A stretch of DNA of 64,000 nucleotides from positions 1-64,000 of the forward strand of contig SVNX01000009.1 of the NCBI GenBank assembly GCA_015066665.1. The letters run 5' to 3'. Positions 1-64,000 of the stretch are shown here, in pieces. How positions within the stretch are numbered: position 1 is the first letter of the stretch; the number at the start of each line of letters is the position of its first letter. A program made the translations under genes and the position numbers. The DNA comes from Ruminococcus sp. (GTDB lineage Bacteria; Bacillota; Clostridia; Oscillospirales; Ruminococcaceae). Under the pieces are notes generated by a model. That model saw only the letters and a list, made by a program, of their open reading frames with translations. It made no database searches and was not told the DNA's origin.

Positions 1-125
1 TCCACGCCGATGACGATGTATTCGTGAACGGGAAGGGTTTCGTCCTGGGCAAAAGCAGGCATCGCCATCACGGATGCCCCGCAGCACAGTGCTGTCAAAA
101 ATGCGAACAATCTCTTTTTCATCAT
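1..125 (-). CDS. Secreted protein, N-terminal fragment (runs off left edge)
   Basis: Only the first 41 codons lie in the window. The double ATG at 125 follows an AAGGAGG ribosome site. The peptide begins with a Sec signal (MMKKRLFAFLTALCCGAS..., probable cleavage after MPAFA near residue 26) and the mature part starts QDETLPVHEYIVIGVD. That last stretch resembles the FIVTGVD segment inside the next gene (280-2088), and the signal-peptide DNA of the two genes is identical over 84 bp, so they are probably paralogues. It has its own promoter at 182-210. Whether it ends in a dockerin cannot be seen. Confidence 0.8.
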   Translation of the reverse strand, partial: MMKKRLFAFLTALCCGASVMAMPAFAQDETLPVHEYIVIGV

Positions 126-181
126 AAAAATTCCTCCTTTAATTCCTATTAAATGCCGTATTCTGACATTTTCTTAGCTTT

Positions 182-210
182 ATTATAGCATAAATGCATG
201 CCCCTGTCAA
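182..210 (-). promoter_or_regulatory. Sigma-A promoter for the gene at 1-125
   Basis: On the minus strand TTGACA (210-205), 17-nt spacer, TATAAT (187-182), with TG just upstream of the -10. It lies about 57 nt before the start codon. Both hexamers match consensus exactly. Confidence 0.8.
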
Positions 211-279
211 GGCTATAAACCGTTTTTTTGCACATTTACAGATGAATTTCCAGACTGTAGTTTGTGCAAAATAGCCAAA

Positions 280-2088
280 TCACACCAGCCCCACCAGTCT
301 CTTGAGAATGGAGAGGGAGTCCTCGTGGGTGACTTCGCCGTTCTTGTCGAAGTCGGCGGCGTCCGTGTTCATCGTGATGCTGGTCATGTCGGCACCCATC
401 ACATGGCGGTTCACCATGACAACATCCACGATCGAGAGCGCACCATCGGCGTTGGCATCGCCGAGGCGTTCTACGGACAGGGGATAGACAGGACGACCGT
501 TCTCATCGGTCACAAAGGTCACCACATCGCCCGGGCGCATGGATTCTGCACCGCTTGCATAATTCCAGCCGCTGCCCTGCTTGACAAAATCAAACTGATA
601 GCTCTTTTCTGGTTCTTCGTCCAGCAGTGAATAGATATATTGATTGCCATTGTCCCTGAATGCAGTCACAGTCAGCGTGCTCCGACCGCTGTAATAGTCC
701 CAGACCGGGCCGAGATTGGTGACATATCCAGTGTCTCCGAACTCGACTCTTCCGGGGAAAATGGGAAGAAACAGCTCTGCCTCGTAGCAAATCACATCGC
801 CGAGTGCCGGCATTGCCGAGCCTTCGGTCAGCACAGATTCGATCTCGGAGGCAGTCAGTGACAGATCATAGTTCGTGAGAAACCAGCCGCCCTCGCCGGA
901 GGAGGAAACAATGACATCAATGGTACCGGACGGCGCCCCCACCGGCAGAACCGGACGACCCCCATATGACAGGAAGGTCACTTCATCGCCGGTCTCCACC
1001 TCGTTCCAGTCAAAGCCATTTGGCTGGAGGTAGCTGTCCGTGTAATCAATATAGTAGTAATATCTGCCGTTTTCATCGGAGAGCGTTGCTGTGAAATCGT
1101 CTATGTCGTCCACCGTATATGAAGCGTATGCTGGATTCTTAAATACCGAATCTTTCACTGTGATTGTGCCGTCGGACAGGAATGCAAAATTCGCCGTCGC
1201 AGCAATCGGCTCCATGCAGAGATCTCCCTCAATGCTCAGAACATCGCCATAAACGGGCATGGTGTCCCCAATAAAATAATCCGCAACCATGTGGCGTGTA
1301 AGATAGAAGCTGTGGGAAATCACAGGCGAATACACAATGTAGTTCTGCGGATTCTCCTCGTTGTCCACACCGGTGACGATGAAGTCGGTGCTGGAGAGGG
1401 AGGCTTCCTGGGTGTCATCATCACACGCAGAAACCGACAGCGGCATAACCGGTGCATCCTCGTAGAAAATCCATTCCACCTGATCGCCCGCTTTTGCAGT
1501 GCTCAGCAGCGTTTCTTCATCTTTGAGAACATTCGAAATATTATCATAATAATAATGTGTGGCTCCCTCTGCATCTACCATGGTATAACAGAAACCGTTC
1601 TCCTCTGTGATCGTCAGGGTTTTGCGTTCGCCGATTTCCACTGCGGCACCAAGATTGGTGACAGTGTCTGTTTCTTCCAGATGCATACAGCCGGGGTAAA
1701 CCTCTGCAATCATACCGGAGAAATCGATACAGAGCAGATCGCCCTCCTCGACGATCTCCTGCCCGGCCAGCTTTTCGGGCAGCTTTGCATTGCAGCCGAT
1801 ATCATATACATCGGTGCTGCGCCAGACAACATCTGACTTTGTCAGATCCCAGTATGCCATGCATTCTTCAACGGACGACTCGCCCTTCACCTGCTTGACA
1901 AGCAGCCAGCTTGCCTGACCATCTGCATTGCGGCTGGGTACGTTGCATACCAGATAGATGCCCTTGCCCCAGGCGCCCATTTTCGGTGCTTCGGATGTCG
2001 CCGATTCTTCTGCTGTTACAGGCATCGCCATCACGGATGCCCCGCAGCACAGTGCTGTCAAAAATGCGAACAATCTCTTTTTCATCAT
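280..2088 (-). CDS. Secreted dockerin protein with three internal repeats
   Basis: 602 residues. It has a Sec signal peptide (first about 26 residues, ending MPVTA) and a C-terminal dockerin at about 541-602 with two calcium-loop/F-hand halves (DANADGALSIVDVVMVNRH and DFDKNGEVTHEDSLSILKR). Dockerins bind cohesins on scaffoldin proteins, so this is a probable cellulosome component. Between them lie three divergent repeats of about 150 residues, each opening with a GDxL-type strand and closing with GDxVTF and GRPVxPL. I recognise no catalytic family in them; they look beta-rich and could be binding domains. Start ATG-ATG follows AAGGAGGAATTTTT. It is probably cotranscribed with 2133-3230 (44-nt gap holding only a ribosome site). 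Confidence 0.85.
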   Translation of the reverse strand: MMKKRLFAFLTALCCGASVMAMPVTAEESATSEAPKMGAWGKGIYLVCNVPSRNADGQASWLLVKQVKGESSVEECMAYWDLTKSDVVWRSTDVYDIGCNAKLPEKLAGQEIVEEGDLLCIDFSGMIAEVYPGCMHLEETDTVTNLGAAVEIGERKTLTITEENGFCYTMVDAEGATHYYYDNISNVLKDEETLLSTAKAGDQVEWIFYEDAPVMPLSVSACDDDTQEASLSSTDFIVTGVDNEENPQNYIVYSPVISHSFYLTRHMVADYFIGDTMPVYGDVLSIEGDLCMEPIAATANFAFLSDGTITVKDSVFKNPAYASYTVDDIDDFTATLSDENGRYYYYIDYTDSYLQPNGFDWNEVETGDEVTFLSYGGRPVLPVGAPSGTIDVIVSSSGEGGWFLTNYDLSLTASEIESVLTEGSAMPALGDVICYEAELFLPIFPGRVEFGDTGYVTNLGPVWDYYSGRSTLTVTAFRDNGNQYIYSLLDEEPEKSYQFDFVKQGSGWNYASGAESMRPGDVVTFVTDENGRPVYPLSVERLGDANADGALSIVDVVMVNRHVMGADMTSITMNTDAADFDKNGEVTHEDSLSILKRLVGLV

Positions 2089-2132
2089 AAAAATTCCTCC
2101 TTAATCATCGATATCATCACTTCTTAAAACGG

Positions 2133-3230
2133 TTATTTCCTCGTCATAAACTCCCCGATGGAAAGCGCACTTCCCGCACCCGCTTCGGCGGCGAACTGCA
2201 GGATGTAGGCGGCGTCCTGTGCGTCAATGCTCATATCCGCATTGACATCGGCATTCTCAGTGACGCCGGACAGCATGGAAGAAGAGCCGCCCGAACCGAT
2301 GATTGCCGCATGCTCCAGAATCCGTGCCGCATCGGAAGCGTCTACGCTGTCATCTCCGTTTACATTGCCTGCGTTCTCCCAGACCGGCTCCGGCTTATAG
2401 ACAAGCGTGCTCATATCCGGTGTGAAGGCATACGAAACGCCAATCGATGCCGCCTGATACTCGTACACATTGAAGCTGTTGTCCGCCGAGGCGTTCTCAT
2501 ACTGATTGGTGAGGAAGCTTTCCGCATACTCGATCATTTCCGCATCCGTCGGCACACCGGCGGCGGCTCTGGACGCCGCAATCTCGGCATCGGTCATGCC
2601 GGTGGTATCGGTGGCCGCTTCCCACGCATCGAGGGCGGTTTTGTACGCCTGATAGGCGCTCTGTGCGGTCTGATAATCCGGATCGGCAGCAAAAATTTCA
2701 CTGCGGTCGACCGGCACCTCAACACCCATCAGCCATACCGTGAAGTCGCCGTCCCATGCAATCGTACCGCCCAGCTCATAGGTCATCAGGAAAGCGTCCG
2801 TGATTTCAGCATGTGCCATCATCAGCTGGCGGGCATACCGGACAAAATCCACAGCGGGCATGCAGGCAGTGTGCTCCTCGGTATAGTGCACCTGGAAAAA
2901 CGCCGAGCCATCGGGATAATTTTCGCAGAAGGACGGTTTTTCGTCCTCCCATGTCAGGGGTGTAACGCAGACGGTGTACCCCTCCGGCAGAGCGGGCAGC
3001 GCATCGGCAGTCAGGGCTGTACCGTCCGTGACAACAATAAAGCCCTCCATGCGCATGACCTCGGTCTTGGCGACCTTGCCGTTTTCGAGGCTGCAGACCG
3101 AATCCGCTGCGGCATGCTTCGTGCGGATGTCCCAGTCGATCTGTGTATCAGCTGCGTGGGACGTGAGCGGAAGCATGGTGCAGAGCAGTGCGGTGGTGGC
3201 AGCAACGGCCATACATCTATTTCTTTTCAT
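2133..3230 (-). CDS. Secreted dockerin protein of the TDG family
   Basis: 365 residues from the ATG at 3230, preferred over the upstream in-frame ATG at 3254 because AGAGGAGG lies just before it. Signal peptide ends near SHAAD. Early in the mature protein is GFIVVTDGT, the family hallmark shared with 3320-4318, 4363-5373 and 51100-52062. The middle holds an Ala-rich helical stretch (about 195-245). The C-terminal dockerin has loops NVNGDDSVDASDAARIL and DVNADMSIDAQDAAYIL, then the conserved tail LSIGEFMTRK. The first dockerin half differs from the other members while the second half and tail are nearly identical in DNA. Function of the N-terminal domain is unknown. Confidence 0.8.
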   Translation of the reverse strand: MKRNRCMAVAATTALLCTMLPLTSHAADTQIDWDIRTKHAAADSVCSLENGKVAKTEVMRMEGFIVVTDGTALTADALPALPEGYTVCVTPLTWEDEKPSFCENYPDGSAFFQVHYTEEHTACMPAVDFVRYARQLMMAHAEITDAFLMTYELGGTIAWDGDFTVWLMGVEVPVDRSEIFAADPDYQTAQSAYQAYKTALDAWEAATDTTGMTDAEIAASRAAAGVPTDAEMIEYAESFLTNQYENASADNSFNVYEYQAASIGVSYAFTPDMSTLVYKPEPVWENAGNVNGDDSVDASDAARILEHAAIIGSGGSSSMLSGVTENADVNADMSIDAQDAAYILQFAAEAGAGSALSIGEFMTRK

Positions 3231-3265
3231 AGTATTTCCTCCTCTATTCTCCATTTTATCATCTT

Positions 3266-3294
3266 AGTATACAAGCATCCCCGACACCGATCAA
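3266..3294 (-). promoter_or_regulatory. Promoter embedded in a hairpin, upstream of 2133-3230
   Basis: Minus strand TTGATC (3294-3289), N17, TATACT (3271-3266). The -35 hexamer lies in the loop of the hairpin at 3279-3307, so the stem could end upstream transcription and also shape the promoter. Inferred from sequence only. Confidence 0.5.
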
Positions 3295-3307
3295 TGCAGT
3301 GTCGGGG
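3279..3307 (-). terminator. Hairpin between 3320-4318 and 2133-3230
   Basis: Perfect 9-bp stem CCCCGACAC/GTGTCGGGG with an 11-nt loop, 12 nt past the stop of the 3320-4318 gene. There is no T-run, so it may be a weak terminator or an mRNA stabiliser. Confidence 0.45.
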
Positions 3308-3319
3308 ACAGCTAATATG

Positions 3320-4318
3320 CTACCTCGTCATAAACTCCCCGATGGAAAGCGTACTTCCCGCACCCGCTTCGGCGGCGAACTGCAGGATGTAGGCGGCGTC
3401 GTTGGCGTCGCAGAAGGTGTCGCCGTTGAGGTCGGCGGCGGATTTCTGCTCGGCTGTGAACGGGTCATAGCCGCCGTCTGCGGTTGCGCCCTTCATGGCG
3501 GAAAGTACCAGCAGCTCGGCCGCATCGGAGGCGTCAATCTTTCCATCTGTGTCGAGGTCACCGGCGGTGTCCCAGATGGAAGCGGCGGAAAGTTCGGAAG
3601 GATACCAACTTTCAAGAATGCTTACGCCAACATTCACATCTGAAAAGATATCGCTGTATTTCTCAACAATAGATTGGCCATAGTTCAGCAAATATTCATA
3701 CATTCTATATTGACCGCTACTCCATCCTTCGGCCAGTCGGCTTTGAATTAATTCAGAATTTCCCAATTCATTTGGGGGAATTTGATAATGAATTACATTT
3801 CTGAAATGCGCATAAACCGTAGTAAACTCTGAAAGTTCAGGGATTGTGATCTCATCCAAATTCATATCCGGATCAACCATTTCAAAGTCCAAACTGTAGT
3901 CAACATGTCCGTAAAGGTACCTTGTCATCTCAGCTAAATAGACCGCTTCAATCCCCTCTGTATTCAGCATAAAGCTACGGCCGGAAGCCATTAACATCTG
4001 TAATTCCGGATTCTCAATACTGATTACATATGCAGTATTTTCAGGTACAATACTGAATTCATTATACGTATCACTGCCATATTGTGCTTCATCATACAGA
4101 CTGGACGAAATGTATCCCTCAATATTCATCAGTTCTTCTTCCGGCAGTTCCCTCCCATCGGTTTCAACTATGAGCGTCATAGTTTGAAGTTCAATCTTTG
4201 AAAGGGTGCCATCATGGTCAAAATATTCCGGATGAGGCAGTGCCGAAACCGGCATCGCAGCCATGGAAGACACGCAGCACAGAGCCGTCAGTGCCGCTAA
4301 TAATCTCGTTTTCATCAT
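3320..4318 (-). CDS. Secreted dockerin protein of the TDG family
   Basis: 332 residues. Signal peptide (MMKTRLLAALTALCC..., ending MPVSA). The mature part opens with the family motif MTLIVETDGRELPEEEL, then a mixed domain of about 200 residues with a repeated helix-strand feel and no recognised active site. The C-terminal dockerin (about 245-332) has loops DLDTDGKIDASDAAELL and DLNGDTFCDANDAAYIL separated by an insert of about 27 residues, then the tail LSIGEFMTR. The dockerin DNA is almost identical to that of 4363-5373 and 51100-52062, whereas the N-terminal domains diverge strongly. It is downstream of 4363-5373 in one transcription unit (44-nt gap). Likely a cellulosome-attached protein of unknown role. 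Confidence 0.8.
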   Translation of the reverse strand: MMKTRLLAALTALCCVSSMAAMPVSALPHPEYFDHDGTLSKIELQTMTLIVETDGRELPEEELMNIEGYISSSLYDEAQYGSDTYNEFSIVPENTAYVISIENPELQMLMASGRSFMLNTEGIEAVYLAEMTRYLYGHVDYSLDFEMVDPDMNLDEITIPELSEFTTVYAHFRNVIHYQIPPNELGNSELIQSRLAEGWSSGQYRMYEYLLNYGQSIVEKYSDIFSDVNVGVSILESWYPSELSAASIWDTAGDLDTDGKIDASDAAELLVLSAMKGATADGGYDPFTAEQKSAADLNGDTFCDANDAAYILQFAAEAGAGSTLSIGEFMTR

Positions 4319-4362
4319 AAAAATTCCTCCTTAATAATCGATGTTATCATTGCGTAAAACAT

Positions 4363-5373
4363 TCAGCTTCTCGTCATAAACTCCCCGATGGAAAGCGCAC
4401 TTCCCGCACCCGCTTCGGCGGCGAACTGCAGGATGTAGGCGGCGTCGTTGGCGTCGCAGAAGGTGTCGCCGTTGAGGTCGGCGGCGGATTTCTGCTCAGC
4501 TGTGAACGGGTCATAGCCGCCGTCTGCGGTTGCGCCCCTCATGGCGGAAAGTGCCAGCAGCTCGGCCGCATCGGAGGCGTCAATCTTTCCATCTGTGTCG
4601 AGGTCACCGGCGGTGTCCCAGATGGAGGCGGCGGAAAGTTCGGAAGAATTCGGATCCGAGGATGCCTGGATGATCTGCGGAGAGATGGATGCAATGATGT
4701 CATTATACTTCAGCTCAACCTCCTGCGCCAAGGCAAGCATATATTCGAGCTTTTCACCCTCAGATTTCCCTTCCAGATCTCTGAGAATCTGGCAATCTCC
4801 GGCTTCATCCAGACTGTAGCTCGCACCGCCGCTGCCGCCGGTGAAGCTGAGTCCTGCAAATTCCGGAATTGTACTCTCATCCAGATGGATATCCTCATTC
4901 ACGGCTTTCACTATTAGTTTATGATTCAGCCAGAAACAGGTATTATTGTACGATGAAAACTCCACAATACTGGCCTTTTCAACGAAATCATACGCCAGCA
5001 TGAGCCTGCGGCCGGCTGTTTCATACAGCAAGGAATCCCCACTCTCAAAATATACCATATAGGCATGCTCCCCCGGTTCAGCACTTACATTGACCCAGCT
5101 GGTAGGACCGGTCACCGGCGTTTCCCAGGGGGACAGACCGGCATAGCCCTCAACATCCTTAAACATATCCTCTGTCGGAACCGTACCATCTGTTTCTATC
5201 AGAATGCCATTGCATCTATGGTGCTGCACAGCTTCAATAAAGCCATCGTTGTTGCGGTATTCGGTGCCGCCGATGGATGTATATGTGGTGTAGGCCTGCA
5301 CGGGAAATGCACCCATTGCTGATACCATTGCCCCGATGACAGCAATCGCTGTCAGACTTTTCATTCGTCGCAT
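4363..5373 (-). CDS. Secreted dockerin protein of the TDG family
   Basis: 336 residues. The signal peptide MRRMKSLTAIAVIGAMVSA is nearly identical to that of the distant gene at 52984-53283, and their upstream DNA is shared too. The mature part has GILIETDGTVPTEDMF, the family motif, followed by an unassigned domain. The C-terminal dockerin carries the same two loops as 3320-4318 and the tail LSIGEFMTRS. Start at 5373 follows GAAAGGGGAAATTTTT. First gene of a two-gene unit driven by the promoter at 5427-5455. No catalytic motif recognised. Confidence 0.8.
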   Translation of the reverse strand: MRRMKSLTAIAVIGAMVSAMGAFPVQAYTTYTSIGGTEYRNNDGFIEAVQHHRCNGILIETDGTVPTEDMFKDVEGYAGLSPWETPVTGPTSWVNVSAEPGEHAYMVYFESGDSLLYETAGRRLMLAYDFVEKASIVEFSSYNNTCFWLNHKLIVKAVNEDIHLDESTIPEFAGLSFTGGSGGASYSLDEAGDCQILRDLEGKSEGEKLEYMLALAQEVELKYNDIIASISPQIIQASSDPNSSELSAASIWDTAGDLDTDGKIDASDAAELLALSAMRGATADGGYDPFTAEQKSAADLNGDTFCDANDAAYILQFAAEAGAGSALSIGEFMTRS

Positions 5374-5401
5374 AAAAATTTCCCCTTTCGGTAATCATTT
5401 T

Positions 5402-5420
5402 ACAGGAAATCTTTTCCTGT
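5402..5420. promoter_or_regulatory. Perfect palindrome at the transcription start (copy 1)
   Basis: ACAGGAAA-TCT-TTTCCTGT lies just downstream of the -10 box on the minus strand, so it covers the expected +1 to +20. It could be an operator or a 5' mRNA stem-loop. It is unchanged in copy 2 (53312-53330). Confidence 0.55.
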
Positions 5421-5426
5421 AATTAT

Positions 5427-5455
5427 AGTATAGCATAAAACCACCCGATTGGCAA
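5427..5455 (-). promoter_or_regulatory. Sigma-A promoter for 4363-5373
   Basis: Minus strand TTGCCA (5455-5450), N17, extended -10 TGC-TATACT (TATACT at 5432-5427). Confidence 0.75.
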
Positions 5456-5462
5456 GCGTTTT

Positions 5463-5476
5463 TGTGAAAAATCACA
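5463..5476. promoter_or_regulatory. TGTGA-N4-TCACA palindrome upstream of the -35 (copy 1)
   Basis: TGTGAAAAATCACA, a perfect inverted repeat 8 nt upstream of the -35 box. It is conserved exactly at 53373-53386. Placement suits an activator site; the regulator is unknown. Confidence 0.5.
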
Positions 5477-5655
5477 TCGCAGAATGGACAAATGTTGTGG
5501 ATATACTTTGTGCATCATAACCATTCCCACATATAACCATCCGGCCTCCGGCTCCGTCCCTACTTATATAACAACGAACGCAGAAAAAGATTGGACATAT
5601 TTTGCAAATTCTTCCAGAATCGGCAATTTACACAAGCCCAAACACTCGCCATTAT

Positions 5656-5692
5656 GCAAAAAGACCAGCTCCTCCATCCGGAGAAGCTGGTC
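5656..5692 (-). terminator. Terminator of the dockerin GH74 gene
   Basis: On the minus strand GACCAGCT pairs with AGCTGGTC, with an inner CTCC/GGAG stem, followed directly by TTTTT. It begins 7 nt past the stop codon at 5699. Confidence 0.85.
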
Positions 5693-5698
5693 GGGAAA

Positions 5699-8311
5699 TC
5701 ACGCCTGTCCCACGGGCAGTGTCACAAGATCTACCAGGGACTTGAGAATATTCAGGGAATCGCCGGGGCCAACATTACCGTCGACATCCACATCGGCATT
5801 GGCCATGCTCTGGCTGCCGAGGTCTTCCGCACCCATCAGGTGCTTGTTCAGCATAACCACGTCCACAATGGAAACGGCCTTGTCGAGGTTCACGTCGCCA
5901 TAGAGCACATCATCATTGATATTGGTGGGCTTTGTGGTCGGCTCAGTGGTGGGCTTTGTGGTCGGCTGGGGGTCGGTGCCGTCGTTGATGCTGCCGTACA
6001 CGATGCCGCAGCCAACGGTACTCATATACATTGCACCGTATTCGTTCATATCACCGACAATGAAGTTGCCGTTGCCGGTACCGCCATAGAGGTGGTCGAG
6101 GTTGATGGCTTCCCATGTCACGCCCTTGTCGTTGGAGCGGTAGATGCCCTCGGGATCACCCTCGGCGGGCATGCCGTAAATGTACAGGGCATTGGGGCTC
6201 TTGTCGTCCTTCGGTGCGCCGAAGCCAACGGTCTTGCAGTAGTAGACATCGAGCTTTTCGAGTGTGGGCGTACCTGTGGCCGCACCGGTCACATGGTACA
6301 TACCATACCAGCCGGCACCCAGAATCAGCTCACCCTCACCGAGATAGGCAATTCTGGCAGCACTGTCGCACTGGTCATACATGCACACCTCAGTGGGTGT
6401 GAAGGTGGCACCGTAGTCCGTGCTGACGCAGAGAACGTATCTTGCATCCTCAATGGTCGGCTCGGGCTTGGAATAATGCCAGGACGAATTGAAGTAGGTT
6501 GCATAGGCATAAACGATCTCGGGCTTGTCCGGCTCTACATACATATAGGTCGGCTTGGAACCATAGGTGGTCGGAATGCCGGAGCAGGCAGTCCATGTCT
6601 GACCGTAGTCATCGGAATAGCTCACAGTACCGTCATCCTTGCTTCCCTTGAAGAAGCGGTAGGTGTCTTCATCAAGCTGTGTGATGGCAGCCTTGCCGCC
6701 GGGGGAGCATGTCATCTTTGTCCATGTGGCGCCGCCGTCCTTTGTATAGAAGCCGCCGGCCACGTCGTTCTGATTCTCTGCAATACGGATCATGACATCG
6801 GGATTCTGCGGGCAGTAGGCAATGGCGCCTGTGGAACCCATATTGGGCTGATGCTGTTTGATTGTGGTATCGGCCACATGCTCAAAGCCGTCATAGTCAC
6901 CGATGGCGGAGAAATTGCTGCCGCCGGGCACGCTGATGAAGTCGAGTGCTACGACTTCCTCAATGCCGTCCGGATGGAAGTAATAAACAGGGAGTGTATC
7001 CCAGATATTATCGCATGCGAATACGCCGTTACCGGACACAACGAGTGCACGGTTGCTGTCGCGGGGGTCGAGCACCATGGTGCCGCACCAGTGGATGGCC
7101 TTGTTGCGGATCCAGTCGAAGCCGCCGTCCTGCAGGTAATCCGCCTGCAGCGGGCCGCCCCAGGAAGTCTCGTTGCCGGGCGTGATGGGAGACCATGTGG
7201 CACCGCCATCCTCGGAACGATAGAACTGGTCGCCCCAGCATACCTTATCATCGGCCCATGCGTCCTTATACCAGAGCTGGGAAGACCACACGCCGCAGGT
7301 CGTTGCCACGAGCTTGTTTGCATCCTTGGGATCGCTTGTGCAGCCGCCGAAGCTGTTGCCGGTGGGGGAGATATCGGTCACGCTGCCGGTCTCGGTATCA
7401 TAGCGGTAAATGCCGCCGCCTGTGCCGTTGAAGATCAGGCCGCCGACATAGCTGATGAGCAGGTCGCCGTTGGCATCCTTATTGATTCTTGCGGGATAGG
7501 CATCCTCCGGGAGTGCATCGCTCAGCGGCTCCCAGTTATCCTTGCCCACATCGGCCACCCAGACATTGGGACCGATGCCCACATCGGACACGCCGACATA
7601 GACCTTGCCGTCCTCAATGGCGATTGTGCCGACGCCGTTGACCTTGCTGTAATCCTCGCCCTTGGTGGTCTTTTCCACAACTGTGCCCCATGTAGGCCAG
7701 TTGAGTTCGTGGGTGAACAGACCCAGATCATTGAAGCTGTCAACATAGGCCCATGTCTCGCCGGCGTCCGTACTCATGATAAGACCGTCGGTATCACCGC
7801 CGCAGTAGATCACATCGGGGTTATCCGGATCGACTGCAATCGGCTCACCGGTCTGACGGCCGGCACCGTTGCCGTGTACCTTGATGAGGTCGGTGACTTC
7901 ATGCTCGGTGAAGGTAAGACCGCCGTCGGTCGACTTGAAAATGGCGGTTCTCTCCGCACTGAAGTAGGCACAGCCCACCAGCAGGTAGATGGTGTTGTCA
8001 TCGGTCGGGTCGATGCACATACCGTCGACGCTCAGATAGCCTCTGTCGGCGTCGTTGATGAATGCGAGCATCTGCACCCATTCTCTCTGTTCATAGTCAT
8101 AGCGATAAGCGCCGCCTACGTCGGTTCTGGCGTACATGGCATTCTCACCGGTCACAATGCCGGATACAAAGCCGCCGCCGCCGATTCTGACGGTGCCCCA
8201 GTCGTAATTGTCCGCAGTCTCTGCCGTCTGGGCAGTGGCAGGCATCGCTGCCGCGCTGCAGAGCATGGCAGCACTGATGCCGGCTGCCAGGATCTTCCTC
8301 CACATCTTCAT
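5699..8311 (-). CDS. Cellulosomal GH74 xyloglucanase with C-terminal dockerin
   Basis: About 870 residues from the ATG at 8311 (spacing 8 from GAGGAG; nearby ATGs at 8317 and 8305 are possible). It should cleave xyloglucan backbones outside the cell. Order: Sec signal (ends ATAQT), GH74 domain made of two seven-bladed propellers with many SxDxGxTW blade motifs, a Thr-Pro linker (TTKPTTEPTTKPT), and a dockerin (DVNLDKAVSIVDVVMLNKH; DVDVDGNVGPGDSLNIL). ARTDVGGAYR at 61-70 contains the family's conserved N-terminal catalytic Asp; AIGDYDGFEH is the likely second catalytic Asp region, assigned by family resemblance. It has its own promoter and terminator. A lipoprotein paralogue lies at 11279-13459. 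Confidence 0.93.
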   Translation of the reverse strand: MKMWRKILAAGISAAMLCSAAAMPATAQTAETADNYDWGTVRIGGGGFVSGIVTGENAMYARTDVGGAYRYDYEQREWVQMLAFINDADRGYLSVDGMCIDPTDDNTIYLLVGCAYFSAERTAIFKSTDGGLTFTEHEVTDLIKVHGNGAGRQTGEPIAVDPDNPDVIYCGGDTDGLIMSTDAGETWAYVDSFNDLGLFTHELNWPTWGTVVEKTTKGEDYSKVNGVGTIAIEDGKVYVGVSDVGIGPNVWVADVGKDNWEPLSDALPEDAYPARINKDANGDLLISYVGGLIFNGTGGGIYRYDTETGSVTDISPTGNSFGGCTSDPKDANKLVATTCGVWSSQLWYKDAWADDKVCWGDQFYRSEDGGATWSPITPGNETSWGGPLQADYLQDGGFDWIRNKAIHWCGTMVLDPRDSNRALVVSGNGVFACDNIWDTLPVYYFHPDGIEEVVALDFISVPGGSNFSAIGDYDGFEHVADTTIKQHQPNMGSTGAIAYCPQNPDVMIRIAENQNDVAGGFYTKDGGATWTKMTCSPGGKAAITQLDEDTYRFFKGSKDDGTVSYSDDYGQTWTACSGIPTTYGSKPTYMYVEPDKPEIVYAYATYFNSSWHYSKPEPTIEDARYVLCVSTDYGATFTPTEVCMYDQCDSAARIAYLGEGELILGAGWYGMYHVTGAATGTPTLEKLDVYYCKTVGFGAPKDDKSPNALYIYGMPAEGDPEGIYRSNDKGVTWEAINLDHLYGGTGNGNFIVGDMNEYGAMYMSTVGCGIVYGSINDGTDPQPTTKPTTEPTTKPTNINDDVLYGDVNLDKAVSIVDVVMLNKHLMGAEDLGSQSMANADVDVDGNVGPGDSLNILKSLVDLVTLPVGQA

Positions 8312-8420
8312 CTTCATTTCTCCTCTTCTTGCATTTTCCTTCTGTGTACAAACCCATACCAAGGCTCTGATTTCTTATGTGCAATAGCATAATTTCATAG
8401 CCTCGGTTCCTATTACATAT

Positions 8421-8449
8421 ATTGTAATATATTTTTGGGTAAAAAGCAA
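8421..8449 (-). promoter_or_regulatory. Promoter for the dockerin GH74 gene
   Basis: Minus strand TTGCTT (8449-8444), N17, TACAAT (8426-8421), in an AT-rich stretch about 110 nt upstream of the start codon. Confidence 0.6.
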
Positions 8450-8536
8450 TAGTTTTTAGAAAAAAACATGTGGAGATTCTATGAAGAATACGAAAACAAT
8501 TATACATTTCGTTTATTTCGAGGAAGATATTCCAAA

Positions 8537-8564
8537 GAAAAACCCCTCAGCCGGAGCTGAGGGG
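8537..8564 (-). terminator. Terminator at the end of the ung-to-glcK run
   Basis: 8-bp stem CCCCTCAG/CTGAGGGG (8543-8564) followed on the minus strand by TTTTTCTTT. It is 8 nt beyond the stop of the glucokinase gene. Confidence 0.9.
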
Positions 8565-8572
8565 TCGTTTTC

Positions 8573-9532
8573 TTACTGATGGGAAGCGCCGAGGAAAGCG
8601 GCACCGATGAGACCTGCATCATTGCCGAGCTTGGCGATGACGATCTCAGTATTCTTGGGAGAATTGCGGGTGTAGACCTCTTCTGCCACGAGTGCCTTCA
8701 TGGGCAGCAGGAGCGGGTCGCCCTCATTGCAGACACCGCCGCCGATGCAGAGGATGTCGGGCTGGAAGGTGTTGATGGTGTTGGTGATGCCGGCTGCGAG
8801 GCACTTGATGTAGAAGTCAACCACTTCCTTGGCTGCCGCATCGCCGAGACGCATTGCATCGAAGGAGGTTCTTGCAGAAACCTTGCCGCCGCGCTCTGCG
8901 GTGATGTCATGCATCTTGGAATCGGGGCATTCTGCCATCTTTTCCTTGGTCATGCGGACAAGACCTGTTGCAGAAGAGAAGACCTCAAAGCAGCCCTTTC
9001 TGCCGCAGGAGCACTGGGGGCCATCCACGGAGATCACGGTGTGGCCGATCTCTGCGCCGGCGAAGTTGGAACCGGAGTAGATCTTGCCGTCGATGACGAT
9101 ACCGCCGCCCACGCCTGTACCGAGGGTGATGCAGACTGCATTCTTGGCACCCTTTGCGGCACCTGCCACATACTCGCCATATGCAGCGGCATTGGCATCG
9201 TTCTCGATGTAAACGGGCTTGTCGATGTGCTTCTGGATATATTCAGCCATGGGGGTATTCTCGAAGCCGAGGTTGTTGGAGAATTCGATGATGCCGGTCT
9301 CGCTGTTGGCGATGCCGGGTGTACCAACGCCCACCCATTCAATCTGCTCCATAGTCAGGCCAGCATCTTCCACAGCCTTGATGGCCATGGCAGCCATGTC
9401 GTCAGCGATCTCCACTGCCGGACGGGGGCAGTTGGTCTTGGTGCTTGCCTTACTGATGATGTTGTAGTTTTCGTCCACAACGCCTGCGACGATATTGGTA
9501 CCGCCGAGGTCAATGCCGATGTAGTATTTCAT
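8573..9532 (-). CDS. glcK: ROK-family glucokinase
   Basis: 319 residues. Phosphorylates a hexose, probably glucose, with ATP in the cytoplasm, feeding glycolysis from oligosaccharides released by the upstream glycosidases. ATP-binding DLGGTN is at 8-13, the catalytic Asp is in END (110-112), and the zinc-binding ROK cluster CSCGRKGC is at 174-181 after the H of EIGH. Start 9532 is chosen because it follows AAGGAGG; the longer frame upstream is non-conserved. Last gene of the run, 13 nt after manA. Sugar specificity (glucose against mannose or N-acetyl sugars) cannot be settled from sequence. Confidence 0.93.
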   Translation of the reverse strand: MKYYIGIDLGGTNIVAGVVDENYNIISKASTKTNCPRPAVEIADDMAAMAIKAVEDAGLTMEQIEWVGVGTPGIANSETGIIEFSNNLGFENTPMAEYIQKHIDKPVYIENDANAAAYGEYVAGAAKGAKNAVCITLGTGVGGGIVIDGKIYSGSNFAGAEIGHTVISVDGPQCSCGRKGCFEVFSSATGLVRMTKEKMAECPDSKMHDITAERGGKVSARTSFDAMRLGDAAAKEVVDFYIKCLAAGITNTINTFQPDILCIGGGVCNEGDPLLLPMKALVAEEVYTRNSPKNTEIVIAKLGNDAGLIGAAFLGASHQ

Positions 9533-9545
9533 AATGAAATCCTCC

Positions 9546-10490
9546 TTAACGTATAGATGTGTTGATAAATTTGCATTTACCGTATATTCTGCACGCACCT
9601 GTTCCGGCCGGAACAAATACGCTTGTGCCTTTTTTGAGCGGAATTTCAACATTTTCCGTTTTCAGTACCGCATCTCCTTCCAGTATGAGGAGATGTACAA
9701 AGGATGTGTCATCGACGCCGATGATGCAAAAATCCTCCTGCTCCATGCAGGATGCAAAGAAATAATCACAGAAGCCCAGAAGCTGCCATCCGCTGCTGTT
9801 TTTCGGGCGATCCTGTGCCGGTGTCACAGGCGCAAGCCGCGTCACATCCAGCGCCTTTTCGATATGCAGCGCCCTCGGCTTTCCATCCGCTCCGACTCTG
9901 CCGTAATCATAGACACGGTAGGTTGTGTTCGAATTCTGCTGAATCTCCGCAATGAGAATGCCTTTGCCGATGGCATGCAGCGTGCCCGCCTCAATGAAGA
10001 ACACATCGCCCTTTTTGACGGGAACGCGGTTCACCTTTTCAAGAAGTGTGTTTTTCTCGATGGCACGGCGGAATTCTTCCTTTGTGATGTTCTCTTTGAA
10101 GCCGTAGATCAGCTCTGCACCGGGACTCGCCTCCACGATGTACCAAAGCTCCGTCTTGCCATATTCGCCCTCATGTGCAAGGGCATAGGCATCGTCCGGA
10201 TGCACCTGCACCGAGAGATTGTCCCTGGCGTCAATGAGCTTGATGAGCGTCGGGAAGCGTTCAAACCGTGTGCAGTTTGTGCCCGCTGCTTCTGGATGTT
10301 CTGCGAGAAATGCGGTCAGTGTCCTGCCCGCATTCTCCCCGTCCGCTATGACGCTTTCGCCGTCGGGGTGGCAGGACAGCTCCCAGCTTTCAGCGATGAT
10401 GTCGCTGTCGGAGATTTTGCCGTATTCACGCAGTTTATTGCCGCCCCAGAGGTAATCCTTGCACGGGGCGATGAGTCGGAATGGCTTCAC
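9546..10490 (-). CDS. manA: Mannose-6-phosphate isomerase, type I
   Basis: 314 residues, the short form typical of Gram-positive bacteria. Interconverts mannose-6-phosphate and fructose-6-phosphate. Zinc ligands are visible: Q95 and H97 in SVQVHPDD, E114 in KTELWY, and H172 in GTLHAIG. The jelly-roll C-terminus ends with KKGTSVFVPAG. The start overlaps the GH25 stop by 4 nt (translational coupling). Its place beside an alpha-galactosidase and a hexokinase suggests that mannose from galactomannan or glucomannan enters glycolysis here; that link is inferred. Confidence 0.95.
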   Translation of the reverse strand: MKPFRLIAPCKDYLWGGNKLREYGKISDSDIIAESWELSCHPDGESVIADGENAGRTLTAFLAEHPEAAGTNCTRFERFPTLIKLIDARDNLSVQVHPDDAYALAHEGEYGKTELWYIVEASPGAELIYGFKENITKEEFRRAIEKNTLLEKVNRVPVKKGDVFFIEAGTLHAIGKGILIAEIQQNSNTTYRVYDYGRVGADGKPRALHIEKALDVTRLAPVTPAQDRPKNSSGWQLLGFCDYFFASCMEQEDFCIIGVDDTSFVHLLILEGDAVLKTENVEIPLKKGTSVFVPAGTGACRIYGKCKFINTSIR

Positions 10491-11275
10491 TCGGTTTCCT
10501 CCTCTTCGGTCAGATCAAACTCTTCCAGAAATTCCTCATGACTGCCGTTATAGACATTCAGGTCGATGTACATTTCCAGATTGTCAGCCTGTTTGCCGTC
10601 ATAGCCCTCCAGCAGTCCCTGATCGGAATACTGCCAGAATTCCCAGCTGACGGGCGGCTTGAAATAAGTGTTGCGCATCCAGAGGGGATGGTCGCCGTAT
10701 CCGCCGCCGAGAATGTAGCTGTAATAGGCCTTGGGGGTGGTATAGATGATGGGCTTAACACCGTAATGTGCCTCCAGCGTATCGAGCAGATCGTCGAGGA
10801 TCCGGCGGGTTTCCGCCTTGGAGAGCGGATTTTCCACATAATCCCCGTAGAATTCCAGATCGACCACGGGCGGCAGATCCTTATCAAGCGCCCCGACGGC
10901 GGCAATGAAATTCTGCGCCTGCGTGGTGCCCTCGCTTTCAAAGCTGAAGAAATGATAGGCACCGGCATAGACGCCGTTTGCCCGTGCCGCCTCCCAGTTA
11001 TAGGCGAAGAGCGGGTCGCGGTAGGAGCTGCCCTCGGTGGCCTTGATGAAGGCAAAGGTGATGTCCTGCGAGGCAATGACATCCCACTCGATGTGTCCCT
11101 GATAGCGGGACACATCGACGCCGTTCACAGGGTACTGTTCAGGGTCGGGGACATTCAGCTTCAGCTCACCCGTGTGCACCCGCCAGGCTGTCACAACGCC
11201 CCAGATGCCGGCGATCAGCAATGCCAGCAGGAACAGTGTACCGAAGATGCGGTGATAGGCAATGCGTCTCTTCAT
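10487..11275 (-). CDS. Membrane-anchored GH25 lysozyme-like hydrolase
   Basis: 262 residues. One N-terminal membrane helix (about 10-30, no obvious cleavage site), then a GH25 barrel: VNGVDVSRYQG with D54, and PPVVDLEFYG with the D139-x-E141 pair expected to be catalytic. GH25 enzymes cut the MurNAc-GlcNAc bond of peptidoglycan, so this is probably an outward-facing cell-wall hydrolase. An acidic tail (DLTEEEETE) follows the domain. It starts 3 nt after the GH74 lipoprotein stop and overlaps manA by 4 nt, so it is embedded in the glycan-use operon; the reason for that company is unclear. Confidence 0.9.
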   Translation of the reverse strand: MKRRIAYHRIFGTLFLLALLIAGIWGVVTAWRVHTGELKLNVPDPEQYPVNGVDVSRYQGHIEWDVIASQDITFAFIKATEGSSYRDPLFAYNWEAARANGVYAGAYHFFSFESEGTTQAQNFIAAVGALDKDLPPVVDLEFYGDYVENPLSKAETRRILDDLLDTLEAHYGVKPIIYTTPKAYYSYILGGGYGDHPLWMRNTYFKPPVSWEFWQYSDQGLLEGYDGKQADNLEMYIDLNVYNGSHEEFLEEFDLTEEEETE

Positions 11276-11278
11276 GCC

Positions 11279-13459
11279 TTATTCCGCAATGTCACCCATG
11301 ACAACGCCGCGTCCGTTTGTGGCAAAGTACACTCTGCCGAACACCTTGCTGTCGCCGCTGATGTAATGTGTCAGGTTGCCGAAAAGATGCTGATCGTCAT
11401 TGATGCGCACCCATGTGGCGCCCTTGTCGGTGGAATAATAGATGCCGTCGCCCTGTTCGCCGGCTTCGCCCATGCCGAAGATGGTGGGATAGCTGTTTTC
11501 ATCCTTCGGTGCACCGAAGCCGATGGCATTGAAGGCCACATCCTTGATCATGTTGAAGGTCTTGCCGCCGTCCTCGGAATACATCACCAGAGAGGAAGCG
11601 CAGAGCCATACATGGCCTTCCTTGCCGACAACGCCCTGCGGCTCAGCCTCGTCCATGATCATGGCACCCGTATCCTGGAAGGTATAGCCGCCGTCATTGG
11701 AGACGAAGAACTTGCCGTTATAGGCTGCATAGAACATCTTGGGGTTCACTCTGTCGGCACAGATTTCAGCACCGTAGCCGAGACCCTCAACATAGTACCA
11801 TGCACCGTCTGCAAAGTTGTAGATATAGATATTGGAATTGCCGGTTACCTTGGAATTCCAGATGAAGCTGCTGCCGTCTGCGGCAACGGAAACCTTGCCG
11901 CCCTCGACTGCCTCAGGGGGGGCAACGGAGCCCCAAGTGGATCCGCCGTCCTGTGTGTACCAGATGGCAGGCACTCTGACATCCTTGATGGTATACACAG
12001 CGGTGTTGGCATTTTCATAGGCCACATCCAGATCCACAGCTGTACCGCCGGAGGCACAGCCCATGAAGTGGGCCTCATCCGGGCACTGTGTGACATCCAG
12101 ATGGGAGAAGCCGGTCAGGTCGCCCATGATGGAATAGAGCTGCGGCTCGCCGTCCTTGTAGTTCGGGGACATCATCTGGAAGACAGCGGTTTCCTCGAGA
12201 CCATAGGCATCGAATGCCACGGTAACGGGTGTACCGGAGCCGAGTGCGGTCATATTCTGTGTGGTGTAGATGGTGGCACCTGTGCCGTACATCACTTCAT
12301 CGGAATTGAAGGGATTGATGTTGATATCGGACATCCACCAGCCGAGCTTGGCTTCCTCGAGACCCCAGTTGAGCCAGTCCGCACGGGATACATCCATCAC
12401 ATAGTTTTTCTCACCGGTCTTGTTATTATGCATGCCCGTCCATGTGGCACCGCCGTCGGTGGAACGATAGATGTTGTCGCCGGGATCCGACCAGTAGAAC
12501 TGCGTGCTGACAACGAGGGTATTGGGATCCTGCTTATCGGTGGACACGCCGCCGAAGGTACCGTAGCGGCCGTCATCGAGATTCGGAGTGATATCGGTGA
12601 AGCTGCTGCCGTCATACTTATAAATGGCGCCCTCGCCCTGGCTTTCGTTCGGGCCGCCATTGCTGGAATAGGTCAGATAGAGTGTGCCGTCCGTGGAGAA
12701 ATCGGCCTGAATGGGATAGAGTCCCGGCACATTGGCGGGCAGTGCCTCCCATGTGGCACCGTTATCGGAGGAGCGGTAGATGCACTCGCCGTTCTTCATG
12801 GCCACGCCTGCATACGCATCGCCGCTTATGGGATGGAATTCCACCCACATCACGCCCAGAGAGAAGCCGCCCTGCTGGTAATCGCCCTTGACGGGGAAGC
12901 TTTCCACCTTAGCCCAGGTCTTGCCGTAATCGCCGGTCTTCCACAGGCCGTCCGTACGGGAACCCATGTAGACCTCGGCATTGTTTCTGGGGTTGACCAT
13001 CAGACGCTCGCCGGTACCGCGGCCCGCACAGTTGCCGCCGCAGCCGAAGGGCAGATCGAACTGCGACCAGGTCGTGCCGTAGTCATCAGAGGACAGCACT
13101 GCGCCGTTCTCGCCCATATAGGTACCGCACATGGCATAAACACGATTGGCATCCACGGGGTCGGCCGCAATGCTCTCGATGCCGATCAGATTCCAGTTGT
13201 CAGAACCGAGGTGGTCGGTGATGGCCACCCAGCGCTGCTCGGACTCGTTCCAGCGATAGGCACCGCCGATGTCGGTTCGTGCATAGATCAGATCCTCCTG
13301 CGCTTCGCTGTAGACCATACCGGTCACGAAGCCGCCGCCGCCCATGGCGACATTGCTCCAGTTGTAGCTGACCTTTTCCGTCTTGCCGCCGCAGCCTGCA
13401 GCGGATACCGCCAGCATTGCAGCTGCCATGCCTGCGGCAATCATCTTTTGTTTCTTCAT
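11279..13459 (-). CDS. GH74 xyloglucanase-like lipoprotein
   Basis: 726 residues from the ATG at 13459 (8 nt from AGGAGG; an ATG at 13465 is only 2 nt from it). A lipoprotein signal ends AVSAAGC with Cys23 as the likely lipidated residue, so the enzyme should sit on the outer face of the membrane. YARTDIGGAYRW (59-70) carries the conserved catalytic Asp63 and SIMGDLTGFSH the probable second one; repeated SxDxGxTW blade motifs mark the propellers. There is no dockerin, unlike 5699-8311: one enzyme for the cellulosome and one for the cell surface. Preceded by a GH36 gene and followed without gap by GH25. Confidence 0.92.
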   Translation of the reverse strand: MKKQKMIAAGMAAAMLAVSAAGCGGKTEKVSYNWSNVAMGGGGFVTGMVYSEAQEDLIYARTDIGGAYRWNESEQRWVAITDHLGSDNWNLIGIESIAADPVDANRVYAMCGTYMGENGAVLSSDDYGTTWSQFDLPFGCGGNCAGRGTGERLMVNPRNNAEVYMGSRTDGLWKTGDYGKTWAKVESFPVKGDYQQGGFSLGVMWVEFHPISGDAYAGVAMKNGECIYRSSDNGATWEALPANVPGLYPIQADFSTDGTLYLTYSSNGGPNESQGEGAIYKYDGSSFTDITPNLDDGRYGTFGGVSTDKQDPNTLVVSTQFYWSDPGDNIYRSTDGGATWTGMHNNKTGEKNYVMDVSRADWLNWGLEEAKLGWWMSDININPFNSDEVMYGTGATIYTTQNMTALGSGTPVTVAFDAYGLEETAVFQMMSPNYKDGEPQLYSIMGDLTGFSHLDVTQCPDEAHFMGCASGGTAVDLDVAYENANTAVYTIKDVRVPAIWYTQDGGSTWGSVAPPEAVEGGKVSVAADGSSFIWNSKVTGNSNIYIYNFADGAWYYVEGLGYGAEICADRVNPKMFYAAYNGKFFVSNDGGYTFQDTGAMIMDEAEPQGVVGKEGHVWLCASSLVMYSEDGGKTFNMIKDVAFNAIGFGAPKDENSYPTIFGMGEAGEQGDGIYYSTDKGATWVRINDDQHLFGNLTHYISGDSKVFGRVYFATNGRGVVMGDIAE

Positions 13460-13500
13460 CTTCATTTCCTCCTAATGTATAATCATTCCGTCTATATGAA

Positions 13501-15675
13501 TCAGTCTTTTTTCAGATGGATGAGACAGCTCCTGCTGTCGCCCCAGAGTTTCGGCACGCGCAGTCCCGCCTGCATCAGCAGGCTGCCGCTGAAGTGCTCG
13601 CCCGTCTGCGTATCGGTATAGGACGCATCGGGAATGAGTCCCTGCAGACGCAGGAACCGGTATGGCATATGCGGTCTGCACATGATCTGCATGCAGGTGA
13701 TGAGAATCTCGGAGCCGTCCTTGGCCGCAAACATCCACGCTGCAAAATCGCCGTCCTCGAAGGGATTTGTCAGGCGGTAGCAATCGCCCTCCCGCACAAG
13801 CGGCGAGAAGCGGCGGTAATCGGCAATCTGCGCACGGATCTGTGCCCGCTCATCCTCGGAGAGCTTTGTGATATCAAGCTCATAGCCGAAGGTTCCCGCC
13901 AGTGCCGTATGTGCACGCGCTGCAAAATCGGAATTTCTGGCCACGGTATGATTGGGGCTGGCCGAAACATGCGCCCCCATCGCCGAAGGCGGATAGCACA
14001 GGGATGTGCCGTACTGGATCTTCACACGCTCTGCGGCATCCGTATCATCGGATGTCCAGATCTGCGGGCAGTAATAGAGCATACCCGCATCAAAGCGGCC
14101 GCCGCCGCCGGCACAGCCCTCAAGCAGGAGATCGGGGAAGGCTTCCAGCAGGCGTTCCATCAGGTCATACACGCCCAGCATATAGCGGTGGAAGAACTCG
14201 CCCTGTCTGTGCGGGGGGAGCGTCGGACTGAAAGCCTCTGTAATCCGGCGGTTCATATCCCATTTCACATAGGAAATGCCGCCCTCACGGATGATGCTGC
14301 ACATCCGCGCAAAGAGATAATCCCGGATTTCGGGACGGGTCATATCGAGCACGCACTGCGCTCTGGAAAGGGTGAGCGGCCTTCCCGGTATCTGTACTGC
14401 CCAGTCAGGATGCGCCTGAAAGAGCATGCTGTCGGGTGAGATCATCTCCGGCTCAAACCAGATGCCGAAGCGCAGACCCTTTTTCCGGATGGCTTCCCCA
14501 AGCGGTGCAATGCCGTCGGGGAGCTTTTCTGTATGGACGAACCAGTCCCCGAGGGAGCTGTCGTCGCTGTTCCGCCTGCCGAACCAGCCGTCATCCATGA
14601 CGAGCAGATCCATGCCGCAGTCTGCGGCCGCATCGGCAAGGGCGAGGATTTTCTCAGCATTGAAATCGAAGTAGGTGGCTTCCCAGTTGTTGATCAGAAC
14701 GGGACGTTCCCTGTAAAGCCACGGGCTGCGGATGAGATGGCGCCGCATGAAATCGTGATAGCACCGGCTCATGGCGCCAAGGCCGCCGGCCGTGCAGGTC
14801 AGCAGCACCTCAGGTGTCTGAAAGCCCTCATCCGGCTGCAGCTCCCAGCGGAAGGTCTCGGGGTGGAGACCCATCAGCGCACGGACGCTGCCGTTGTTGT
14901 CGACATCCGTGACGGCTTCAAAATTTCCGGAATACACAAAGCACAGGCCATAGACCCGTCCCTGCGTTTCGGTGGTCTCCGGCTCGCACAGTGCAAAGAA
15001 GGGATTATGGAAATGCGACGAAATGCCGCAGATGCTGCCCACACTCTGCCTGCCCGTATGGAGCGGGACACGCTGCACATGGCGTTCCCTTGCCCATTCA
15101 CCGTTGAGGGTGATCATGTCATACTGTCCGGCAAGCGTAAGGCAGGCGGACATGGCACGGTCGAGCATCAGGGGTGCTGTGCCGTGATTGTCAATGCGGA
15201 CACTCTGAGCGATCACATCGCTGTCTGCAAAGAGCGTATAGCGCAGTGTAACCGTGAGTGAGAGCGGTTCGTCAGCAAGGGTAATCTCCAGCGTCCGGCA
15301 GTCGCTGCCAAAGCTGTGCGGCAATCCGGAAAGCTCCGGTTTCCCGTCATAAATGCGGTAATTCTGATAGAGCGGACACACTGCCGAGGCACCGTTTGCC
15401 GCCGTCACACGCAGTGCTGCTTCACGGTAATCGCCGCAGCCGTATCCGGGATAGGCGTGGGGATAGGCGTTCCTATAATTGGCCAGTTCCCTCGGCATCA
15501 CGGTGGGCGTGAAAGCACATTCCTTCGTTTCCAGCAGGGAGACCGCATCCTGCGCTGTGACGGACGGGCCATAGTACGCCATGCCCAGATGACCGTCCGC
15601 TGCCTGCAGGAGCATGGTCGTGTGACCGGTATGCAGGCAGAACAGCTGCGATTTTTCTACAAATTCAATCTGCAT
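13501..15675 (-). CDS. GH36 alpha-galactosidase
   Basis: 724 residues, full length for the bacterial GH36 subgroup (AgaB-like). Removes alpha-1,6-galactose from raffinose-type or galactomannan oligosaccharides. The nucleophile is D473 in YVKWDMNR and the acid/base is D543 in WTSDDTD; their 70-residue spacing matches the family. The CAGGGGRFD loop and the DDGWFGRRN substrate motif are present. There is no signal peptide, so it acts on imported oligosaccharides. The gene begins 8 nt after the metH stop, linking the methionine genes to the glycan genes. Confidence 0.96.
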   Translation of the reverse strand: MQIEFVEKSQLFCLHTGHTTMLLQAADGHLGMAYYGPSVTAQDAVSLLETKECAFTPTVMPRELANYRNAYPHAYPGYGCGDYREAALRVTAANGASAVCPLYQNYRIYDGKPELSGLPHSFGSDCRTLEITLADEPLSLTVTLRYTLFADSDVIAQSVRIDNHGTAPLMLDRAMSACLTLAGQYDMITLNGEWARERHVQRVPLHTGRQSVGSICGISSHFHNPFFALCEPETTETQGRVYGLCFVYSGNFEAVTDVDNNGSVRALMGLHPETFRWELQPDEGFQTPEVLLTCTAGGLGAMSRCYHDFMRRHLIRSPWLYRERPVLINNWEATYFDFNAEKILALADAAADCGMDLLVMDDGWFGRRNSDDSSLGDWFVHTEKLPDGIAPLGEAIRKKGLRFGIWFEPEMISPDSMLFQAHPDWAVQIPGRPLTLSRAQCVLDMTRPEIRDYLFARMCSIIREGGISYVKWDMNRRITEAFSPTLPPHRQGEFFHRYMLGVYDLMERLLEAFPDLLLEGCAGGGGRFDAGMLYYCPQIWTSDDTDAAERVKIQYGTSLCYPPSAMGAHVSASPNHTVARNSDFAARAHTALAGTFGYELDITKLSEDERAQIRAQIADYRRFSPLVREGDCYRLTNPFEDGDFAAWMFAAKDGSEILITCMQIMCRPHMPYRFLRLQGLIPDASYTDTQTGEHFSGSLLMQAGLRVPKLWGDSRSCLIHLKKD

Positions 15676-15683
15676 CGTGCACC

Positions 15684-18035
15684 TCAGCCGGCAATGACCT
15701 GTTTGGCGATGTCCACGGTTTCCTTGGCATCCTTGGCATAGAAATCCGCACCGATCTTGGCGGCATACTCCGCTGTCAGCACGGCACCGCCGACCACAAT
15801 CTTACAATCGGGGCAGCGTTCCCGCAAAAGCCGGATGGTCTCCTCCATGGCAGGAAGCGTGGTGGTCATGAGTGCGGACAGGCCTGCGAGCGGCGCATTG
15901 TGTGCGGTCACGGCCTCACAGACGGCCTCGGGGGGCACATCCTTGCCGAGGTCAATGACCTGATAACCATAGTTCTCGAGCAGGATCCTGACGATATTCT
16001 TGCCGATGTCGTGGATGTCACCCTTGACCGTGGCAAGGACGATGCAGCCGCGGTTCACAGGTGCGGCGTTCTCCTCACAGAGGGCGGTCTTGATGACCTC
16101 GAATGCCGCCTGTGCCGCCGATGCGGAGGAGATGAGCTGCGGCAGGAAGCTCCTGCCCTGCTCAAAATCCACACCCGCTTTGTCAAGAGCAGGAATCAGG
16201 TGGTCATTCACGATGTCCATGGCGGGGATATCGGAAAGCATGGCCTTTGTCAGCGTGCCGGCCTCGTGCCGGAGTCCGGCAGCAACGGCTTCACCGAGGG
16301 TCATGTTCTGTGCGGCGGGCTTTGCCGCAGCGGGGGCTTCACCGCCGTAATGCGCAATGAAATCCACGGCATTATGATCAAAATTGGCCAGCAGCTTGTA
16401 GGTGCGCACGGCTGCTGTCATACTGTCGATGTTGGGGTTGATGATGGGGAGATCGAGTCCCGCATGCAGTGCCATTGTCAGGAAGGTCTGGTTGACCAGC
16501 TCACGATTCGGCAGACCGAAGGAGATGTTGGATACGCCCAGAACGGTGCAGAGCCCTAGTTCTTCCTTAACACGCCGCAGTGCGGACAGCGTCTGCATCA
16601 CACCCTCCTGCTCTGCGGAGGCGGTGAGCGTCAGGCAGTCGATGTATACATCCTCACGCCGGATGCCAAGAGAAAGGGCATGGTCGAGGATGCGCTTTGC
16701 GATCTCAAAGCGACCCTCGGCGGTCTTAGGGATGCCGTTTTCATCGAGCGTCAGGCCGACCACGGCAGCACCGTATTTCTTCACGAGGGGCAGCACAGAG
16801 GCAAGGGACTTGGCCTCACCGTTAACGGAATTGACAATGGGCTTGCCGTTGTAGATCCGCAGACCCGCCTCAAGGGCGGCCGGATCGGTGGTATCGAGCT
16901 GCAGCGGTACATCGGTGATGCCCTGCAGGGCCTTGACGGCACTCACCATCATCTCGGTTTCGTCAATTTCGGGCAGACCCACATTCACATCCAGAAGATC
17001 GGCACCGGCCTGGGTCTGCTGAATGGCCTGTCCGAGGATGTAGTCGATGTCGTGTTCAATCAGTGCCTGTTTGAAACGCTTCTTACCGGTGGGATTGATG
17101 CGCTCGCCGATGATGCGGGGCTGGTCGATGATGACCGTTCTGCTGGCCGAGCACACGGCTGCGGGAATGACAGGCGTCCGCTTTACAGGGATAAGACTGC
17201 GGATGGTTTCCGCTGCGGCCCGGATGTGATCGGGGGTGGTGCCGCAGCAGCCGCCGAAGATCACAGCACCCGCCTCCACAAAGGGCACCATGCACGCTGC
17301 AAAACGTGCCGGATCAAAGTGATAGGCATTGGTGGCGGGATCGGGGAGACCTGCATTGGGCTTGACGATCACGGGAAGCGTTGTCCATCTGCACAGCTCC
17401 TGCACAATGGGCAGCAGCTCCTCGGGGCCGAGGGAACAGTTCACACCGATGGCATCGGCGCCCAGTCCCTCCAGTGTCAGAGCCATGGCGGAGATCTCAC
17501 AGCCGGTGAAGGTACGGCCGTTTTCCTCAAAGCTCATGGTCACACATACCGGCCGGCCGCCGCCGTGCTCCTTGGCCGCAAGAACGGCCGCACGGACTTC
17601 ATAGAGGTCGGTCATGGTTTCAATGATGATCAGATCGGCGTCCTTTCCGGCTTCAATCTGCTCACGGAAGATATCATAGGCTTCTTCAAATGTCAGCGTG
17701 CCCGTCGGTTCAAGCAGCTGACCGATGGGGCCGATGTCCTGTGCGACAAAGGATGCACCGGAATTTCGTGCATTCTGAATGGCCGCAGGGATCAGCTCCT
17801 GCACGCTGTGGCCTGTTTTTGCCATTTTCAGGCGATTGCAGCCGAATGTATTGGAATAGACGACATCGGAGCCGGCCTGCACATAGGCACGGTGAATGGC
17901 TGTGATGCCGTCGGGATTTGTCAGATTCAGAAGCTCCGGCACGCCGCCTGCTTCCAGGCCGTTTGCCTGCAGCATGGTACCCATGCCGCCGTCGAGAATG
18001 AGAAAGCCGGATTTCAGAAGGGTCTCCATTGTCAT
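15684..18035 (-). CDS. metH: Cobalamin-dependent methionine synthase lacking the activation domain
   Basis: 783 residues. Transfers methyl from 5-methyl-tetrahydrofolate to homocysteine. Order: homocysteine-binding barrel (1-290) with zinc cysteines C200 (GVNCS) and C263/C264 (GGCCGTTPDH), pterin barrel (about 305-560), cap (about 575-650), and B12-binding domain with GDIHDIGKN (672-680; His675 is the cobalt ligand). The usual C-terminal reactivation domain of about 330 residues is absent; a separate protein encoded immediately upstream (18032-18694, 4-nt overlap) supplies a related domain. Start follows AAGGAG. Confidence 0.96.
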   Translation of the reverse strand: MTMETLLKSGFLILDGGMGTMLQANGLEAGGVPELLNLTNPDGITAIHRAYVQAGSDVVYSNTFGCNRLKMAKTGHSVQELIPAAIQNARNSGASFVAQDIGPIGQLLEPTGTLTFEEAYDIFREQIEAGKDADLIIIETMTDLYEVRAAVLAAKEHGGGRPVCVTMSFEENGRTFTGCEISAMALTLEGLGADAIGVNCSLGPEELLPIVQELCRWTTLPVIVKPNAGLPDPATNAYHFDPARFAACMVPFVEAGAVIFGGCCGTTPDHIRAAAETIRSLIPVKRTPVIPAAVCSASRTVIIDQPRIIGERINPTGKKRFKQALIEHDIDYILGQAIQQTQAGADLLDVNVGLPEIDETEMMVSAVKALQGITDVPLQLDTTDPAALEAGLRIYNGKPIVNSVNGEAKSLASVLPLVKKYGAAVVGLTLDENGIPKTAEGRFEIAKRILDHALSLGIRREDVYIDCLTLTASAEQEGVMQTLSALRRVKEELGLCTVLGVSNISFGLPNRELVNQTFLTMALHAGLDLPIINPNIDSMTAAVRTYKLLANFDHNAVDFIAHYGGEAPAAAKPAAQNMTLGEAVAAGLRHEAGTLTKAMLSDIPAMDIVNDHLIPALDKAGVDFEQGRSFLPQLISSASAAQAAFEVIKTALCEENAAPVNRGCIVLATVKGDIHDIGKNIVRILLENYGYQVIDLGKDVPPEAVCEAVTAHNAPLAGLSALMTTTLPAMEETIRLLRERCPDCKIVVGGAVLTAEYAAKIGADFYAKDAKETVDIAKQVIAG

Positions 18036-18694
18036 TTGCAGTGTTCTCCTTTCGCACGATAGGGGCAGTGCGCTGCCATATTGCAGATGGCACAGCCTCT
18101 CTTCTGCCGCTGCACCGGATGATCGGACAATCCGATGATGGCCGTGACGGATTTTCTTGGAATCAGGATGCCGCTTTCACTGACGCAGACGCCGGTGCGG
18201 CGTTCTGCATCGATCGCAGTCAGAAAGGCGGGCTGCACTGAAAGGGGCAGATCGCCATAACCGGGGCTGAACCGCCATGTAGCATGGGCATCCGGACAGG
18301 CCGCCAGCATTTCCTGCTCGGCCTGATCGCAGAACTGTTCGATGAGGGCGCTGGCCATGGCATCGGCCATCACGCCCGCAGTGATCTCCCGCTGCTGCTG
18401 CATGCGGATCTGTGCATCAGCGGCGGCGGAAAGCGTGGCGCAGAAAAGCACGGCACGGTCACAGCCCTCGAGGTGATGCCGGATATCCTCGCCCGTAAGC
18501 AGCAGCGTGCTGCCCTCGCAGAGAATGCCGTCCTCCCGGTGCACAAGGGGAAAAATGCGATGCACATAGCGGGGGCGTATCACGGAAAGCAGGGCTTTCT
18601 CGCACACATCCGCAAGTGACAGGAGCTGAGGTGACGGCGCACCATGCAGTCCCATATAGCGGAAGGCCTGTCTGCGGTCAACGGCTGTCAGCAT
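18032..18694 (-). CDS. Stand-alone methionine-synthase activation-domain protein
   Basis: 220 residues from the ATG at 18694 (a GTG at 18697 is also possible). It carries the RFSPGYGDLPL signature of the AdoMet-binding reactivation domain of MetH, and a Cys-rich C-terminus (GCAICNMAAHCPY) typical of split versions in anaerobes. It should help to remethylate oxidised cobalamin. It overlaps metF and metH by 3-4 nt on each side, so the three products are probably made in fixed ratio. Confidence 0.9.
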   Translation of the reverse strand: MLTAVDRRQAFRYMGLHGAPSPQLLSLADVCEKALLSVIRPRYVHRIFPLVHREDGILCEGSTLLLTGEDIRHHLEGCDRAVLFCATLSAAADAQIRMQQQREITAGVMADAMASALIEQFCDQAEQEMLAACPDAHATWRFSPGYGDLPLSVQPAFLTAIDAERRTGVCVSESGILIPRKSVTAIIGLSDHPVQRQKRGCAICNMAAHCPYRAKGEHCK

Positions 18695-19542
18695 CACTTT
18701 CTGCCCAGCACGCCGGAAACGGCTTCGGTAATGCGCTTTGCGACATAGGGATTATTCATGGTATACAGATGGATGCCGTCGACGCCGTTGGCGGCGAGAT
18801 CGACGATCTGGTCAACCGCATAAGCAATGCCCGCATCACGCATAGCCTCGGGGCTATGGGAAAAACGCTGCATCATTGCGGTGAATTTTCTGGGAAGGCT
18901 GGCGCCGCACAGGCTCACCATGCGGTTGATCTGTGCTGCATTGACCACGGGCATGATGCCGGCTTCAATCGGGACATCGATGCCGATCAGCTCGCATTTC
19001 TCACGGAACTGATAAAAGGTCTCATTATCAAAAAACAGCTGGGAAATCAGGTGGCTGGCCCCCTTGTCGACCTTTTCCTTCAGGTGGCGCAGGTCATCGG
19101 TACTGCTGCGGGCCTCGGGATGGGTCTCGGGGTAGCAGGCACCGAGGATATGGAAATCGCCTCTGGAGCGAATGAAATCGATGAGATCGGAGGCATAGCG
19201 GAAGTCATCCTTCTCGGGGCGTTCCGGACTCTTATCACCGCGCAGTGCGAGAATATCGGTAATACCGTGGGCTTTGAACTCCTCAAGCACCGCTGCAATT
19301 TCTTCCTTTGTATAGGAAATGCAGGGCAGGTGTGCCACGGGCTTGACACCGTATTCATTCTTGAGTCTTGCAGCCAGCTCACAGGTCAGCCGGCCGCCGT
19401 TCACGCCGCCGCCGGCGCCATAGGTCACGCTGATGAAGTCGGGCTTGAGGGCTGCGAGTTCTTCAAACGCACCGGCCACACTCTCCACGGGAGAGGTGGG
19501 CTTGGGCGGGAACACTTCAAAAGAATAGATGGGCTTTTCCAT
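18694..19542 (-). CDS. metF: Methylenetetrahydrofolate reductase
   Basis: 282 residues, a complete single-domain bacterial MetF. Reduces 5,10-methylene-THF to 5-methyl-THF, the methyl donor for the adjacent MetH. Barrel motifs are present: SFEVFPPK at the N-terminus, DFISVTYGAGG, DILALRGD, GACYPETHPEA and FITQLFFD-like SHLISQLFFDN. Start at 19542 follows AAAGGAG, 21 nt after ung. No S-box, T-box or B12 riboswitch was seen ahead of it. Confidence 0.96.
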   Translation of the reverse strand: MEKPIYSFEVFPPKPTSPVESVAGAFEELAALKPDFISVTYGAGGGVNGGRLTCELAARLKNEYGVKPVAHLPCISYTKEEIAAVLEEFKAHGITDILALRGDKSPERPEKDDFRYASDLIDFIRSRGDFHILGACYPETHPEARSSTDDLRHLKEKVDKGASHLISQLFFDNETFYQFREKCELIGIDVPIEAGIMPVVNAAQINRMVSLCGASLPRKFTAMMQRFSHSPEAMRDAGIAYAVDQIVDLAANGVDGIHLYTMNNPYVAKRITEAVSGVLGRK

Positions 19543-19563
19543 AGGTAGACTCCTTTCGTCCGG

Positions 19564-20235
19564 TCAGCGGACCGTCCAGTCGATTTCGTCGAATCCATGC
19601 TGTTTCAGGAACGCATTGGTCTGTGCAAAGTGGCCGCAGCCCATGAATCCACGGTTAGCGGAGAGGGGGCTGGGGTGGGTTGTTTTAAGGATCAGATGGC
19701 AGGGGTTGGTGATAAGTGCCTGCTTCTTTGCGGAATGGGCGCCCCAGAGCAGGAAGACAATGGGATCCTCACGGACATTGAGCATCCGGATGATGCTGTC
19801 AGTGAACTGCTCCCAGCCCTTCCCCTGATGGCTGCACGGCTCACCGGCACGCACTGTCAGGACGGTATTGAGCAGGAGCACGCCCTGTCTTGCCCAGGAA
19901 GTCAGCTCACCGTGGCCGCCGCGGTTATCGATGCCAAGCTCGGCAAAGATCTCTTTATAAATATTGACAAGGGAGGGGGGCGGTGTGACGCCCTTCTGCA
20001 CGGAAAAGCTCAGACCATGGGCCTGATTCGGGCCGTGGTAGGGATCCTGTCCGAGAATGACAACACGCACCTGGCTGTAGGTGGTATATTTCAGGGCATT
20101 GAAGATATCATACTGACTGGGATAGACAGTGCCGCTTTGGTACTCGACCGCCAGAAACCGGCGCAGTGCCTGATAGTAGGGCTTGTCCAGTTCTTCGGCC
20201 AGAAGGACATCCCATTCGTTCCCGAAATGCACCAT
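19564..20235 (-). CDS. ung: Uracil-DNA glycosylase, family 1
   Basis: 223 residues from the ATG at 20235, which follows AGAGGAGG; the open frame upstream to 20409 runs into a GC-rich repeat and is not coding. Excises uracil from DNA. Motifs: GQDPYHGPNQAHGLSFSV (62-79, catalytic Asp64) and HPSPLSANRGF near the C-terminus (catalytic His). First gene of the long run to 8573. Confidence 0.97.
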   Translation of the reverse strand: MVHFGNEWDVLLAEELDKPYYQALRRFLAVEYQSGTVYPSQYDIFNALKYTTYSQVRVVILGQDPYHGPNQAHGLSFSVQKGVTPPPSLVNIYKEIFAELGIDNRGGHGELTSWARQGVLLLNTVLTVRAGEPCSHQGKGWEQFTDSIIRMLNVREDPIVFLLWGAHSAKKQALITNPCHLILKTTHPSPLSANRGFMGCGHFAQTNAFLKQHGFDEIDWTVR

Positions 20236-20272
20236 ACTGCATCCTCCTCTACGTTTTGGATATATACACTTC

Positions 20273-20301
20273 ATTATAACATAAAATCGTGATAAATACA
20301 A
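20273..20301 (-). promoter_or_regulatory. Promoter for ung and the downstream metF-metH-glycosidase run
   Basis: Minus strand TTGTAT (20301-20296), N17, TATAAT (20278-20273), about 40 nt upstream of the ung start. Confidence 0.7.
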
Positions 20302-20342
20302 GGGGAAATTTTGAAAAAGAGGGGGGATCCTTGTTTTTCCGG

Positions 20343-20452
20343 GCGGCGGCGCAAGCCGCCGCGCCCCCCTCTCCCCTTCAGGGGAGAGGGGCAGGGGGTG
20401 TGGGGCCAAACCCTGCCCGAATGGGGGACAGCGTCCCCCGTGAGGGCAGGGT
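20343..20452. repeat. Three-hairpin G-tract element, copy 1
   Basis: Between divergent ung and the 20581 gene. Leading hairpin GCGGCGGC-GCAA-GCCGCCGC (20343-20362); hairpin A CCCCTCTCCCC-TTCA-GGGGAGAGGGG (20366-20391), whose G-arm continues into two more G-tracts (20394-20398, 20402-20405); hairpin B with outer stem ACCCTGCCC/GGGCAGGGT (20110-series positions 20410-20418 and 20444-20452) around an inner hairpin GGGGGAC-AGC-GTCCCCC. Same plan as 47531-47650 and 62062-62180. Confidence 0.75.
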
Positions 20453-20506
20453 CGATGCGGGAGCCTGCCGCAATGTGTACATCTTCTGAAAAATCAGGTC
20501 ATCCAC

Positions 20507-20534
20507 TTGCAAATTCCTGAAAATGTGATATAAT
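20507..20534 (+). promoter_or_regulatory. Promoter for the 20581 gene
   Basis: TTGCAA (20507-20512), N16, TATAAT (20529-20534), about 46 nt before the start codon. Confidence 0.7.
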
Positions 20535-20580
20535 ATAAATAATCTGAAAAATACAACACATCACCCAACAGGAGGAAACC

Positions 20581-21573
20581 ATGGGAAAATATACCGGCAG
20601 CAAATGCATGGTCTGCCAGAACGCCTTCAAAGAGGACGATGATATTGTCGTCTGTCCGGACTGCGGCACGCCCTATCACCGCAGCTGTTACGCATCCAAG
20701 GGCCACTGCATCAACGATGCGCTCCATCAGAGCGGCATGGGATGGCAGGAGTCCCAGAACAAACATCGTGAAAAGCTCGGCGGCAAGGAATGCCCCCACT
20801 GTCATCATGTCAATCTTCCCGACGCACGCGAATGTGCCGTCTGCCATCGGCCCGTCGGTGCCGCCGAACAGGCCTATGATGCCGGTGCAGCCGGCAATCC
20901 CTTCACCTTCAATCCGGCCGATCCCTGCTGCGGGCTCTCTCCGGACGAGGAATTCGAGGGCGAAAAGCTCGGACACATTGCCGCTTCCGTCGGCACGAAT
21001 ACACTGTATTATATCCCCATCTTCAAGCGATTCAAGGAAACCGGCAAGAAGATTTCGCTGAATCTGTCCTGCCTGCTGTTCCCCCACCTGTATTTTGCCT
21101 ACCGCAGAATGTGGGTGCCTGCACTCCTGGTCATGCTCGCCAGTGCACTGCTGGGTATTCCGGCAATGCTCTCGAGTCTCATGAATGCGCTGTCTGACAA
21201 GGATTTCATCAGCTCGATGAACGAAATCTATGCACAGTACAACATGACCGGTGCAGAAATGTTCGAAGGGATGAAGGCACTGCTCAAGCCCTATGAGGAC
21301 ATCATCTTCTATCTCGATGTGGTGTGCTATGGTCTGATGCTCACCGGCCGCACAGTGCTGAGTATTTTTGCCAACTGGATCTACTACCGCCATACGCTCA
21401 AAAAAGTAAAGCGCACGCGTGAACGCATCCAGTCGCCGCAGATGGCCGCCATGATGCTCAAGCAGGACGGCGGTGCAAGAGGATGGAACATCCTCTGGGC
21501 ACTTGGCCTGAACTATGGCTTCACCCTTGCTGTGGTCTTTGTGATCGCCATTACCGTTGTTATGTTTGCCTGA
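20581..21573 (+). CDS. RING-finger-like zinc membrane protein
   Basis: 330 residues. The N-terminus has a RING/treble-clef-like cysteine-histidine array: CMVCQ (about 9-13), CPDCGTPYHRSC (about 25-36), then a second zinc ribbon CPHC-x10-CAVC near 70-90. The C-terminal half is hydrophobic with about four helices (about 160-200, 240-275, 300-328) and contains CLLFPHLYFAYRRMW, similar to small DUF2628-type membrane domains. Start follows CAGGAGGAAACC. Such prokaryotic RING-like proteins occur in Firmicutes; their role is not known and nothing here shows ubiquitin-ligase activity. Single-gene unit with its own promoter and terminator. Confidence 0.75.
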   Translation: MGKYTGSKCMVCQNAFKEDDDIVVCPDCGTPYHRSCYASKGHCINDALHQSGMGWQESQNKHREKLGGKECPHCHHVNLPDARECAVCHRPVGAAEQAYDAGAAGNPFTFNPADPCCGLSPDEEFEGEKLGHIAASVGTNTLYYIPIFKRFKETGKKISLNLSCLLFPHLYFAYRRMWVPALLVMLASALLGIPAMLSSLMNALSDKDFISSMNEIYAQYNMTGAEMFEGMKALLKPYEDIIFYLDVVCYGLMLTGRTVLSIFANWIYYRHTLKKVKRTRERIQSPQMAAMMLKQDGGARGWNILWALGLNYGFTLAVVFVIAITVVMFA

Positions 21574-21581
21574 ACGAAGAC

Positions 21582-21610
21582 AGCCCCCGCTGATGCGGGG
21601 GCTGATTTTT
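21582..21610 (+). terminator. Terminator of the 20581 gene
   Basis: 9-bp stem AGCCCCCGC/GCGGGGGCT with TGAT loop, followed by GATTTTT. It sits between two convergent genes. Confidence 0.9.
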
Positions 21611-22499
21611 ATGATTTCTCTTCCGCTTCCTCACGGCGGAGGGCACAGAAAAATCCAAATGCCGCAAAGCAGATCACGGACACAATCAGTGTGACGATCT
21701 CCATCGTCGTCACGCCCGATACCAGTCGGCGGAGATATCCCACCACTGCCGCAAAAATCTGCGGATCCTTGATGGCAAAGCCGCTGAAATAATCCGTCGA
21801 TGTGACGTAAATGCACGGCAGCAGCATCAGCAGCGAGGAAATGCTCCCCGCAAGACCGCTCCAGTACAGCAGATGCTCCAGCTGACGCAGATTGCAGACG
21901 ATCAGCAGGATGAACAGAATCACAGCTGCCACCACACAGAGCACCGTCGCCAGATTCAGATAGGAAACGACCTTCCGGGCCGTCTCCAGCCAGCCGTTTT
22001 CATACATCGTGGAGAACTTGAAGGTATCTGTCACAAAAGTGATCTTCGCTTCTGCCTCGGTGATGACGGAAGCCACCTTGTCCTCATAGACCTGATCCTT
22101 CTGCACGTTATTTTCCTCGGCATAGGCACTGAAGAAGCTTTCAATGGATGCCTCCAGATCCGTGAAATCCATGCTGAATTCATATGTATCCGTTTTGCCG
22201 TTCAGGTAATCAAACGCCGTGGTCACGCTCTGATCCATCGCCGTGCGAATGGCCTCGTGCGTAATCACATCCATGTATACCTCGGTCGGAATGCCCGTGG
22301 CATTGGTGCGGGACTTGAAATAATCCTCAAGGGAATCATAGGCCTTGTCCGCCAGATTCTCTTCCGCTGTGATCTGCCGGAAAATACGAGGATTCAATGC
22401 CTGCGCCTTGACGAAAATCGTCAGCTGTGCCGCCAGCAGGAAGAACACCAGAAGGAAGGTCAGCAGAACATTCGGGATATAGCATCGGATTTTTTTCAT
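21609..22499 (-). CDS. Membrane protein of the sortase cluster
   Basis: 296 residues from the ATG at 22499, which overlaps the sortase stop (ATGA). One N-terminal helix (about 10-30), an extracellular acidic domain of about 150 residues rich in EE, DKA and TEA motifs, then about three more helices (near 175-200, 215-235, 265-290) and a short charged tail REEAEEKS. I recognise no family. Its position as last gene behind two cell-wall substrates and a sortase suggests a role in surface display. Confidence 0.7.
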   Translation of the reverse strand: MKKIRCYIPNVLLTFLLVFFLLAAQLTIFVKAQALNPRIFRQITAEENLADKAYDSLEDYFKSRTNATGIPTEVYMDVITHEAIRTAMDQSVTTAFDYLNGKTDTYEFSMDFTDLEASIESFFSAYAEENNVQKDQVYEDKVASVITEAEAKITFVTDTFKFSTMYENGWLETARKVVSYLNLATVLCVVAAVILFILLIVCNLRQLEHLLYWSGLAGSISSLLMLLPCIYVTSTDYFSGFAIKDPQIFAAVVGYLRRLVSGVTTMEIVTLIVSVICFAAFGFFCALRREEAEEKS

Positions 22500-23215
22500 T
22501 CTGCAGCCCCCTCTCCCATTGCATCGTCCGTGACAGGCTTGGTGTAATACTTCTGATCGATCAGACGGCATACTACGCCCACACGGGTGGTGGAAGTCCC
22601 GAGCACCTGCTGCTTGCAGGTGTACAGCGTCAGACGCTGATCCTCAGTGGGCACAACCCATGTCTTGTCCGTATTTTCAAATGTCACAAGCTCGGCCGCT
22701 TCATAGGTGAAGATGCCATAATTTGTGTAAATCACAAAGGTATCGCCGACCTTGGCCTGCTCCAGATTCTTGAAGAAGGTGTTCACATGGGCGGAGATGA
22801 CCGCATTGCCGGCATCACCCATCACCTTGGAAGAGGTGGTCTGGCAGGCACCGCGTTCAAGCAGCTCCTTGTTGGAGCCCCAGTATACCGGCACGTTCAG
22901 CCCGATGGCATCGCACTTGAGAACGGCATACTGCTCACCGAAGGACGGCCGGATGATCTCGCCCGTATCGGACAGCGATTCCTCCGGCGCCTCTTCGGTC
23001 TTGATCTCGTTTTCCTTGATCACAAGGCCGTCGAGACCCGTTGAGGGTACAATCTTCATATCGTCCATGAAGATGATATTCAGGTAGGTCTGTACCTTTT
23101 CATAGGGCTTGATCAGGGCAACGGCACTCACAGCCGTGCACAGAATCAGCAGGAACACGCCCGTCAGGATGTAGACAAGCACGCCTGCGCCCTTTTTCTT
23201 TTTTACGTCAGCCAA
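22496..23215 (-). CDS. Sortase (class D-like transpeptidase)
   Basis: 239 residues, starting at a TTG (23215) with GGAAAGGAG 7 nt upstream. One N-terminal signal anchor (about 12-34), then the sortase beta-barrel with the full catalytic set: His143 in VISAHVNTFF, Cys200 in LTLYTC, and Arg211 in TTRVGVVC. Sortases cleave a C-terminal sorting signal and attach surface proteins to the wall. Class D is inferred from gene length and the TLYTC context. The two upstream genes, 23251-23976 and 24004-24810, are the obvious substrates. Confidence 0.9.
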   Translation of the reverse strand: MADVKKKKGAGVLVYILTGVFLLILCTAVSAVALIKPYEKVQTYLNIIFMDDMKIVPSTGLDGLVIKENEIKTEEAPEESLSDTGEIIRPSFGEQYAVLKCDAIGLNVPVYWGSNKELLERGACQTTSSKVMGDAGNAVISAHVNTFFKNLEQAKVGDTFVIYTNYGIFTYEAAELVTFENTDKTWVVPTEDQRLTLYTCKQQVLGTSTTRVGVVCRLIDQKYYTKPVTDDAMGEGAAE

Positions 23216-23250
23216 AAGTCTGCTCCTTTCCGCATCGTTATGCGCTCATG

Positions 23251-23976
23251 TCACTGCGCTTCCTCGTCCGTACGGCGCAGATGGCGGTACACGGCAATGA
23301 TGCCGCCTCCGGCAAGCACAACGCCCGCCGCCGCTGCCGCAAACAGTCCGGTATAGGAAACACCCGTGTCCTCAACCGTTGCCGAGAGTCCCGACTGATC
23401 GATGATGACGCCTTCCTCATCACGGATGGTCAGCATGACATTGTCATCGGTGATCTCATCGACCACAACATTCATGCCGAGCTTGTCCGCAAGGCTGACA
23501 TAGCCCTCCATCAGATCGGCCTTGTCCTCAATGGACATCTGCTTGAGGATGCTCTTGCGCTCCTCGGGGGAGAGATTGTTCAGGAACGCCTCCCGCTCTG
23601 CGGGCGGCAGGCTGTTCACATAGGCAATCTTCTCCTCGAGTGTCATATTGACAAAATCATCCCGCACCGGCACAGAATCCGTTACAGAATCCGGCACGGA
23701 AACGGTACTACCAAACATGCTGTCAATCTTGGAATTCATTTCAACTTCATATTCAAGCAGCTGCTCCCAGACATCCTCCAGATCGCCCTGGTCATAATAG
23801 CCCGTATTCCAGCTGCTCAGGCCCTCCTGGATTTTAAGCTCCGGAATGCCCAGCTCGCGTGCCTTGCTGACAATATCCTCTACTGTGACCTGCGCATTGG
23901 CAGTAAGCGTCACACTGCAGCAGAGGCAGCTTGCCAGCAGCACAGCGCCAATCATTGAAAGCTGATTTCGTTTCAT
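23251..23976 (-). CDS. Surface protein, candidate sortase substrate 2
   Basis: 241 residues. Sec signal, an N-terminal amphipathic region (VEDIVSKARELG..., about 30-80), a core that includes NMTLEEKIAYVNSLPPAERE and RKSILKQMSIEDKADLM (paired helices), and a C-terminal sorting-type end: VEDTG, six residues, an Ala/Gly-rich hydrophobic stretch of about 20, then YRHLRRTDEEAQ. It is paralogous along its whole length to 24004-24810 but lacks that protein's Pro-Thr-Gln linker. Function of the core is unknown. Confidence 0.8.
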   Translation of the reverse strand: MKRNQLSMIGAVLLASCLCCSVTLTANAQVTVEDIVSKARELGIPELKIQEGLSSWNTGYYDQGDLEDVWEQLLEYEVEMNSKIDSMFGSTVSVPDSVTDSVPVRDDFVNMTLEEKIAYVNSLPPAEREAFLNNLSPEERKSILKQMSIEDKADLMEGYVSLADKLGMNVVVDEITDDNVMLTIRDEEGVIIDQSGLSATVEDTGVSYTGLFAAAAAGVVLAGGGIIAVYRHLRRTDEEAQ

Positions 23977-24003
23977 AAGTATTCCGCCTTTACTCAGCTG
24001 CGC

Positions 24004-24810
24004 TTACTGCGCTTCCTCGTCCGTACGGCGCAGATAGCGGTACACGGCAATGAAGCCGCCCACGGCCAGCACGGTACCTGCGGCAGCGGCCGCATAGAGA
24101 CCGGTGTAGGAAATGCCGGTGTCATCGATGGTGATGCCCACAGCGGACTGATCGATCACGACGCCTTCCTCATTGCGGATGGTCACGGAGATGTTGTCAT
24201 CGGTCAGATTGTTGACCACGACATTCATGCCCATCTGCTCGGCCACATCGATATAGCCCTGCATCAGATCGGCCTTGTCATTGATGGACATCTGCTTGAT
24301 GATGCTGTTGCGCTCAGCGGGGGTGAGATTGTTGAGGAAGGTCTCCTTGTCAGCGGGGCTGAGGCTGTTGACATAGGCGATCTTCTGGTCAAGTGTCATG
24401 TTGATGAAATCCACAGAGCCGACGGGCTTGGTGGTGGGCTGTGTGGGGGGCTGTGTGGGGGACTGGGTGCCGCCCTGCGTAGGCGCCTGTGTGGGCTTCT
24501 GCGTGGGGGCCTGAGTCGGCGCCTGTGTGGGCGTCTGCGTGCCCTCAAAGATGCTCTCGAACTTCTCCTGACTCTGCTTCTCATAGTCAAGGAGTGCTTG
24601 CCATGCAGCATCGAGGTCGGCCTGTGTGTAGTAACCGGTGGCCCATTCATTATAGCCCTGCTGCACCTGTGCCTCGGGGAAGCCGAGCTCTCTTGCCTTG
24701 TTGGCGATATCGTCCACCGTCACAGCGGAGGCGGACAGGGCACTGCCGCAGCAGACCAGGCTTGCTGCCAGCAGTGCGGCCATTGTCTTTAATGTACGGT
24801 TCTTTTTCAT
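24004..24810 (-). CDS. Surface protein, candidate sortase substrate 1
   Basis: 268 residues. Sec signal (ends SASAVT), N-terminal domain with ANKARELGFPEAQVQQGY, a flexible linker of repeated TQAPTQ/PTQ units (about 100-130), a helical core (NMTLDQKIAYVNSLSPADKE; RNSIIKQMSINDKADLM), and a C-terminal end IDDTG + hydrophobic stretch + YRYLRRTDEEAQ. That end has the layout of an LPxTG sorting signal with the Pro replaced by an acidic residue. First gene of a four-gene unit, with the promoter at 24895-24923. Confidence 0.8.
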   Translation of the reverse strand: MKKNRTLKTMAALLAASLVCCGSALSASAVTVDDIANKARELGFPEAQVQQGYNEWATGYYTQADLDAAWQALLDYEKQSQEKFESIFEGTQTPTQAPTQAPTQKPTQAPTQGGTQSPTQPPTQPTTKPVGSVDFINMTLDQKIAYVNSLSPADKETFLNNLTPAERNSIIKQMSINDKADLMQGYIDVAEQMGMNVVVNNLTDDNISVTIRNEEGVVIDQSAVGITIDDTGISYTGLYAAAAAGTVLAVGGFIAVYRYLRRTDEEAQ

Positions 24811-24894
24811 AATCGTCCTTTCTTTCTCTCAAAAGCGAAGCTGCCGTATTCCGGCTGAACCGGCAGAAACAGGAACGCAGTCCTATTCATTGTA

Positions 24895-24923
24895 ATTATA
24901 GCACAGTCTGCCTGTAATTGCAA
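24895..24923 (-). promoter_or_regulatory. Promoter of the sortase cluster
   Basis: Minus strand TTGCAA (24923-24918), N17, TATAAT (24900-24895), 85 nt upstream of the first start codon. Confidence 0.75.
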
Positions 24924-24944
24924 GAGTATTTTTCTGCCATAGGA

Positions 24945-27557
24945 TCACACCTGCTTCCGCCCCATCAGTCCCGTCACAAGCGAGGACAGCAGCGGCACTG
25001 CGAAGGAGAAGCCCAGCGCCTGCCAGAGAATCCTGCCGTGAAGCGATGCTGTGCCGAAAATTCCCTGTGCCGGCGGCAACCAGATGGTTGCCGCAATGAG
25101 TGCTGCGGAAATCAGCACTGCACCGATCAGCTTCCAGTTTGAAAAATACCGCACGCTGAAGAGCGTGCCCCTTTCGGATTTGCATTCGAATACATGAATC
25201 AGCTGCGAAGCCACAAGCGTCAGGAGTGCCGCTGTTCTCGCCTCGGTCAGACCGCCGCCGAAACGCAGCGCCATGCTGAAGGAGCCGAGCGTGCACAATC
25301 CGATCATAATGCCCCGCCAGACGATCTTGCCGAGCAGCCCGCCCGCAAAGAAGCTCTCGTCGGGTTTTCTCGGCGGATGCTGCATGATGTCCTCCTCCGG
25401 CGGCTCGAGGCCGAGTGCAATCGCAGGCAGACCGTCCGTGGCCAGATTCACAAGCAGCAGCTGCACCGGCAGCAGCACAACGGGCATGCCCATGAGGATG
25501 CCGAGGAACATGGTGATGACTTCGCCGATATTGCATGAGAGCAGATACCGCACAAACTTGCGGATATTCGCATAAATGCAGCGACCCTGCCCGACGGCAC
25601 TGACGAGCGTGGCGAGATTGTCATCCATCAGGATCACATCGGCGGCCTGTTTGGCAACATCCGTGCCGCTTGCGCCCATGGCCACACCCACATCGGCCTC
25701 CTTGATGGCGGGGGCATCGTTCACGCCGTCACCCGTCATGGTCACGATATGGCCGCACCGGCGGAACGCACGCACGAGCCGCAGCTTGTGGGCGGGATTG
25801 ACACGTGCAAAGACGGAAATACCGGACAATCTCCCATCGAGCTGAGCATCGCTCATCAGATCGAGTTCATCCCCCGTGACGACCTCGCCGCCCCGCAGAA
25901 GTCCCGCCTGTGCCGCAATGGCCTCGGCGGTTTTTTTGTGATCGCCCGTGATCATCACAGTCCGGACGGAAGCGGCCGCACAGGTGCGGATGGCGTGCTT
26001 TGCCTCCGCACGGGGCGGATCGAGCATGCCCGCCAGTCCCAGAAAGACCATGCCGCTTTCACAGCCGGACAGCCCCTGCGCCTCCGGCTTTTCCGCAAAG
26101 GCCAGCACACGCAGGCCCCTTGCCGAGAGTGCTTCCGTTTTTTGCAGGATCGTGCGGCGATGCATCTGTGTGAGGGGGGCATCGCCGTGCTTTGTGCGGA
26201 CATGGCTGCATCGGCCGAGAATCACATCGGCGGCACCCTTGCAGCAGGCAAGCCGTGCCGCCCCCTTCCGGACGATGACCGTCATCCGGCGGGTATCGCT
26301 GTCGAACGGCTCTTCCTCCGCTCTTGTATAGCCATCGAGTGTCTTCTGGGAGATGCCGCCCTTGGCAGCGGCCGCAAGAAGTGCGGTTTCCGTCGGATCG
26401 CCGACGGCCTGCCAGCCGGCATCACGGCTGTCCGTCGGTGCGGAAAGTGCTGCATTGTTGCAGAGCACCGCACACCGCAGAAGGGCTTCAAGAGGCGGCA
26501 GACTCTTCGGCTGGACGGCACTGCCGCCCGACAGGATTGCACCGTCCCGCCGCAGTGCCGTGCCCGTCACCGTGAAATCCTGCTCGGCTGTGCAGAGATC
26601 GGTCACGGTCATGCGGTTTTCCGTGATGGTGCCGGTCTTATCCGAACAGATCACCGAGGTACAGCCGAGGGTTTCCACGCTGTGCAGACGATTCACAAGC
26701 GCCTTCTGCTTCATCATCCGGCTCACGGCCAGTGCAAGGGCGATGGTCACAGTTGCCGGAAGTCCCTCCGGAATCGCTGCAATTGCAATCGAAATGCCTG
26801 TCATGAGCATGTCGAACACCGGCTCACCCCGCAGCACGCCCGCTGCAAATACCGCCGCACACACACCCAGACACAGCAGTGCCAGCACCTTGCCAAGCTC
26901 GCCAAGACGCTTCTGTAAGGGCGTATCCGTCCGCTCAATGGATGAGAGCATGCCGGAAATCTGTCCCATCTGCGTGGATTTTCCCGTGGCCGTCACAGTC
27001 GCTGTGCCGCTGCCCCGTGTAATGGCCGTGCCGGAATAGAGCATATAGGGGAGATGCAGCCCCGTGACGGGGGATGCGGGAGCACCGCTGCGCTTGGCGA
27101 TCGGTTCGGATTCGCCGGTGAGGACGGATTCATTTGCATAGAGACGGCTTGCCGTGGTCAGCAGGCAGTCCGCCGGCACGCAGTCGCCCGCCTCGACCGT
27201 GATGCAGTCCCCCGGCACAAGCTGCTCCGCCGGCAGCTGCTGCAGCCGGCCGTCCCGCCAGACCTTCGCTGTGGGGGCGGTCATGTGCCGCAAAGCCTCG
27301 AGGGTTTTTTCTGTGCGGTACTCCTGCACAAAGCCGAGCACGGCATTGAGCAGCACGATGACGCCGATGGTCACGGCATCCGTCCATTCGCCGAGAAGCG
27401 CCGACACGCCTGCACCTGCCAGCAGGATGAGCACCATAACATCGCAAAACTGTCCGAAAAAGATGCGCACCGGCCCCGGCGGCTTCACCTGCACGAGGGC
27501 ATTTTCGCCGTATTCCCGCAGCCGTTCCCTGGCCTGCGCCTGTGTGAGTCCGTTCAT
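24945..27557 (-). CDS. Calcium-translocating type P-ATPase
   Basis: 870 residues, full length for the type II (SERCA/PMCA-like) bacterial family. Exports a cation, most likely Ca2+, at the expense of ATP. Cation ATPase N-terminal domain, actuator loop TGES (147-150), membrane helix 4 motif AIPEGLP (261-267) with the calcium-site Glu, phosphorylation site DKTGT (Asp306), hinge TGDGVNDAPAIK, and six C-terminal membrane helices with the N-x-x-T-D motif (LVNLATDGLPA) of calcium site residues. Start follows AGGAGGCAGAGTGT. Ion specificity is inferred from these motifs. Confidence 0.93.
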   Translation of the reverse strand: MNGLTQAQARERLREYGENALVQVKPPGPVRIFFGQFCDVMVLILLAGAGVSALLGEWTDAVTIGVIVLLNAVLGFVQEYRTEKTLEALRHMTAPTAKVWRDGRLQQLPAEQLVPGDCITVEAGDCVPADCLLTTASRLYANESVLTGESEPIAKRSGAPASPVTGLHLPYMLYSGTAITRGSGTATVTATGKSTQMGQISGMLSSIERTDTPLQKRLGELGKVLALLCLGVCAAVFAAGVLRGEPVFDMLMTGISIAIAAIPEGLPATVTIALALAVSRMMKQKALVNRLHSVETLGCTSVICSDKTGTITENRMTVTDLCTAEQDFTVTGTALRRDGAILSGGSAVQPKSLPPLEALLRCAVLCNNAALSAPTDSRDAGWQAVGDPTETALLAAAAKGGISQKTLDGYTRAEEEPFDSDTRRMTVIVRKGAARLACCKGAADVILGRCSHVRTKHGDAPLTQMHRRTILQKTEALSARGLRVLAFAEKPEAQGLSGCESGMVFLGLAGMLDPPRAEAKHAIRTCAAASVRTVMITGDHKKTAEAIAAQAGLLRGGEVVTGDELDLMSDAQLDGRLSGISVFARVNPAHKLRLVRAFRRCGHIVTMTGDGVNDAPAIKEADVGVAMGASGTDVAKQAADVILMDDNLATLVSAVGQGRCIYANIRKFVRYLLSCNIGEVITMFLGILMGMPVVLLPVQLLLVNLATDGLPAIALGLEPPEEDIMQHPPRKPDESFFAGGLLGKIVWRGIMIGLCTLGSFSMALRFGGGLTEARTAALLTLVASQLIHVFECKSERGTLFSVRYFSNWKLIGAVLISAALIAATIWLPPAQGIFGTASLHGRILWQALGFSFAVPLLSSLVTGLMGRKQV

Positions 27558-27636
27558 ACACTCTGCCTCCTGACATGGGACACATCCCGAAATTGGTCTT
27601 GTACCATCGTATGAACGGATGGGGTAAAATATGAGA

Positions 27637-27665
27637 GCAAAAACGCCCCGCCGGAGCGGAGCGTT
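27637..27665 (-). terminator. Terminator of the 27673 lipoprotein gene
   Basis: Minus strand AACGCTCCGC/GCGGGGCGTT stem with TCCG loop (27665-27642), then TTTTT. It starts 7 nt after the stop. Confidence 0.88.
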
Positions 27666-27672
27666 CTTTCAT

Positions 27673-28422
27673 CTAATTTCCGTAGATCCACCCGAGGACC
27701 TCTTCGGAGTTTTCACCTGTAAATTCCTGCGTAAGAGTATCGAGGGACACCACATTATTGAACTGTGATGCTTCGGCAAAGCCCATCATCGGGACAATGG
27801 ATTCTTCACCGGGCGTTTCTGTAAGAACGGTAACCGCATCATCCTCACCGATGGCGTAAACGGCACCGCCGCCGATCACGATTGCTGCCTTGCCGCCGTT
27901 CTTGAGATAAGCCGTCAGCTCCGGCGCATAACTGATGGAAGCACTCTGACTGCCATCCGCCATGAGCAGGATGGCCACCGCCTCCTGATCGCAGATGGCG
28001 GGGAAATACACGATCTTCTCCACTGGAACGGCCTCACCGTCCGCATTGAGCTTCGCCACCTGAAACGGCATACCGGGGTATGCATTCGTCATATCCCTGC
28101 CGATCTGCAGGCTGTCGTTCGGCCCTGCGGTAATATTCCAGAGCATCTCGAACGCATACGAATCCTCACGGAGATTATAGGCGACGCTGCCCGCCGTTTC
28201 CTTCAGCTGCAATTCCTTTTTGGGTCGTTCTGCCGGGGCAGCCGTGCCGGTCTGCTGCACATCTGTTCCCTGAAGGGAATCATCGGAAGCAGCTGTCGTG
28301 TCTGTCGGCTGTATAACTGTCTGCTGCGTGTCTGCGTTCGGCTCTGGCGGTTCAACAGACTGCCCGCATGCGGAAAGTCCCAGCAGCCCGATACATAATA
28401 ATGTAATCCATGTTCTTTTCAT
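27673..28422 (-). CDS. Lipoprotein of unknown function
   Basis: 249 residues. Lipoprotein signal LLGLSAC (lipidated Cys near 19), then an Asp/Thr/Gln-rich linker of about 50 residues, then a compact domain of about 180 residues with no family I can name. Sequences such as GGAVYAIGEDDAVTVLTE and the final GENSEEVLGWIYGN look like mixed alpha/beta. Single-gene unit with its own promoter and terminator. Probably exposed on the outer membrane face. Confidence 0.75.
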   Translation of the reverse strand: MKRTWITLLCIGLLGLSACGQSVEPPEPNADTQQTVIQPTDTTAASDDSLQGTDVQQTGTAAPAERPKKELQLKETAGSVAYNLREDSYAFEMLWNITAGPNDSLQIGRDMTNAYPGMPFQVAKLNADGEAVPVEKIVYFPAICDQEAVAILLMADGSQSASISYAPELTAYLKNGGKAAIVIGGGAVYAIGEDDAVTVLTETPGEESIVPMMGFAEASQFNNVVSLDTLTQEFTGENSEEVLGWIYGN

Positions 28423-28511
28423 AGGAATATCCCCTTTCTCATTCGTATCCGGTCATCATTCTTCCTCCGCACGTCCCGCCTGTCCGGGGCATGCTGCAAA
28501 TCTATACTATA

Positions 28512-28539
28512 ATTATACCCTCCCTTAGGCATTTGTCAA
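28512..28539 (-). promoter_or_regulatory. Promoter of the 27673 lipoprotein gene
   Basis: Minus strand TTGACA (28539-28534), N16, TATAAT (28517-28512). Confidence 0.7.
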
Positions 28540-28637
28540 TACAATCCGGAAAACTGTCATCCAACTGTTGCTTTTTGTGCATATGTAACAGACCGGTATC
28601 AGAATCCTGACAAAATGTGATTTTTTCCATTTCCCCC

Positions 28638-28666
28638 TTGACAAACCGGAATCTGTATGGTATACT
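28638..28666 (+). promoter_or_regulatory. Promoter of the GntR-ABC operon
   Basis: TTGACA (28638-28643), N17, TATACT (28661-28666), 58 nt upstream of the GntR start. Confidence 0.8.
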
Positions 28667-28669
28667 ATA

Positions 28670-28694
28670 ACTGTACTAACATAACTAATACAGT
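28670..28694. promoter_or_regulatory. Probable GntR operator
   Basis: Inverted repeat ACTGTA-N13-TACAGT directly after the -10 box, across the expected start point. YtrA-type GntR repressors usually control their own operon from such sites; that this one does is inferred. Confidence 0.55.
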
Positions 28695-28723
28695 TGTGAT
28701 ACAGTCAGAAAGGAGGACATGCC

Positions 28724-29101
28724 ATGTTTGACATTGATCTCATGAGCCGTGTGCCCATCTATGAACAGCTGTACCGCAAGGTCGTGAAGCTGATTCTCAA
28801 GGGCGTGCTGGTCGAGAATGACAAGCTGCCAAGTGTCCGGAGTCTTGCCACCGACCTCAGTGTGAATCCGAATACCGTTGCCAAGGCCTACAGCCTGCTT
28901 GAGCGTGACGGCATCATTCACTCGCTGGCGGGACGCGGGAGCTTCATTGCCAAGCCCGACACGCTGCTTGCACAGGAGCACATGCTTGAACGATTCGATG
29001 CGGCGGCTTTGGAAGCACTCCGTGCGGGCATCGGACGGGACATACTCGTGCAGCGGCTTGACAGCCTGAATCCAGAGATAAAGGAGGAACAAACGACATG
29101 A
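28724..29101 (+). CDS. GntR-family (YtrA type) transcriptional regulator
   Basis: 125 residues. Winged helix at about 10-75 (VPIYEQLYRKVVKLILKG, LPSVRSLATDLSVNPNTVAKAY, GRGSFIA), then only a short helical tail (about 80-125), which defines the YtrA subfamily that has no large effector domain. It overlaps the ABC ATPase gene by 4 nt, so it is likely the autorepressor of this exporter operon. Start follows AAGGAGGACATGCC. Confidence 0.92.
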   Translation: MFDIDLMSRVPIYEQLYRKVVKLILKGVLVENDKLPSVRSLATDLSVNPNTVAKAYSLLERDGIIHSLAGRGSFIAKPDTLLAQEHMLERFDAAALEALRAGIGRDILVQRLDSLNPEIKEEQTT

Positions 29102-30006
29102 TGACACTCAAAGGAACGATCAAAAAATTCGGGGACTTCAATGCCCTCGACGGCGTCGATCTGGAGATCCCAAAGGGTACGGCCTTCGGTCTGCTCGGCT
29201 CCAACGGTGCCGGTAAATCCACCATCCTTCGCCTCTTCAGCGGCATCTACAGTCCCGATGGCGGCGAGGTGCTGATCGACGGCGAACCCGTTTATGATAA
29301 TGTTTCCGCCAAGCAGAAGGTCTTTTTCATCAACGACGAGACCGTGCAGTTCGGCGGCTATACCCTCATGGAGCTAAAAAATCTCTACAAGCAGTTCTAC
29401 CCCAGCTTCTCCGAGGAGATCTTTGCAAGACTGCAGGGCGCCATCCAGCTGCCCGCCCACCGCAAGATCAGTACTTATTCCAAGGGCATGAAGCGTCAGG
29501 CGATCGTGATCATCGGCATTGCCTGCTGCACACCCTATCTGCTGCTGGATGAGGCCTTCGACGGACTCGACCCCACCATGCGCATCATCGTCAAGCGCAT
29601 GCTGGTGGATGCCATGTGCGAGCGTGAGCTGACCGTGGTCATCTCTTCCCACAATCTCAAGGAGATCAACGAGCTGTGCGACACTGCCGCACTTCTCCAC
29701 AAGGGCAAGATCATCTTCAACCGTCAGATCGACAGCCTCAAGGGCAGCGTCCATAAGGTGCAGGTGGTCTTCTCCGACAGAGAAAAGCAGTACACCCCCG
29801 AGGACTTCACAGACTTCCCCGATATTCTTCATTTCTCCCAGAATCACAGCATTTATCACATCATTGCAAAGGGCGATGAGGCCACCATCCGCAAGGCACT
29901 GGAGCCCTACAAGCCCATTGTAGCCGACCTGATTCCCCTCTCTCTGGAGGAGATCTTTATCTACGAACTGGAGGTGCTTGGATATGACAGCCAGGTCTTT
30001 GCTTAA
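29098..30006 (+). CDS. ABC transporter ATP-binding protein
   Basis: 302 residues. Walker A GSNGAGKST (34-42), signature YSKGMKRQ, Walker B LLLDEAFDGLD, switch His in ISSHNLKE. It powers the membrane protein encoded next, with which it overlaps by 23 nt. The company of a YtrA-type regulator recalls the B. subtilis ytr operon, induced by cell-wall antibiotics; export of a peptide or lipid is a guess from that parallel. RBS AAGGAGGAACAAACG. Confidence 0.93.
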   Translation: MMTLKGTIKKFGDFNALDGVDLEIPKGTAFGLLGSNGAGKSTILRLFSGIYSPDGGEVLIDGEPVYDNVSAKQKVFFINDETVQFGGYTLMELKNLYKQFYPSFSEEIFARLQGAIQLPAHRKISTYSKGMKRQAIVIIGIACCTPYLLLDEAFDGLDPTMRIIVKRMLVDAMCERELTVVISSHNLKEINELCDTAALLHKGKIIFNRQIDSLKGSVHKVQVVFSDREKQYTPEDFTDFPDILHFSQNHSIYHIIAKGDEATIRKALEPYKPIVADLIPLSLEEIFIYELEVLGYDSQVFA

Positions 30007-32419
30007 CCCCATGACCGTCCGGAACACCAAGCGTGTCATCGGACAGAATAAGAAGCTGCTGATCGTCATCAGCATCCTGCAGGCACTGGGCATTCCGCTC
30101 TGTGCGCTGGTTCTCATGCTCGAGCTGCTGTTCGAGACGTTCGCAAAGGAATATGATGCCTACAGCCCGATTTTCTCAGGCCTGTATCTGTACATCGGCA
30201 TCGGTGTGACCTGCCTTGGTGCAGCGGTTGTGGCCGGTATCATTGCGGCCATCTCCGTGTATCAGGAGCTTTGGAAGAAATCCAAGGTCGACATGCTCTA
30301 TTCGCTCCCCTTAACCGGAACACAGCGATTCCTCAGCCATTATATCGGCGGTCTGTTTGTGTATCTGGTACCCTACATCATCGCTGTGCTGCTGGGCTGG
30401 CTCGTCGTGTTCGGCATGTCCATTCCCATCGATTTCTCCGTGATTGAGATGGAAAAGGGCGAATTTCTCGGCCAATTTGCAAAATACTACAGCATGGCCT
30501 CCGTTGGCCTCGGCCTGCTCATGCTGCTCTATTACACCACCACAACCCTGCTTGTTTCCTGCTGCGGTACCATCTTTGAGGGCATCTACAGCACACTCCT
30601 GTTCAACGTCCTCATGCCCGGCGCACTGGCTGCCATCATCGGCGTCATCTGTGCCAATGTGGAGGGCCTGAACTTCGAATACACCTGGCAGGCCATCGGT
30701 TATACCAGCCCCTTGGGCGGCCTCATTTACCTGGTCTACATCCTCTCAGATGCCGGTGCCGTCTACATCGGCTGGAATGACATCGTCGGCTCCGAGGCAC
30801 TCAGCCACGGCATGGTGCCGAACTTCCTGCGCTGGGCACTGGTCATCACACTCATCATCGCCGCAGTACTGGTGCTGAACTGGAAGCTCTACCAGCGCCG
30901 CAAGGCGGAAGCTGTCGGCACACCCTTTGTCTATGTCGGTGCCTACTATCTGCTTCTGACACTCGTTACCGTGCTCATTCTCTGCATGTCCGAAGTGGGC
31001 GTACTGGGTGCGGCCATCCTCTTCAGTGCAATCGTCTACTTTGTAATGGAAGTCATCCGCAAGCGCGGCTTCCGCAAATTCTGGCTCACGGGCGTGACCT
31101 ATGTGACCACCGTTGTGGTCACACTTTCCGGCTTCTGGCTGATCGCTGCAACCGACGGCCTCGGCAGAGCATGGTACATCCCGCCCTATGCTGCTGTCAG
31201 CTCCCTGCGTATTGAGATGATCGCCGATCATAACAATTCCACCGATCTGTCCCTCGAATTCACTGACAAGGACGTGATCAAGGCGGTGCAGGAAGTACAG
31301 AAAGACATCATTGCCGACTACCGCAAGGACGGTGACACCACGTCCGTTTACAATGAATACCTCTATGAGAGCGGCTACCACATCCTTGAATACGGCTATG
31401 ACGACTATGGCTATTCCATGGGCTATTCCCTCACCGACCCCCGCACCTACCATGACGATTATAATTACAATTACAGTTTCAGTTCCATTCTTGATGATTA
31501 CTTCGAAGACGAAACCGAATGGGTCTACAGCTACGCAAGAGATTACCAGCTTGCGCTGACCTACTACACCTACACCGGCAGCACCATCCACCGCACATAC
31601 TACATCAACGGCAGCCAGCTCATTGCCATGCTCGATGCAGTACGCGGCACAGAGCTGTGGGCGAATGCCAGTGCGGATCAGCTGAAGAAGCGTCTGACCG
31701 AAAGCGGCATCAATCAGGCCTATGAAAACGATCATGCCAAGGTGCCCAATCGGTTCAACATCCAGCTGAGCACGCCCACCGACCGTACCTCGGAGACCTT
31801 CAGCATTACCGGCGGCCAGGCTTCCATCGACCGGATCGCTGCTGCATTCCGCAATGATCTGAAAAACGTGGATCCCAAGGCGCTGCACACTTCCGGCGTG
31901 TACGGCATTCTGGAAAACCAGCCCATCTATAACTGCTACACCGAGACCATCGCTGTGCTGGAGGAGCTGGGCGTGACGCCCTTCGATATTTCCGAGATCT
32001 ACGGCTTCAACAGTGCATACAACAATCAGTACACCGGCGATGAGTCTTCCATGCTGAAAATCCGCATCTACAATCCGGGTGATTTCAGCTTTGGTGATGA
32101 GGATACACGCTTTGCAAGCGAGTATCAGGAAATCTTCGTTCTGCCGCAGGCAGATGCATGGGAATACACCTACTACTGCGATTACACCAGTTCCATAGAG
32201 ACAGATTTCCCCGAGCTGAATGCCGTTCTGGAAAGCGCATCCAGCTGGAATGTGACCGGTACGGATGGCTGCCTGCTTGTTGTCAACGGCAGAGCCTGCA
32301 TGATTCCGGCCGAGGATAAGGATCTGATCGACGCTCTGATCGCCGCAGCGGGTGATGCAGAGGACAGCCTGACCGGCAGCGGCCAAGATGACTATCAGGG
32401 CCTCTTCGGCACATTCTGA
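29984..32419 (+). CDS. ABC transporter membrane protein with large C-terminal ectodomain
   Basis: 811 residues from the ATG at 29984 (GGAGG 9 nt upstream; an in-frame TTG at 29978 is less likely). The N-terminal half (about 15-385) holds about ten membrane helices of ABC-2 type. The last helix, near VVVTLSGFWLIAATDG, is followed by a hydrophilic domain of about 420 residues rich in Tyr, Asp and Ser, without Cys, that should lie outside the cell. Related permeases are usually half this length, so the ectodomain is the odd part. No family recognised for it. Confidence 0.85.
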   Translation: MTARSLLNPMTVRNTKRVIGQNKKLLIVISILQALGIPLCALVLMLELLFETFAKEYDAYSPIFSGLYLYIGIGVTCLGAAVVAGIIAAISVYQELWKKSKVDMLYSLPLTGTQRFLSHYIGGLFVYLVPYIIAVLLGWLVVFGMSIPIDFSVIEMEKGEFLGQFAKYYSMASVGLGLLMLLYYTTTTLLVSCCGTIFEGIYSTLLFNVLMPGALAAIIGVICANVEGLNFEYTWQAIGYTSPLGGLIYLVYILSDAGAVYIGWNDIVGSEALSHGMVPNFLRWALVITLIIAAVLVLNWKLYQRRKAEAVGTPFVYVGAYYLLLTLVTVLILCMSEVGVLGAAILFSAIVYFVMEVIRKRGFRKFWLTGVTYVTTVVVTLSGFWLIAATDGLGRAWYIPPYAAVSSLRIEMIADHNNSTDLSLEFTDKDVIKAVQEVQKDIIADYRKDGDTTSVYNEYLYESGYHILEYGYDDYGYSMGYSLTDPRTYHDDYNYNYSFSSILDDYFEDETEWVYSYARDYQLALTYYTYTGSTIHRTYYINGSQLIAMLDAVRGTELWANASADQLKKRLTESGINQAYENDHAKVPNRFNIQLSTPTDRTSETFSITGGQASIDRIAAAFRNDLKNVDPKALHTSGVYGILENQPIYNCYTETIAVLEELGVTPFDISEIYGFNSAYNNQYTGDESSMLKIRIYNPGDFSFGDEDTRFASEYQEIFVLPQADAWEYTYYCDYTSSIETDFPELNAVLESASSWNVTGTDGCLLVVNGRACMIPAEDKDLIDALIAAAGDAEDSLTGSGQDDYQGLFGTF

Positions 32420-32452
32420 TGACAGTTTCATTCCATAACATATCCTATCGCA

Positions 32453-32477
32453 AATCCCCCGCCATCTGCGGGGGATT
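32453..32477 (+). terminator. Hairpin after the ABC operon
   Basis: Perfect 10-bp stem AATCCCCCGC/GCGGGGGATT with a 5-nt loop, 34 nt past the stop. No long T-run follows, so termination is likely but not certain. Confidence 0.65.
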
Positions 32478-32565
32478 CTGCATTGTAAAAAATTTTTGTC
32501 TGATTCTTTCCCCCTTGTGCGAATAGTATTACAGAATCGATTCTATCTATAGTGGAGGTGATCCG

Positions 32566-33123
32566 ATGACGGATAAAGAATGGCAGCAGCTCATGGCACA
32601 GTCACCCGAAAAGGGACGCCGTGCCCTGATCGACCAGTACAGCGGCCTTGTCTATGCCATCGTGTACAGCAAGCTGCAGGGGCTGGGCAGCCGTGAGGAT
32701 GTGGAGGACTGCGTGAGCGATGTCTTTGTCAAGCTCTTCCGGAGTGCGGATGGATTTCATGAGGAAGGCGGCTCGCTGAAGGCCTATATCAGCGTCATCG
32801 CAAGACATACGGCGGTGGATGCTTTCCGTCGGCTCTCCTACCGGCAGAGCCGCACAGTTTCCATCGAGGAGGAAACCATGCTGCCCGCATCCGATGATCC
32901 GGTGGAAACAGTGGAAAAGCGCATGCGTGCCGCACAGCTCTGGCAGTGCATCCGTTCGCTCGGCGAGCCGGACACTTCCATTCTCATACGCCAATATTTC
33001 TATGAACAGACCGCAAAGGAAATTGCCCGCGCGCTTTCCATGTCGGCCGAGGCTGTGCAGAAACGCAGCCTTCGTGCACGGGGACGCCTGCGTACAATGC
33101 TTGAAAAGGGGGAATGGCAATGA
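32566..33123 (+). CDS. ECF-type RNA polymerase sigma factor
   Basis: 185 residues. Region 2 at about 20-90 (DVEDCVSDVFVKLFRSAD, core binding and -10 recognition) and region 4 at about 125-180 (REYF-like QYFYEQTAKEIARALSMSAEAVQKRSLRARGRL, a helix-turn-helix for the -35). No region 3. Start at 32566 follows GGAGGTGATCC. Its stop overlaps the next gene, a probable anti-sigma factor, by 4 nt, the classic arrangement for membrane-controlled sigma factors. A 12-bp palindrome AGAATCGATTCT lies 22 nt upstream of the start codon. Confidence 0.92.
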   Translation: MTDKEWQQLMAQSPEKGRRALIDQYSGLVYAIVYSKLQGLGSREDVEDCVSDVFVKLFRSADGFHEEGGSLKAYISVIARHTAVDAFRRLSYRQSRTVSIEEETMLPASDDPVETVEKRMRAAQLWQCIRSLGEPDTSILIRQYFYEQTAKEIARALSMSAEAVQKRSLRARGRLRTMLEKGEWQ

Positions 33124-34337
33124 AGCAGCATGAATTTGACCGATATCTGAAGGACACCTTGCAGCATGCGGATGAACAGACCGCTTCTGAGATCATTGCC
33201 GGCGTTCCGCTGGATGCCGCCGCCCGACGCCGCATTGCGGATCTGTGTGAACAAAAGCTGAAGGGGGATGCCCCGCAGCTTGTCCATCAGGAAGGAGTCG
33301 GACAAATGAAACATATACAACACTGGAAATCAATTGTCGGCGCAGCAGCCTGTTTTGTTGCTGTTGTGGGACTTGCGGGCATTCTCCTGCTGAGCGGCCG
33401 GCCGGGTGCCGTTACACCGCCGCCGCCCGTGGATGAGATCACCACGGAAAGCACGGGTGCCGAAAGCATTGAAACGGACGCAGAGTCTACCGAAACCGCC
33501 GCAGCATCCGGAACGGATCCGACGGACAGCACCCCGGAGACCACCGGCACGCATACAGAGAGCGTTCCCGCCGCTGTCACGGGGGTTTGCAGCGTCCCGA
33601 CCATGGCACCGACAGCCACGCATTCCGAAACCGTAACAACCACCGCACCGCCTGCTGCATCGCAGTGGACGGAGCAGGAACGGCAGGAGGGATACCGCGG
33701 CAGTGAGGAAGCGGGCTACATCATCAACGTGGCCTATCCCGTACTGCAGTCCTCACCGGATGCGGATGCCATCAATGCCCTGATTGCGGAGCATGTAGAC
33801 GAAATGGTGCAGCACTGCAGCGAGATCACGGACTCTTACCGTGAGGAGCTTGGCAGTGCCGGCTATGAAAATCCGGACGAGATCTTCTGCGACCTGTACG
33901 CACGGCAATATGAGATCCTGCGGGATGATGCGGATTATCTCAGCATCGTCTGGCGCACATCAAGCTATGTGACTTCGGGGGCATACCCAAGCAACTGCAT
34001 CACGGGACTGGTCATTGACAAGCACACCCTGCAGCCCGTGACGCTTTCCGATCTGTACAACGTGAACGATGCCTTTATGAAGGCGGCCGACAGCTGTACA
34101 AGAGCTGCGGTGCAGGTACGCTGCGGCGACCAGATCGAACAGGAGGGCATCGATCCTTCCGTGCTGTACACGCTGCTGAGGGACGATCTGCAGAATGCCG
34201 GCGGGGAAGTCTTCGGAATCATGACCTTCGCACTCACAGAGAAGGGCGTTCTCATCAATCCCGGCGTTGCACATGTGTACGGGGATTATGTTGATGTTGA
34301 GATCCCGTATGAAATGATTGAAGCATGCAGGAAATAA
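33120..34337 (+). CDS. RsiV-like transmembrane anti-sigma factor
   Basis: 405 residues from the ATG at 33120. The N-terminal 60 residues are cytoplasmic (HEFDRYLKDTL..., sigma-binding segment), followed by a single membrane helix (about 68-88), a Thr/Ser/Glu/Pro-rich linker (about 95-180), and a C-terminal extracellular domain (about 190-405) with GYIINVAYPVL, TGLVIDKHTLQPVTLSDLY and DYVDVEIPYEMI, which resembles the DUF3298 domain of B. subtilis RsiV. RsiV senses lysozyme and releases SigV. The family assignment rests on my recognition of these segments; the signal here is unknown. Confidence 0.8.
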   Translation: MKQHEFDRYLKDTLQHADEQTASEIIAGVPLDAAARRRIADLCEQKLKGDAPQLVHQEGVGQMKHIQHWKSIVGAAACFVAVVGLAGILLLSGRPGAVTPPPPVDEITTESTGAESIETDAESTETAAASGTDPTDSTPETTGTHTESVPAAVTGVCSVPTMAPTATHSETVTTTAPPAASQWTEQERQEGYRGSEEAGYIINVAYPVLQSSPDADAINALIAEHVDEMVQHCSEITDSYREELGSAGYENPDEIFCDLYARQYEILRDDADYLSIVWRTSSYVTSGAYPSNCITGLVIDKHTLQPVTLSDLYNVNDAFMKAADSCTRAAVQVRCGDQIEQEGIDPSVLYTLLRDDLQNAGGEVFGIMTFALTEKGVLINPGVAHVYGDYVDVEIPYEMIEACRK

Positions 34338-34341
34338 AAAA

Positions 34342-34369
34342 AAGCACCACCCATCGGGGTGGTGCTTTT
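34342..34369. terminator. Bidirectional terminator
   Basis: 11-bp stem AAGCACCACCC/GGGTGGTGCTT with ATCG loop. T-runs on both sides (TTTT on plus; eight T on minus) serve the convergent genes 33120-34337 and 34381-34632. Confidence 0.92.
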
Positions 34370-34380
34370 GCTTTGCTCTC

Positions 34381-34632
34381 TTATTCAGCGTCAGCCTCAT
34401 CAGCTTCCTCAACAGCGGGAGCCTCGTCGGGCAGAACAACGTCGAGATCGGAATTGCAGAAATTGCACTGCTCGCCGCAGGCAATATCATCCATGTATTC
34501 CTCATCATCGAACTCGTTGCTGTCAAAACGCATCTTGCGCTTCTTAGCCTGCTTCTGGAGCAGAATCACAACGGCAATACCGGTTGCAACAGCTGTTGCA
34601 GCGATGATAGCAATAATCTTCCAGTTTTTCAT
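34381..34632 (-). CDS. Small single-pass membrane protein with CxxC
   Basis: 83 residues: one N-terminal helix (about 5-25), a basic patch QKQAKKRKMR, then an acidic domain with CGEQCNFC, a three-cysteine cluster that could bind metal. It ends in an Ala/Glu/Asp-rich tail. RBS AGAGAGGAAC. Own promoter and terminator. No family recognised. Confidence 0.75.
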   Translation of the reverse strand: MKNWKIIAIIAATAVATGIAVVILLQKQAKKRKMRFDSNEFDDEEYMDDIACGEQCNFCNSDLDVVLPDEAPAVEEADEADAE

Positions 34633-34731
34633 AATGTTCCTCTCTTTTCTCCGCAGGGCATACTCGATACCGGACTGCTGCGGTCAGCATGGAAACGTCC
34701 ATTTTCCGGCAATCTGCAAGTGTGTACTTAT

Positions 34732-34760
34732 ATTATACCACATTTCTTCTCGCATTTCAA
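34732..34760 (-). promoter_or_regulatory. Promoter of the 34381 gene
   Basis: Minus strand TTGAAA (34760-34755), N17, TATAAT (34737-34732). Confidence 0.72.
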
Positions 34761-34777
34761 CACTTTTTTGATAATTT

Positions 34778-35500
34778 TTATAGATTTTTTGTCAGATACA
34801 TCAAAATCGAGAGTGCTGCGGTCGGTGCGGTCTCGCATCGCAGAATACGTTTGCCGAGCCACACACGCTGCAAGCCTGCCTCTGCGGCCTGTTCGGCTTC
34901 TTCCGGAGCGATGCCGCCCTCACTGCCGATAAAGAGGCCGATGCGTGTGCAGCCTTCGAGTGCGACCTCGCCAAAGTGCACGCCGCCCTCTTCTTCATAC
35001 AGCATAATGCTGCAGTCCTCCTGCTGCATTCTGGCGAGCGCCTGCTTCCAGGAATGGAGCGGTGCCACCTCGGGAATGATGCCGCGTCCGGACTGCTTGG
35101 CCGCAGACACAGCGATCTTCTGCAGACGCTGGCGTTTCTTCTCAAAATCACGTTCATCGGGGCGGGAAACACATCGTGCGGTGAGCACGGGCACGATCTC
35201 GCAGGCCCCCAGCTCCACGGCCTTCTGGACGATCTCGGCAAGCTTGTCCTGCTTCGGGACGGCCTGATAGAGCGTCACACGGACGGAAGGTTCTGCGGCG
35301 CACGGTTCACTGGACAGGGGTCTGAGGAAGACCTCGCTGTCGGTGATGCGGGTGATTTCGCAGTGGTAATCGGTTCCGCAGGCGCACACGGTCAGCGGCT
35401 CGCCCACACGCATACGCAGGGAGCGTCCGATATGACGGGCATCCTCGCCGGTGATGATGATTTCATCATCGCCCGCCTGCTCGACAAAGAATCTTGGCAT
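34778..35500 (-). CDS. rsmE: 16S rRNA m3U1498 methyltransferase
   Basis: 240 residues, standard length. SPOUT-class enzyme with an N-terminal PUA-like domain (MPRFFVE..., ARHIGRSLRMRVGE) and the knotted AdoMet site: IGLFIGSEGGIAPEEAEQA and VWLGKRILRCETAPTAALS. Methylates N3 of U1498 in the small-subunit decoding region. It starts 9 nt after the stop of a lipoprotein gene and is probably cotranscribed with it. Confidence 0.96.
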   Translation of the reverse strand: MPRFFVEQAGDDEIIITGEDARHIGRSLRMRVGEPLTVCACGTDYHCEITRITDSEVFLRPLSSEPCAAEPSVRVTLYQAVPKQDKLAEIVQKAVELGACEIVPVLTARCVSRPDERDFEKKRQRLQKIAVSAAKQSGRGIIPEVAPLHSWKQALARMQQEDCSIMLYEEEGGVHFGEVALEGCTRIGLFIGSEGGIAPEEAEQAAEAGLQRVWLGKRILRCETAPTAALSILMYLTKNL

Positions 35501-35509
35501 GGCTCCTCC

Positions 35510-36121
35510 TTACATCTGGCAGTAATACTTGCCGTCGATCTCAAGCAGGAAGAGCTTCTGGCTTTCAAGAATGGCCGAACCGCCGTCATAGTTGACGATC
35601 CACTGCATCTCGAGTGCCCAGCAATTGTCCACGGTGGAGACGAATTCATTTTCCTCGTCAATGGTCTCGAGGATCTCGAGGATGGTATCAAGGCCGGAAG
35701 CAACACGTTCATCGGTGAACTCCTCAATGGTGATCATGTTAAACGACACATTCTCACCGAGAGAACCGACAATACCGTCATAGATGCCGTCGACCAGATC
35801 CTGTGTATTCTCATAATCCTCGCTGTACATGTCCAGCTGGTAGTCATTATAGAACCCAAGGGTATAGGTTTCATACAGAGCCGCATCCTTTGTAATGATG
35901 GCGGAGAGATAATCCGTCACAGCGGTGAGCTGTTCCTCATTCAGAAAGCGTCTGTCATAAGTCACAGGGAGTGCATAGGTGGTTTTGGCTTCACGCATGG
36001 TAGCGCCATAGGGCATATCTTCCTCCGCGATGGTCACGCCGTTTCCGCCGCAGCCGGTGAGGGCGCAGCAGCCGAGCAGTGCAGCTGTCAGGAACACCGC
36101 GGTTTTTTTCACATAGTTCAT
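35510..36121 (-). CDS. Lipoprotein of unknown function
   Basis: 203 residues. The N-terminus MNYVKKTAVFLTAALLGCC continues to ALTGC, a lipobox with Cys near 24. The mature domain, about 175 residues, is acidic and mostly helical up to about 160 (YETYTLGFYNDYQLDMYSED), then strands (CWALEMQWIV, KLFLLEIDGKYYCQM). Shape resembles small NTF2-like or DUF domains but I assign none. Upstream partner of rsmE; promoter at 36165-36193. Confidence 0.75.
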   Translation of the reverse strand: MNYVKKTAVFLTAALLGCCALTGCGGNGVTIAEEDMPYGATMREAKTTYALPVTYDRRFLNEEQLTAVTDYLSAIITKDAALYETYTLGFYNDYQLDMYSEDYENTQDLVDGIYDGIVGSLGENVSFNMITIEEFTDERVASGLDTILEILETIDEENEFVSTVDNCWALEMQWIVNYDGGSAILESQKLFLLEIDGKYYCQM

Positions 36122-36164
36122 GTTGATTTCTCCTTTGCGGTAATACGTCTTGGACTATACTATA

Positions 36165-36193
36165 ACTTTACCACATTCGTGCGGCTTTGTCAA
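36165..36193 (-). promoter_or_regulatory. Promoter of the lipoprotein-rsmE operon
   Basis: Minus strand TTGACA (36193-36188), N17, TAAAGT (36170-36165). Confidence 0.68.
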
Positions 36194-36262
36194 GCGGGGA
36201 GGGGGAACAGGCCGGGGCTGTTAGGCCCGGCAGCCCGCCCAGTGCACTGAAGAACAGATGCT

Positions 36263-36964
36263 TCACACCTGCTGTTCCAAAACAATGCGGAGCTTGCGGA
36301 TGATCTTCTTTTCCAGCCTTGATATGTAGGATTGTGAAATGCCAATGCGGTCAGCCGCTTCCTTCTGGGTCAGCTCACGGCCGCCGCACAGTCCGAACCG
36401 CATCTCCATGATCTCCCGCTCACGATCGGGCAGATCACGCACGGCACTGCGGAGCATCTCCCGCTCGGCTTCCCACTCGATGCCGCGGTTGACAATGTCC
36501 TCCTCCGTGCCGAGAATATCCGAGAGCAGCAGCTCGTTGCCGTCCCAGTCCGTATTGAGCGGCTCGTCAATGGAGATTTCTCCTCGGTACTGCGATGATT
36601 TCCGCAGGAACATGAGGATCTCATTCTCAATGCAGCGGGATGCATAGGTTGCAAGCTTGATGTTCTTCTCGGGACAGAATGTATTCACAGCTTTGATCAG
36701 CCCGATTGTGCCGATCGAAATCAGATCCTCAAGGCAGATGCCGGAGGTCTCAAATTTCTTCGCAATATAGACCACAAGCCGCAGATTGCGGACGATGAGC
36801 GTTTCCCTTGCCGCGGGATCGCCCGTCTTCAGTCTTGCAAAGACCTCTTCCTCTTCTTCCCGTGTCAGGGGCGGCGGCAGGGTATCGGAGCCGTTGATGT
36901 AATCGACCCGGCAGACGGGGAACAGCGTCCGCAGGGCATGCAGCAGTTTCTGAATCAGGCGCAT
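36263..36964 (-). CDS. sigE: Sporulation sigma factor E (pro-sigma-E)
   Basis: 233 residues. Mother-cell sigma factor made as an inactive precursor. The first about 20 residues form the amphipathic pro-sequence and are followed by [14 protein letters not shown], which aligns with the processing region of B. subtilis SigE. Region 2 ([27 protein letters not shown]), region 3-like linker and region 4 HTH ([23 protein letters not shown]) are intact. Start follows GAGGAGGTTCTGCC, 12 nt after spoIIGA, whose protease should remove the pro-sequence. Confidence 0.96.
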
Positions 36965-36976
36965 GGCAGAACCTCC

Positions 36977-37789
36977 TCAGGATTCCAGCAGTCTCGGATG
37001 AAAAATGGCCTTCTGTGTCGGACTTGTGCCCGCACCGATGAGTGCATCCACACATCGTGTGCGGCCGTCCCGTTCGGAGCGGATGACGACCTCATCCGGC
37101 CGGAACACAGGCAGAAGGCTGCTTCCGGATACGGTCGTGTAGGGCAAAAGACGGCAGCCCTGCGGGCATGTGTCATCTGCGGGCAGCATTGCCCCAAGCA
37201 GCGCACGGTCACAGACAATCACGGGGCAGCCGGTAAAAAAATCGGTCAGGACATTGCCGGTATCGGCAAGCCCCTCAAGCTGAGCCGTACAGCTGCGGTA
37301 CCGGATACAGATCCGGTACCCCCCTTCCGCAGCATGACTCCGGTCACGCAGGTGCTGTACGGTACGCAGCAGGAGATAGGCAACAATGGTAAACAAAACA
37401 AGATGCAGGAGGGAAACATCCAGATACCAGCAGGCATTTGCTTCCACAACCCTGATACCGGAGCAGAGGGAGAGGGCAAGCAGAATACCGGCCAGCGCAA
37501 AGCTGCTGCCGAATAAGGAGATACTGTTCCAGAGCAGCCGCCTCGGATCATGCCAGCCGAAGGTCAGTGCACAGAGCAGCACGGCGCAGAGCAGTTTGCA
37601 AAGAACGGACAGCACCGTGGGGAGGGGCGGCAGAAATATCATCAATGTACTGAGGCTCCCGCAGGCCGCTCCCAGAAGGCACCGGCCGGTACGCAGCCGG
37701 CTGTGTGTCATGCCGGCTGTGATGCGCAGCAATATGTAATGCACATAGAGTTGGCACACCAGAAGCACATCGAGATAGATCGTCTGCAT
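36977..37789 (-). CDS. spoIIGA: Sigma-E processing peptidase
   Basis: 270 residues from the ATG at 37789. N-terminal half has about five membrane helices (MQTIYLDVLLVCQLYVHYILL onward); the C-terminal half is the cytosolic aspartic protease domain with the DTGN motif (LADTGNVLTD) and the closing IGAGTSPTQKAIFHPRLLES. It is a membrane protease activated by SpoIIR across the septum that cleaves pro-SigE. Cotranscribed with sigE. Start context AAAGGCGGTGGGGT is acceptable. Confidence 0.94.
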   Translation of the reverse strand: MQTIYLDVLLVCQLYVHYILLRITAGMTHSRLRTGRCLLGAACGSLSTLMIFLPPLPTVLSVLCKLLCAVLLCALTFGWHDPRRLLWNSISLFGSSFALAGILLALSLCSGIRVVEANACWYLDVSLLHLVLFTIVAYLLLRTVQHLRDRSHAAEGGYRICIRYRSCTAQLEGLADTGNVLTDFFTGCPVIVCDRALLGAMLPADDTCPQGCRLLPYTTVSGSSLLPVFRPDEVVIRSERDGRTRCVDALIGAGTSPTQKAIFHPRLLES

Positions 37790-37819
37790 ACCCCACCGCC
37801 TTTCTGTTCGTCCGATTCT

Positions 37820-37852
37820 ATTATACACCCTTTGTCCTGCGAAATCTGTCAG
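37820..37852 (-). promoter_or_regulatory. Putative spoIIG promoter with long spacer
   Basis: Minus strand TTCTGACA-like -35 (CTGACA, 37852-37847), 21-nt spacer, perfect TATAAT (37825-37820). The long spacer recalls the B. subtilis spoIIG promoter (about 22 nt, activated by Spo0A). No clean 0A box was identified. Confidence 0.5.
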
Positions 37853-37906
37853 AATCCGTCGGGGCCGGTGCAGAATTCCTCCGCCTCCGCTGGAAAATCC
37901 CCCCTT

Positions 37907-37936
37907 GTATGAATCCCCCATATTCCGTGCATAATG
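37907..37936 (+). promoter_or_regulatory. Sigma-F/sigma-G-type promoter of sigG
   Basis: GTATG (37907-37911), 18-nt spacer, CATAATG (37930-37936), 38 nt before the sigG start. This fits the forespore consensus (GHATR-N18-CATWMTA) except for the last base. Forespore control and autoregulation are inferred. Confidence 0.68.
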
Positions 37937-37973
37937 ATACCGGATCCGGATGAAAACAAAGGAGGTTTCCACA

Positions 37974-38747
37974 ATGGCATATCAGAAAGTTGTGATTTCC
38001 GGCATCAACACCGCCGAGCTGACAGTGATGAAGGAGCAAGAAAAAATCGCCCTGCTGCGTGAATTCAAGGAAACCGGCAGCAAGGCGGCAAGGGATCGGC
38101 TGATTGAAGGCAATCTCCGGCTGGTGCTCAGCGTCATCCAGCGGTTTGCAGGACGGGGCGAAGACATCGATGATCTCTTTCAGATCGGTGTGGTGGGACT
38201 CATTAAGGCCATCAACAACTTTGATCTCACAAAAGAAGTGCGGTTTTCCACCTACTGCGTCCCCATGATCAGCGGTGAGCTGCGCCGCTACCTGCGGGAC
38301 TTCAATCAGATCAAGGTCAGCCGCTCACTCCGTGATCTTGCCTACAAGGCCATTCAGGCAAAGGAAGCACTCACCGGCCGTTTCCAGCGTGAGCCGACCA
38401 TGGATGAAATTGCGCAGGAAATCGGAGAAAATCGTGCCGACGTTGTCATTGCCCTCGAGAGCATCAGCGATCCGGTCTCGCTGTATGAGCCGGTCTATTC
38501 CGATGCCGGCGACACGCTCTATGTAATGGATCAGCTCAGCGATCACTCCAGTGCGGAAAGCTGGCTTTCACGCTTTGCCATGCGTGATGCGATGCGCTCG
38601 CTTGAGGAACGAGAAAAAAACATCCTCTACCTGCGTTTCCTCTGCGGGAAAACACAGGTAGAGGTGGCAAAAGAAATCGGAATTTCGCAGGCGCAGGTAT
38701 CGCGCCTTGAAAAGGGCGCCATCGCCCGCATCAAGGATGCACTGTAA
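37974..38747 (+). CDS. sigG: Sporulation sigma factor G
   Basis: 257 residues from the ATG at 37974 (AAAGGAGGTTTCCACA). Late forespore sigma factor. Hallmark N-terminus QKVVISGINTAELTVM, region 2 (NLRLVLSVIQRF, DDLFQIGVVGLIKAINNFD), region 3 (REPTMDEIAQEIGE), region 4 (TQVEVAKEIGISQAQVSRLEKGA). In Bacillus it follows spoIIGA-sigE in the same direction; here it is divergent from them, leaving 184 bp with both promoters. Confidence 0.96.
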   Translation: MAYQKVVISGINTAELTVMKEQEKIALLREFKETGSKAARDRLIEGNLRLVLSVIQRFAGRGEDIDDLFQIGVVGLIKAINNFDLTKEVRFSTYCVPMISGELRRYLRDFNQIKVSRSLRDLAYKAIQAKEALTGRFQREPTMDEIAQEIGENRADVVIALESISDPVSLYEPVYSDAGDTLYVMDQLSDHSSAESWLSRFAMRDAMRSLEEREKNILYLRFLCGKTQVEVAKEIGISQAQVSRLEKGAIARIKDAL

Positions 38748-38753
38748 GGGGCA

Positions 38754-39626
38754 TCAGCGGTGACGGCCGCCGCCGCCGAAGCCGCCGCTGCTCCGGCCGC
38801 CGCCGCTGCGTCCGCCGCCTCCGCCGCCGGAAGAGGATTCGATCTTCACTCTGGTCGTATAGGTGCGGACGAAGTTATCCTGCTGCTCGTGATAGATCAC
38901 GTTCTTGCGGTTGACATAGGCAGTGGGCTCCAGTGCCGTCTTGAACTTGTAGCGGCTCTTTGTGACGCAATAGGCAATCAGTGCGGCCACAAGACCTGCG
39001 CCGGTGCCGAGCACCGTGCCGAGGATCACATCCTCCCAGTTGATATACGGGCGGTACCAGGTCTTCTTAAGCTCGCCGCCGGACAGATGATAGTAGAGCT
39101 CTTCTTCATCGTCATAGACATAATAATGATCCGGCACGCCGCGGTCATAATAATACTTCAGGGAGAGGGACAGCTCCATCATGGCACCATAGACATCCTC
39201 CCCGCCGACCGGATAAAGGTAGGGGGTCAGATCGTCGAAGATATCGTCGACACGGTTGTTGGTGTCGCTGTTTGTGTAGTAGAACTGACCAAGGCCCCGT
39301 GTGGCAATATAGTCATAGGGGGCAGTGCCGCTGAGATCCATGTAGTAGACCAGACCGTCGGAATCGGCACCGAACAGCTCCAGATAGGTCTGCTTTGTGG
39401 TTTCCTCAATGGCATAGTCCGAGCGCTTGTTCTTGGCCAGCACCACGCCGAAATTCATGTTTGTATAGTCCGCCGCATCCTGCAGAGCGGCAAGGCAGTC
39501 TGCATATTCCGAATCGCTCAGAAAACCGCCTTCATCATAGATCACCGCATCTGCCGCCGATGCCGGCAGGGCACCGAAGCACAGCAGTATCAGCCCCATC
39601 AGCAGGGCCATTCCGTATTTTCTCAT
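38754..39626 (-). CDS. TPM-domain membrane protein
   Basis: 290 residues. Sec signal (ends ASAAD), extracellular TPM (TLP18.3/Psb32-like) domain from about 27 to 160 (VIYDEGGFLSDSEYADCLAALQ; GVVLAKN; ATRGLGQFYYT), one membrane helix near 205-225, and a cytosolic tail ending in a Gly-Ser-Arg-rich stretch (GGGGGGRSGGGRSSGG). TPM proteins are implicated in envelope or membrane-protein stress; the exact role is unknown. Its start overlaps the stop of 39623-40684 by 4 nt. Confidence 0.85.
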   Translation of the reverse strand: MRKYGMALLMGLILLCFGALPASAADAVIYDEGGFLSDSEYADCLAALQDAADYTNMNFGVVLAKNKRSDYAIEETTKQTYLELFGADSDGLVYYMDLSGTAPYDYIATRGLGQFYYTNSDTNNRVDDIFDDLTPYLYPVGGEDVYGAMMELSLSLKYYYDRGVPDHYYVYDDEEELYYHLSGGELKKTWYRPYINWEDVILGTVLGTGAGLVAALIAYCVTKSRYKFKTALEPTAYVNRKNVIYHEQQDNFVRTYTTRVKIESSSGGGGGGRSGGGRSSGGFGGGGRHR

Positions 39627-40684
39627 AGGAAGAACCCTCCAATCGTTCCGATGATCGTGCCGATTGCCGCAATCATGCCGCAGAAGGCGAGCAGCTTGGG
39701 CTTGTTGAGCGGGGGTGTACCCGCCTGCTTGCCCGTCTGGCCGTTGATGGCAAAGCTGTAGCGCTTGCCCTTATATTCATAGGTCATGAACCACACCGGC
39801 AGGAGCATGTAATCCCACTTGGTACGCAGGACATGCATTTCCGAGCGGGTCACACGGATGGAGGTATATCCCGTCATGGACGAACGCAGCAGCTGGTCAC
39901 TGCCGTTGACGGCACGGTTCCGGATGCGGGGAAAGATCTGCGCAAAGTTCAGATCATACTTATCCGAAAGGAAGCCGCTGAGGTAAGCCATTTCAAAGTC
40001 GAGTGCATCATGATAGTCAAAGGGCTCGATGGCCTCCATCAGCTGATCTTCAATCTTGCTCGAACCATCCGCCGGAATGCCGACGAACTGAATGGATGCA
40101 TCACGGAATACATCGTACTCCTTGGTTTCGGTATAGCGGTAGCTGCCGGTGCTCCAGCTGCGTACCTTTTTGCAGACGGCACGCATCTCACCGTGCACAT
40201 CGCAGTCGGCCACCCAGAAGGGCACATAGACGCCACGCATGTGCAGAAGCTGGGCCTCGGATGTAAAGGACTTCGGCAGGAACCAGCGTTTTTTGCACCA
40301 TTCACGGAACAGCTCATGCGATTTATCCTCGTCGATCTTGAAGGGAATGACCTTGATGGGACGGTATTTTCCCTCAAGCCGTCCCTTGAGTACAACGGGA
40401 TTGTGACAGTAATAGCACTCGGTGGCAGAGGTATTCTGATCGGTAATCAGCTCGCCGCCGCAGCTGGGGCAGGTGTACAGATTGGTGCCGTTGATGAACT
40501 CATCCTCGAGCGCCTGCTGTGCCTTTGCCTCGGACTGCATCTGCTCATTGGCCTTCCGGCACTCTTCGGGCGAGAAGAAGCTTTCGCAGAATTCACAGGC
40601 AAAGCCCTGCTTGGTGGGATTGAAGCGCAGCTCCGCACCGCAGTTCGGGCACTTGTACTGCTGCATCGTCATGTTCTCGGACAT
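39623..40684 (-). CDS. Zinc-ribbon protein with C-terminal membrane anchor
   Basis: 353 residues from the ATG at 40684 (GGAGGTAGCC). Three zinc ribbons: CPNCGAELRF and CEFCESFF near the N-terminus, CPSCGG and CYYCHNP near 80-105. The middle is a soluble domain of about 190 residues (PIKVIPFKIDEDKSHELFREW; YVPFWVADCDVHGEM), and the C-terminus ends in a hydrophobic helix. Homologues are common in Clostridia next to TPM proteins. It probably works with the TPM protein at the membrane; activity unknown. Confidence 0.8.
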   Translation of the reverse strand: MSENMTMQQYKCPNCGAELRFNPTKQGFACEFCESFFSPEECRKANEQMQSEAKAQQALEDEFINGTNLYTCPSCGGELITDQNTSATECYYCHNPVVLKGRLEGKYRPIKVIPFKIDEDKSHELFREWCKKRWFLPKSFTSEAQLLHMRGVYVPFWVADCDVHGEMRAVCKKVRSWSTGSYRYTETKEYDVFRDASIQFVGIPADGSSKIEDQLMEAIEPFDYHDALDFEMAYLSGFLSDKYDLNFAQIFPRIRNRAVNGSDQLLRSSMTGYTSIRVTRSEMHVLRTKWDYMLLPVWFMTYEYKGKRYSFAINGQTGKQAGTPPLNKPKLLAFCGMIAAIGTIIGTIGGFFL

Positions 40685-40720
40685 GGCTACCTCCATTCGT
40701 TCGGATCTGTTCAAAATGGA

Positions 40721-40745
40721 GTCTTCCCGCCGGACGCAGGAAGAC
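40721..40745 (-). terminator. Hairpin between paaK and 39623-40684
   Basis: Stem GTCTTCC/GGAAGAC with an 11-nt loop, 32 nt past the phenylacetate-CoA ligase stop, followed on the minus strand by TCCATTTTG. Weak terminator or attenuator; no separate promoter is clear for the downstream gene. Confidence 0.4.
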
Positions 40746-40777
40746 CCCTTTGTATACATTTATAATCAATCAGGAAA

Positions 40778-42088
40778 TCAAAGCTTTCTGTTGTCGATGA
40801 CACGCTTTGCCTTGCCTTCGGAACGGGGCAGGCTCTTGGGCGGGCAGATGGTCACCTTTGCCATAACGCCGACAACGGACTTGATTTCGGATGCAATCTC
40901 CTTCTGGAGTCTCTGCATGTTGGCCAGGCTGTCTACGAATGCTTCTTCGGTCATTTCCACCTGAACTTCAAGTGTATCGGCATTATTCACACGATCAACC
41001 ACCAGCATGTAGTGCGGTGCCACGCCCTCAGTTCTGACAAGAACGGTCTCAATCTGGGACGGGAATACATTGACGCCGCGTACAATGATCATATCATCGG
41101 TACGGCCGGTGATTCTGCCCATGCGGACTGTGGTTCTGCCGCAGGCACACTTTTCGGCATTCAGTGTACAGATGTCGTGCGTTCTGTAGCGGAGCATCGG
41201 CATGCCCTTCTTGGTGATGGTGGTGAATACCAGCTCGCCGGGTGTGCCGTAAGGCAGCGGCTCGCCGGTTTCGGGATCGATGATTTCTGCAATCACATGG
41301 TCTTCATTGACATGGGAACCATTCTTTTCGAGGCACTCAAATGCAACGCCGGGGCCTGCAATCTCGGTCAGACCGTAAATATCGCAGGCGTCGATGCCCA
41401 GCAGCTCCTCGATCTTCAGACGCATTTCCTGTGTCCACGGCTCTGCACCGAACAGACCTGCCTTGAGCTTCAGCTCGGAAGGATCGATGCCCATATCGTG
41501 GATGGCTTCGCCGAGGTAGGTGGCATAGGACGGTGTGCAGCAGAGGATGGTGGAACCAAGCTCACGCATCATCATGATCTGACGCTGGGTGTTGCCGCTG
41601 GACATGGGAATGACCATTGCACCGATCTCATTGGCACCCTGATGGGCACCCAGACCGCCGGTGAACAGACCATAGCCATAGCAAACCTGTACCACGTCAT
41701 CCTTGCCGGCGCCCACAGCGGTCATGGCGCGGGCAACCATTTCTGTCCAGACATCCACGTCCTCCTTGGTGTAACCGGAAACGATCGGCTTGCCGGTGGT
41801 ACCGGAAGAACCCTGAATGCGGACGATCTCCTCATTCGGTACAGCGAACAGACCGAAGGGGAAGGTATCTCTCAGGTCGGTCTTTTCGGTGAACGGAAGA
41901 AGGCGGATGTCATCAACCGTCTTGATGTCCTCGGGCTTGACGCCCTTGGCATCCATACGCTCACGATAGAGCGGTACATTCTTATATACATGCTCCACAG
42001 TCTCACGCAGACGCTTGCCCTGCAGCACACGGCGCTCTGCGGGATCCATGCATTCCATTTCAGGATTATAGATTTTATGCTGTTTCAT
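40778..42088 (-). CDS. paaK: Phenylacetate-CoA ligase
   Basis: 436 residues from the ATG at 42088 (AAAGGAGTCTTTTAT). ANL-superfamily enzyme joining aryl acetates to CoA with ATP. AMP-binding P-loop SSGTTGKPIVSGY, core QVCYGYGLFTGGLGAH, adenylate motif YGLTEIAGPG, and C-terminal hinge GRTDDMIIVRGVNVFPSQIE. In gut anaerobes such enzymes act on phenylacetate or indoleacetate from aromatic amino acids. Substrate is inferred. Single-gene unit. Confidence 0.95.
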   Translation of the reverse strand: MKQHKIYNPEMECMDPAERRVLQGKRLRETVEHVYKNVPLYRERMDAKGVKPEDIKTVDDIRLLPFTEKTDLRDTFPFGLFAVPNEEIVRIQGSSGTTGKPIVSGYTKEDVDVWTEMVARAMTAVGAGKDDVVQVCYGYGLFTGGLGAHQGANEIGAMVIPMSSGNTQRQIMMMRELGSTILCCTPSYATYLGEAIHDMGIDPSELKLKAGLFGAEPWTQEMRLKIEELLGIDACDIYGLTEIAGPGVAFECLEKNGSHVNEDHVIAEIIDPETGEPLPYGTPGELVFTTITKKGMPMLRYRTHDICTLNAEKCACGRTTVRMGRITGRTDDMIIVRGVNVFPSQIETVLVRTEGVAPHYMLVVDRVNNADTLEVQVEMTEEAFVDSLANMQRLQKEIASEIKSVVGVMAKVTICPPKSLPRSEGKAKRVIDNRKL

Positions 42089-42135
42089 ATAAAAGACTCC
42101 TTTGTTCACAAATTTGAACGAAATATTACATGAAA

Positions 42136-42164
42136 ATTATATCACATTCCGTCGTATCTGTCAA
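42136..42164 (-). promoter_or_regulatory. Promoter of paaK
   Basis: Minus strand TTGACA (42164-42159), N17, TATAAT (42141-42136). Consensus hexamers. Confidence 0.82.
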
Positions 42165-42205
42165 GAAAAAATTCAGCCCTTTAACGGGCAGAATCGCGAA
42201 ATCAA

Positions 42206-42234
42206 TTGACATTTCACAGCATCCGTGGTACAAT
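42206..42234 (+). promoter_or_regulatory. Promoter of the 42267 gene
   Basis: TTGACA (42206-42211), N17, TACAAT (42229-42234), 33 nt upstream of the start. Confidence 0.75.
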
Positions 42235-42266
42235 GAATCATATTGAACTGTTACGGAGGTTATTGT

Positions 42267-43223
42267 ATGTATCTTTCCCGTGGTCATATGATCTACACGG
42301 CGGCCATGGCGGTCATGCAGCTGCTGCTCGGTGTGCCGTTTCTCATGCTGATGCTGTTTCTGCTTGTCGTAAAGCCGTCTGCATTGCTGGACGATCCGGA
42401 TTCTTCCGTGCCGTTCCTGCTTGAATTCGGCTTTCTCTCGTTTCTCGGCCTGCGCAATGCCTGTCATTTCTTCCATGCGCAGCGGTTCAACACCTGCTTT
42501 TTGCAGGCGGGCTACAGCTCTCTGACCGTGGCCGATGCAGCGCAGAGGATGGGCATCAGCCATTCTGCCTGCCGCAGACGCTTCGACACACTCACCCGTT
42601 ACGGCCTGCTCAAGCACTGCCATCCCGAATACGAAACGACCGCACGCATTGTTCTGCACCGGAAGCAGACGGATGACTGCCGCGGTGCAATGACGATTTT
42701 TCTCCAGATGCTGTCATTCTTCGGGCTTGGCATAAGCGGTGCCCTGCTGTTTCTGTTTGTGTTCGGCGTGCTGCACGACCTGATCAGCGGTGATATGAGC
42801 CATCTGAAGATCGGCTTTGGCGGGCTGCTCCTGTTCACGCTGCTGGCACTTGGAAGCCTGAAGCTGCGGCAGATCGTCGGCCGTGCTTATCGTTTCAGCA
42901 ATTATTTCAGCGGCAATGCCGGCCGTCCCGTACCGGCAATGCAGATGGCAAGGGCCTTTTCCATGACGGAAACAGCTGTCATGGACGAATTCTTCAAGCT
43001 GTCAAAGCTCGGTCTGCTGACCGGATGGCATGGCCAGACCGCACCAATGCTGCGCTTCCTGCCCCATTACCCCGCTGTGAACGCACCGGAGCCTGCCGCC
43101 CCGATGCAGAACGCAGTCTATGTGGCACTCAACTGCCCGAACTGCGGCGCTTCCCTCTCCCTCGAGCAAGGCAGACGCACGCAGTGTCCCTACTGCGATT
43201 CCTGGCTCTCCCTTTCCGAATAA
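42267..43223 (+). CDS. Membrane protein with two winged-helix-like segments and a zinc ribbon
   Basis: 318 residues from the ATG at 42267 (ACGGAGGTTATTGT). Two membrane helices at about 10-60, a cytosolic segment LTVADAAQRMGISHSACRRR (about 85-120) that reads like a winged helix, two more helices (about 140-195), a second such segment (MARAFSMTETAVMDEFFKLSK, about 225-260), and a C-terminal zinc ribbon CPNCGASLSLEQGRRTQCPYC. I do not recognise the full-length family. Single gene with its own promoter and terminator. Confidence 0.72.
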   Translation: MYLSRGHMIYTAAMAVMQLLLGVPFLMLMLFLLVVKPSALLDDPDSSVPFLLEFGFLSFLGLRNACHFFHAQRFNTCFLQAGYSSLTVADAAQRMGISHSACRRRFDTLTRYGLLKHCHPEYETTARIVLHRKQTDDCRGAMTIFLQMLSFFGLGISGALLFLFVFGVLHDLISGDMSHLKIGFGGLLLFTLLALGSLKLRQIVGRAYRFSNYFSGNAGRPVPAMQMARAFSMTETAVMDEFFKLSKLGLLTGWHGQTAPMLRFLPHYPAVNAPEPAAPMQNAVYVALNCPNCGASLSLEQGRRTQCPYCDSWLSLSE

Positions 43224-43238
43224 ACGATCGTACATACA

Positions 43239-43264
43239 AAAACCCGCCATAACCGGCGGGTTTT
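43239..43264. terminator. Terminator between convergent genes
   Basis: AAAACCCGCC/GGCGGGTTTT stem with ATAACC loop, TTTTCTTTT beyond on plus. Serves the 42267 gene and perhaps the ACP gene in reverse. Confidence 0.88.
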
Positions 43265-43318
43265 CTTTTGTTGATACAGAATGTCCCCCCGCCAGGCGGG
43301 AGGACATGACTGAAATGA

Positions 43319-43564
43319 TTATTCCTCTTCTTCGTTTTCGCTGTGCGCCTTCACATAGGCCACGATATCGCCCACTGTGCGGATCTCGTCCACAGCCTCG
43401 TCCGGAATCTCAATATCCGTTGCACTCTCAATGGCGACAATCAGATCCACTGCATCCATGGATGTAGCATTCAGATCCTCCAGAATATCGGTATCCTCGC
43501 TGATATTCTCTCTGTCCACATTGAACTGCTCTGCAATCAGTGCTGCAATTGTTTCGAATTCCAT
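43319..43564 (-). CDS. Acyl carrier protein
   Basis: 81 residues from the ATG at 43564 (GGAGGTATGGTT). Four-helix carrier; the phosphopantetheine serine is Ser35 in ATSMDAVDL, where most fatty-acid ACPs have DSLD. Helix III IEIPDEAVDEIRTVGDIV is standard and the tail is very acidic (ENEEEE). It stands alone, away from fab genes, and the altered DSL box hints at a special partner, but it could also be the housekeeping ACP. Confidence 0.88.
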   Translation of the reverse strand: MEFETIAALIAEQFNVDRENISEDTDILEDLNATSMDAVDLIVAIESATDIEIPDEAVDEIRTVGDIVAYVKAHSENEEEE

Positions 43565-43602
43565 AACCATACCTCCGTATCAGCAATTGCTTTCTAAAAA
43601 AT

Positions 43603-43631
43603 AGTATAATGGAAAAGATGCGGGATGTCAA
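43603..43631 (-). promoter_or_regulatory. Promoter of the acyl carrier protein gene
   Basis: Minus strand TTGACA (43631-43626), N17, TATACT (43608-43603). Confidence 0.8.
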
Positions 43632-43801
43632 CATACAGGATGACAATATTTTCCGTTCGCTTCTCTTTAAATTTGTGCATAACGACAGATATTCTCCTCT
43701 TTGTAATTCGGCGCGCACATATTACATCCAAAAGACATCCTCATCTCCCTCCGCAGCGCAGCGGTTCTCTTGTACGGATGCGAAAAAATTCCCGAAACCC
43801 A

Positions 43802-43830
43802 TTGTATTTTTCTGAAAAATATGCTATGAT
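43802..43830 (+). promoter_or_regulatory. Promoter of the aroE operon
   Basis: TTGTAT (43802-43807), N17, TATGAT (43825-43830) with TG upstream of the -10; 33 nt before the start. Confidence 0.65.
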
Positions 43831-43862
43831 AAAAGGTACTACATTATATCGGAGGAAGCGTT

Positions 43863-44708
43863 ATGCGTCATTATACATTGATCGGCGATCCGCTGGGGCA
43901 CTCCATGTCCCCCATGATCCACGATCGTCTCTTTGCTCTGGCCGGCCGTGAGGCGGACTACACGCTCACCCAGATCCACGCTGAGGATCTGGCCGCCGAA
44001 GCACCCGCACTTCGTGCACTGCAGGGCTTCAACATCACCATCCCCCACAAGGTGGGCATCATTCCGCTGCTTGACGCACTTGATGAGAGTGCGGAGCGGT
44101 ATCATTCCGTCAACTGCGTAGCCAACCAGGACGGCCGTGCCATCGGCTACAACACTGACTGCGACGGCTTTCTGCGCTCCGTGGCCGACATGCCGCTGAA
44201 TGGCAGGGTACTGCTCATCGGCTGCGGCGGTGTCGGCAGAATGATGGGCATTGAGGCAGCACGGCACGGTGCCGATCTGACCGTGGCCGTTCTCGAGCAG
44301 GATCGTCCGCTGGCCGAAAAGATGTGCGAGGAGATCGGCGCAATGTGTCCGGACGCCCGCACACAGATCGTGCTGACTTCGGAAATCACCGGCAGCTTTG
44401 ATCTGCTGCTCAACGCCTGCCCCGTCGGCATGTACCCGAAGACCGGTGCCTGCCCCGTCAGCGATGCCATCATTGAAGGCTGCAAGAGCGTATTTGATGT
44501 GATCTACAATCCCACAGAAACCCAGCTCATCCGCAAGGCCAAGGCCCTCGGCAAGCCCGCTGCCGGCGGTGCTGCCATGCTCGTATGGCAGGCTGTGCGT
44601 GCCCATGAGATCTGGGACGGCGACAGCTACACCCTCGAACAGGTACAGGGCATCATCCGTGAGCTGGAGGAAACCATCAACCGGGATTTCCCCGTACAGG
44701 AGGACTGA
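43863..44708 (+). CDS. aroE: Shikimate dehydrogenase
   Basis: 281 residues. NADP-dependent reduction of 3-dehydroshikimate. Substrate motifs LIGDPLGHSMSPMIHD (N-terminus), NITIPHK (catalytic Lys) and NTD(CDGF); Rossmann loop GCGGVGRMMG; C-terminal GGAAMLVWQA. Start follows GGAGGAAGCGTT. One base separates it from aroK, so the two shikimate steps are coupled. Confidence 0.96.
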   Translation: MRHYTLIGDPLGHSMSPMIHDRLFALAGREADYTLTQIHAEDLAAEAPALRALQGFNITIPHKVGIIPLLDALDESAERYHSVNCVANQDGRAIGYNTDCDGFLRSVADMPLNGRVLLIGCGGVGRMMGIEAARHGADLTVAVLEQDRPLAEKMCEEIGAMCPDARTQIVLTSEITGSFDLLLNACPVGMYPKTGACPVSDAIIEGCKSVFDVIYNPTETQLIRKAKALGKPAAGGAAMLVWQAVRAHEIWDGDSYTLEQVQGIIRELEETINRDFPVQED

Positions 44709-44709
44709 C

Positions 44710-45207
44710 ATGACCATTTTTCTTTGCGGTTTCATGGGCTGCGGCAAGAGCACCATCGGCAAGCGGCTGGCAGCACAGTGCGGCGTGTCCTTCACCGATA
44801 TGGATGACTATATTGAAGAACAGGCGGGACTGACCATTCCGCAGATTTTCGAACAGTTCGGCGAAACGCATTTCCGTGATCTGGAAACGCAGGCCGTACG
44901 GGAGCTGGCTTCCCGCGAGGGCGTGATCGCCTGCGGCGGCGGTGCGATGCTCCGTGACGAAAATGCACGCATTGCAGCGGAAAACGGCAGGGTCTTCTAT
45001 CTGGATGTCCCCTTTTCCGTATGCTATAAGCGCATCTGCGACACCGATCGTCCGATCGTCAGACGCAGTACCCCTGAGGAGCTGGAAGCCCTCTACAACA
45101 CCCGCAAGCCTGTTTATCAGGCACACAGCACCGATACCATTGCGGCAGCCGATACGGCAGAGGCCGTGGCAGCTGCCATCACAGAGCGGATAGGAGAACA
45201 GGCATGA
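44710..45207 (+). CDS. aroK: Shikimate kinase
   Basis: 165 residues from the ATG at 44710. Phosphorylates shikimate at O3. Walker A GFMGCGKST (7-15), substrate Asp in DMDDYIEEQ, FRDLET arginine, glycine loop ACGGGAML, and lid DRPIVR. Overlaps the next gene by 4 nt. Confidence 0.96.
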   Translation: MTIFLCGFMGCGKSTIGKRLAAQCGVSFTDMDDYIEEQAGLTIPQIFEQFGETHFRDLETQAVRELASREGVIACGGGAMLRDENARIAAENGRVFYLDVPFSVCYKRICDTDRPIVRRSTPEELEALYNTRKPVYQAHSTDTIAAADTAEAVAAAITERIGEQA

Positions 45208-46358
45208 TCATATATAATGCAGAGATCTATTCCATGACCGAGGACGTCCATTTTTATGGCTATGTTGTCGTGGAAAACGGCCGGATTCAGGCTGTAGAGC
45301 AGGGACGTCCGGACGAAGTGGCCGAAGGCGACATTGACGCACAGGGCGGAAGGCTCTATCCCGGCTTCATCGATGCGCACACGCATCTTGGCATCATCGA
45401 GGACGGCATTGATTTCGAAGGCGACGACTGCAACGAAATGACCGATCCCTTCACCCCCCAGCTGCGTGCACTTGACGGCGTGAACGCCTTTGACAAGTGC
45501 TTTGCCGAGGCCAGAAAGCACGGCATCACATCCGTGATGGTTTCCCCCGGCAGTGCCAATGCCTGCGGCGGTGAAATGCTGCTGATGAAAACAGCAGGCC
45601 GCTGTGCGGACGAAATGGCTGTGAAGGCCTGCGGCATGAAATTCGCACTGGGTGAAAATCCCAAATCCGTCTACAGCGACCGGGATGAGACGCCCGTAAC
45701 CCGCATGGCAACGGCGGCGCTTATCCGTGAGGGTCTGCAGAAAGCAAAGCTCTATGCGGAGCGTCTGCAGCGATTTGAAGAGCATCCGGACGAGGAAGAA
45801 CTGCCGGAATTCGATGCCAAATGCGAGGCACTTCTGCCGCTGCTGAACGGCGACCAGAAGGCGCATTTCCACTGTCATCGTGCGGATGACATGTGCACAG
45901 CGGTACGCATCTGCAAGGAATTCGGGCTGGACTGCGTCATCGTGCACGGCACAGGCGGCCATGTGGCAGCCGATCTGTTCGGTGAATGGGGTGTTTCCGT
46001 GATCTGCGGCCCCATCATCTGCGACCGCTGCAAGCCGGAGATGCGTGAAATGACGCTGAACAATGCCGCAAAGCTCCATGAAAAGGGCGTCAAGGTGGCC
46101 ATCTGCACGGATCATCCCGAGGTACCCATCCAGTATCTTGCCCTGTCCGCAGGACTTGCCGTCAAGGGCGGTCTTCCGAGAGAGGCGGCACTGCGTGCCA
46201 TCACGGCAGAGGCAGCGGATATTCTGGGTGTAGGCGACCGCATCGGCCGGATCGAAGCGGGTCTGGATGCCGATCTCGTCCTCTTTGCCGACGATCCGCT
46301 GAATGTCATGAATGATCCTGTCTGGGTCATGATCGGCGGCAAGATTGTGGAACAGTAA
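45204..46358 (+). CDS. Metal-dependent amidohydrolase (imidazolonepropionase-like)
   Basis: 384 residues. Amidohydrolase-superfamily barrel: metal HxH in GFIDAHTHLG, then HFHCHRADD, VIVHGTGG and Asp in ICTDHPE; composite beta domain at both ends (YNAEIYSMTED; DADLVLFADDPL). Related enzymes hydrolyse cyclic amides or dipeptides, and the substrate is not clear. Translationally coupled to aroK and followed at 13 nt by a fumarase subunit. No signal peptide, so cytoplasmic. Confidence 0.88.
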   Translation: MIIYNAEIYSMTEDVHFYGYVVVENGRIQAVEQGRPDEVAEGDIDAQGGRLYPGFIDAHTHLGIIEDGIDFEGDDCNEMTDPFTPQLRALDGVNAFDKCFAEARKHGITSVMVSPGSANACGGEMLLMKTAGRCADEMAVKACGMKFALGENPKSVYSDRDETPVTRMATAALIREGLQKAKLYAERLQRFEEHPDEEELPEFDAKCEALLPLLNGDQKAHFHCHRADDMCTAVRICKEFGLDCVIVHGTGGHVAADLFGEWGVSVICGPIICDRCKPEMREMTLNNAAKLHEKGVKVAICTDHPEVPIQYLALSAGLAVKGGLPREAALRAITAEAADILGVGDRIGRIEAGLDADLVLFADDPLNVMNDPVWVMIGGKIVEQ

Positions 46359-46371
46359 GGGAGGAATGGCC

Positions 46372-47214
46372 ATGAGAACCATTACAGCACAGGAAATCAC
46401 GGATGCGGTGGCAGCACTCTGCATCCGTGCGAATAAAGTTCTGCCCTGCCATCTGGAAGCAAAAATCACCGAATGTGCAGCGCAGGAGCAGTCCCCCGTG
46501 GGCAAGGCCGTATTTGACGATCTGATTGCCAATCTGCAGGCGGCACGGGAGGAAGACATCCCGATCTGTCAGGATACGGGCATGGCAGTGGTATTTGCAG
46601 AGCTGGGGCAGGATGTCCACATCACCGGCGGCACACTCCGTGAGGCGGTGAATGCGGGTGTATCCAAGGGCTATACCGAGGGTTATCTGCGCTGCTCGGT
46701 CGTTGGCGATCCGCTGGAGCGTGTGAATACGGGTGACAACACACCGGCCGTACTGCACACAGAGCTGGTGGCAGGCGACAAGCTGAAGCTGACGGTCTGC
46801 CCGAAGGGCTTCGGCAGTGAGAACATGTCCGCAATGAAGATGATGACACCGGCAGCGAGCCATGCGGACATTGTACAGTATGTAACGGACTGCATTGCAA
46901 AAGCCGGCAGCAATCCCTGTCCGCCGATCGTAGTGGGCGTGGGCATCGGCGGCAATTTTGAGCATTGTGCCTATCTTGCGAAGAAAGCGCTCTGCCGTGA
47001 TGCAGCCATCCGCAATCCCAAGCCGCTGTATGCAAAGCTTGAGCAAGAGATGCTTGACGCGATCAACAAGCTGGGCATCGGCCCGCAGGGCTTTGGCGGC
47101 ACGGTGACGGCACTTTGCGTAAACATTGAGGAAGCACCGACGCACATTGCAGGTCTTCCTGTGGCAGTGAATGTGGGCTGCCATGTGACGAGACATGCAG
47201 AAACTGAACTGTAA
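46372..47214 (+). CDS. Fumarate hydratase class I, alpha subunit
   Basis: 280 residues from the ATG at 46372, chosen because GGGAGG lies 7 nt upstream (the ATG at 46366 is too close). The Fe-S type alpha subunit carries PICQDTGMAVVF (cluster Cys), GSENMSAMKMMTPA, VVGVGIGGNFEHCAYLAKKAL (cluster Cys) and the C-terminal NVGCHVTRH. The beta subunit that completes the enzyme is not in the window: the operon ends here with a terminator. A tartrate-dehydratase alpha subunit (TtdA) is an alternative. Confidence 0.92.
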   Translation: MRTITAQEITDAVAALCIRANKVLPCHLEAKITECAAQEQSPVGKAVFDDLIANLQAAREEDIPICQDTGMAVVFAELGQDVHITGGTLREAVNAGVSKGYTEGYLRCSVVGDPLERVNTGDNTPAVLHTELVAGDKLKLTVCPKGFGSENMSAMKMMTPAASHADIVQYVTDCIAKAGSNPCPPIVVGVGIGGNFEHCAYLAKKALCRDAAIRNPKPLYAKLEQEMLDAINKLGIGPQGFGGTVTALCVNIEEAPTHIAGLPVAVNVGCHVTRHAETEL

Positions 47215-47222
47215 AAACGAAG

Positions 47223-47253
47223 AAAGCCGTTCCTTTTGAGGAACGGCTTTTTT
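47223..47253 (+). terminator. Terminator of the aroE-fumarase operon
   Basis: 11-bp stem AAAGCCGTTCC/GGAACGGCTTT with a 6-nt loop, then TTTTTT. Confidence 0.93.
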
Positions 47254-47330
47254 GCTTGATTGTGGGGGAGCGTAGTTCTGTCGAAACCTCCATGGAATTG
47301 GAGCAGCGGTATGCTTTTGCAGAACCCGAG

Positions 47331-47526
47331 GGGATCTGAGGGACGGCGAAGCGTTGTCCCCATCAAGCCAAGGGATCTGGGGGACGGCGAAACGTTGTCC
47401 CCATCAAGCTAAGGGATCTGGGGGACGGCGAAACGTTGTCCCCATCAAGCCAAGGGGTCTGGGGGACGGCGAAGCGTTGTCCCCATCAAGCCAAGGGGGC
47501 TGGGGGACGGCGAAGCTCGTCCCCCA
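47331..47526. repeat. 41-bp tandem repeat array (4 full units plus partial)
   Basis: Units start at 47331, 47372, 47413, 47454 and (partial) 47495, exactly 41 bp apart. Each holds a hairpin GGGGAC-ggcgaa(g/a)cgtt-GTCCCC and a CATCAAGC(C/T)AAGGG joint. Four units differ at only a few positions; the fifth has a shortened loop but keeps pairing (GGGGGACG/CGTCCCCC, 47502-47525). No start-codon-led conserved frame; intergenic. Confidence 0.92.
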
Positions 47527-47530
47527 GTGG

Positions 47531-47650
47531 GTGCCGGGCCGAAGGCCCGGCACCACGCCCCCCTTCCCCCTGTGGGGGAAGGGGGGATGGGGGGGATGGG
47601 GGCTAAGCCTTGTCCAATGGCGATGCAGCGCATCGGCTGCGGACAAGGCC
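47531..47650. repeat. Three-hairpin G-tract element, copy 2
   Basis: Leading hairpin GTGCCGGGCC-GAA-GGCCCGGCAC (47531-47553); hairpin A C6-TT-C5/G5-AA-G6 (47558-47586) continuing into G7 (47589-47595) and G5 (47598-47602); hairpin B outer stem GCCTTGTCC/GGACAAGGC (47607-47615, 47641-47649) around CGATGC-AGC-GCATCG (47621-47635). It ends 6 nt from the stop of the minus gene at 47656. Confidence 0.82.
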
Positions 47651-47655
47651 GCACC

Positions 47656-48084
47656 CTACCCAATATAGGCCATGCCCATAGAAGGCTCCTTGCAGACCTT
47701 CTCGCCCCATCGATTCGCCCATGATTCCGTGTAAAACGCATAGTACGAGCTGTGCTTTGCCTTCCGCATGCGGCGGCAGGGCGGCAGATACAGCCAGAGC
47801 ATCGACGGCAGACTGATCAGCGGCAGATACAGCGGCCCCAGAAGCAGCGACTGCAGGGTATGTCCGTATTCATGCACCAGCAGCGGCCGGCATTCGGCAT
47901 CACGCTCGGCAATGAAGAGAAACATCCCCACCGAGGCACTGTAGTGCAGCTTCCACTGCGTCACAACAGCACCATGAAAAAGATAATGCTTCCCACGGAG
48001 ATTCGCCAGATACATTACCGCACCCACAAGATTCTGCAAACATCCCCATGTAGACTGCCAGAGAATGAACAGCAGTGTTTTCAT
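47656..48084 (-). CDS. Small membrane protein with HEXXH zinc-protease motif
   Basis: 142 residues from the ATG at 48084 (GGAGGGATGCAT). Helix near 5-28, then HEYGH (71-75) followed by a hydrophobic stretch LQSLLLGPLYLPLISLPSML, and Glu120 in YTESWANRWGE as a possible third zinc ligand. The order HEXXH...E resembles gluzincin or minimal membrane peptidases, but the protein is very short for one. Protease activity is unproven. Its 3' end abuts the structured repeat. Confidence 0.72.
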   Translation of the reverse strand: MKTLLFILWQSTWGCLQNLVGAVMYLANLRGKHYLFHGAVVTQWKLHYSASVGMFLFIAERDAECRPLLVHEYGHTLQSLLLGPLYLPLISLPSMLWLYLPPCRRMRKAKHSSYYAFYTESWANRWGEKVCKEPSMGMAYIG

Positions 48085-48113
48085 ATGCATCCCTCCCGAT
48101 TGTTGTTGGTTCT

Positions 48114-48143
48114 ATCATAGCATATAAGCGGGGGATTTGTCAA
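48114..48143 (-). promoter_or_regulatory. Promoter of the 47656 gene
   Basis: Minus strand TTGACA (48143-48138), N18, TATGAT (48119-48114). Confidence 0.65.
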
Positions 48144-48170
48144 ATAGAATCGCCCTCTATTCTCCGTAGG

Positions 48171-48199
48171 TTGACTTCTCCCGCCGCCCATGATATGAT
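48171..48199 (+). promoter_or_regulatory. Promoter of the XRE-desulforedoxin gene
   Basis: TTGACT (48171-48176), N17, TATGAT (48194-48199), 33 nt before the start; back to back with the promoter at 48114-48143. Confidence 0.65.
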
Positions 48200-48231
48200 T
48201 GAATCAGACAAAACGAAAGGATGTGCATCTC

Positions 48232-48813
48232 ATGCAGTATATCAAAGGCGAAACCATCCGCATGCTCCGTGAGCAGAAAGGGCTCACCCAGCGTCAGCTT
48301 GCCGACCAGCTCAGCGTCAGTGACAAGACCATTTCCAAATGGGAAACCGGCCGCGGCCTCCCCGATCTCTGCATCGTCTCGGATCTGGCTGGTGCACTCG
48401 GCATCTCTGTGATCGAGCTGCTCTCCGGTGAGTGCGCAGTCAACCGCAATCGTTCCTCCAATGTCAAGCGCATGGTGTTCTATGTCTGCCCTGTCTGCGG
48501 GAATATCATCCAGTCGATGGGCATCGGTGCCTACAGCTGCTGCGGTGTGCATCTGCCCGTGCTGGAAGCGGAAGCTGCCGAAGGCGAGCATGCCATTCAC
48601 GCAGAGCTCAGCGACGGCGATTACTATGTCACCCTCGATCATCCCATGGAAAAATCGCACTATATTTCCTTCATCTGCCATGTCACCGCCGACCGAGCCG
48701 AATTCATCAAGCTCTATCCCGAGCAGAATGCCGCCGTGCGCATTCAGAAACGCATGCGCGGCACACTCTATGCGTTCTGCAACCGGCATGGATTATTCCG
48801 GATCGATTTGTAA
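48232..48813 (+). CDS. XRE regulator fused to a desulforedoxin-like iron domain
   Basis: 193 residues from the ATG at 48232 (AAAGGATGTGCATCTC). N-terminal Cro/CI helix-turn-helix (about 4-65: MLREQKGLTQRQLADQLSVS, KTISKWETG). Then a small domain with CPVCG (86-90) and SCCG (102-105), the four-cysteine pattern of desulforedoxin FeS4 sites. Its C-terminal part (AELSDGDYYVTLDHPMEKSH, YISFICHVTADR) resembles the superoxide-reductase fold. Likely a DNA-binding iron/redox or oxidative-stress sensor; that reading is inferred. Confidence 0.82.
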   Translation: MQYIKGETIRMLREQKGLTQRQLADQLSVSDKTISKWETGRGLPDLCIVSDLAGALGISVIELLSGECAVNRNRSSNVKRMVFYVCPVCGNIIQSMGIGAYSCCGVHLPVLEAEAAEGEHAIHAELSDGDYYVTLDHPMEKSHYISFICHVTADRAEFIKLYPEQNAAVRIQKRMRGTLYAFCNRHGLFRIDL

Positions 48814-48819
48814 CAATAT

Positions 48820-48851
48820 GCAGACAGCCGCCCTGTATGGCGGCTGTCTGC
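48820..48851 (+). terminator. Long hairpin after the XRE gene
   Basis: Perfect 13-bp stem GCAGACAGCCGCC/GGCGGCTGTCTGC with CTGTAT loop, starting 6 nt past the stop. No T-run follows. Confidence 0.65.
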
Positions 48852-48897
48852 ATGGTGCATACCATATTCCGCCCCAAACGGAAGCCGGCTCCTTTAT

Positions 48898-48929
48898 CCC
48901 CCTCCCTCGGGAAGGGGCAGGGGTGGGGC
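48898..48929. repeat. Short C/G-tract hairpin with four G-tracts
   Basis: CCCCTCCC...GGGAAGGGG hairpin continuing into GGGG and GGGG (48909-48928). It resembles hairpin A of the three-hairpin element but without the leading hairpin and hairpin B. Within the otherwise featureless 48852-49047 interval. Confidence 0.55.
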
Positions 48930-49047
48930 AGTCCCTTGGAGGCGCCCCAAAAATGACATATTCCAGAAATCAGATTGCAGAATATTAAAGAATGTTACAA
49001 AACAAATACAAAAACACGTCTGCGCCCCCTCCGTTCCCGCAAAAGGG

Positions 49048-49076
49048 TTGACAATCTTTCCTGAAACTGATAAAAT
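49048..49076 (+). promoter_or_regulatory. Promoter of the PASTA pseudokinase gene
   Basis: TTGACA (49048-49053), N17, TAAAAT (49071-49076). Confidence 0.75.
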
Positions 49077-49099
49077 GATATAGAATAGAGAATAATTGT

Positions 49100-49147
49100 A
49101 CTGATTGCGTCAGAAATAGTGATGGCGCTTTTTTGTGCCGCATCAGT
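49100..49147 (+). promoter_or_regulatory. Structured 5' leader of the pseudokinase gene
   Basis: ACTGAT pairs with ATCAGT and, after a bulged T, GCG with CGC, closing a 30-nt interior that holds a T6 run. It ends 19 nt before the start codon. Possible regulatory stem; no known riboswitch class recognised. Confidence 0.4.
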
Positions 49148-49166
49148 GTCAGAAAGGAGAACGACC

Positions 49167-51056
49167 ATGGGAGAAAAAAAACTGTGCTACGGCTGCATGG
49201 AAATGAAGCCGGAAGCGGAAAGAGTCTGCCAGTTCTGCGGCCATGCAGAAGATGCTCCCTATGATCTGAATTATATGGCTCCCGGCACTGTACTCAACGA
49301 ACGCTATGCCATCGGCATCAAGCTCGGTCATAACAGCGAGGGTGCTACCTATATAGGTTATAACAAATCCATCGGCTGCAAGGTGCTCATCCGTGAGTAC
49401 ATGCCCCAGGGACTCTGTGTCCGTGTCCGTGGCAAGGCCACCATCAGTGTCAACCCCAATCAGGTCGTGCAGTATAAGGCCCTCATGGCTGAATTCACTG
49501 AGCTGAATAAAGCCCTCGCCCAGATGCGCAACCTGTCCCATATCAACCCCACACTCGATCTCTTCGCTGCCAACAACACCACTTATGCAGTGTATGAGTA
49601 CCTCGAAGGCATCAAGCTCGTGGATTTCCTGAAGGACAATGCCGGCGAACTTACCTGGAGACAGGTTTCTGCCATGTTCCCGCCCTTCTTCACCACGCTC
49701 AGCCTCATGCACAACTCCGGTGTCGTGCATCGTGCCATCAGCCCCGATACTGTCTATGTCACGGAAAAAGGCGAGCTGCGTCTCTGCGGCTTCAGCATCT
49801 CCACTGTCCGCACGGTTCACACCGAGCTGCCCTGTGAGATCTTCCATGGCTATGCCGCTCCCGAGCAGTATAACCCCACCGCAAGACAGGGCACCTGGAC
49901 GGATGTCTATGGCATCTGCGCCGTGCTCTACCGCATCCTCACCGGCTGCAAGCCCACAGATGCCCCCAGCCGTATGGAGAACGACAACCTCTGTGCACCC
50001 CACGAAATGAACCCCAGCGTACCCCGCAATGTTTCTCAGGTCATCATGCGTGGTATGAGCCTGTTCAGCGAGGACAGAATCCAGACCGTGACTGAGCTTG
50101 TCACACAGCTCTTTGAACATACCGAGGACGCCATCCCCGTGCCGCCGCCGGTTCGCAGCCATGTGAATCAGCCCCAGAGACAGCGCAATGTCACACAGCG
50201 CCGTGTGCCCGAGGAAGAGCCTCGCCGCCGTCATAATGACTACGACGATTACGATGTTGACGGCCGTGAGAGCGTCATCGACCGCATCAAAATCCCGATC
50301 ATCATCGGCGTGCTGCTGACCTGCGTCCTTCTGGTCGTTGCGATCGTTGCAGCAAGCCACCTCAATATGGGTCCCTTCTCCGGCAATAACAGCAGCCGTC
50401 CCATTGAGACGACCTCCAGCTTTGCCGAAACGATGGACAACATCGTCACCGAAGCCCCCTCCGAGACCGAAACCGAAACCACCATCCAGGCCGACAGCAA
50501 TATGCCCGACCTGATCGGTAAGGATTTCGAAACCAAGAAGGCACAGTTCGAATCCGACGGCTGGATCTTCCTCGAGGCAACCTATGAATTCAGTGATGAA
50601 TTCAAGGCCGGTCAGATCATGGATCAGTCCGTGAAGCCCGGCGAGCCGTTCGCAAGCGGCGATACCATTCAGGTCGTTGTCAGCAAGGGCCCCGCTTCTG
50701 TGGAGATTCCCGATTACAAGGGCAAGACCCTGAAGCAGTACGAGGCCGAGCTGGATGCACTGGGTCTGAGCGAATTCTATGTGACCGAGGCCGTGACGAA
50801 CTATGACTATGAGAACGGCGAAGTCATTGAGCTGAATAAGGAAGTCGGCGACAAGTTCGATCTGACGGGTACAGAGACCCTCAAGATCTACTACGCAAGC
50901 AACCCCGAGACCGAGCCGCCCACGACCACAACCGCAGCACCCACCACTCCGGCACCGACCACGGAGCCGCCCACGCAGGCACCCACCGATCCGCCTGCAA
51001 CCGATCCGCCGGCCACCGAGCCCCCCGCAACCGATCCGCCGGCACCGGCTGAATAA
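49167..51056 (+). CDS. Membrane PASTA-domain protein kinase homologue, predicted pseudokinase
   Basis: 629 residues from the ATG at 49167 (AGAAAGGAGAACGACC). Order: zinc ribbon CYGC-x10-CQFC (7-24), kinase-like domain (about 40-315), disordered basic segment, one membrane helix (about 375-395), Thr-rich linker, two extracellular PASTA repeats (about 445-510 and 512-580), and a Pro-Thr-rich tail (PPATDPPATEPP). PASTA domains bind muropeptides. The catalytic residues are replaced: VAIK-type Lys is Arg76 (VLIREYM), HRD is HRA (188-190), DFG is CGF (207-209). APE (230-232) and the following Asp of DVYGI are kept. So it should fold as a kinase but not phosphorylate, acting as a receptor or scaffold. 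Confidence 0.88.
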   Translation: MGEKKLCYGCMEMKPEAERVCQFCGHAEDAPYDLNYMAPGTVLNERYAIGIKLGHNSEGATYIGYNKSIGCKVLIREYMPQGLCVRVRGKATISVNPNQVVQYKALMAEFTELNKALAQMRNLSHINPTLDLFAANNTTYAVYEYLEGIKLVDFLKDNAGELTWRQVSAMFPPFFTTLSLMHNSGVVHRAISPDTVYVTEKGELRLCGFSISTVRTVHTELPCEIFHGYAAPEQYNPTARQGTWTDVYGICAVLYRILTGCKPTDAPSRMENDNLCAPHEMNPSVPRNVSQVIMRGMSLFSEDRIQTVTELVTQLFEHTEDAIPVPPPVRSHVNQPQRQRNVTQRRVPEEEPRRRHNDYDDYDVDGRESVIDRIKIPIIIGVLLTCVLLVVAIVAASHLNMGPFSGNNSSRPIETTSSFAETMDNIVTEAPSETETETTIQADSNMPDLIGKDFETKKAQFESDGWIFLEATYEFSDEFKAGQIMDQSVKPGEPFASGDTIQVVVSKGPASVEIPDYKGKTLKQYEAELDALGLSEFYVTEAVTNYDYENGEVIELNKEVGDKFDLTGTETLKIYYASNPETEPPTTTTAAPTTPAPTTEPPTQAPTDPPATDPPATEPPATDPPAPAE

Positions 51057-51063
51057 TGTAAGA

Positions 51064-51089
51064 AAAGCCCCCGCATCTGCGGGGGCTTT
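51064..51089. terminator. Terminator between convergent genes
   Basis: 11-bp stem AAAGCCCCCGC/GCGGGGGCTTT with ATCT loop, followed by CTTTG. Lies between the pseudokinase stop and the stop of 51100-52062. Confidence 0.85.
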
Positions 51090-51099
51090 CTTTGTTATG

Positions 51100-52062
51100 T
51101 TATTTCCTCGTCATAAACTCCCCGATGGAAAGCTCGCTTCCCGCACCCGCTTCGGCGGCGAACTGCAGGATGTAGGCGGCGTCGTTGGCGTCGCAGAAGG
51201 TGTCGCCGTTGAGGTCGGCAGCGGATTTCTGCTCAGCCGTGAACGGGTCTGCACCGCCGTTCACCGTTGCACCCCTCATGGCGGAAAGTACCAGCAGCGC
51301 GGCCGCATCGGAGGCGTCGATCTTTCCATCTGTGTCGAGGTCACCGGCGCCTGTCCAGATATCAATCACGCTGCCTTCCGGCTGAGAAGGAGCTTCCAGG
51401 ACGCTGCAGGAAATCTTCGCAGATGCAATCAGTCCAGCATAGATCTTCATCAGTTCCTCTGTCATTTTCGAATACTCATCGTATAGTGCACTTGCTTCTT
51501 TCAAAGAATGCTCCTGATACGCCTTAGGGGAAAGTCTGTAACTTCCGTTTATGATTTCCAGAGAAAACTGTTCTGAAATTTCTGCTGGAAGCAATGTTTC
51601 ATCCAGTTCAACTGCAGAATCATTCAGTGTAATCCCGATGTCATAAGGAATTGCAGGCGCAGATTTTTTCATACAGAACAAATAGGCATCCTCTCCCTCG
51701 TTGAGATGGACTGCCTGTGAACGTGCCCAAGAAACCAGTTCTTCTTCTGTGGTATGGGTTGTGCCGATCATGTATGCATTTTCACCGGGAGTTTTCTCAA
51801 CAGAAGTGTAGCAGTGAAGCTGAAAATCATCCCAGAAGATAATCTCATTGACTGATTCCGGATTATCCAGCACATCCTCTGTAATGGCACGACCGTCAGA
51901 TTCTATCATGAGATAGTAGTAATCCGTCACCTGATAAAGATATCCGGCATCCCCCTTGACCAGGTAGTCCGGCATCGTATAGGCTGCATTTGCGGCAAGC
52001 GAAGCCATGGAAGACACGCAGCAGAGGGCGGTCAGTGCCGCTAATAATTTCTTTTTCATCAT
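51100..52062 (-). CDS. Secreted dockerin protein of the TDG family
   Basis: 320 residues from the ATG at 52062 (AAGGAGGAATTTTT). Signal peptide MMKKKLLAALTALCC..., close to that of 3320-4318. Family motif YLMIESDGRAITEDVL at about 45-60, an unassigned domain, then the dockerin (DLDTDGKIDASDAAALL; DLNGDTFCDANDAAYIL) and the tail LSIGEFMTRK. The dockerin coding DNA is nearly identical to that at 3323-3600 and 4366-4640, 47 kb away. Last gene of an operon with a trypsin-like protease and a stand-alone dockerin, which points to a joint extracellular task. Confidence 0.82.
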   Translation of the reverse strand: MMKKKLLAALTALCCVSSMASLAANAAYTMPDYLVKGDAGYLYQVTDYYYLMIESDGRAITEDVLDNPESVNEIIFWDDFQLHCYTSVEKTPGENAYMIGTTHTTEEELVSWARSQAVHLNEGEDAYLFCMKKSAPAIPYDIGITLNDSAVELDETLLPAEISEQFSLEIINGSYRLSPKAYQEHSLKEASALYDEYSKMTEELMKIYAGLIASAKISCSVLEAPSQPEGSVIDIWTGAGDLDTDGKIDASDAAALLVLSAMRGATVNGGADPFTAEQKSAADLNGDTFCDANDAAYILQFAAEAGAGSELSIGEFMTRK

Positions 52063-52075
52063 AAAAATTCCTCCT

Positions 52076-52972
52076 TTACGAGCCAATATTAGGATTGCTA
52101 AGATAAAATTGAATTCTCGGAGCTGTCATTCTTGCACAGCGATTTGCAGAACCAGAGTACGAACCAGAATGTACTCCTACTGCAGTATATGTGGTGTATG
52201 TTTCGTTATCTACTGTGTATGTAACTGCTGTATAGACAGGAGATCCACTTTGACCACTCGAACTATCACATGTATAATGCAACATACTTTCAGTGGAAGC
52301 TGTAGCATTTCCTTTTCCAGAATAAACATAAAATTGAGAATTTAAGTTTTCATCAGGTTTGTACTGTGGGATACCAGTAATGAACAAGTCAATATTCTGA
52401 AAAGCCGAAGTATTGACATTGTATGTAATACCTAAATCAAACTGAGGATATTCACTTAGATCCTCCGAAACATATAAGAGAGCATAATCAATAGTTCCAT
52501 TAGTACCATTCAAATATCCACTCTTCAAAATATGCACCTCATCAACATTATAATAAAGGTTTTTCGGAGTACCGTCTGCATTATACATCTGGATTTTCAG
52601 ACCAGGAGCAAAATTGTCCGTACTATCCCATGCGTGATTATCTATATCGTAAACGCAATGTGCAGCAGTGGCTATGACATGGTCATCAACAATAAAACCA
52701 GTACCACGCCAGAAGTTCGAATCTACCAGTCTTACAACACCATTGATGCCGCCTATTTTTCTTTCATCTTCATCGATGACAGCACGCTGCTGCATAGCCG
52801 TTGTAGCATCACTCAGGGATAAATCATAATCGGATGTTTCGTTTGTTGCATAAGTATACTTCACATATGAAAGGGTTTGCACCGCTGCATCTGCCTTTAA
52901 AAAGGCAAAGGAAGAAATAGCAACCGCAGCCATGGTAACCATGGAAATCATTTTTTTTACTGAATATTTCAT
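52076..52972 (-). CDS. Secreted trypsin-like (V8-type) serine protease
   Basis: 298 residues from the ATG at 52972 (AGGAGG 7 nt upstream; the ATG at 52978 is too close). Signal peptide ends near KADAA, followed by a likely pro-segment to about 73. Catalytic triad: His105 in ATAAHC, Asp162 in TIDYALL, Ser242 in GQSGSPV. The S1 pocket region and the SGQSGSP context resemble glutamyl endopeptidases. The gene is clearly AT-richer than its neighbours, a hint of a separate origin. It sits between two dockerin genes but has no dockerin itself. Confidence 0.9.
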   Translation of the reverse strand: MKYSVKKMISMVTMAAVAISSFAFLKADAAVQTLSYVKYTYATNETSDYDLSLSDATTAMQQRAVIDEDERKIGGINGVVRLVDSNFWRGTGFIVDDHVIATAAHCVYDIDNHAWDSTDNFAPGLKIQMYNADGTPKNLYYNVDEVHILKSGYLNGTNGTIDYALLYVSEDLSEYPQFDLGITYNVNTSAFQNIDLFITGIPQYKPDENLNSQFYVYSGKGNATASTESMLHYTCDSSSGQSGSPVYTAVTYTVDNETYTTYTAVGVHSGSYSGSANRCARMTAPRIQFYLSNPNIGS

Positions 52973-52983
52973 AAACATTCCTC

Positions 52984-53283
52984 CTAATTTGCCATTACAT
53001 CAAAAAATTCCCAACTGTACACAGAATCCGTAAGATAAGCAAGTACACAATACGCATCTGCTTCATCAATGATCAGATTCTGGTTGGCGTCAAGCACTGA
53101 TACGTCAGTGACAGAAAAATGTCCCATCAGATACCTGTTCAGATAAATCACATCCTGAATCGACACCGTCCCATCCCGATTCACATCACACGGGTCATAC
53201 GTTGCCGCCGCCGGCAATGCACCCATTGCTGATACCATTGCCCCGATGACAGCAATCGCTGTCAGACTTTTCATTCTTCTCAT
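52984..53283 (-). CDS. Secreted stand-alone dockerin
   Basis: 99 residues. Signal peptide MRRMKSLTAIAVIGAMVSA, then almost nothing but a dockerin (about 30-90): DVNRDGTVSIQDVIYLNRYL and DANQNLIIDEADAYCVLAYL. The tail YSWEFFDVMAN is unlike the IGEFMTR family. With no attached domain it could occupy cohesins, act as an adaptor, or be a remnant left when the duplicated cassette landed here. First gene of the operon, 11 nt ahead of the protease. Confidence 0.85.
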   Translation of the reverse strand: MRRMKSLTAIAVIGAMVSAMGALPAAATYDPCDVNRDGTVSIQDVIYLNRYLMGHFSVTDVSVLDANQNLIIDEADAYCVLAYLTDSVYSWEFFDVMAN

Positions 53284-53311
53284 AAAAATTTCCCCTTTCG
53301 GTAATCATTTT

Positions 53312-53330
53312 ACAGGAAATCTTTTCCTGT
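53312..53330. promoter_or_regulatory. Perfect palindrome at the transcription start (copy 2)
   Basis: ACAGGAAA-TCT-TTTCCTGT, identical to 5402-5420, immediately downstream of the -10. Confidence 0.55.
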
Positions 53331-53336
53331 AATTTC

Positions 53337-53365
53337 AGTATAGCATAAGCCTGCCCAATTGTCAA
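53337..53365 (-). promoter_or_regulatory. Promoter of the dockerin-protease-dockerin operon
   Basis: Minus strand TTGACA (53365-53360), N17, extended -10 TGC-TATACT (53342-53337). Its -35 is closer to consensus than copy 1 (TTGCCA). Confidence 0.8.
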
Positions 53366-53372
53366 GCGTTTT

Positions 53373-53386
53373 TGTGAAAAATCACA
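53373..53386. promoter_or_regulatory. TGTGA-N4-TCACA palindrome (copy 2)
   Basis: TGTGAAAAATCACA, identical in sequence and position to 5463-5476. Confidence 0.5.
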
Positions 53387-53612
53387 TCGCAGAATAGACA
53401 AATGTTGTGGATATATCTTGTGCATCATAGCCATTCCCATATACAACCCTCCGGCCTCCGGCTCCGTTCCTATTTATATAACAACGAACGCAGAAAAAGA
53501 TTGGATCAAAAAGAGGCGAAACCGACAACTTCTGTATTTTGCACAAAACCAAAACCCGTTTTTGTGCAAATCGTGGAAATTCAGTGGGGGTGTGGAAATC
53601 GCCACAGGATTG

Positions 53613-53621
53613 TGCTATAAT
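53613..53621 (+). promoter_or_regulatory. Extended -10 promoter of the 53681 gene
   Basis: TGC-TATAAT with no good -35 at 17 nt. The interval 53506-53612 shows nothing else I can name. Confidence 0.55.
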
Positions 53622-53680
53622 AAAGGAATAAAGGCAGTGTCGGGCAACCGGCCGCTGTAAATCATCAGGAGGTATGTATT

Positions 53681-53803
53681 ATGAAGGATTTCATCAAAGC
53701 ATTCGCCGTACTGGCCGCCATTGGCTGTACCGTCGTCGGGGCGATCACCATTGCCCGCCGTCTTTGCGGGAAATTCAGAAGATCCTACCTGACAGTGGAC
53801 TAA
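53681..53803 (+). CDS. 40-residue single-pass membrane protein
   Basis: The ATG at 53681 has AGGAGG 8 nt upstream and an extended -10 promoter ahead of it. The product has one hydrophobic helix (FIKAFAVLAAIGCTVVGAI), then a basic end (ARRLCGKFRRSYLTVD), so the C-terminus should be cytosolic. It lies 51 nt before ilvE, which has its own ribosome site, so the two may share a transcript. No homologue recalled; a regulatory or toxin-like micropeptide is possible. Confidence 0.65.
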   Translation: MKDFIKAFAVLAAIGCTVVGAITIARRLCGKFRRSYLTVD

Positions 53804-53854
53804 TCCATCAAAGCCATCGGCTTTTAATTCTAAAAGACAAAGGAGTCTTGCAAA

Positions 53855-54922
53855 ATGGAAATCAGAATCGAACGCACCGCAACCCCGAAGGCTAAGCCGG
53901 CGGATGAAACCAAGCTGGGCTTCGGACACATCTTCACCGACCATATGTTCATCATGAACTATGACACCGGTCTTGGCTGGCATGACGCCAGAATCGTACC
54001 CTTCGGCGATATCACCCTCTCTCCGGCGGCCATGTGCCTGCACTACGGTCAGGAGATCTTCGAGGGTCTCAAGGCATACCGCACCGCTGACGGCTCGGTA
54101 CAGCTCTTCCGTCCCGAGGAGAACTTCAAGAGAATGAACGTCTCCTGCGACCGTATGGTCATCCCCCCCATCAATGAGGCGGATGTTCTGGAAGCGCTCA
54201 AGACGCTCGTCAAGCTGGAAGAGGATTGGGTGCCTCACACTGAGGGTGCTTCCCTGTACATCAGACCCTATATCTTCGCAACGGATCCCTATGTAGGTGT
54301 TCGTCCGGCGGATCATTATATGTTCGTTATCATCCTGTCTCCCTCTGGCGCTTACTACTCCACCGGTCTCAACCCTGTGAAGATCTATGTGGAAAAGAAG
54401 TATGTCAGAGCCGTACGCGGCGGCACGGGCTTTGCCAAGACCGCAGCCAACTATGCAATTTCCCTGAAGGGCCAGCAGGAAGCGCACGATCAGGACTATG
54501 AGCAGGTACTGTGGCTCGACGGCGTGGAGCAGAAGTATGTTGAGGAAGTCGGTTCCATGAACATCTTCTTCGTGATTGACGGCGAAGTGATCACACCCGA
54601 GCTGACCGGCTCCGTACTGCCCGGCATCACAAGAAAGTCCGTTCTGCAGCTTTGCGAATCCTGGGGCATGAAGGTTTCCGAGCGCCGCATCAGCATTGAT
54701 GAGGTCGCCAAGGCCTATGACGAGGGTAAGCTGGACGAGGTATTCGGCACCGGTACCGCAGCGGTAATTTCTCCCGTTGGTCACCTCAAGTGGGGCGACA
54801 AGGTCATGGAGATCGGCGGCAACAAGATCGGCCCGATTTCCCAGAGAATCTACGACACCATGACCGGCATTCAGTGGGGCACCATTGAAGATCCGTTCGG
54901 CTGGATCGTGAAGATTGACTAA
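53855..54922 (+). CDS. ilvE: Branched-chain-amino-acid aminotransferase
   Basis: 355 residues, the long (group II) form. Moves the amino group between glutamate and Val/Leu/Ile keto acids using PLP. Fold-type IV motifs: ALHYGQEIFEGLKAYR-like LHYGQEIFEGLKAY, SLYIRPYIFAT, AVRGGTGFAKTAANYA (just ahead of the PLP region), EVGSMNIFFV, LPGITRKSVLQL and FGTGTAAVISPV. Start follows AAAGGAGTCTTGCAAA. Confidence 0.96.
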   Translation: MEIRIERTATPKAKPADETKLGFGHIFTDHMFIMNYDTGLGWHDARIVPFGDITLSPAAMCLHYGQEIFEGLKAYRTADGSVQLFRPEENFKRMNVSCDRMVIPPINEADVLEALKTLVKLEEDWVPHTEGASLYIRPYIFATDPYVGVRPADHYMFVIILSPSGAYYSTGLNPVKIYVEKKYVRAVRGGTGFAKTAANYAISLKGQQEAHDQDYEQVLWLDGVEQKYVEEVGSMNIFFVIDGEVITPELTGSVLPGITRKSVLQLCESWGMKVSERRISIDEVAKAYDEGKLDEVFGTGTAAVISPVGHLKWGDKVMEIGGNKIGPISQRIYDTMTGIQWGTIEDPFGWIVKID

Positions 54923-54930
54923 ACACCAAA

Positions 54931-55232
54931 AGAGCATCCCATTCGGGATGCTCTCAGTCTGTCGAAAAAGTCCCGTCCAGCCACTGCACCTGAACGGCGC
55001 AGGGCTGGACTCGTATTTTTAGTTTAGTTGCGCCTTCGGCGCATATAGGGGGCTGTGCCCCCTATAACCCTCAATAAATAGCCAAAAAGCACTCTGCAAG
55101 AGGGCGGGTTGAGGGTGCGGCAGCACCCTCCCTCTTTCCCCCTCCCCTTTGGGGAGGGGGTAGGGGGTGGGGCAAAATTAAGCGAAATCATACTTTTTTG
55201 ACAAGCTGAGAGCATCCCATTCGGGATGCTCT
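54931..55232. repeat. 302-nt fold-back element with 41-nt inverted ends
   Basis: Left arm 54931-54971 and right arm 55192-55232 are inverted copies with only a few mismatches; each arm contains the hairpin AGAGCATCCC-ATTC-GGGATGCTCT and the end block GTC(G/A)AAAAAGT. Between them lie five hairpins: GTCCAGCC/GGCTGGAC (54975-55010), TGCGCC-TTC-GGCGCA (55029-55043), TATAGGGGGC-TGT-GCCCCCTATA (55044-55066), GAGGGTGC-GGCA-GCACCCTC (55111-55130), and CCCCCTCCCC-TTT-GGGGAGGGGG (55138-55160) running into G-tracts. No open frame of note. Likely a MITE-like or structured-RNA element; the right arm also acts as a terminator (TTTTTTT from 55232). Confidence 0.8.
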
Positions 55233-55256
55233 TTTTTTGTCATGCTGCGCCTCCTA

Positions 55257-55285
55257 TTGACAAATTTCCCTCTGTATGCTATAAT
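55257..55285 (+). promoter_or_regulatory. Promoter of the 55357 gene
   Basis: TTGACA (55257-55262), N17, extended -10 TGC-TATAAT (55280-55285). Consensus-quality. Confidence 0.85.
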
Positions 55286-55320
55286 TTCCATGTGCTTGCG
55301 CACTAAATATATACAAGTAT

Positions 55321-55338
55321 TATATATATATATATATA
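55321..55338. repeat. (TA)9 dinucleotide run in the 5' leader
   Basis: Nine TA repeats within an AT stretch, 18 nt upstream of the start codon of the 55357 gene and next to its ribosome site AGAAAGAAG. Confidence 0.8.
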
Positions 55339-55356
55339 ATAGAAAGAAGTGATTCT

Positions 55357-57711
55357 ATGCCATTCCGGCTGTCCGTTTTCATCATTCCAATCGTGATTGC
55401 ACTGCTCTGTGCGGTGCTCTGGGCTGTCTTCATACGCAAAAAGCACACCGCACATCGGATCAAGCGGCTCCCGTTCCCGAAGCTCAGCGATGCCATGTAC
55501 GGCACCGCCCTGTTCGGGCTGCTTGGCGCAGGACAGATTGTCTTTGGCTGTCTCGCAGATCTGTTCATCCATTCCTGCATGGCCATGCCCCGCAGCGGAC
55601 TGCCGGTCACGGTGATGATCGTCATTTGTCTTCTCTCTTCGCTTGCGCTGTTTCTGCAGCTATCCGGTGCACCCGAAAAGCCCCGGCGGCTGACGGTACA
55701 GGCCGCTGTGCTGGCACTTGTGCTCATCATTGCCGAAGTCAGCGTGTTCAATGCCAAGAGCTTCAGCACGGATCATTATACGCACACCTTCCCCGCCTCT
55801 GAAATGGAGATCGAAACACCCGATCTTGCTGCCCTGAATGACGCGGGCATCATCGAAGTCAAGGGCAATGCACAGATCAATCTCCACGATCTGCCCGATT
55901 TTACACGGGGCATCATCGTTCATGTGAAGCAGGACGAAGGTCTCACCAACTTCCGCATGCAGCTGAAAATGAAGGACACCAACGCCTCAAAGGAATTCAT
56001 CGGTGTCGGTGACCGGATGGTCGGCGGACGGGATTATCCCTGCGAATTCACGCTGGTACCCTATGGCGATCTGCAAAGCATCCAGCTGCATTTCCTCGAA
56101 GTCTACAACCGCACCGTTACGCTGTCCGACGTGACAGTCATGAGTGCTCTGCCGTTCCGGTTCTCGCTGCTGCGGTATTTCTTCCTGCTCACCGCCGGCA
56201 TTCTTGTGCTCGCCGTACGCATCACCGGCTTTGCCAAGGTGAGATACGACCATAGCCGCCGTTCCCATCGGCTTGCCGCTGCCGGCATGACCATCCTCTG
56301 CGTCTCCTCCATCCTGTTCTTCCACGTGCCCGAGCAGGGACTGGTACACTACCCGCTGGAGGAAGAAATCACGGAATATGACCCCTACATCCAGACCTTT
56401 GACGCCTTCCAGAAGGGACAGGTCTGGCTCGATATCGAAGCCGATCCCGGCCTTGCGGAGCTGGAGAATGTCTATGACCGAGCCCTGCGTGCCGGTTCCG
56501 GATTCAAGTCACAGTGGGACAGAGCCTACTTTGAAGGGAAGTACTACTCCTACTTCGGCATCACGCCCGTACTGATTCTGCACTACCCGATCTATATGAT
56601 CACCGGGGCACTGCCGGATATCGTCATGGTCAACGAATTCTTCGGTTTTCTGGCGATTCTCTTCCTTTGCTTTGCCATGCAGGCAGTGATGCGGCTTTTT
56701 GCCCCGAAGGCGAATTTCCTGCTGTACCTGCTGATGATGCCGGTCATGACCTGTGCCTGCGGTGTATTCTACTGCTTCCAGACGCCGGATATGTATGGAG
56801 CAGCGGTGGTTTCCTCACTCTGCTTCACATTTGCGGCCATCTGGCTTGGCTGTTCTGCGTTCCTGACAACGCACAAGCCCCTGAAGTTCGTGCAGCTTGC
56901 CTGCTGCGGACTGGCAGTGGGTCTTGCGGTCGGTTCCCGTCCGAGCATGGCGGTCAGCGTACTGGTGCTGGCACCCGTGTTCCTCTCGATTCTGCTCGAC
57001 AAGGAGCAGGTGCTGCGCTTCCGTCTCTGGCAGGCCTTTGCCTTCCTGCTGCCCGTGCTTTGCTGTGCGGCGGGACTGATGTACTACAACTACATCCGCT
57101 TCGGTTCGCCGCTGGATTTCGGTGCCGCCTATCAGCTCACCGTCAGCGACATCCACGCCAACCATCTGCGGCTTTCCGCATTGCCGACCGCCATCCTGCA
57201 CTATTTCCTCTATATGCCGGGTCTGCGCAATGCGTTCCCATTCTTCGGCATGACGGGTCTGGGCATCGTCAATTACCAGATGTATACCTACATTGACATC
57301 ATCATCGGTGCGTTCTTCATCCCTGTGCTGTTTGCCGGCACACTGCTCCTGCCCGCATCGCTGCGGATGCAGCCGCAGGCCACACTGACAAGCCGCATCC
57401 GTGAACGCGGTTTCCTGATCGGCTGTTTTGTCATGGCACTGTTCATTGCCTGGGCGGATTTCTGTCTGGCTGGCGTGCATCTGCGCTATCTGTTCGATCT
57501 GATGCCCCTGATGATCCTCGGCAGCACTGCTTCCATCCTCCGCACGACCGCACCGCACCGCAGAACACAATACGGACTCGTTCTGCTGACACTTGTGCTG
57601 TCCGTTATTATGATCGGCGGTCTCATGCTTTCGGATAAGGGACAGACCACGGCCATGAAGTATCCGGCACTGTTTGAAACACTCGAAGACGTCATCGTCT
57701 TCTGGCAGTAA
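55357..57711 (+). CDS. Polytopic membrane protein, GT-C glycosyltransferase-like
   Basis: 784 residues. About four helices in the first 140 residues, an extracellular beta-rich insert of about 140 residues (about 150-265, KGIIVHVKQDEGLTNFRMQLKM-type strands), then about ten more helices. A loop with WDRAYFEGKYYSYFGITPV before a helix pair is the sort of motif seen in large membrane GT-C-like proteins of Firmicutes. Substrate unknown; a cell-surface glycan role fits the flavoprotein and membrane protein encoded next. Own consensus promoter. Confidence 0.72.
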   Translation: MPFRLSVFIIPIVIALLCAVLWAVFIRKKHTAHRIKRLPFPKLSDAMYGTALFGLLGAGQIVFGCLADLFIHSCMAMPRSGLPVTVMIVICLLSSLALFLQLSGAPEKPRRLTVQAAVLALVLIIAEVSVFNAKSFSTDHYTHTFPASEMEIETPDLAALNDAGIIEVKGNAQINLHDLPDFTRGIIVHVKQDEGLTNFRMQLKMKDTNASKEFIGVGDRMVGGRDYPCEFTLVPYGDLQSIQLHFLEVYNRTVTLSDVTVMSALPFRFSLLRYFFLLTAGILVLAVRITGFAKVRYDHSRRSHRLAAAGMTILCVSSILFFHVPEQGLVHYPLEEEITEYDPYIQTFDAFQKGQVWLDIEADPGLAELENVYDRALRAGSGFKSQWDRAYFEGKYYSYFGITPVLILHYPIYMITGALPDIVMVNEFFGFLAILFLCFAMQAVMRLFAPKANFLLYLLMMPVMTCACGVFYCFQTPDMYGAAVVSSLCFTFAAIWLGCSAFLTTHKPLKFVQLACCGLAVGLAVGSRPSMAVSVLVLAPVFLSILLDKEQVLRFRLWQAFAFLLPVLCCAAGLMYYNYIRFGSPLDFGAAYQLTVSDIHANHLRLSALPTAILHYFLYMPGLRNAFPFFGMTGLGIVNYQMYTYIDIIIGAFFIPVLFAGTLLLPASLRMQPQATLTSRIRERGFLIGCFVMALFIAWADFCLAGVHLRYLFDLMPLMILGSTASILRTTAPHRRTQYGLVLLTLVLSVIMIGGLMLSDKGQTTAMKYPALFETLEDVIVFWQ

Positions 57712-57820
57712 CGACGGGATACCTATTATAATAGGGGCGCATTTTCAGATCGTATCACAGCACGAAAAGAATCAATTTCTTCCATCCGTTTAAGATTCGA
57801 TGAAAATCGCCCCGTTTTTC

Positions 57821-57849
57821 TTGACACCATACAGGAAAAGTTGTATAAT
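57821..57849 (+). promoter_or_regulatory. Promoter of the 57904 operon
   Basis: TTGACA (57821-57826), N17, TATAAT (57844-57849). Confidence 0.85.
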
Positions 57850-57903
57850 TAACATTAGTGCATGCAATTTTGCAATCTGCATCCACAAAAAGAGGAGGCA
57901 AAT

Positions 57904-59478
57904 ATGAAAAAGGTGATCATTATCGGTGCAGGCCCTGCGGGTCTTACAGCCGGCTACGAGCTGCTGAAACAGGCACCGGACGAATATCAGGTCGTCATTC
58001 TTGAAGAAAGCGGCGACATCGGCGGTATTTCCAAGACCGTCAACCACAACGGCAATCGTATGGACATCGGCGGCCACAGATTCTTCTCCAAGGACAAGGC
58101 TGTCATGCAGTGGTGGCAGGACATGATGCCCCGTCAGGGCAAGCCGTCCTTTGATGATATCAAGCTGAAGAGAGAAAAGAAGCTTGCGGAAAACGGCCCC
58201 GACCCCGAGCAGACCGATCGTGTCATGCTCGTGAGAAACCGTGTGTCCAGAATCTACTACAAGCACAAGTTCTTTGACTATCCCGTTTCCCTCAAGTGGG
58301 AGACCATCAAGAATATGGGCTTTGGCACAACCATGGTGGCAGGCTTCTCCTACCTCAAGGGCACCATTGCCAAAAAGCCCGAAAATTCGCTCGAAAACTT
58401 CTATATGAACCGCTTCGGCAAGAAGCTCTACTCCATGTTCTTCGAGGGCTACACCGAGAAGCTCTGGGGTCGTCATCCCCGTGAGATCTCTGCCGACTGG
58501 GGCAGCCAGCGTGTCAAGGGCCTGTCCATCATGGCGGTCATCAAGGATATGTTCCGCAAGATCGGCGGCAAGAAGAACACCGGCAAGGTGGAGACCTCCC
58601 TCATCGAGGAGTTCTACTATCCCAAGTACGGCCCCGGCCAGCTCTGGGAAACCACAGCTGAGGAGTTCAAGAAGCTCGGCGGCCGCATTGCCATGCATAC
58701 AAAAGTGACCGAAATCGTCACCGACGGCACGGGCAGAGTGGAACGTGTCATCTGCGAACGTGACGGCCAGAAAGTGGCTGTGGACGGCGATATTTTCATC
58801 TCCTCCATGCCCGTGAAGGATCTTGTGGCAGGCATGAACGACGTCCCCGAAAAGGAAGCTGCCATTGCAGCCGGTCTGCCCTATCGTGATTTTGTCACTG
58901 TGGGTCTGCTGGTGGACAAGCTGGAGCTTGAGAACAAGACACCCATCCCGACACTCGGCAACATCGTTCCCGACTGCTGGATCTATGTACAGGATGTCGG
59001 CGTCAAGCTCGGCCGCATCCAGATCTTCAACAACTGGTCACCCTACATGGTGCAGGATCCCGAGCATCAGGTATGGATCGGTCTGGAATATTTCTGTGCC
59101 GAGGGCGACAGCTTCTGGAACATGGACGATCAGGAATGCATCGATTTTGCCATCCGTGAGCTGCGCAGCATGGGCGTTATTGCAAAGGAAACTGTCATCA
59201 GGGATTCCCACCGTGAGCGCATCAAGAAGGCCTATCCCGCCTATTTTGATACCTACAGCGAGATCGATACACTCATTGCCTACCTCAACCGCTTTGACAA
59301 TCTCTACTGCGTCGGCCGCAACGGTCAGCACCGCTATAATAATATGGATCACTCCATGGCCACTTCCTTTGAGGCTGTGAAAAACATCCTCTCCGGCAAG
59401 ACCGACAAGACCAATATCTGGAGCGTCAACACCGACAAGGAATACCATGAGACCGCCAAGGAAGAGAGTGCGGAATAA
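57904..59478 (+). CDS. FAD-dependent oxidoreductase, UDP-galactopyranose-mutase-like
   Basis: 524 residues from the ATG at 57904 (AGAGGAGGCAAAT). N-terminal Rossmann dinucleotide loop [14 protein letters not shown] (6-19), the acidic end of strand two in VVILEES, then [11 protein letters not shown] and [11 protein letters not shown], features of the amine-oxidase/UDP-galactopyranose mutase fold. The C-terminal closing motif [20 protein letters not shown] contacts FAD. Probably acts on a nucleotide sugar or lipid-linked glycan; mutase activity itself is uncertain. Its stop shares one base with the next start. Confidence 0.85.
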
Positions 59479-61274
59479 TGGAGAAAATGCATATTTCCCC
59501 GCAGGATGACACCAATCAGGAGATTCTCCCGGCCGGTGCATCCCCTGACACAGATGATATGACGGATGAAATCACAGAAGAGGCTCCTGCCCGCCGTTTC
59601 TCCCTTGCGGAGATGATGACGGGGGCAGGGGATTTCCTGCTGCAGTGGGGGTGGCTTGCGCTGCTCACCTGCAGCATTTTTCTCATCGGCTACTATGTCC
59701 TGTTTCCGGCCAGAGGCTATTTCCATTCCGATACAACGGACACGCTCATGTGGGGCATGGCCTCGGCAGAAAGCAACTCCCTGTTCAACAAGGATTTTGA
59801 CTATGCGTGCCTGCTGCCATTCAGCACGAGCCTGATCATGTGGCCGCTGGTCGAGATCTTCGGCGTCACAATGCTCTCGCACAGCATCGGCATGCTGATT
59901 TTCTTCCTGTGCTTTACGGGCGGACTGATCTGGCTGCTGCGGAAGATGGGATGGTCATGGGCCTGGACGGGGCTGGGCGTTTCCACCGAGCTGATGCTGC
60001 TCTCGGGCAGTGAAAAGCTCCGTGAGATCTTCTGGGGGCACACGATTTACTACAGCCTCGGCGTGCTGTTTGTGTTTGTAGGACTGGGACTGCTGTTCAG
60101 CTTCCTCGATCAGAACCGGACACGCACGGAAGCCGAACCCCCGCAGAAACGCCCCATGTACAAACTTACAGCAACACTGCTTCTGATTTTCATCTGGTTC
60201 CTGCTTGCCTGCACCAACCAGATCATTGCGATTGCAATTTTCGCACTGCCTGTGATGGCGGCATGGTTCTGCGACCACTGGTTCGACGGCAGCCATGAGA
60301 TCACCTGTGCAAAGAACCGCCGTGCACTTCTGGTGTTCCTGCTCATGGGCATCGGGACAGTGGCGGGTTATCTGCTGACGAATCTTCTGGCGGACGGCAT
60401 TTTTGCGGGCTATGAGACGAGCTTTTCAACCTATTCGCCCATGAGTGACTGGCTGGACAATGCGATGAAATTCCCGCTGCACTGGGTGGAGCTTCTGGGT
60501 GTGCATGTACAGGGCGGGGCACCGCTGATGAGTGCGGACAGCATCCGGAATCTGATCATGCTGATTGCGGCGGCAGTGATTCTGATTCTGCCCACAGCGG
60601 CACTATGCTGCTACCGGAAGATTGAGGATCAGAAGCTCCGCATCCTGATTCTGACCTACTGGTTCATGGTACTGCTGATTATGCTCGGCTATATCTGCGG
60701 CCTGCTGTCGAATGCGGGCTGGCGTCTGTCACCGATCATGGCAATGGCGGTTCTGGTATCCGTGGCATTCCTTCGCTGGTCGGTACAGCATGTACAGATG
60801 CAGCGTGTGGTGGCACTGATGATGATACCGGTGATGACATCGGGACTGTTCAGTGCGGTGACCATTGCACGGATGGCACCGGACAATTACAAAAACAATA
60901 TACTGTACATGCTGTCGGATTTTCTGAAGGAGAGCGATCTGCACTACGGCTATGCGACCTTCTGGCAGGCGAACGGCATCACAGTTGTATCGGATTCGGC
61001 GGTTGAATGCCGGAGTGTAACGATCACCCCGACGAGTCTGACGCCGTACAATTACCAATCCTGCCGGAGCTGGTACACAAAGGATCAGAAACAGGAGGAA
61101 TACTTCCTGCTGATGACCGACATGGAAAAGCAGGATATGGAGTATGCAAGACCTGATCTTGCGGCATCGAAGCTGCGTGAGGTTGAGGCATACGGCTATT
61201 ACATCTGGGTTTTTGACGAGAACATTTTCCCGCCGGAGCCAGAAATGATCACTGCGCCGGAGCAAATGGAATAA
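59478..61274 (+). CDS. Polytopic membrane protein, GT-C-like
   Basis: 598 residues. A cytosolic acidic N-terminus of about 45 residues, then about ten to twelve helices. An early periplasmic-side loop has YFHSDTTDTLMWGMAS, with paired Asp residues as in the first loop of GT-C glycosyltransferases. A C-terminal extracellular domain of about 120 residues follows (from about 470). Coupled to the UGM-like flavoprotein by a 1-nt overlap, so it probably uses or delivers a sugar made by it. No family assigned. Confidence 0.72.
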   Translation: MEKMHISPQDDTNQEILPAGASPDTDDMTDEITEEAPARRFSLAEMMTGAGDFLLQWGWLALLTCSIFLIGYYVLFPARGYFHSDTTDTLMWGMASAESNSLFNKDFDYACLLPFSTSLIMWPLVEIFGVTMLSHSIGMLIFFLCFTGGLIWLLRKMGWSWAWTGLGVSTELMLLSGSEKLREIFWGHTIYYSLGVLFVFVGLGLLFSFLDQNRTRTEAEPPQKRPMYKLTATLLLIFIWFLLACTNQIIAIAIFALPVMAAWFCDHWFDGSHEITCAKNRRALLVFLLMGIGTVAGYLLTNLLADGIFAGYETSFSTYSPMSDWLDNAMKFPLHWVELLGVHVQGGAPLMSADSIRNLIMLIAAAVILILPTAALCCYRKIEDQKLRILILTYWFMVLLIMLGYICGLLSNAGWRLSPIMAMAVLVSVAFLRWSVQHVQMQRVVALMMIPVMTSGLFSAVTIARMAPDNYKNNILYMLSDFLKESDLHYGYATFWQANGITVVSDSAVECRSVTITPTSLTPYNYQSCRSWYTKDQKQEEYFLLMTDMEKQDMEYARPDLAASKLREVEAYGYYIWVFDENIFPPEPEMITAPEQME

Positions 61275-61281
61275 AAACAAG

Positions 61282-61319
61282 CATCCCCCTTTCCGATGAT
61301 GGAGAGGGGGATGTTTTTT
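61282..61319 (+). terminator. Terminator of the 57904-61274 operon
   Basis: 13-bp stem CATCCCCCTTTCC/GGAGAGGGGGATG (one G-U) with GATGAT loop, then TTTTTT. Confidence 0.93.
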
Positions 61320-61448
61320 GGAGAAATAGGGGCCAAATGGATTTCAGATGTATGACGGCAAAGGGCTATGCCGTGCCGATGTGCACAAGTAGAGCTTCCG
61401 GCTCCACAGCAACGGCGTTCAGATGTGCATGCTGCCCATGATGCGGCG

Positions 61449-62020
61449 TATGCCCGCACGGCAGGGCTAAGATGTATGCCCGTACGGCAGGGCGTGATGT
61501 ATGCCCATACGGCGGGGCGTGATGCTTGCCCATACGGCGGAGCGTGATGCTTTCCCATACGGCGGGGCGTGATGCTTGCCCATACGGCGGGGCTGAGATG
61601 CATCCCCGTACGGCGGGGCGTGATGTATGCCCATACGGCAAGGCAAGATGCATCCCCGCACGGCGGGGCGTGATGCTTGCCCATATGGCAGGGCGTGATG
61701 CATGCCCATATGGCGGGGCTAAGACGCTTGCCCATACGGCGGGGCTGAGACGCATGCCCGTACGGCGGGGCGTGATGTATGCCCATACGGCGGGGCGTGA
61801 TGTATGCCCGTCGGCGGGGCGTGATGCTTACCCATACGGCGGGGCGTGATGTATGCCCATACGGCGGGGTGTGATGCTTGCCCGTCGGCGGGGCTGGGAT
61901 GTATGCCCATACAGCGGGCGTGATGCTTGCCCATACGGCGGGGCTGAGACGCATGCCCATATGGCGGGGCTGAGACGCTTGCCCATACGGCGGGGGCGTG
62001 ATGCTTGCCCGCATAGCGGG
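61449..62020. repeat. Tandem array of about 23 units of 24-26 bp
   Basis: Consensus (T/C)(A/T)TGCCCATACGGCGGGGCGTGATG, 25 bp, with scattered changes: CATACGG against CGTACGG, CGCACGG or CATATGG; units of 24 bp (at about 61802, 61875) and of 26 bp (GGGCTGAGACG variants). Unit length is not a multiple of three, yet the minus strand lacks stops in all three frames, so long open frames there are a by-product of the repeat. Intergenic, between a terminator and copy 3 of the hairpin element. No spacers. Confidence 0.92.
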
Positions 62021-62028
62021 GGTTCAAA

Positions 62029-62052
62029 GGGGGCGAGCGAAGCGTTGCCCCC
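62029..62052. repeat. Hairpin linking the 25-bp array to the three-hairpin element
   Basis: GGGGGC/GCCCCC stem around GAGCGAAGCGTT. The loop core GCGAAGCGTT is the same as in the 41-bp units at 47331-47526, while the stem differs (GGGGAC/GTCCCC there). Confidence 0.65.
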
Positions 62053-62061
62053 TTGGCGGGG

Positions 62062-62180
62062 GCGGGGGCGCAGCCCCCGCCTTAACTCCCCCCTTCCCCC
62101 TGCGGGGGAAGGGGGGCTGGGGGGGATGGGGGCCAAGCCTTGCCCAATGCTGATGCAGCGCATCGGCTGCGGGCAAGGCC
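62062..62180. repeat. Three-hairpin G-tract element, copy 3
   Basis: Leading hairpin GCGGGGGC-GCA-GCCCCCGC (62062-62080); hairpin A C6-TT-C5/G5-AA-G6 (62088-62116) continuing into G7 (62119-62125) and G5 (62128-62132); hairpin B outer stem GCCTTGCCC/GGGCAAGGC (62137-62145, 62171-62179) around GATGC-AGC-GCATC. Compared with copy 2, one outer-stem pair is T-A there and C-G here. It ends 10 nt from the mazF stop. Confidence 0.82.
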
Positions 62181-62189
62181 GACGTCTCC

Positions 62190-62534
62190 CTACTGCAGCC
62201 CGAAACTGATCGACAACGCCTGATCCACCCGATTCATCGCCGAATGATCCAGCGTCCCCATCCTGTCCTTGAGCCGCTTTTTATCAATGGTACGGATCTG
62301 TTCCAGCAAAACAATGCTGTCCTTCTGCAAGCCGCAGGATGCCGCTTCCAGAGAAATATGCGTCGGCAGCTTCGCCTTATCCATGCGGCTTGTGATGGCC
62401 GCCGCAATCACTGTCGGACTGTGGCGGTTGCCCACATCATTCTGCACGATAAGTACCGGCCGGATGCCGCCTTGCTCGGAACCGACAACGGGACTCAGAT
62501 CCGCATAATAGATTTCACCTCGTTTAACTGACAT
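62190..62534 (-). CDS. mazF: MazF/PemK-type endoribonuclease toxin
   Basis: 114 residues from the ATG at 62534 (AAAGGAGTGTTCTT); the upstream extension in the open frame is unlikely. SH3-like barrel with [21 protein letters not shown] (substrate loop), RPVLIVQND (catalytic Arg), TVIAAAITS (catalytic Thr/Ser) and [13 protein letters not shown]. It cleaves mRNA at short sites. Length and motifs match the Gram-positive EndoA group. No antitoxin frame was found upstream (62535-62732) or downstream, so it is orphan in this window. Confidence 0.93.
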
Positions 62535-62693
62535 AAGAACACTCCTTTGCATTTCTGATATTGGACTTCTTCGCAGATAGTATGGCCCGACGTATTGCAA
62601 TTATACTTCAGACCATTCCGGTGATATTGTGCTTCTGCTGACAGTATATGAATACAGCACGCCTGCGGTTCCCTCCAAGAGAGTCCCCACGGC

Positions 62694-62722
62694 TTGACAA
62701 AATTACGGAAATATGCTATACT
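62694..62722 (+). promoter_or_regulatory. Promoter of tRNA-Gln
   Basis: TTGACA (62694-62699), N17, TATACT (62717-62722), 11 nt before the tRNA. Confidence 0.82.
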
Positions 62723-62732
62723 ATTTTATGAT

Positions 62733-62807
62733 TGGGGTATAGCCAAGGGGTAAGGCAACGGACTTTGACTCCGTCACTCGATGGTTCGAATCCATCTATC
62801 CCAACCA
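62733..62807 (+). tRNA. tRNA-Gln (anticodon UUG)
   Basis: 75 nt with encoded CCA. Acceptor TGGGGTA pairs with TATCCCA (one G-U), anticodon stem ACGGA/TCCGT around CTTTGAC gives UUG, T-loop GGTTCGAATCC. Terminator and promoter flank it, so it is a single-gene unit. Confidence 0.96.
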
Positions 62808-62840
62808 GTGCAGCGTCCGCTTCCATCGGACGTGTCAAAA

Positions 62841-62870
62841 GAACTTCCGATTTCTCGGAAGTTCTTTTTT
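62841..62870 (+). terminator. Terminator of tRNA-Gln
   Basis: 10-bp stem GAACTTCCGA/TCGGAAGTTC with TTTC loop, then TTTTTT. Confidence 0.93.
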
Positions 62871-62889
62871 ATCAGAATGCAATCATTTT

Positions 62890-63210
62890 CTACATCTCCG
62901 CCGGAAACCGGTTCATATAGTCCACATAGAACTGCATGCTCTTCCGGATGCGTTCCTTCGCTCGCTTCAGCGTCCTCGAGACGGTCGACTTGTCCAGATT
63001 CGTCTCCTTCGCAATCTCCGTCACATCAAGCTCATCATAGAAATACATCAGAATCAGCTGACGCTGACGTGCCGTCAGATCCCGCTCAATCGTCCTGTGC
63101 AGCGCATCCTGCATCACTGCCCGCTGCCTCTCGTTCGAGCTCTCACGCTGCATCATCCCCCGCACAATCCCAGGATCTGCATCAAGCCATAAAGCGCTGA
63201 CCCGCCTCAT
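62890..63210 (-). CDS. Sigma-70 region-4-like protein
   Basis: 106 residues from the ATG at 63210 (AGAGGGG 7 nt upstream; ATGs at 63234/63231 are alternatives without ribosome site). The C-terminal half is a sigma region 4: LTARQRQLILMYFYDELDVTEIAKETNLDKSTVSRTLKRAKERI. There is no region 2, so it cannot act as a complete sigma factor alone; it could be half of a split sigma factor or a phage-type late activator. Overlaps the upstream 63182-63427 gene by 29 nt, and the pair is under a LexA-box promoter. Confidence 0.82.
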   Translation of the reverse strand: MRRVSALWLDADPGIVRGMMQRESSNERQRAVMQDALHRTIERDLTARQRQLILMYFYDELDVTEIAKETNLDKSTVSRTLKRAKERIRKSMQFYVDYMNRFPAEM

Positions 63211-63427
63211 CCCTGCACCCCTCTTCTGCATCATAATGCGCACGCATGCTCATGATCGCATGAAGCAGTTCAATCCGTTCCTGCGTCAGCATTTCCTTCC
63301 TGCGCTCCAGCATCTCCCGCTCCTTCGTTCTCAGCAGAGGATTCTCCCGCAGCTCCGCATTCAGATCGTGAATCCGCGACGACAGCATCGCCCTGCACCT
63401 CTCATATTCCTGGATCATCATCCGCAT
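63182..63427 (-). CDS. Small coiled-coil protein, partner of the sigma-like protein
   Basis: 81 residues from the ATG at 63427 (AAGGGAGGCGATTTC). Almost entirely helical with heptad-like charge pattern (MRMMIQEYERCRAMLSSRI, REMLERRKEMLTQERIELL). No family recognised. First gene of the SOS-box unit. It might supply the core-binding half that the sigma-like protein lacks, or be a dimerisation partner; both are guesses from the overlap. Confidence 0.72.
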   Translation of the reverse strand: MRMMIQEYERCRAMLSSRIHDLNAELRENPLLRTKEREMLERRKEMLTQERIELLHAIMSMRAHYDAEEGCRDEAGQRFMA

Positions 63428-63450
63428 GAAATCGCCTCCCTTATTATTTG

Positions 63451-63462
63451 AAACGTATGTTC
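63451..63462. promoter_or_regulatory. Second, imperfect LexA-like box
   Basis: AAAC-GTAT-GTTC in the 5' leader, one mismatch from GAAC-N4-GTTC and with the GTAT core common in B. subtilis DinR boxes. Confidence 0.5.
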
Positions 63463-63514
63463 TTGTTCTGAGTGGAAAAGAAGAACATCTATCCGAATCG
63501 CCCCAAACAATTCG

Positions 63515-63526
63515 GAACAAATGTTC
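63515..63526. promoter_or_regulatory. LexA (SOS) box
   Basis: GAAC-AAAT-GTTC fits the Firmicute GAAC-N4-GTTC box exactly (extended on the minus strand AGAACATTTGTTCC). It lies at the expected transcription start of the minus-strand promoter, the position for repression. Confidence 0.7.
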
Positions 63527-63534
63527 TATTCTAT

Positions 63535-63563
63535 ATTCTACACCAAAAATCTGATTTTGTCAA
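63535..63563 (-). promoter_or_regulatory. Promoter of the sigma-like pair
   Basis: Minus strand TTGACA (63563-63558), N17, TAGAAT (63540-63535). Confidence 0.72.
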
Positions 63564-63577
63564 GGGGAAATATTAAA

Positions 63578-64000
63578 ATGAAACAAAATCTTTCACAGCC
63601 ATCACTGACGAATTTTTTAAATGCATACACCGCATCGGGCACAATGCGGGGCCACATGCCCGGCCATAAGGGGATGGCACCGCCCGATTTTCCGGCACTT
63701 TCGCCCCTCTATGCCATGGACATCACCGAGATCAGCGGTGCCGACAGCCTGTTCGAAGCCGAGGGCATCCTCCTTGCCGCCGAGCAGCACACCGCTAAAG
63801 TATGGGGCAGTGCAGCCGTCTGCTGGAGTGCGGGCGGCTCGACCCTCTGCATTCAGGCAATGCTTGCACAGATGAAAGCCGAGGGCCGTACCGTCATCGC
63901 CGGCCGCACCGTACACCGGAGCTTTCTCAACAGCTGCGTCCTGCTCGGACTCGATGTGCATTGGGTGATGCCCCGTCAGGGCGGCATCATCTCAGGGCAC
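63578..64000 (+). CDS. Orn/Lys/Arg decarboxylase family protein (5' part, cut by right edge)
   Basis: 141 codons seen. Fold-type I PLP enzyme; the N-terminus has GTMRGHMPGHKGM, the signature of the major decarboxylase family, then DITEISGADSLFEAEGI and WSAGGSTLCIQAML (cofactor phosphate region). The start ATG at 63578 follows AAGGGGAAATATTAAA. The catalytic Lys lies beyond the edge. The product should be a polyamine or cadaverine-type decarboxylase, exact substrate open. Confidence 0.88.
   Translation, partial: MKQNLSQPSLTNFLNAYTASGTMRGHMPGHKGMAPPDFPALSPLYAMDITEISGADSLFEAEGILLAAEQHTAKVWGSAAVCWSAGGSTLCIQAMLAQMKAEGRTVIAGRTVHRSFLNSCVLLGLDVHWVMPRQGGIISGH

Follow-up and report, generated by a model that had tools for sequence, protein, structure and literature searches.

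Two intergenic regions of a Ruminococcus genome appear to be put together from the same parts, and the question is whether a single mechanism assembled them and which one. Both lie in the 64,000-nt window analysed here, which is C38:1-64000 of a 2.03-Mb, 77%-complete genome in 40 contigs. A sequence-only reading of the window had attributed the repeated assembly between convergent genes to one mechanism, perhaps a convergent-transcription barrier or a mobile insertion unit. The shared order that this reading reported, despite unlike array units, is confirmed by direct inspection of the sequence: both modules consist of a terminator, a tandem array, three hairpins (H1, H2 and H3), a G-rich linker and a fourth hairpin, H4 (Table 1). 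The stop codon of a minus-strand gene follows 8 nt past H4 in the 62-kb copy and 4 nt past it in the 47-kb copy, and the stem of the terminator that precedes the 62-kb array could also serve the minus gene. The folding energies are far below those of dinucleotide shuffles (z of -5.42 and -7.28; none of 200 shuffles reached so low a value in either case). The best sequence-conserved part in the subfamily of the 62-kb copy is H1, for which most copies of the subfamily show the consensus GGGGGCGAGCGNAGCG[T/A]TGCCCCC; the stem of H2 varies by compensation and its loop is mostly 3 nt long, H3 pairs C runs with G runs, and the linker repeats the G runs of H3. Together, the 3' arm of H3 and the linker hold four G runs in a G-quadruplex-like motif and might form a quadruplex; four such runs end 94 of the 110 core matches of at least 38 bits, which is no proof of a quadruplex because the core model itself selects for G runs. 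Two more copies in the window, at 20 and 55 kb, were missing from the sequence-only reading.

Table 1. Features of the repeat family and its surroundings in the window (kb labels refer to the copies discussed in the text).
Feature	Position	Strand	Remarks
Family copy at 20 kb	20312-20454	+	array and H1 absent, H4 strong at 62.5 bits; flanking genes divergent
Fumarase-gene terminator preceding the 47-kb copy	about 47226-47254	+	
Tandem array, 47 kb	47331-47524	+	41-bp unit, 4.8 copies, H1-like hairpin units; overlaps core H1
H1-H2-H3-linker core, 47 kb	47499-47601	+	core model match
H4, 47 kb	47603-47651	+	H4 model match
Duplicated terminator hairpin, left copy	54931-54954	+	24 bp
MITE, IS1182-type ends (CAGTCTGTCGAAAAA ... 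TTTTTTGACAAGCTG)	54955-55208	+	weak core match, 39.5 bits, at 55091-55175
Duplicated terminator hairpin, right copy	55209-55232	+	24 bp
Intrinsic terminator of the upstream plus-strand gene	about 61282-61320	+	sequence reading
Tandem array, 62 kb	61450-62010	+	25-bp unit with small hairpin (GCCC..GGGC), 21.4 copies, higher-order period 126
H1 hairpin, 62 kb (GGGGGCGAGCGAAGCGTTGCCCCC)	62029-62052	+	with GCGAAGCGTT motif
H2 hairpin, 62 kb	62061-62081	+	
H3 hairpin, 62 kb	62088-62116	+	5' arm C-rich, 3' arm G-rich
G-rich linker, 62 kb	62117-62133	+	
H4, 62 kb	62133-62181	+	outer stem with covariation, internal loop, inner stem, loop of 3 nt; forms the defined right end
PemK/MazF-family gene beside the 62-kb copy	62190-62534	-	

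The 62-kb element, used as a BLAST query, detected 81 pieces in the genome, and a model of the H1-H3 core (R2) yielded 135 matches at E ≤ 0.01, overlaps of tandem copies included, which form 63 clusters. Given this dispersal, the module is not a product of chance. An H4 model (R1) produced 37 matches in the genome. At E ≤ 0.001 there are 35, of which 32 lie directly beside a core match of the same strand; because 15 of the 35 had been chosen beside a core for training the model, the unbiased adjacency is 17 of 20. The H1-H3 consensus of 20 copies contains 27 pairs, 6 with changes on both sides. For H4 (15 copies), 15 of 17 pairs changed on both sides (0 of 500 shuffles), 95.3% of the cells are paired compared to 74.7% in the shuffles, and the covariation score is 0.63 compared to 0.22 for shuffled alignments and at most 0.17 with slid partners. 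The internal loop between the two H4 helices is alike in most copies. In 31 distinct H4 sequences, the mispairs on the strand that reads from array to H4 comprise 15 G.T, 3 A.C and 13 others (p = 0.0075 for G.T vs A.C), in a count of related and thus non-independent copies with the register set by Watson-Crick pairs alone; when G.T pairs help to set the register, the numbers are 20 and 4. This excess is a hint of selection acting on a single folded strand; a purely parasitic repeat would not need such selection. Along with the strong covariation of H4 and the similarity of the internal loop and loops in many copies, it is compatible with a selected regulatory or structural RNA, that is, a 3'-UTR or 5'-leader whose fold is maintained by the host and which was copied to many genes. 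Such an origin seems quite unlikely to us, given that covariation can also occur in mobile hairpin repeats and that the Pfam-matched genes flanking the window copies (fumarase, MazF-like, UDG, prokaryotic RING) have no common function. A known Rfam family was rejected, which also counts against this explanation: in the window, only tRNA reached the gathering score, and all 8 matches with E ≤ 1 at the element stayed below it.

The context of the copies bears on the proposed link with convergent genes. Intergenic gaps were derived with a dicodon-model gene caller rather than a standard annotator (367 gaps of any length and 259 of at least 20 bp in the stretches analysed). Here 34 of the 35 H4 copies (one is outside the stretches analysed) fall into 30 gaps, 21 tandem, 5 convergent and 4 divergent; the other core matches occupy 54 gaps (38 tandem, 9 convergent and 7 divergent). 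Compared to element-free gaps of at least 20 bp, 25 of 175 of which are convergent, the H4 gaps show no excess of convergence (Fisher p = 0.78), whereas compared to element-free gaps of at least 100 bp (5 of 102 convergent), some enrichment is seen (p = 0.047); for all core-bearing gaps, the respective values are 0.71 and 0.013. The first comparison is more trustworthy because the insertion itself lengthens the gap, so a preference for gaps between convergent genes, for which the sequence-only reading had proposed a test, is not supported. The gene nearest to H4, one per gap, is approached from its stop codon in 16 gaps and from its start in 14, a count that leaves aside four further H4 copies in two gaps, the extra members of tandem trios; this mixed orientation also argues against a selected RNA. 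The stop-to-H4 distance in the 16 stop-facing gaps varies from 2 to 204 nt and is at most 10 nt in 9 of them. By eye, the gene's own terminator, with its T run, is retained between the stop and H4 in 6 of the 16 stop-facing copies, so replacement of terminators is not general; no own terminator is seen in this position in the 47- and 62-kb copies.

A transcription barrier between convergent genes, in which the hairpin cluster and the array stop both polymerases, is consistent with the location of the 47- and 62-kb modules, both between convergent genes, and with the proximity of the H4 end to the opposing stop codon (at most 10 nt in the 9 gaps noted above). Moreover, hairpin clusters near stop codons have been described as effective terminators that do not need poly A/U trails (PMC8355165). 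Nevertheless, we consider a barrier very unlikely. Convergence is rejected as the rule: 25 of the 30 H4 gaps are non-convergent, including the 4 divergent ones, and H4 faces the start of a gene of the same direction in 14; convergence is not enriched against the gaps of at least 20 bp, the value for those of at least 100 bp notwithstanding; no tandem array lies within 600 bp of 13 of the 35 copies; and parasitic repeats such as BOX and RUP are also over-represented in convergent gaps, which has been ascribed to weaker selection there (PMC3049150). Of the two readings that had been proposed, the barrier is not supported, with 5 of 30 gaps convergent, and the mobile unit fits, the repeat being dispersed, nearly species-confined among the congeners searched and delimited by a defined H4 end.

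The sequence-only reading had named instances without arrays as evidence that would refute it, and such instances exist. When arrays were defined with Tandem Repeats Finder (period of at least 15, at least 2.5 copies, no more than 600 bp from a copy), 16 of the 35 H4 copies have one on the H1 side, upstream of H1 (in one case 405 bp away), 2 have only a downstream array that belongs, in both cases, to the neighbouring copy, 4 are within a larger tandem block and 13 are array-less. Of the 51 core matches of at least 60 bits, whatever their H4 state, 26 have no array on either side, 19 have one only upstream and 5 only downstream, and 1 has arrays on both sides. The arrays are mostly outside the core, and their units are unlike between loci, with the core and H4 constant; 8 of the 16 upstream arrays overlap the core by 10-36 nt at its H1 end, and the left end of the element is undefined because of the arrays. 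The unit of the 62-kb array is a 25-bp hairpin and not a copy of H1. Polar growth of this array was rejected given the lack of a similarity gradient towards H1 (unit identity of 0.83 far from H1, 0.82 in the middle and 0.80 beside it). Since array units are shared by neighbouring copies in C7 and C10, an array may also move together with its copy.

Among the congeners searched, the H4 form is nearly confined to a single genome. At E ≤ 1e-6, H4 was detected in 2 of 38 genus genomes, with 33 copies in its own genome and 1 in another (G023), a distribution that also speaks against a host-maintained RNA; up to 150 candidates were scored per genome with a model built from own-genome copies, so that absence from congeners may be overstated. 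A 9.7-kb query across the C7 region has matches in 36 of the 38 genomes, its own counted. No core matches were obtained in 16 genomes of other genera, and 3 of 294 other genomes of the order contained some, with 13 candidates scored per genome, which makes absence weak evidence. Weaker core matches were observed beyond the genus in three genomes from other genera of the family (G286, G196 and G145), and accordingly the core may be older than the genus. A 32-bp H1 pattern had no match in the named genome collection, which perhaps does not include the present genome.

Within the genome, the spread of the H4 family is likely to be recent and local. Among 28 H4 copies (one kept per kb, from 34), pairs on the same contig (40) have a mean identity of 0.749 and pairs on different contigs one of 0.688, a difference reached by 0 of 10000 label permutations, and for 13 of the 28 the closest relative is on the same contig, compared to a mean of 3.0 and a maximum of 11 in 2000 permutations. 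This clustering raises the possibility that the copies spread by recombination only, that is, by segmental duplication and gene conversion among neighbours without transposition. Besides the likeness of copies on the same contig, the C9 copies at 10.9 and 15.3 kb, which share about 40 bp beyond H4 and so favour duplication at that place, and the tandem trios at C7:46 kb and C9:41 kb fit such a scenario. As the whole explanation, however, it appears somewhat unlikely: the flanks of the C7 copies at 21.8, 24.5 and 25.4 kb, which are of one subfamily, differ directly after the H4 base when compared by eye, as do those of the C38 copies at 47, 62 and 70 kb, likewise of one subfamily, which is what insertion with a defined end gives and favours transposition for these copies. 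Local segmental duplication could still explain part of the same-contig clustering.

The mazF gene beside the 62-kb copy allows comparison with relatives at the same place. A search with the MazF-family protein gave matches in 34 of the 38 genus genomes, its own counted. Among the mazF loci of 29 relatives, a motif located the stop codon in 21 and missed it in 8, and in 17 of the 21 a terminator-like hairpin starts within 45 nt of it; in the present genome, there is no terminator-like hairpin at this position, and H4 starts within 10 nt of the stop. The H4 model detects a full H4 only in the present genome among the 30 mazF loci (one relative has a partial match of 20 bases, some 0.65 kb away from the gene), so the insertion is lineage-specific at that place. 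The sequence after mazF differs between the genomes inspected, and the terminator of the present mazF was probably lost or displaced.

A second form of the repeat family has different ends. The hairpin that is doubled around the window MITE is the one behind an aminotransferase-like gene. In the congener G008, a related core lies within near-identical inserts with imperfect ends (CAGTCTGTCGAAAAA / CAGCTTGTAGAAAAA), and the end of this MITE type occurs 39 times in the present genome with at most one mismatch, compared to once for the reversed control. Six named metagenome-assembled genomes contain, in 61 stretches, an exact 23-base string from the sister MITE; two are Oscillospiraceae (roe-deer caecum and sheep rectum), one is a Ruminococcus sp., two are labelled only 'bacterium' and one is labelled Chlamydiae. 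The IS1182-family transposase profile NF033551 has no match in the present 77%-complete genome and matches in 13 of the 38 genus genomes, 2 of them over the curated cut-off. Two insertion sequences are complete by their ends, with the transposase matches located between CAGCCTGTC[GA]AAAAA-type ends: L131 in G021 (1473 bp, above the cut-off, open transposase frame, 33-bp flanking hairpin repeats) and L133 in G011 (1532 bp, frame interrupted by stops, 31-bp flanking hairpin repeats). The window MITE and its kin have ends like those of these insertion sequences of the same lineage. Direct repeats of at least 12 bp flank 26 of 63 left-end rows, which correspond to 18 elements (13 in the present genome, 3 in G008 and the 2 insertion sequences: L085-L103, L110, L061, L062, L077, L131 and L133); in all 26 rows, the repeats are 20-36 bp long and fold with at least 60% of bases paired (67% at the lowest), and most are terminator stem-loops; of random stretches matched in length and locus, 240 of 2600 fold as a hairpin. 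No repeat was detected in the other 37 rows, several of which end at contig ends, and at least one visible duplication, in L071, was missed because of the fixed boundary. Long duplications are given for the IS1182 family in IS catalogues. IS1182-type ends were absent from the 130 nt upstream and the 170 nt downstream of all 32 H4-bearing cores, a search in which ends past long arrays would be missed, and no duplicated terminator was seen by eye at the 47- and 62-kb H4 copies.

Several other elements were noticed during this survey. A hairpin insert of about 55-60 bp (CTCCCCACGGGGTGGGGAG...GAGGGGACGG) is nested inside H2 or the G-run linker of several copies, namely the MITE copies L081, L083, L090, L098, L101, L102, L105 and L107, and also L022; it is a putative further hairpin element with hairpins as its insertion sites. 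The 67 bp that follow the MITE end, considered as a lead to a transposase, gave a different nested MITE instead and was rejected. Another MITE, of about 165 bp with the ends GTGTTGACACTAA...TTAGTGTCAACAC, is represented by L111-L129 and occurs at C3:36920, C8:50382, C11:14960 and other places of the present genome; a 67-base probe of it matches this genome and the congeners G002, G005 and G008. A third type of right end (CAATCTTTGC...AACTTTCCTAAAGTT) takes the place of H4 or the IS1182 ends in the core copies at C10:25634-25740 and C7:10178-10733. Finally, an element on C6 (L104, from position 606 onward) begins with a MITE-like end and contains what is presumably a remnant of the zinc-ribbon region of a large serine recombinase.

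Taken together, these observations make it likely that each module represents a single insertion of an interspersed repeat of about 155 bp, non-coding and composed of several hairpins (H1-H2-H3-G-rich linker-H4), that multiplied recently and spread mostly over short distances, with putative mobilisation in trans, a preference for terminators and secondary arrays. A mobile unit fits the data because the repeat is dispersed and, among the congeners searched, nearly species-confined, has a defined H4 end with unlike flanks and was not found at the orthologous place in relatives. The repeated assembly of the same parts is then most likely the outcome of a dispersed mobile repeat and its by-products and not of a convergent-gene device. 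Under this scenario, the repeat would be mobilised in trans and would favour terminator hairpins at the 3' ends of genes, sometimes replacing them, such that its hairpin cluster would then stand at the former position of the terminator; insertion of the H4 form may thus be directed by terminators. The arrays would be secondary local expansions of sequence at or just upstream of H1, arising through hairpin-prone slippage or through unequal recombination; this would account for locus-specific units within a constant order of parts. A broader version, which looks unlikely at present, would posit a modular class of mobile hairpins in which one core swaps its ends (IS1182-type, covarying H4 or the short third end), spreads locally via an intermediate that is folded and strand-specific, duplicates the terminators of genes or takes their place at the gene ends and gives rise, from its H1 end, to minisatellites that differ by locus. 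What seemed an odd pair of intergenic modules becomes a repeat family that is open to testing, would reshape gene 3' ends and is linked to minisatellites.

Several known systems share features with this family. Among the literature matches listed, nothing relevant on such repeats in Ruminococcus or Oscillospira relatives was present. The BOX element of Streptococcus pneumoniae, with the structure boxA-boxB(n)-boxC and a length of 67-637 bp, is thought to be non-autonomous and mobile (PMC3049150) and is likewise a composite, folded interspersed repeat with a variable-number tandem module for which convergent gaps have been discussed; compared by description, the present repeat differs in that the array is outside, at one end, its units differ by locus, the element is very G+C-rich and a separate covarying hairpin forms its end. 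The BrickBuilt MITE of Porphyromonas gingivalis is also an intergenic repeat joined with a minisatellite; unlike the H4 form, it is described with a 23-nt unit, a leader, a tail and small inverted-repeat ends (PMC4596501), whereas here the units are unlike between loci and such ends were not found. REP/BIME elements, which are linked to RAYT (Y1) transposases, are high-copy extragenic palindromes as well (PMC2817692); unlike that system, the present 77%-complete genome has no match to the Y1 profile PF01797, which was found in 5 of 14 control genomes, and membership in the REP/RAYT class was therefore rejected.

The closest parallel for the MITEs is the IS1182 family, given the shared hairpin and terminator targets (PMC4923244, PMC5678879) and the likeness of the MITE ends to those of IS1182-type elements of relatives. 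IS1272 and TnSha1 of this family insert at hairpins, several of which are terminators, and delete part of them without target duplication (PMC4923244). Palindromic targets for some IS1182 members were reported in a review cited by PMC5678879, which itself proposes replacement of the stem-loop and, in the other branch (6b, legend of its Fig. 13), an attack at the 5' feet of the stem-loops that results in a duplicated stem-loop. As far as these two sources describe it, the hairpin is deleted or replaced by IS1272 and not doubled (PMC4923244, PMC5678879), and none of the matches listed in a search of titles and abstracts, with most subscription journals outside its scope, concerned duplication of a whole terminator by an IS1182 element. 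In contrast, the 18 IS1182-type elements described here sit between two copies of the hairpin, as in branch 6b (PMC5678879), and thereby bear on the reading of cruciforms by the IS1182 family.
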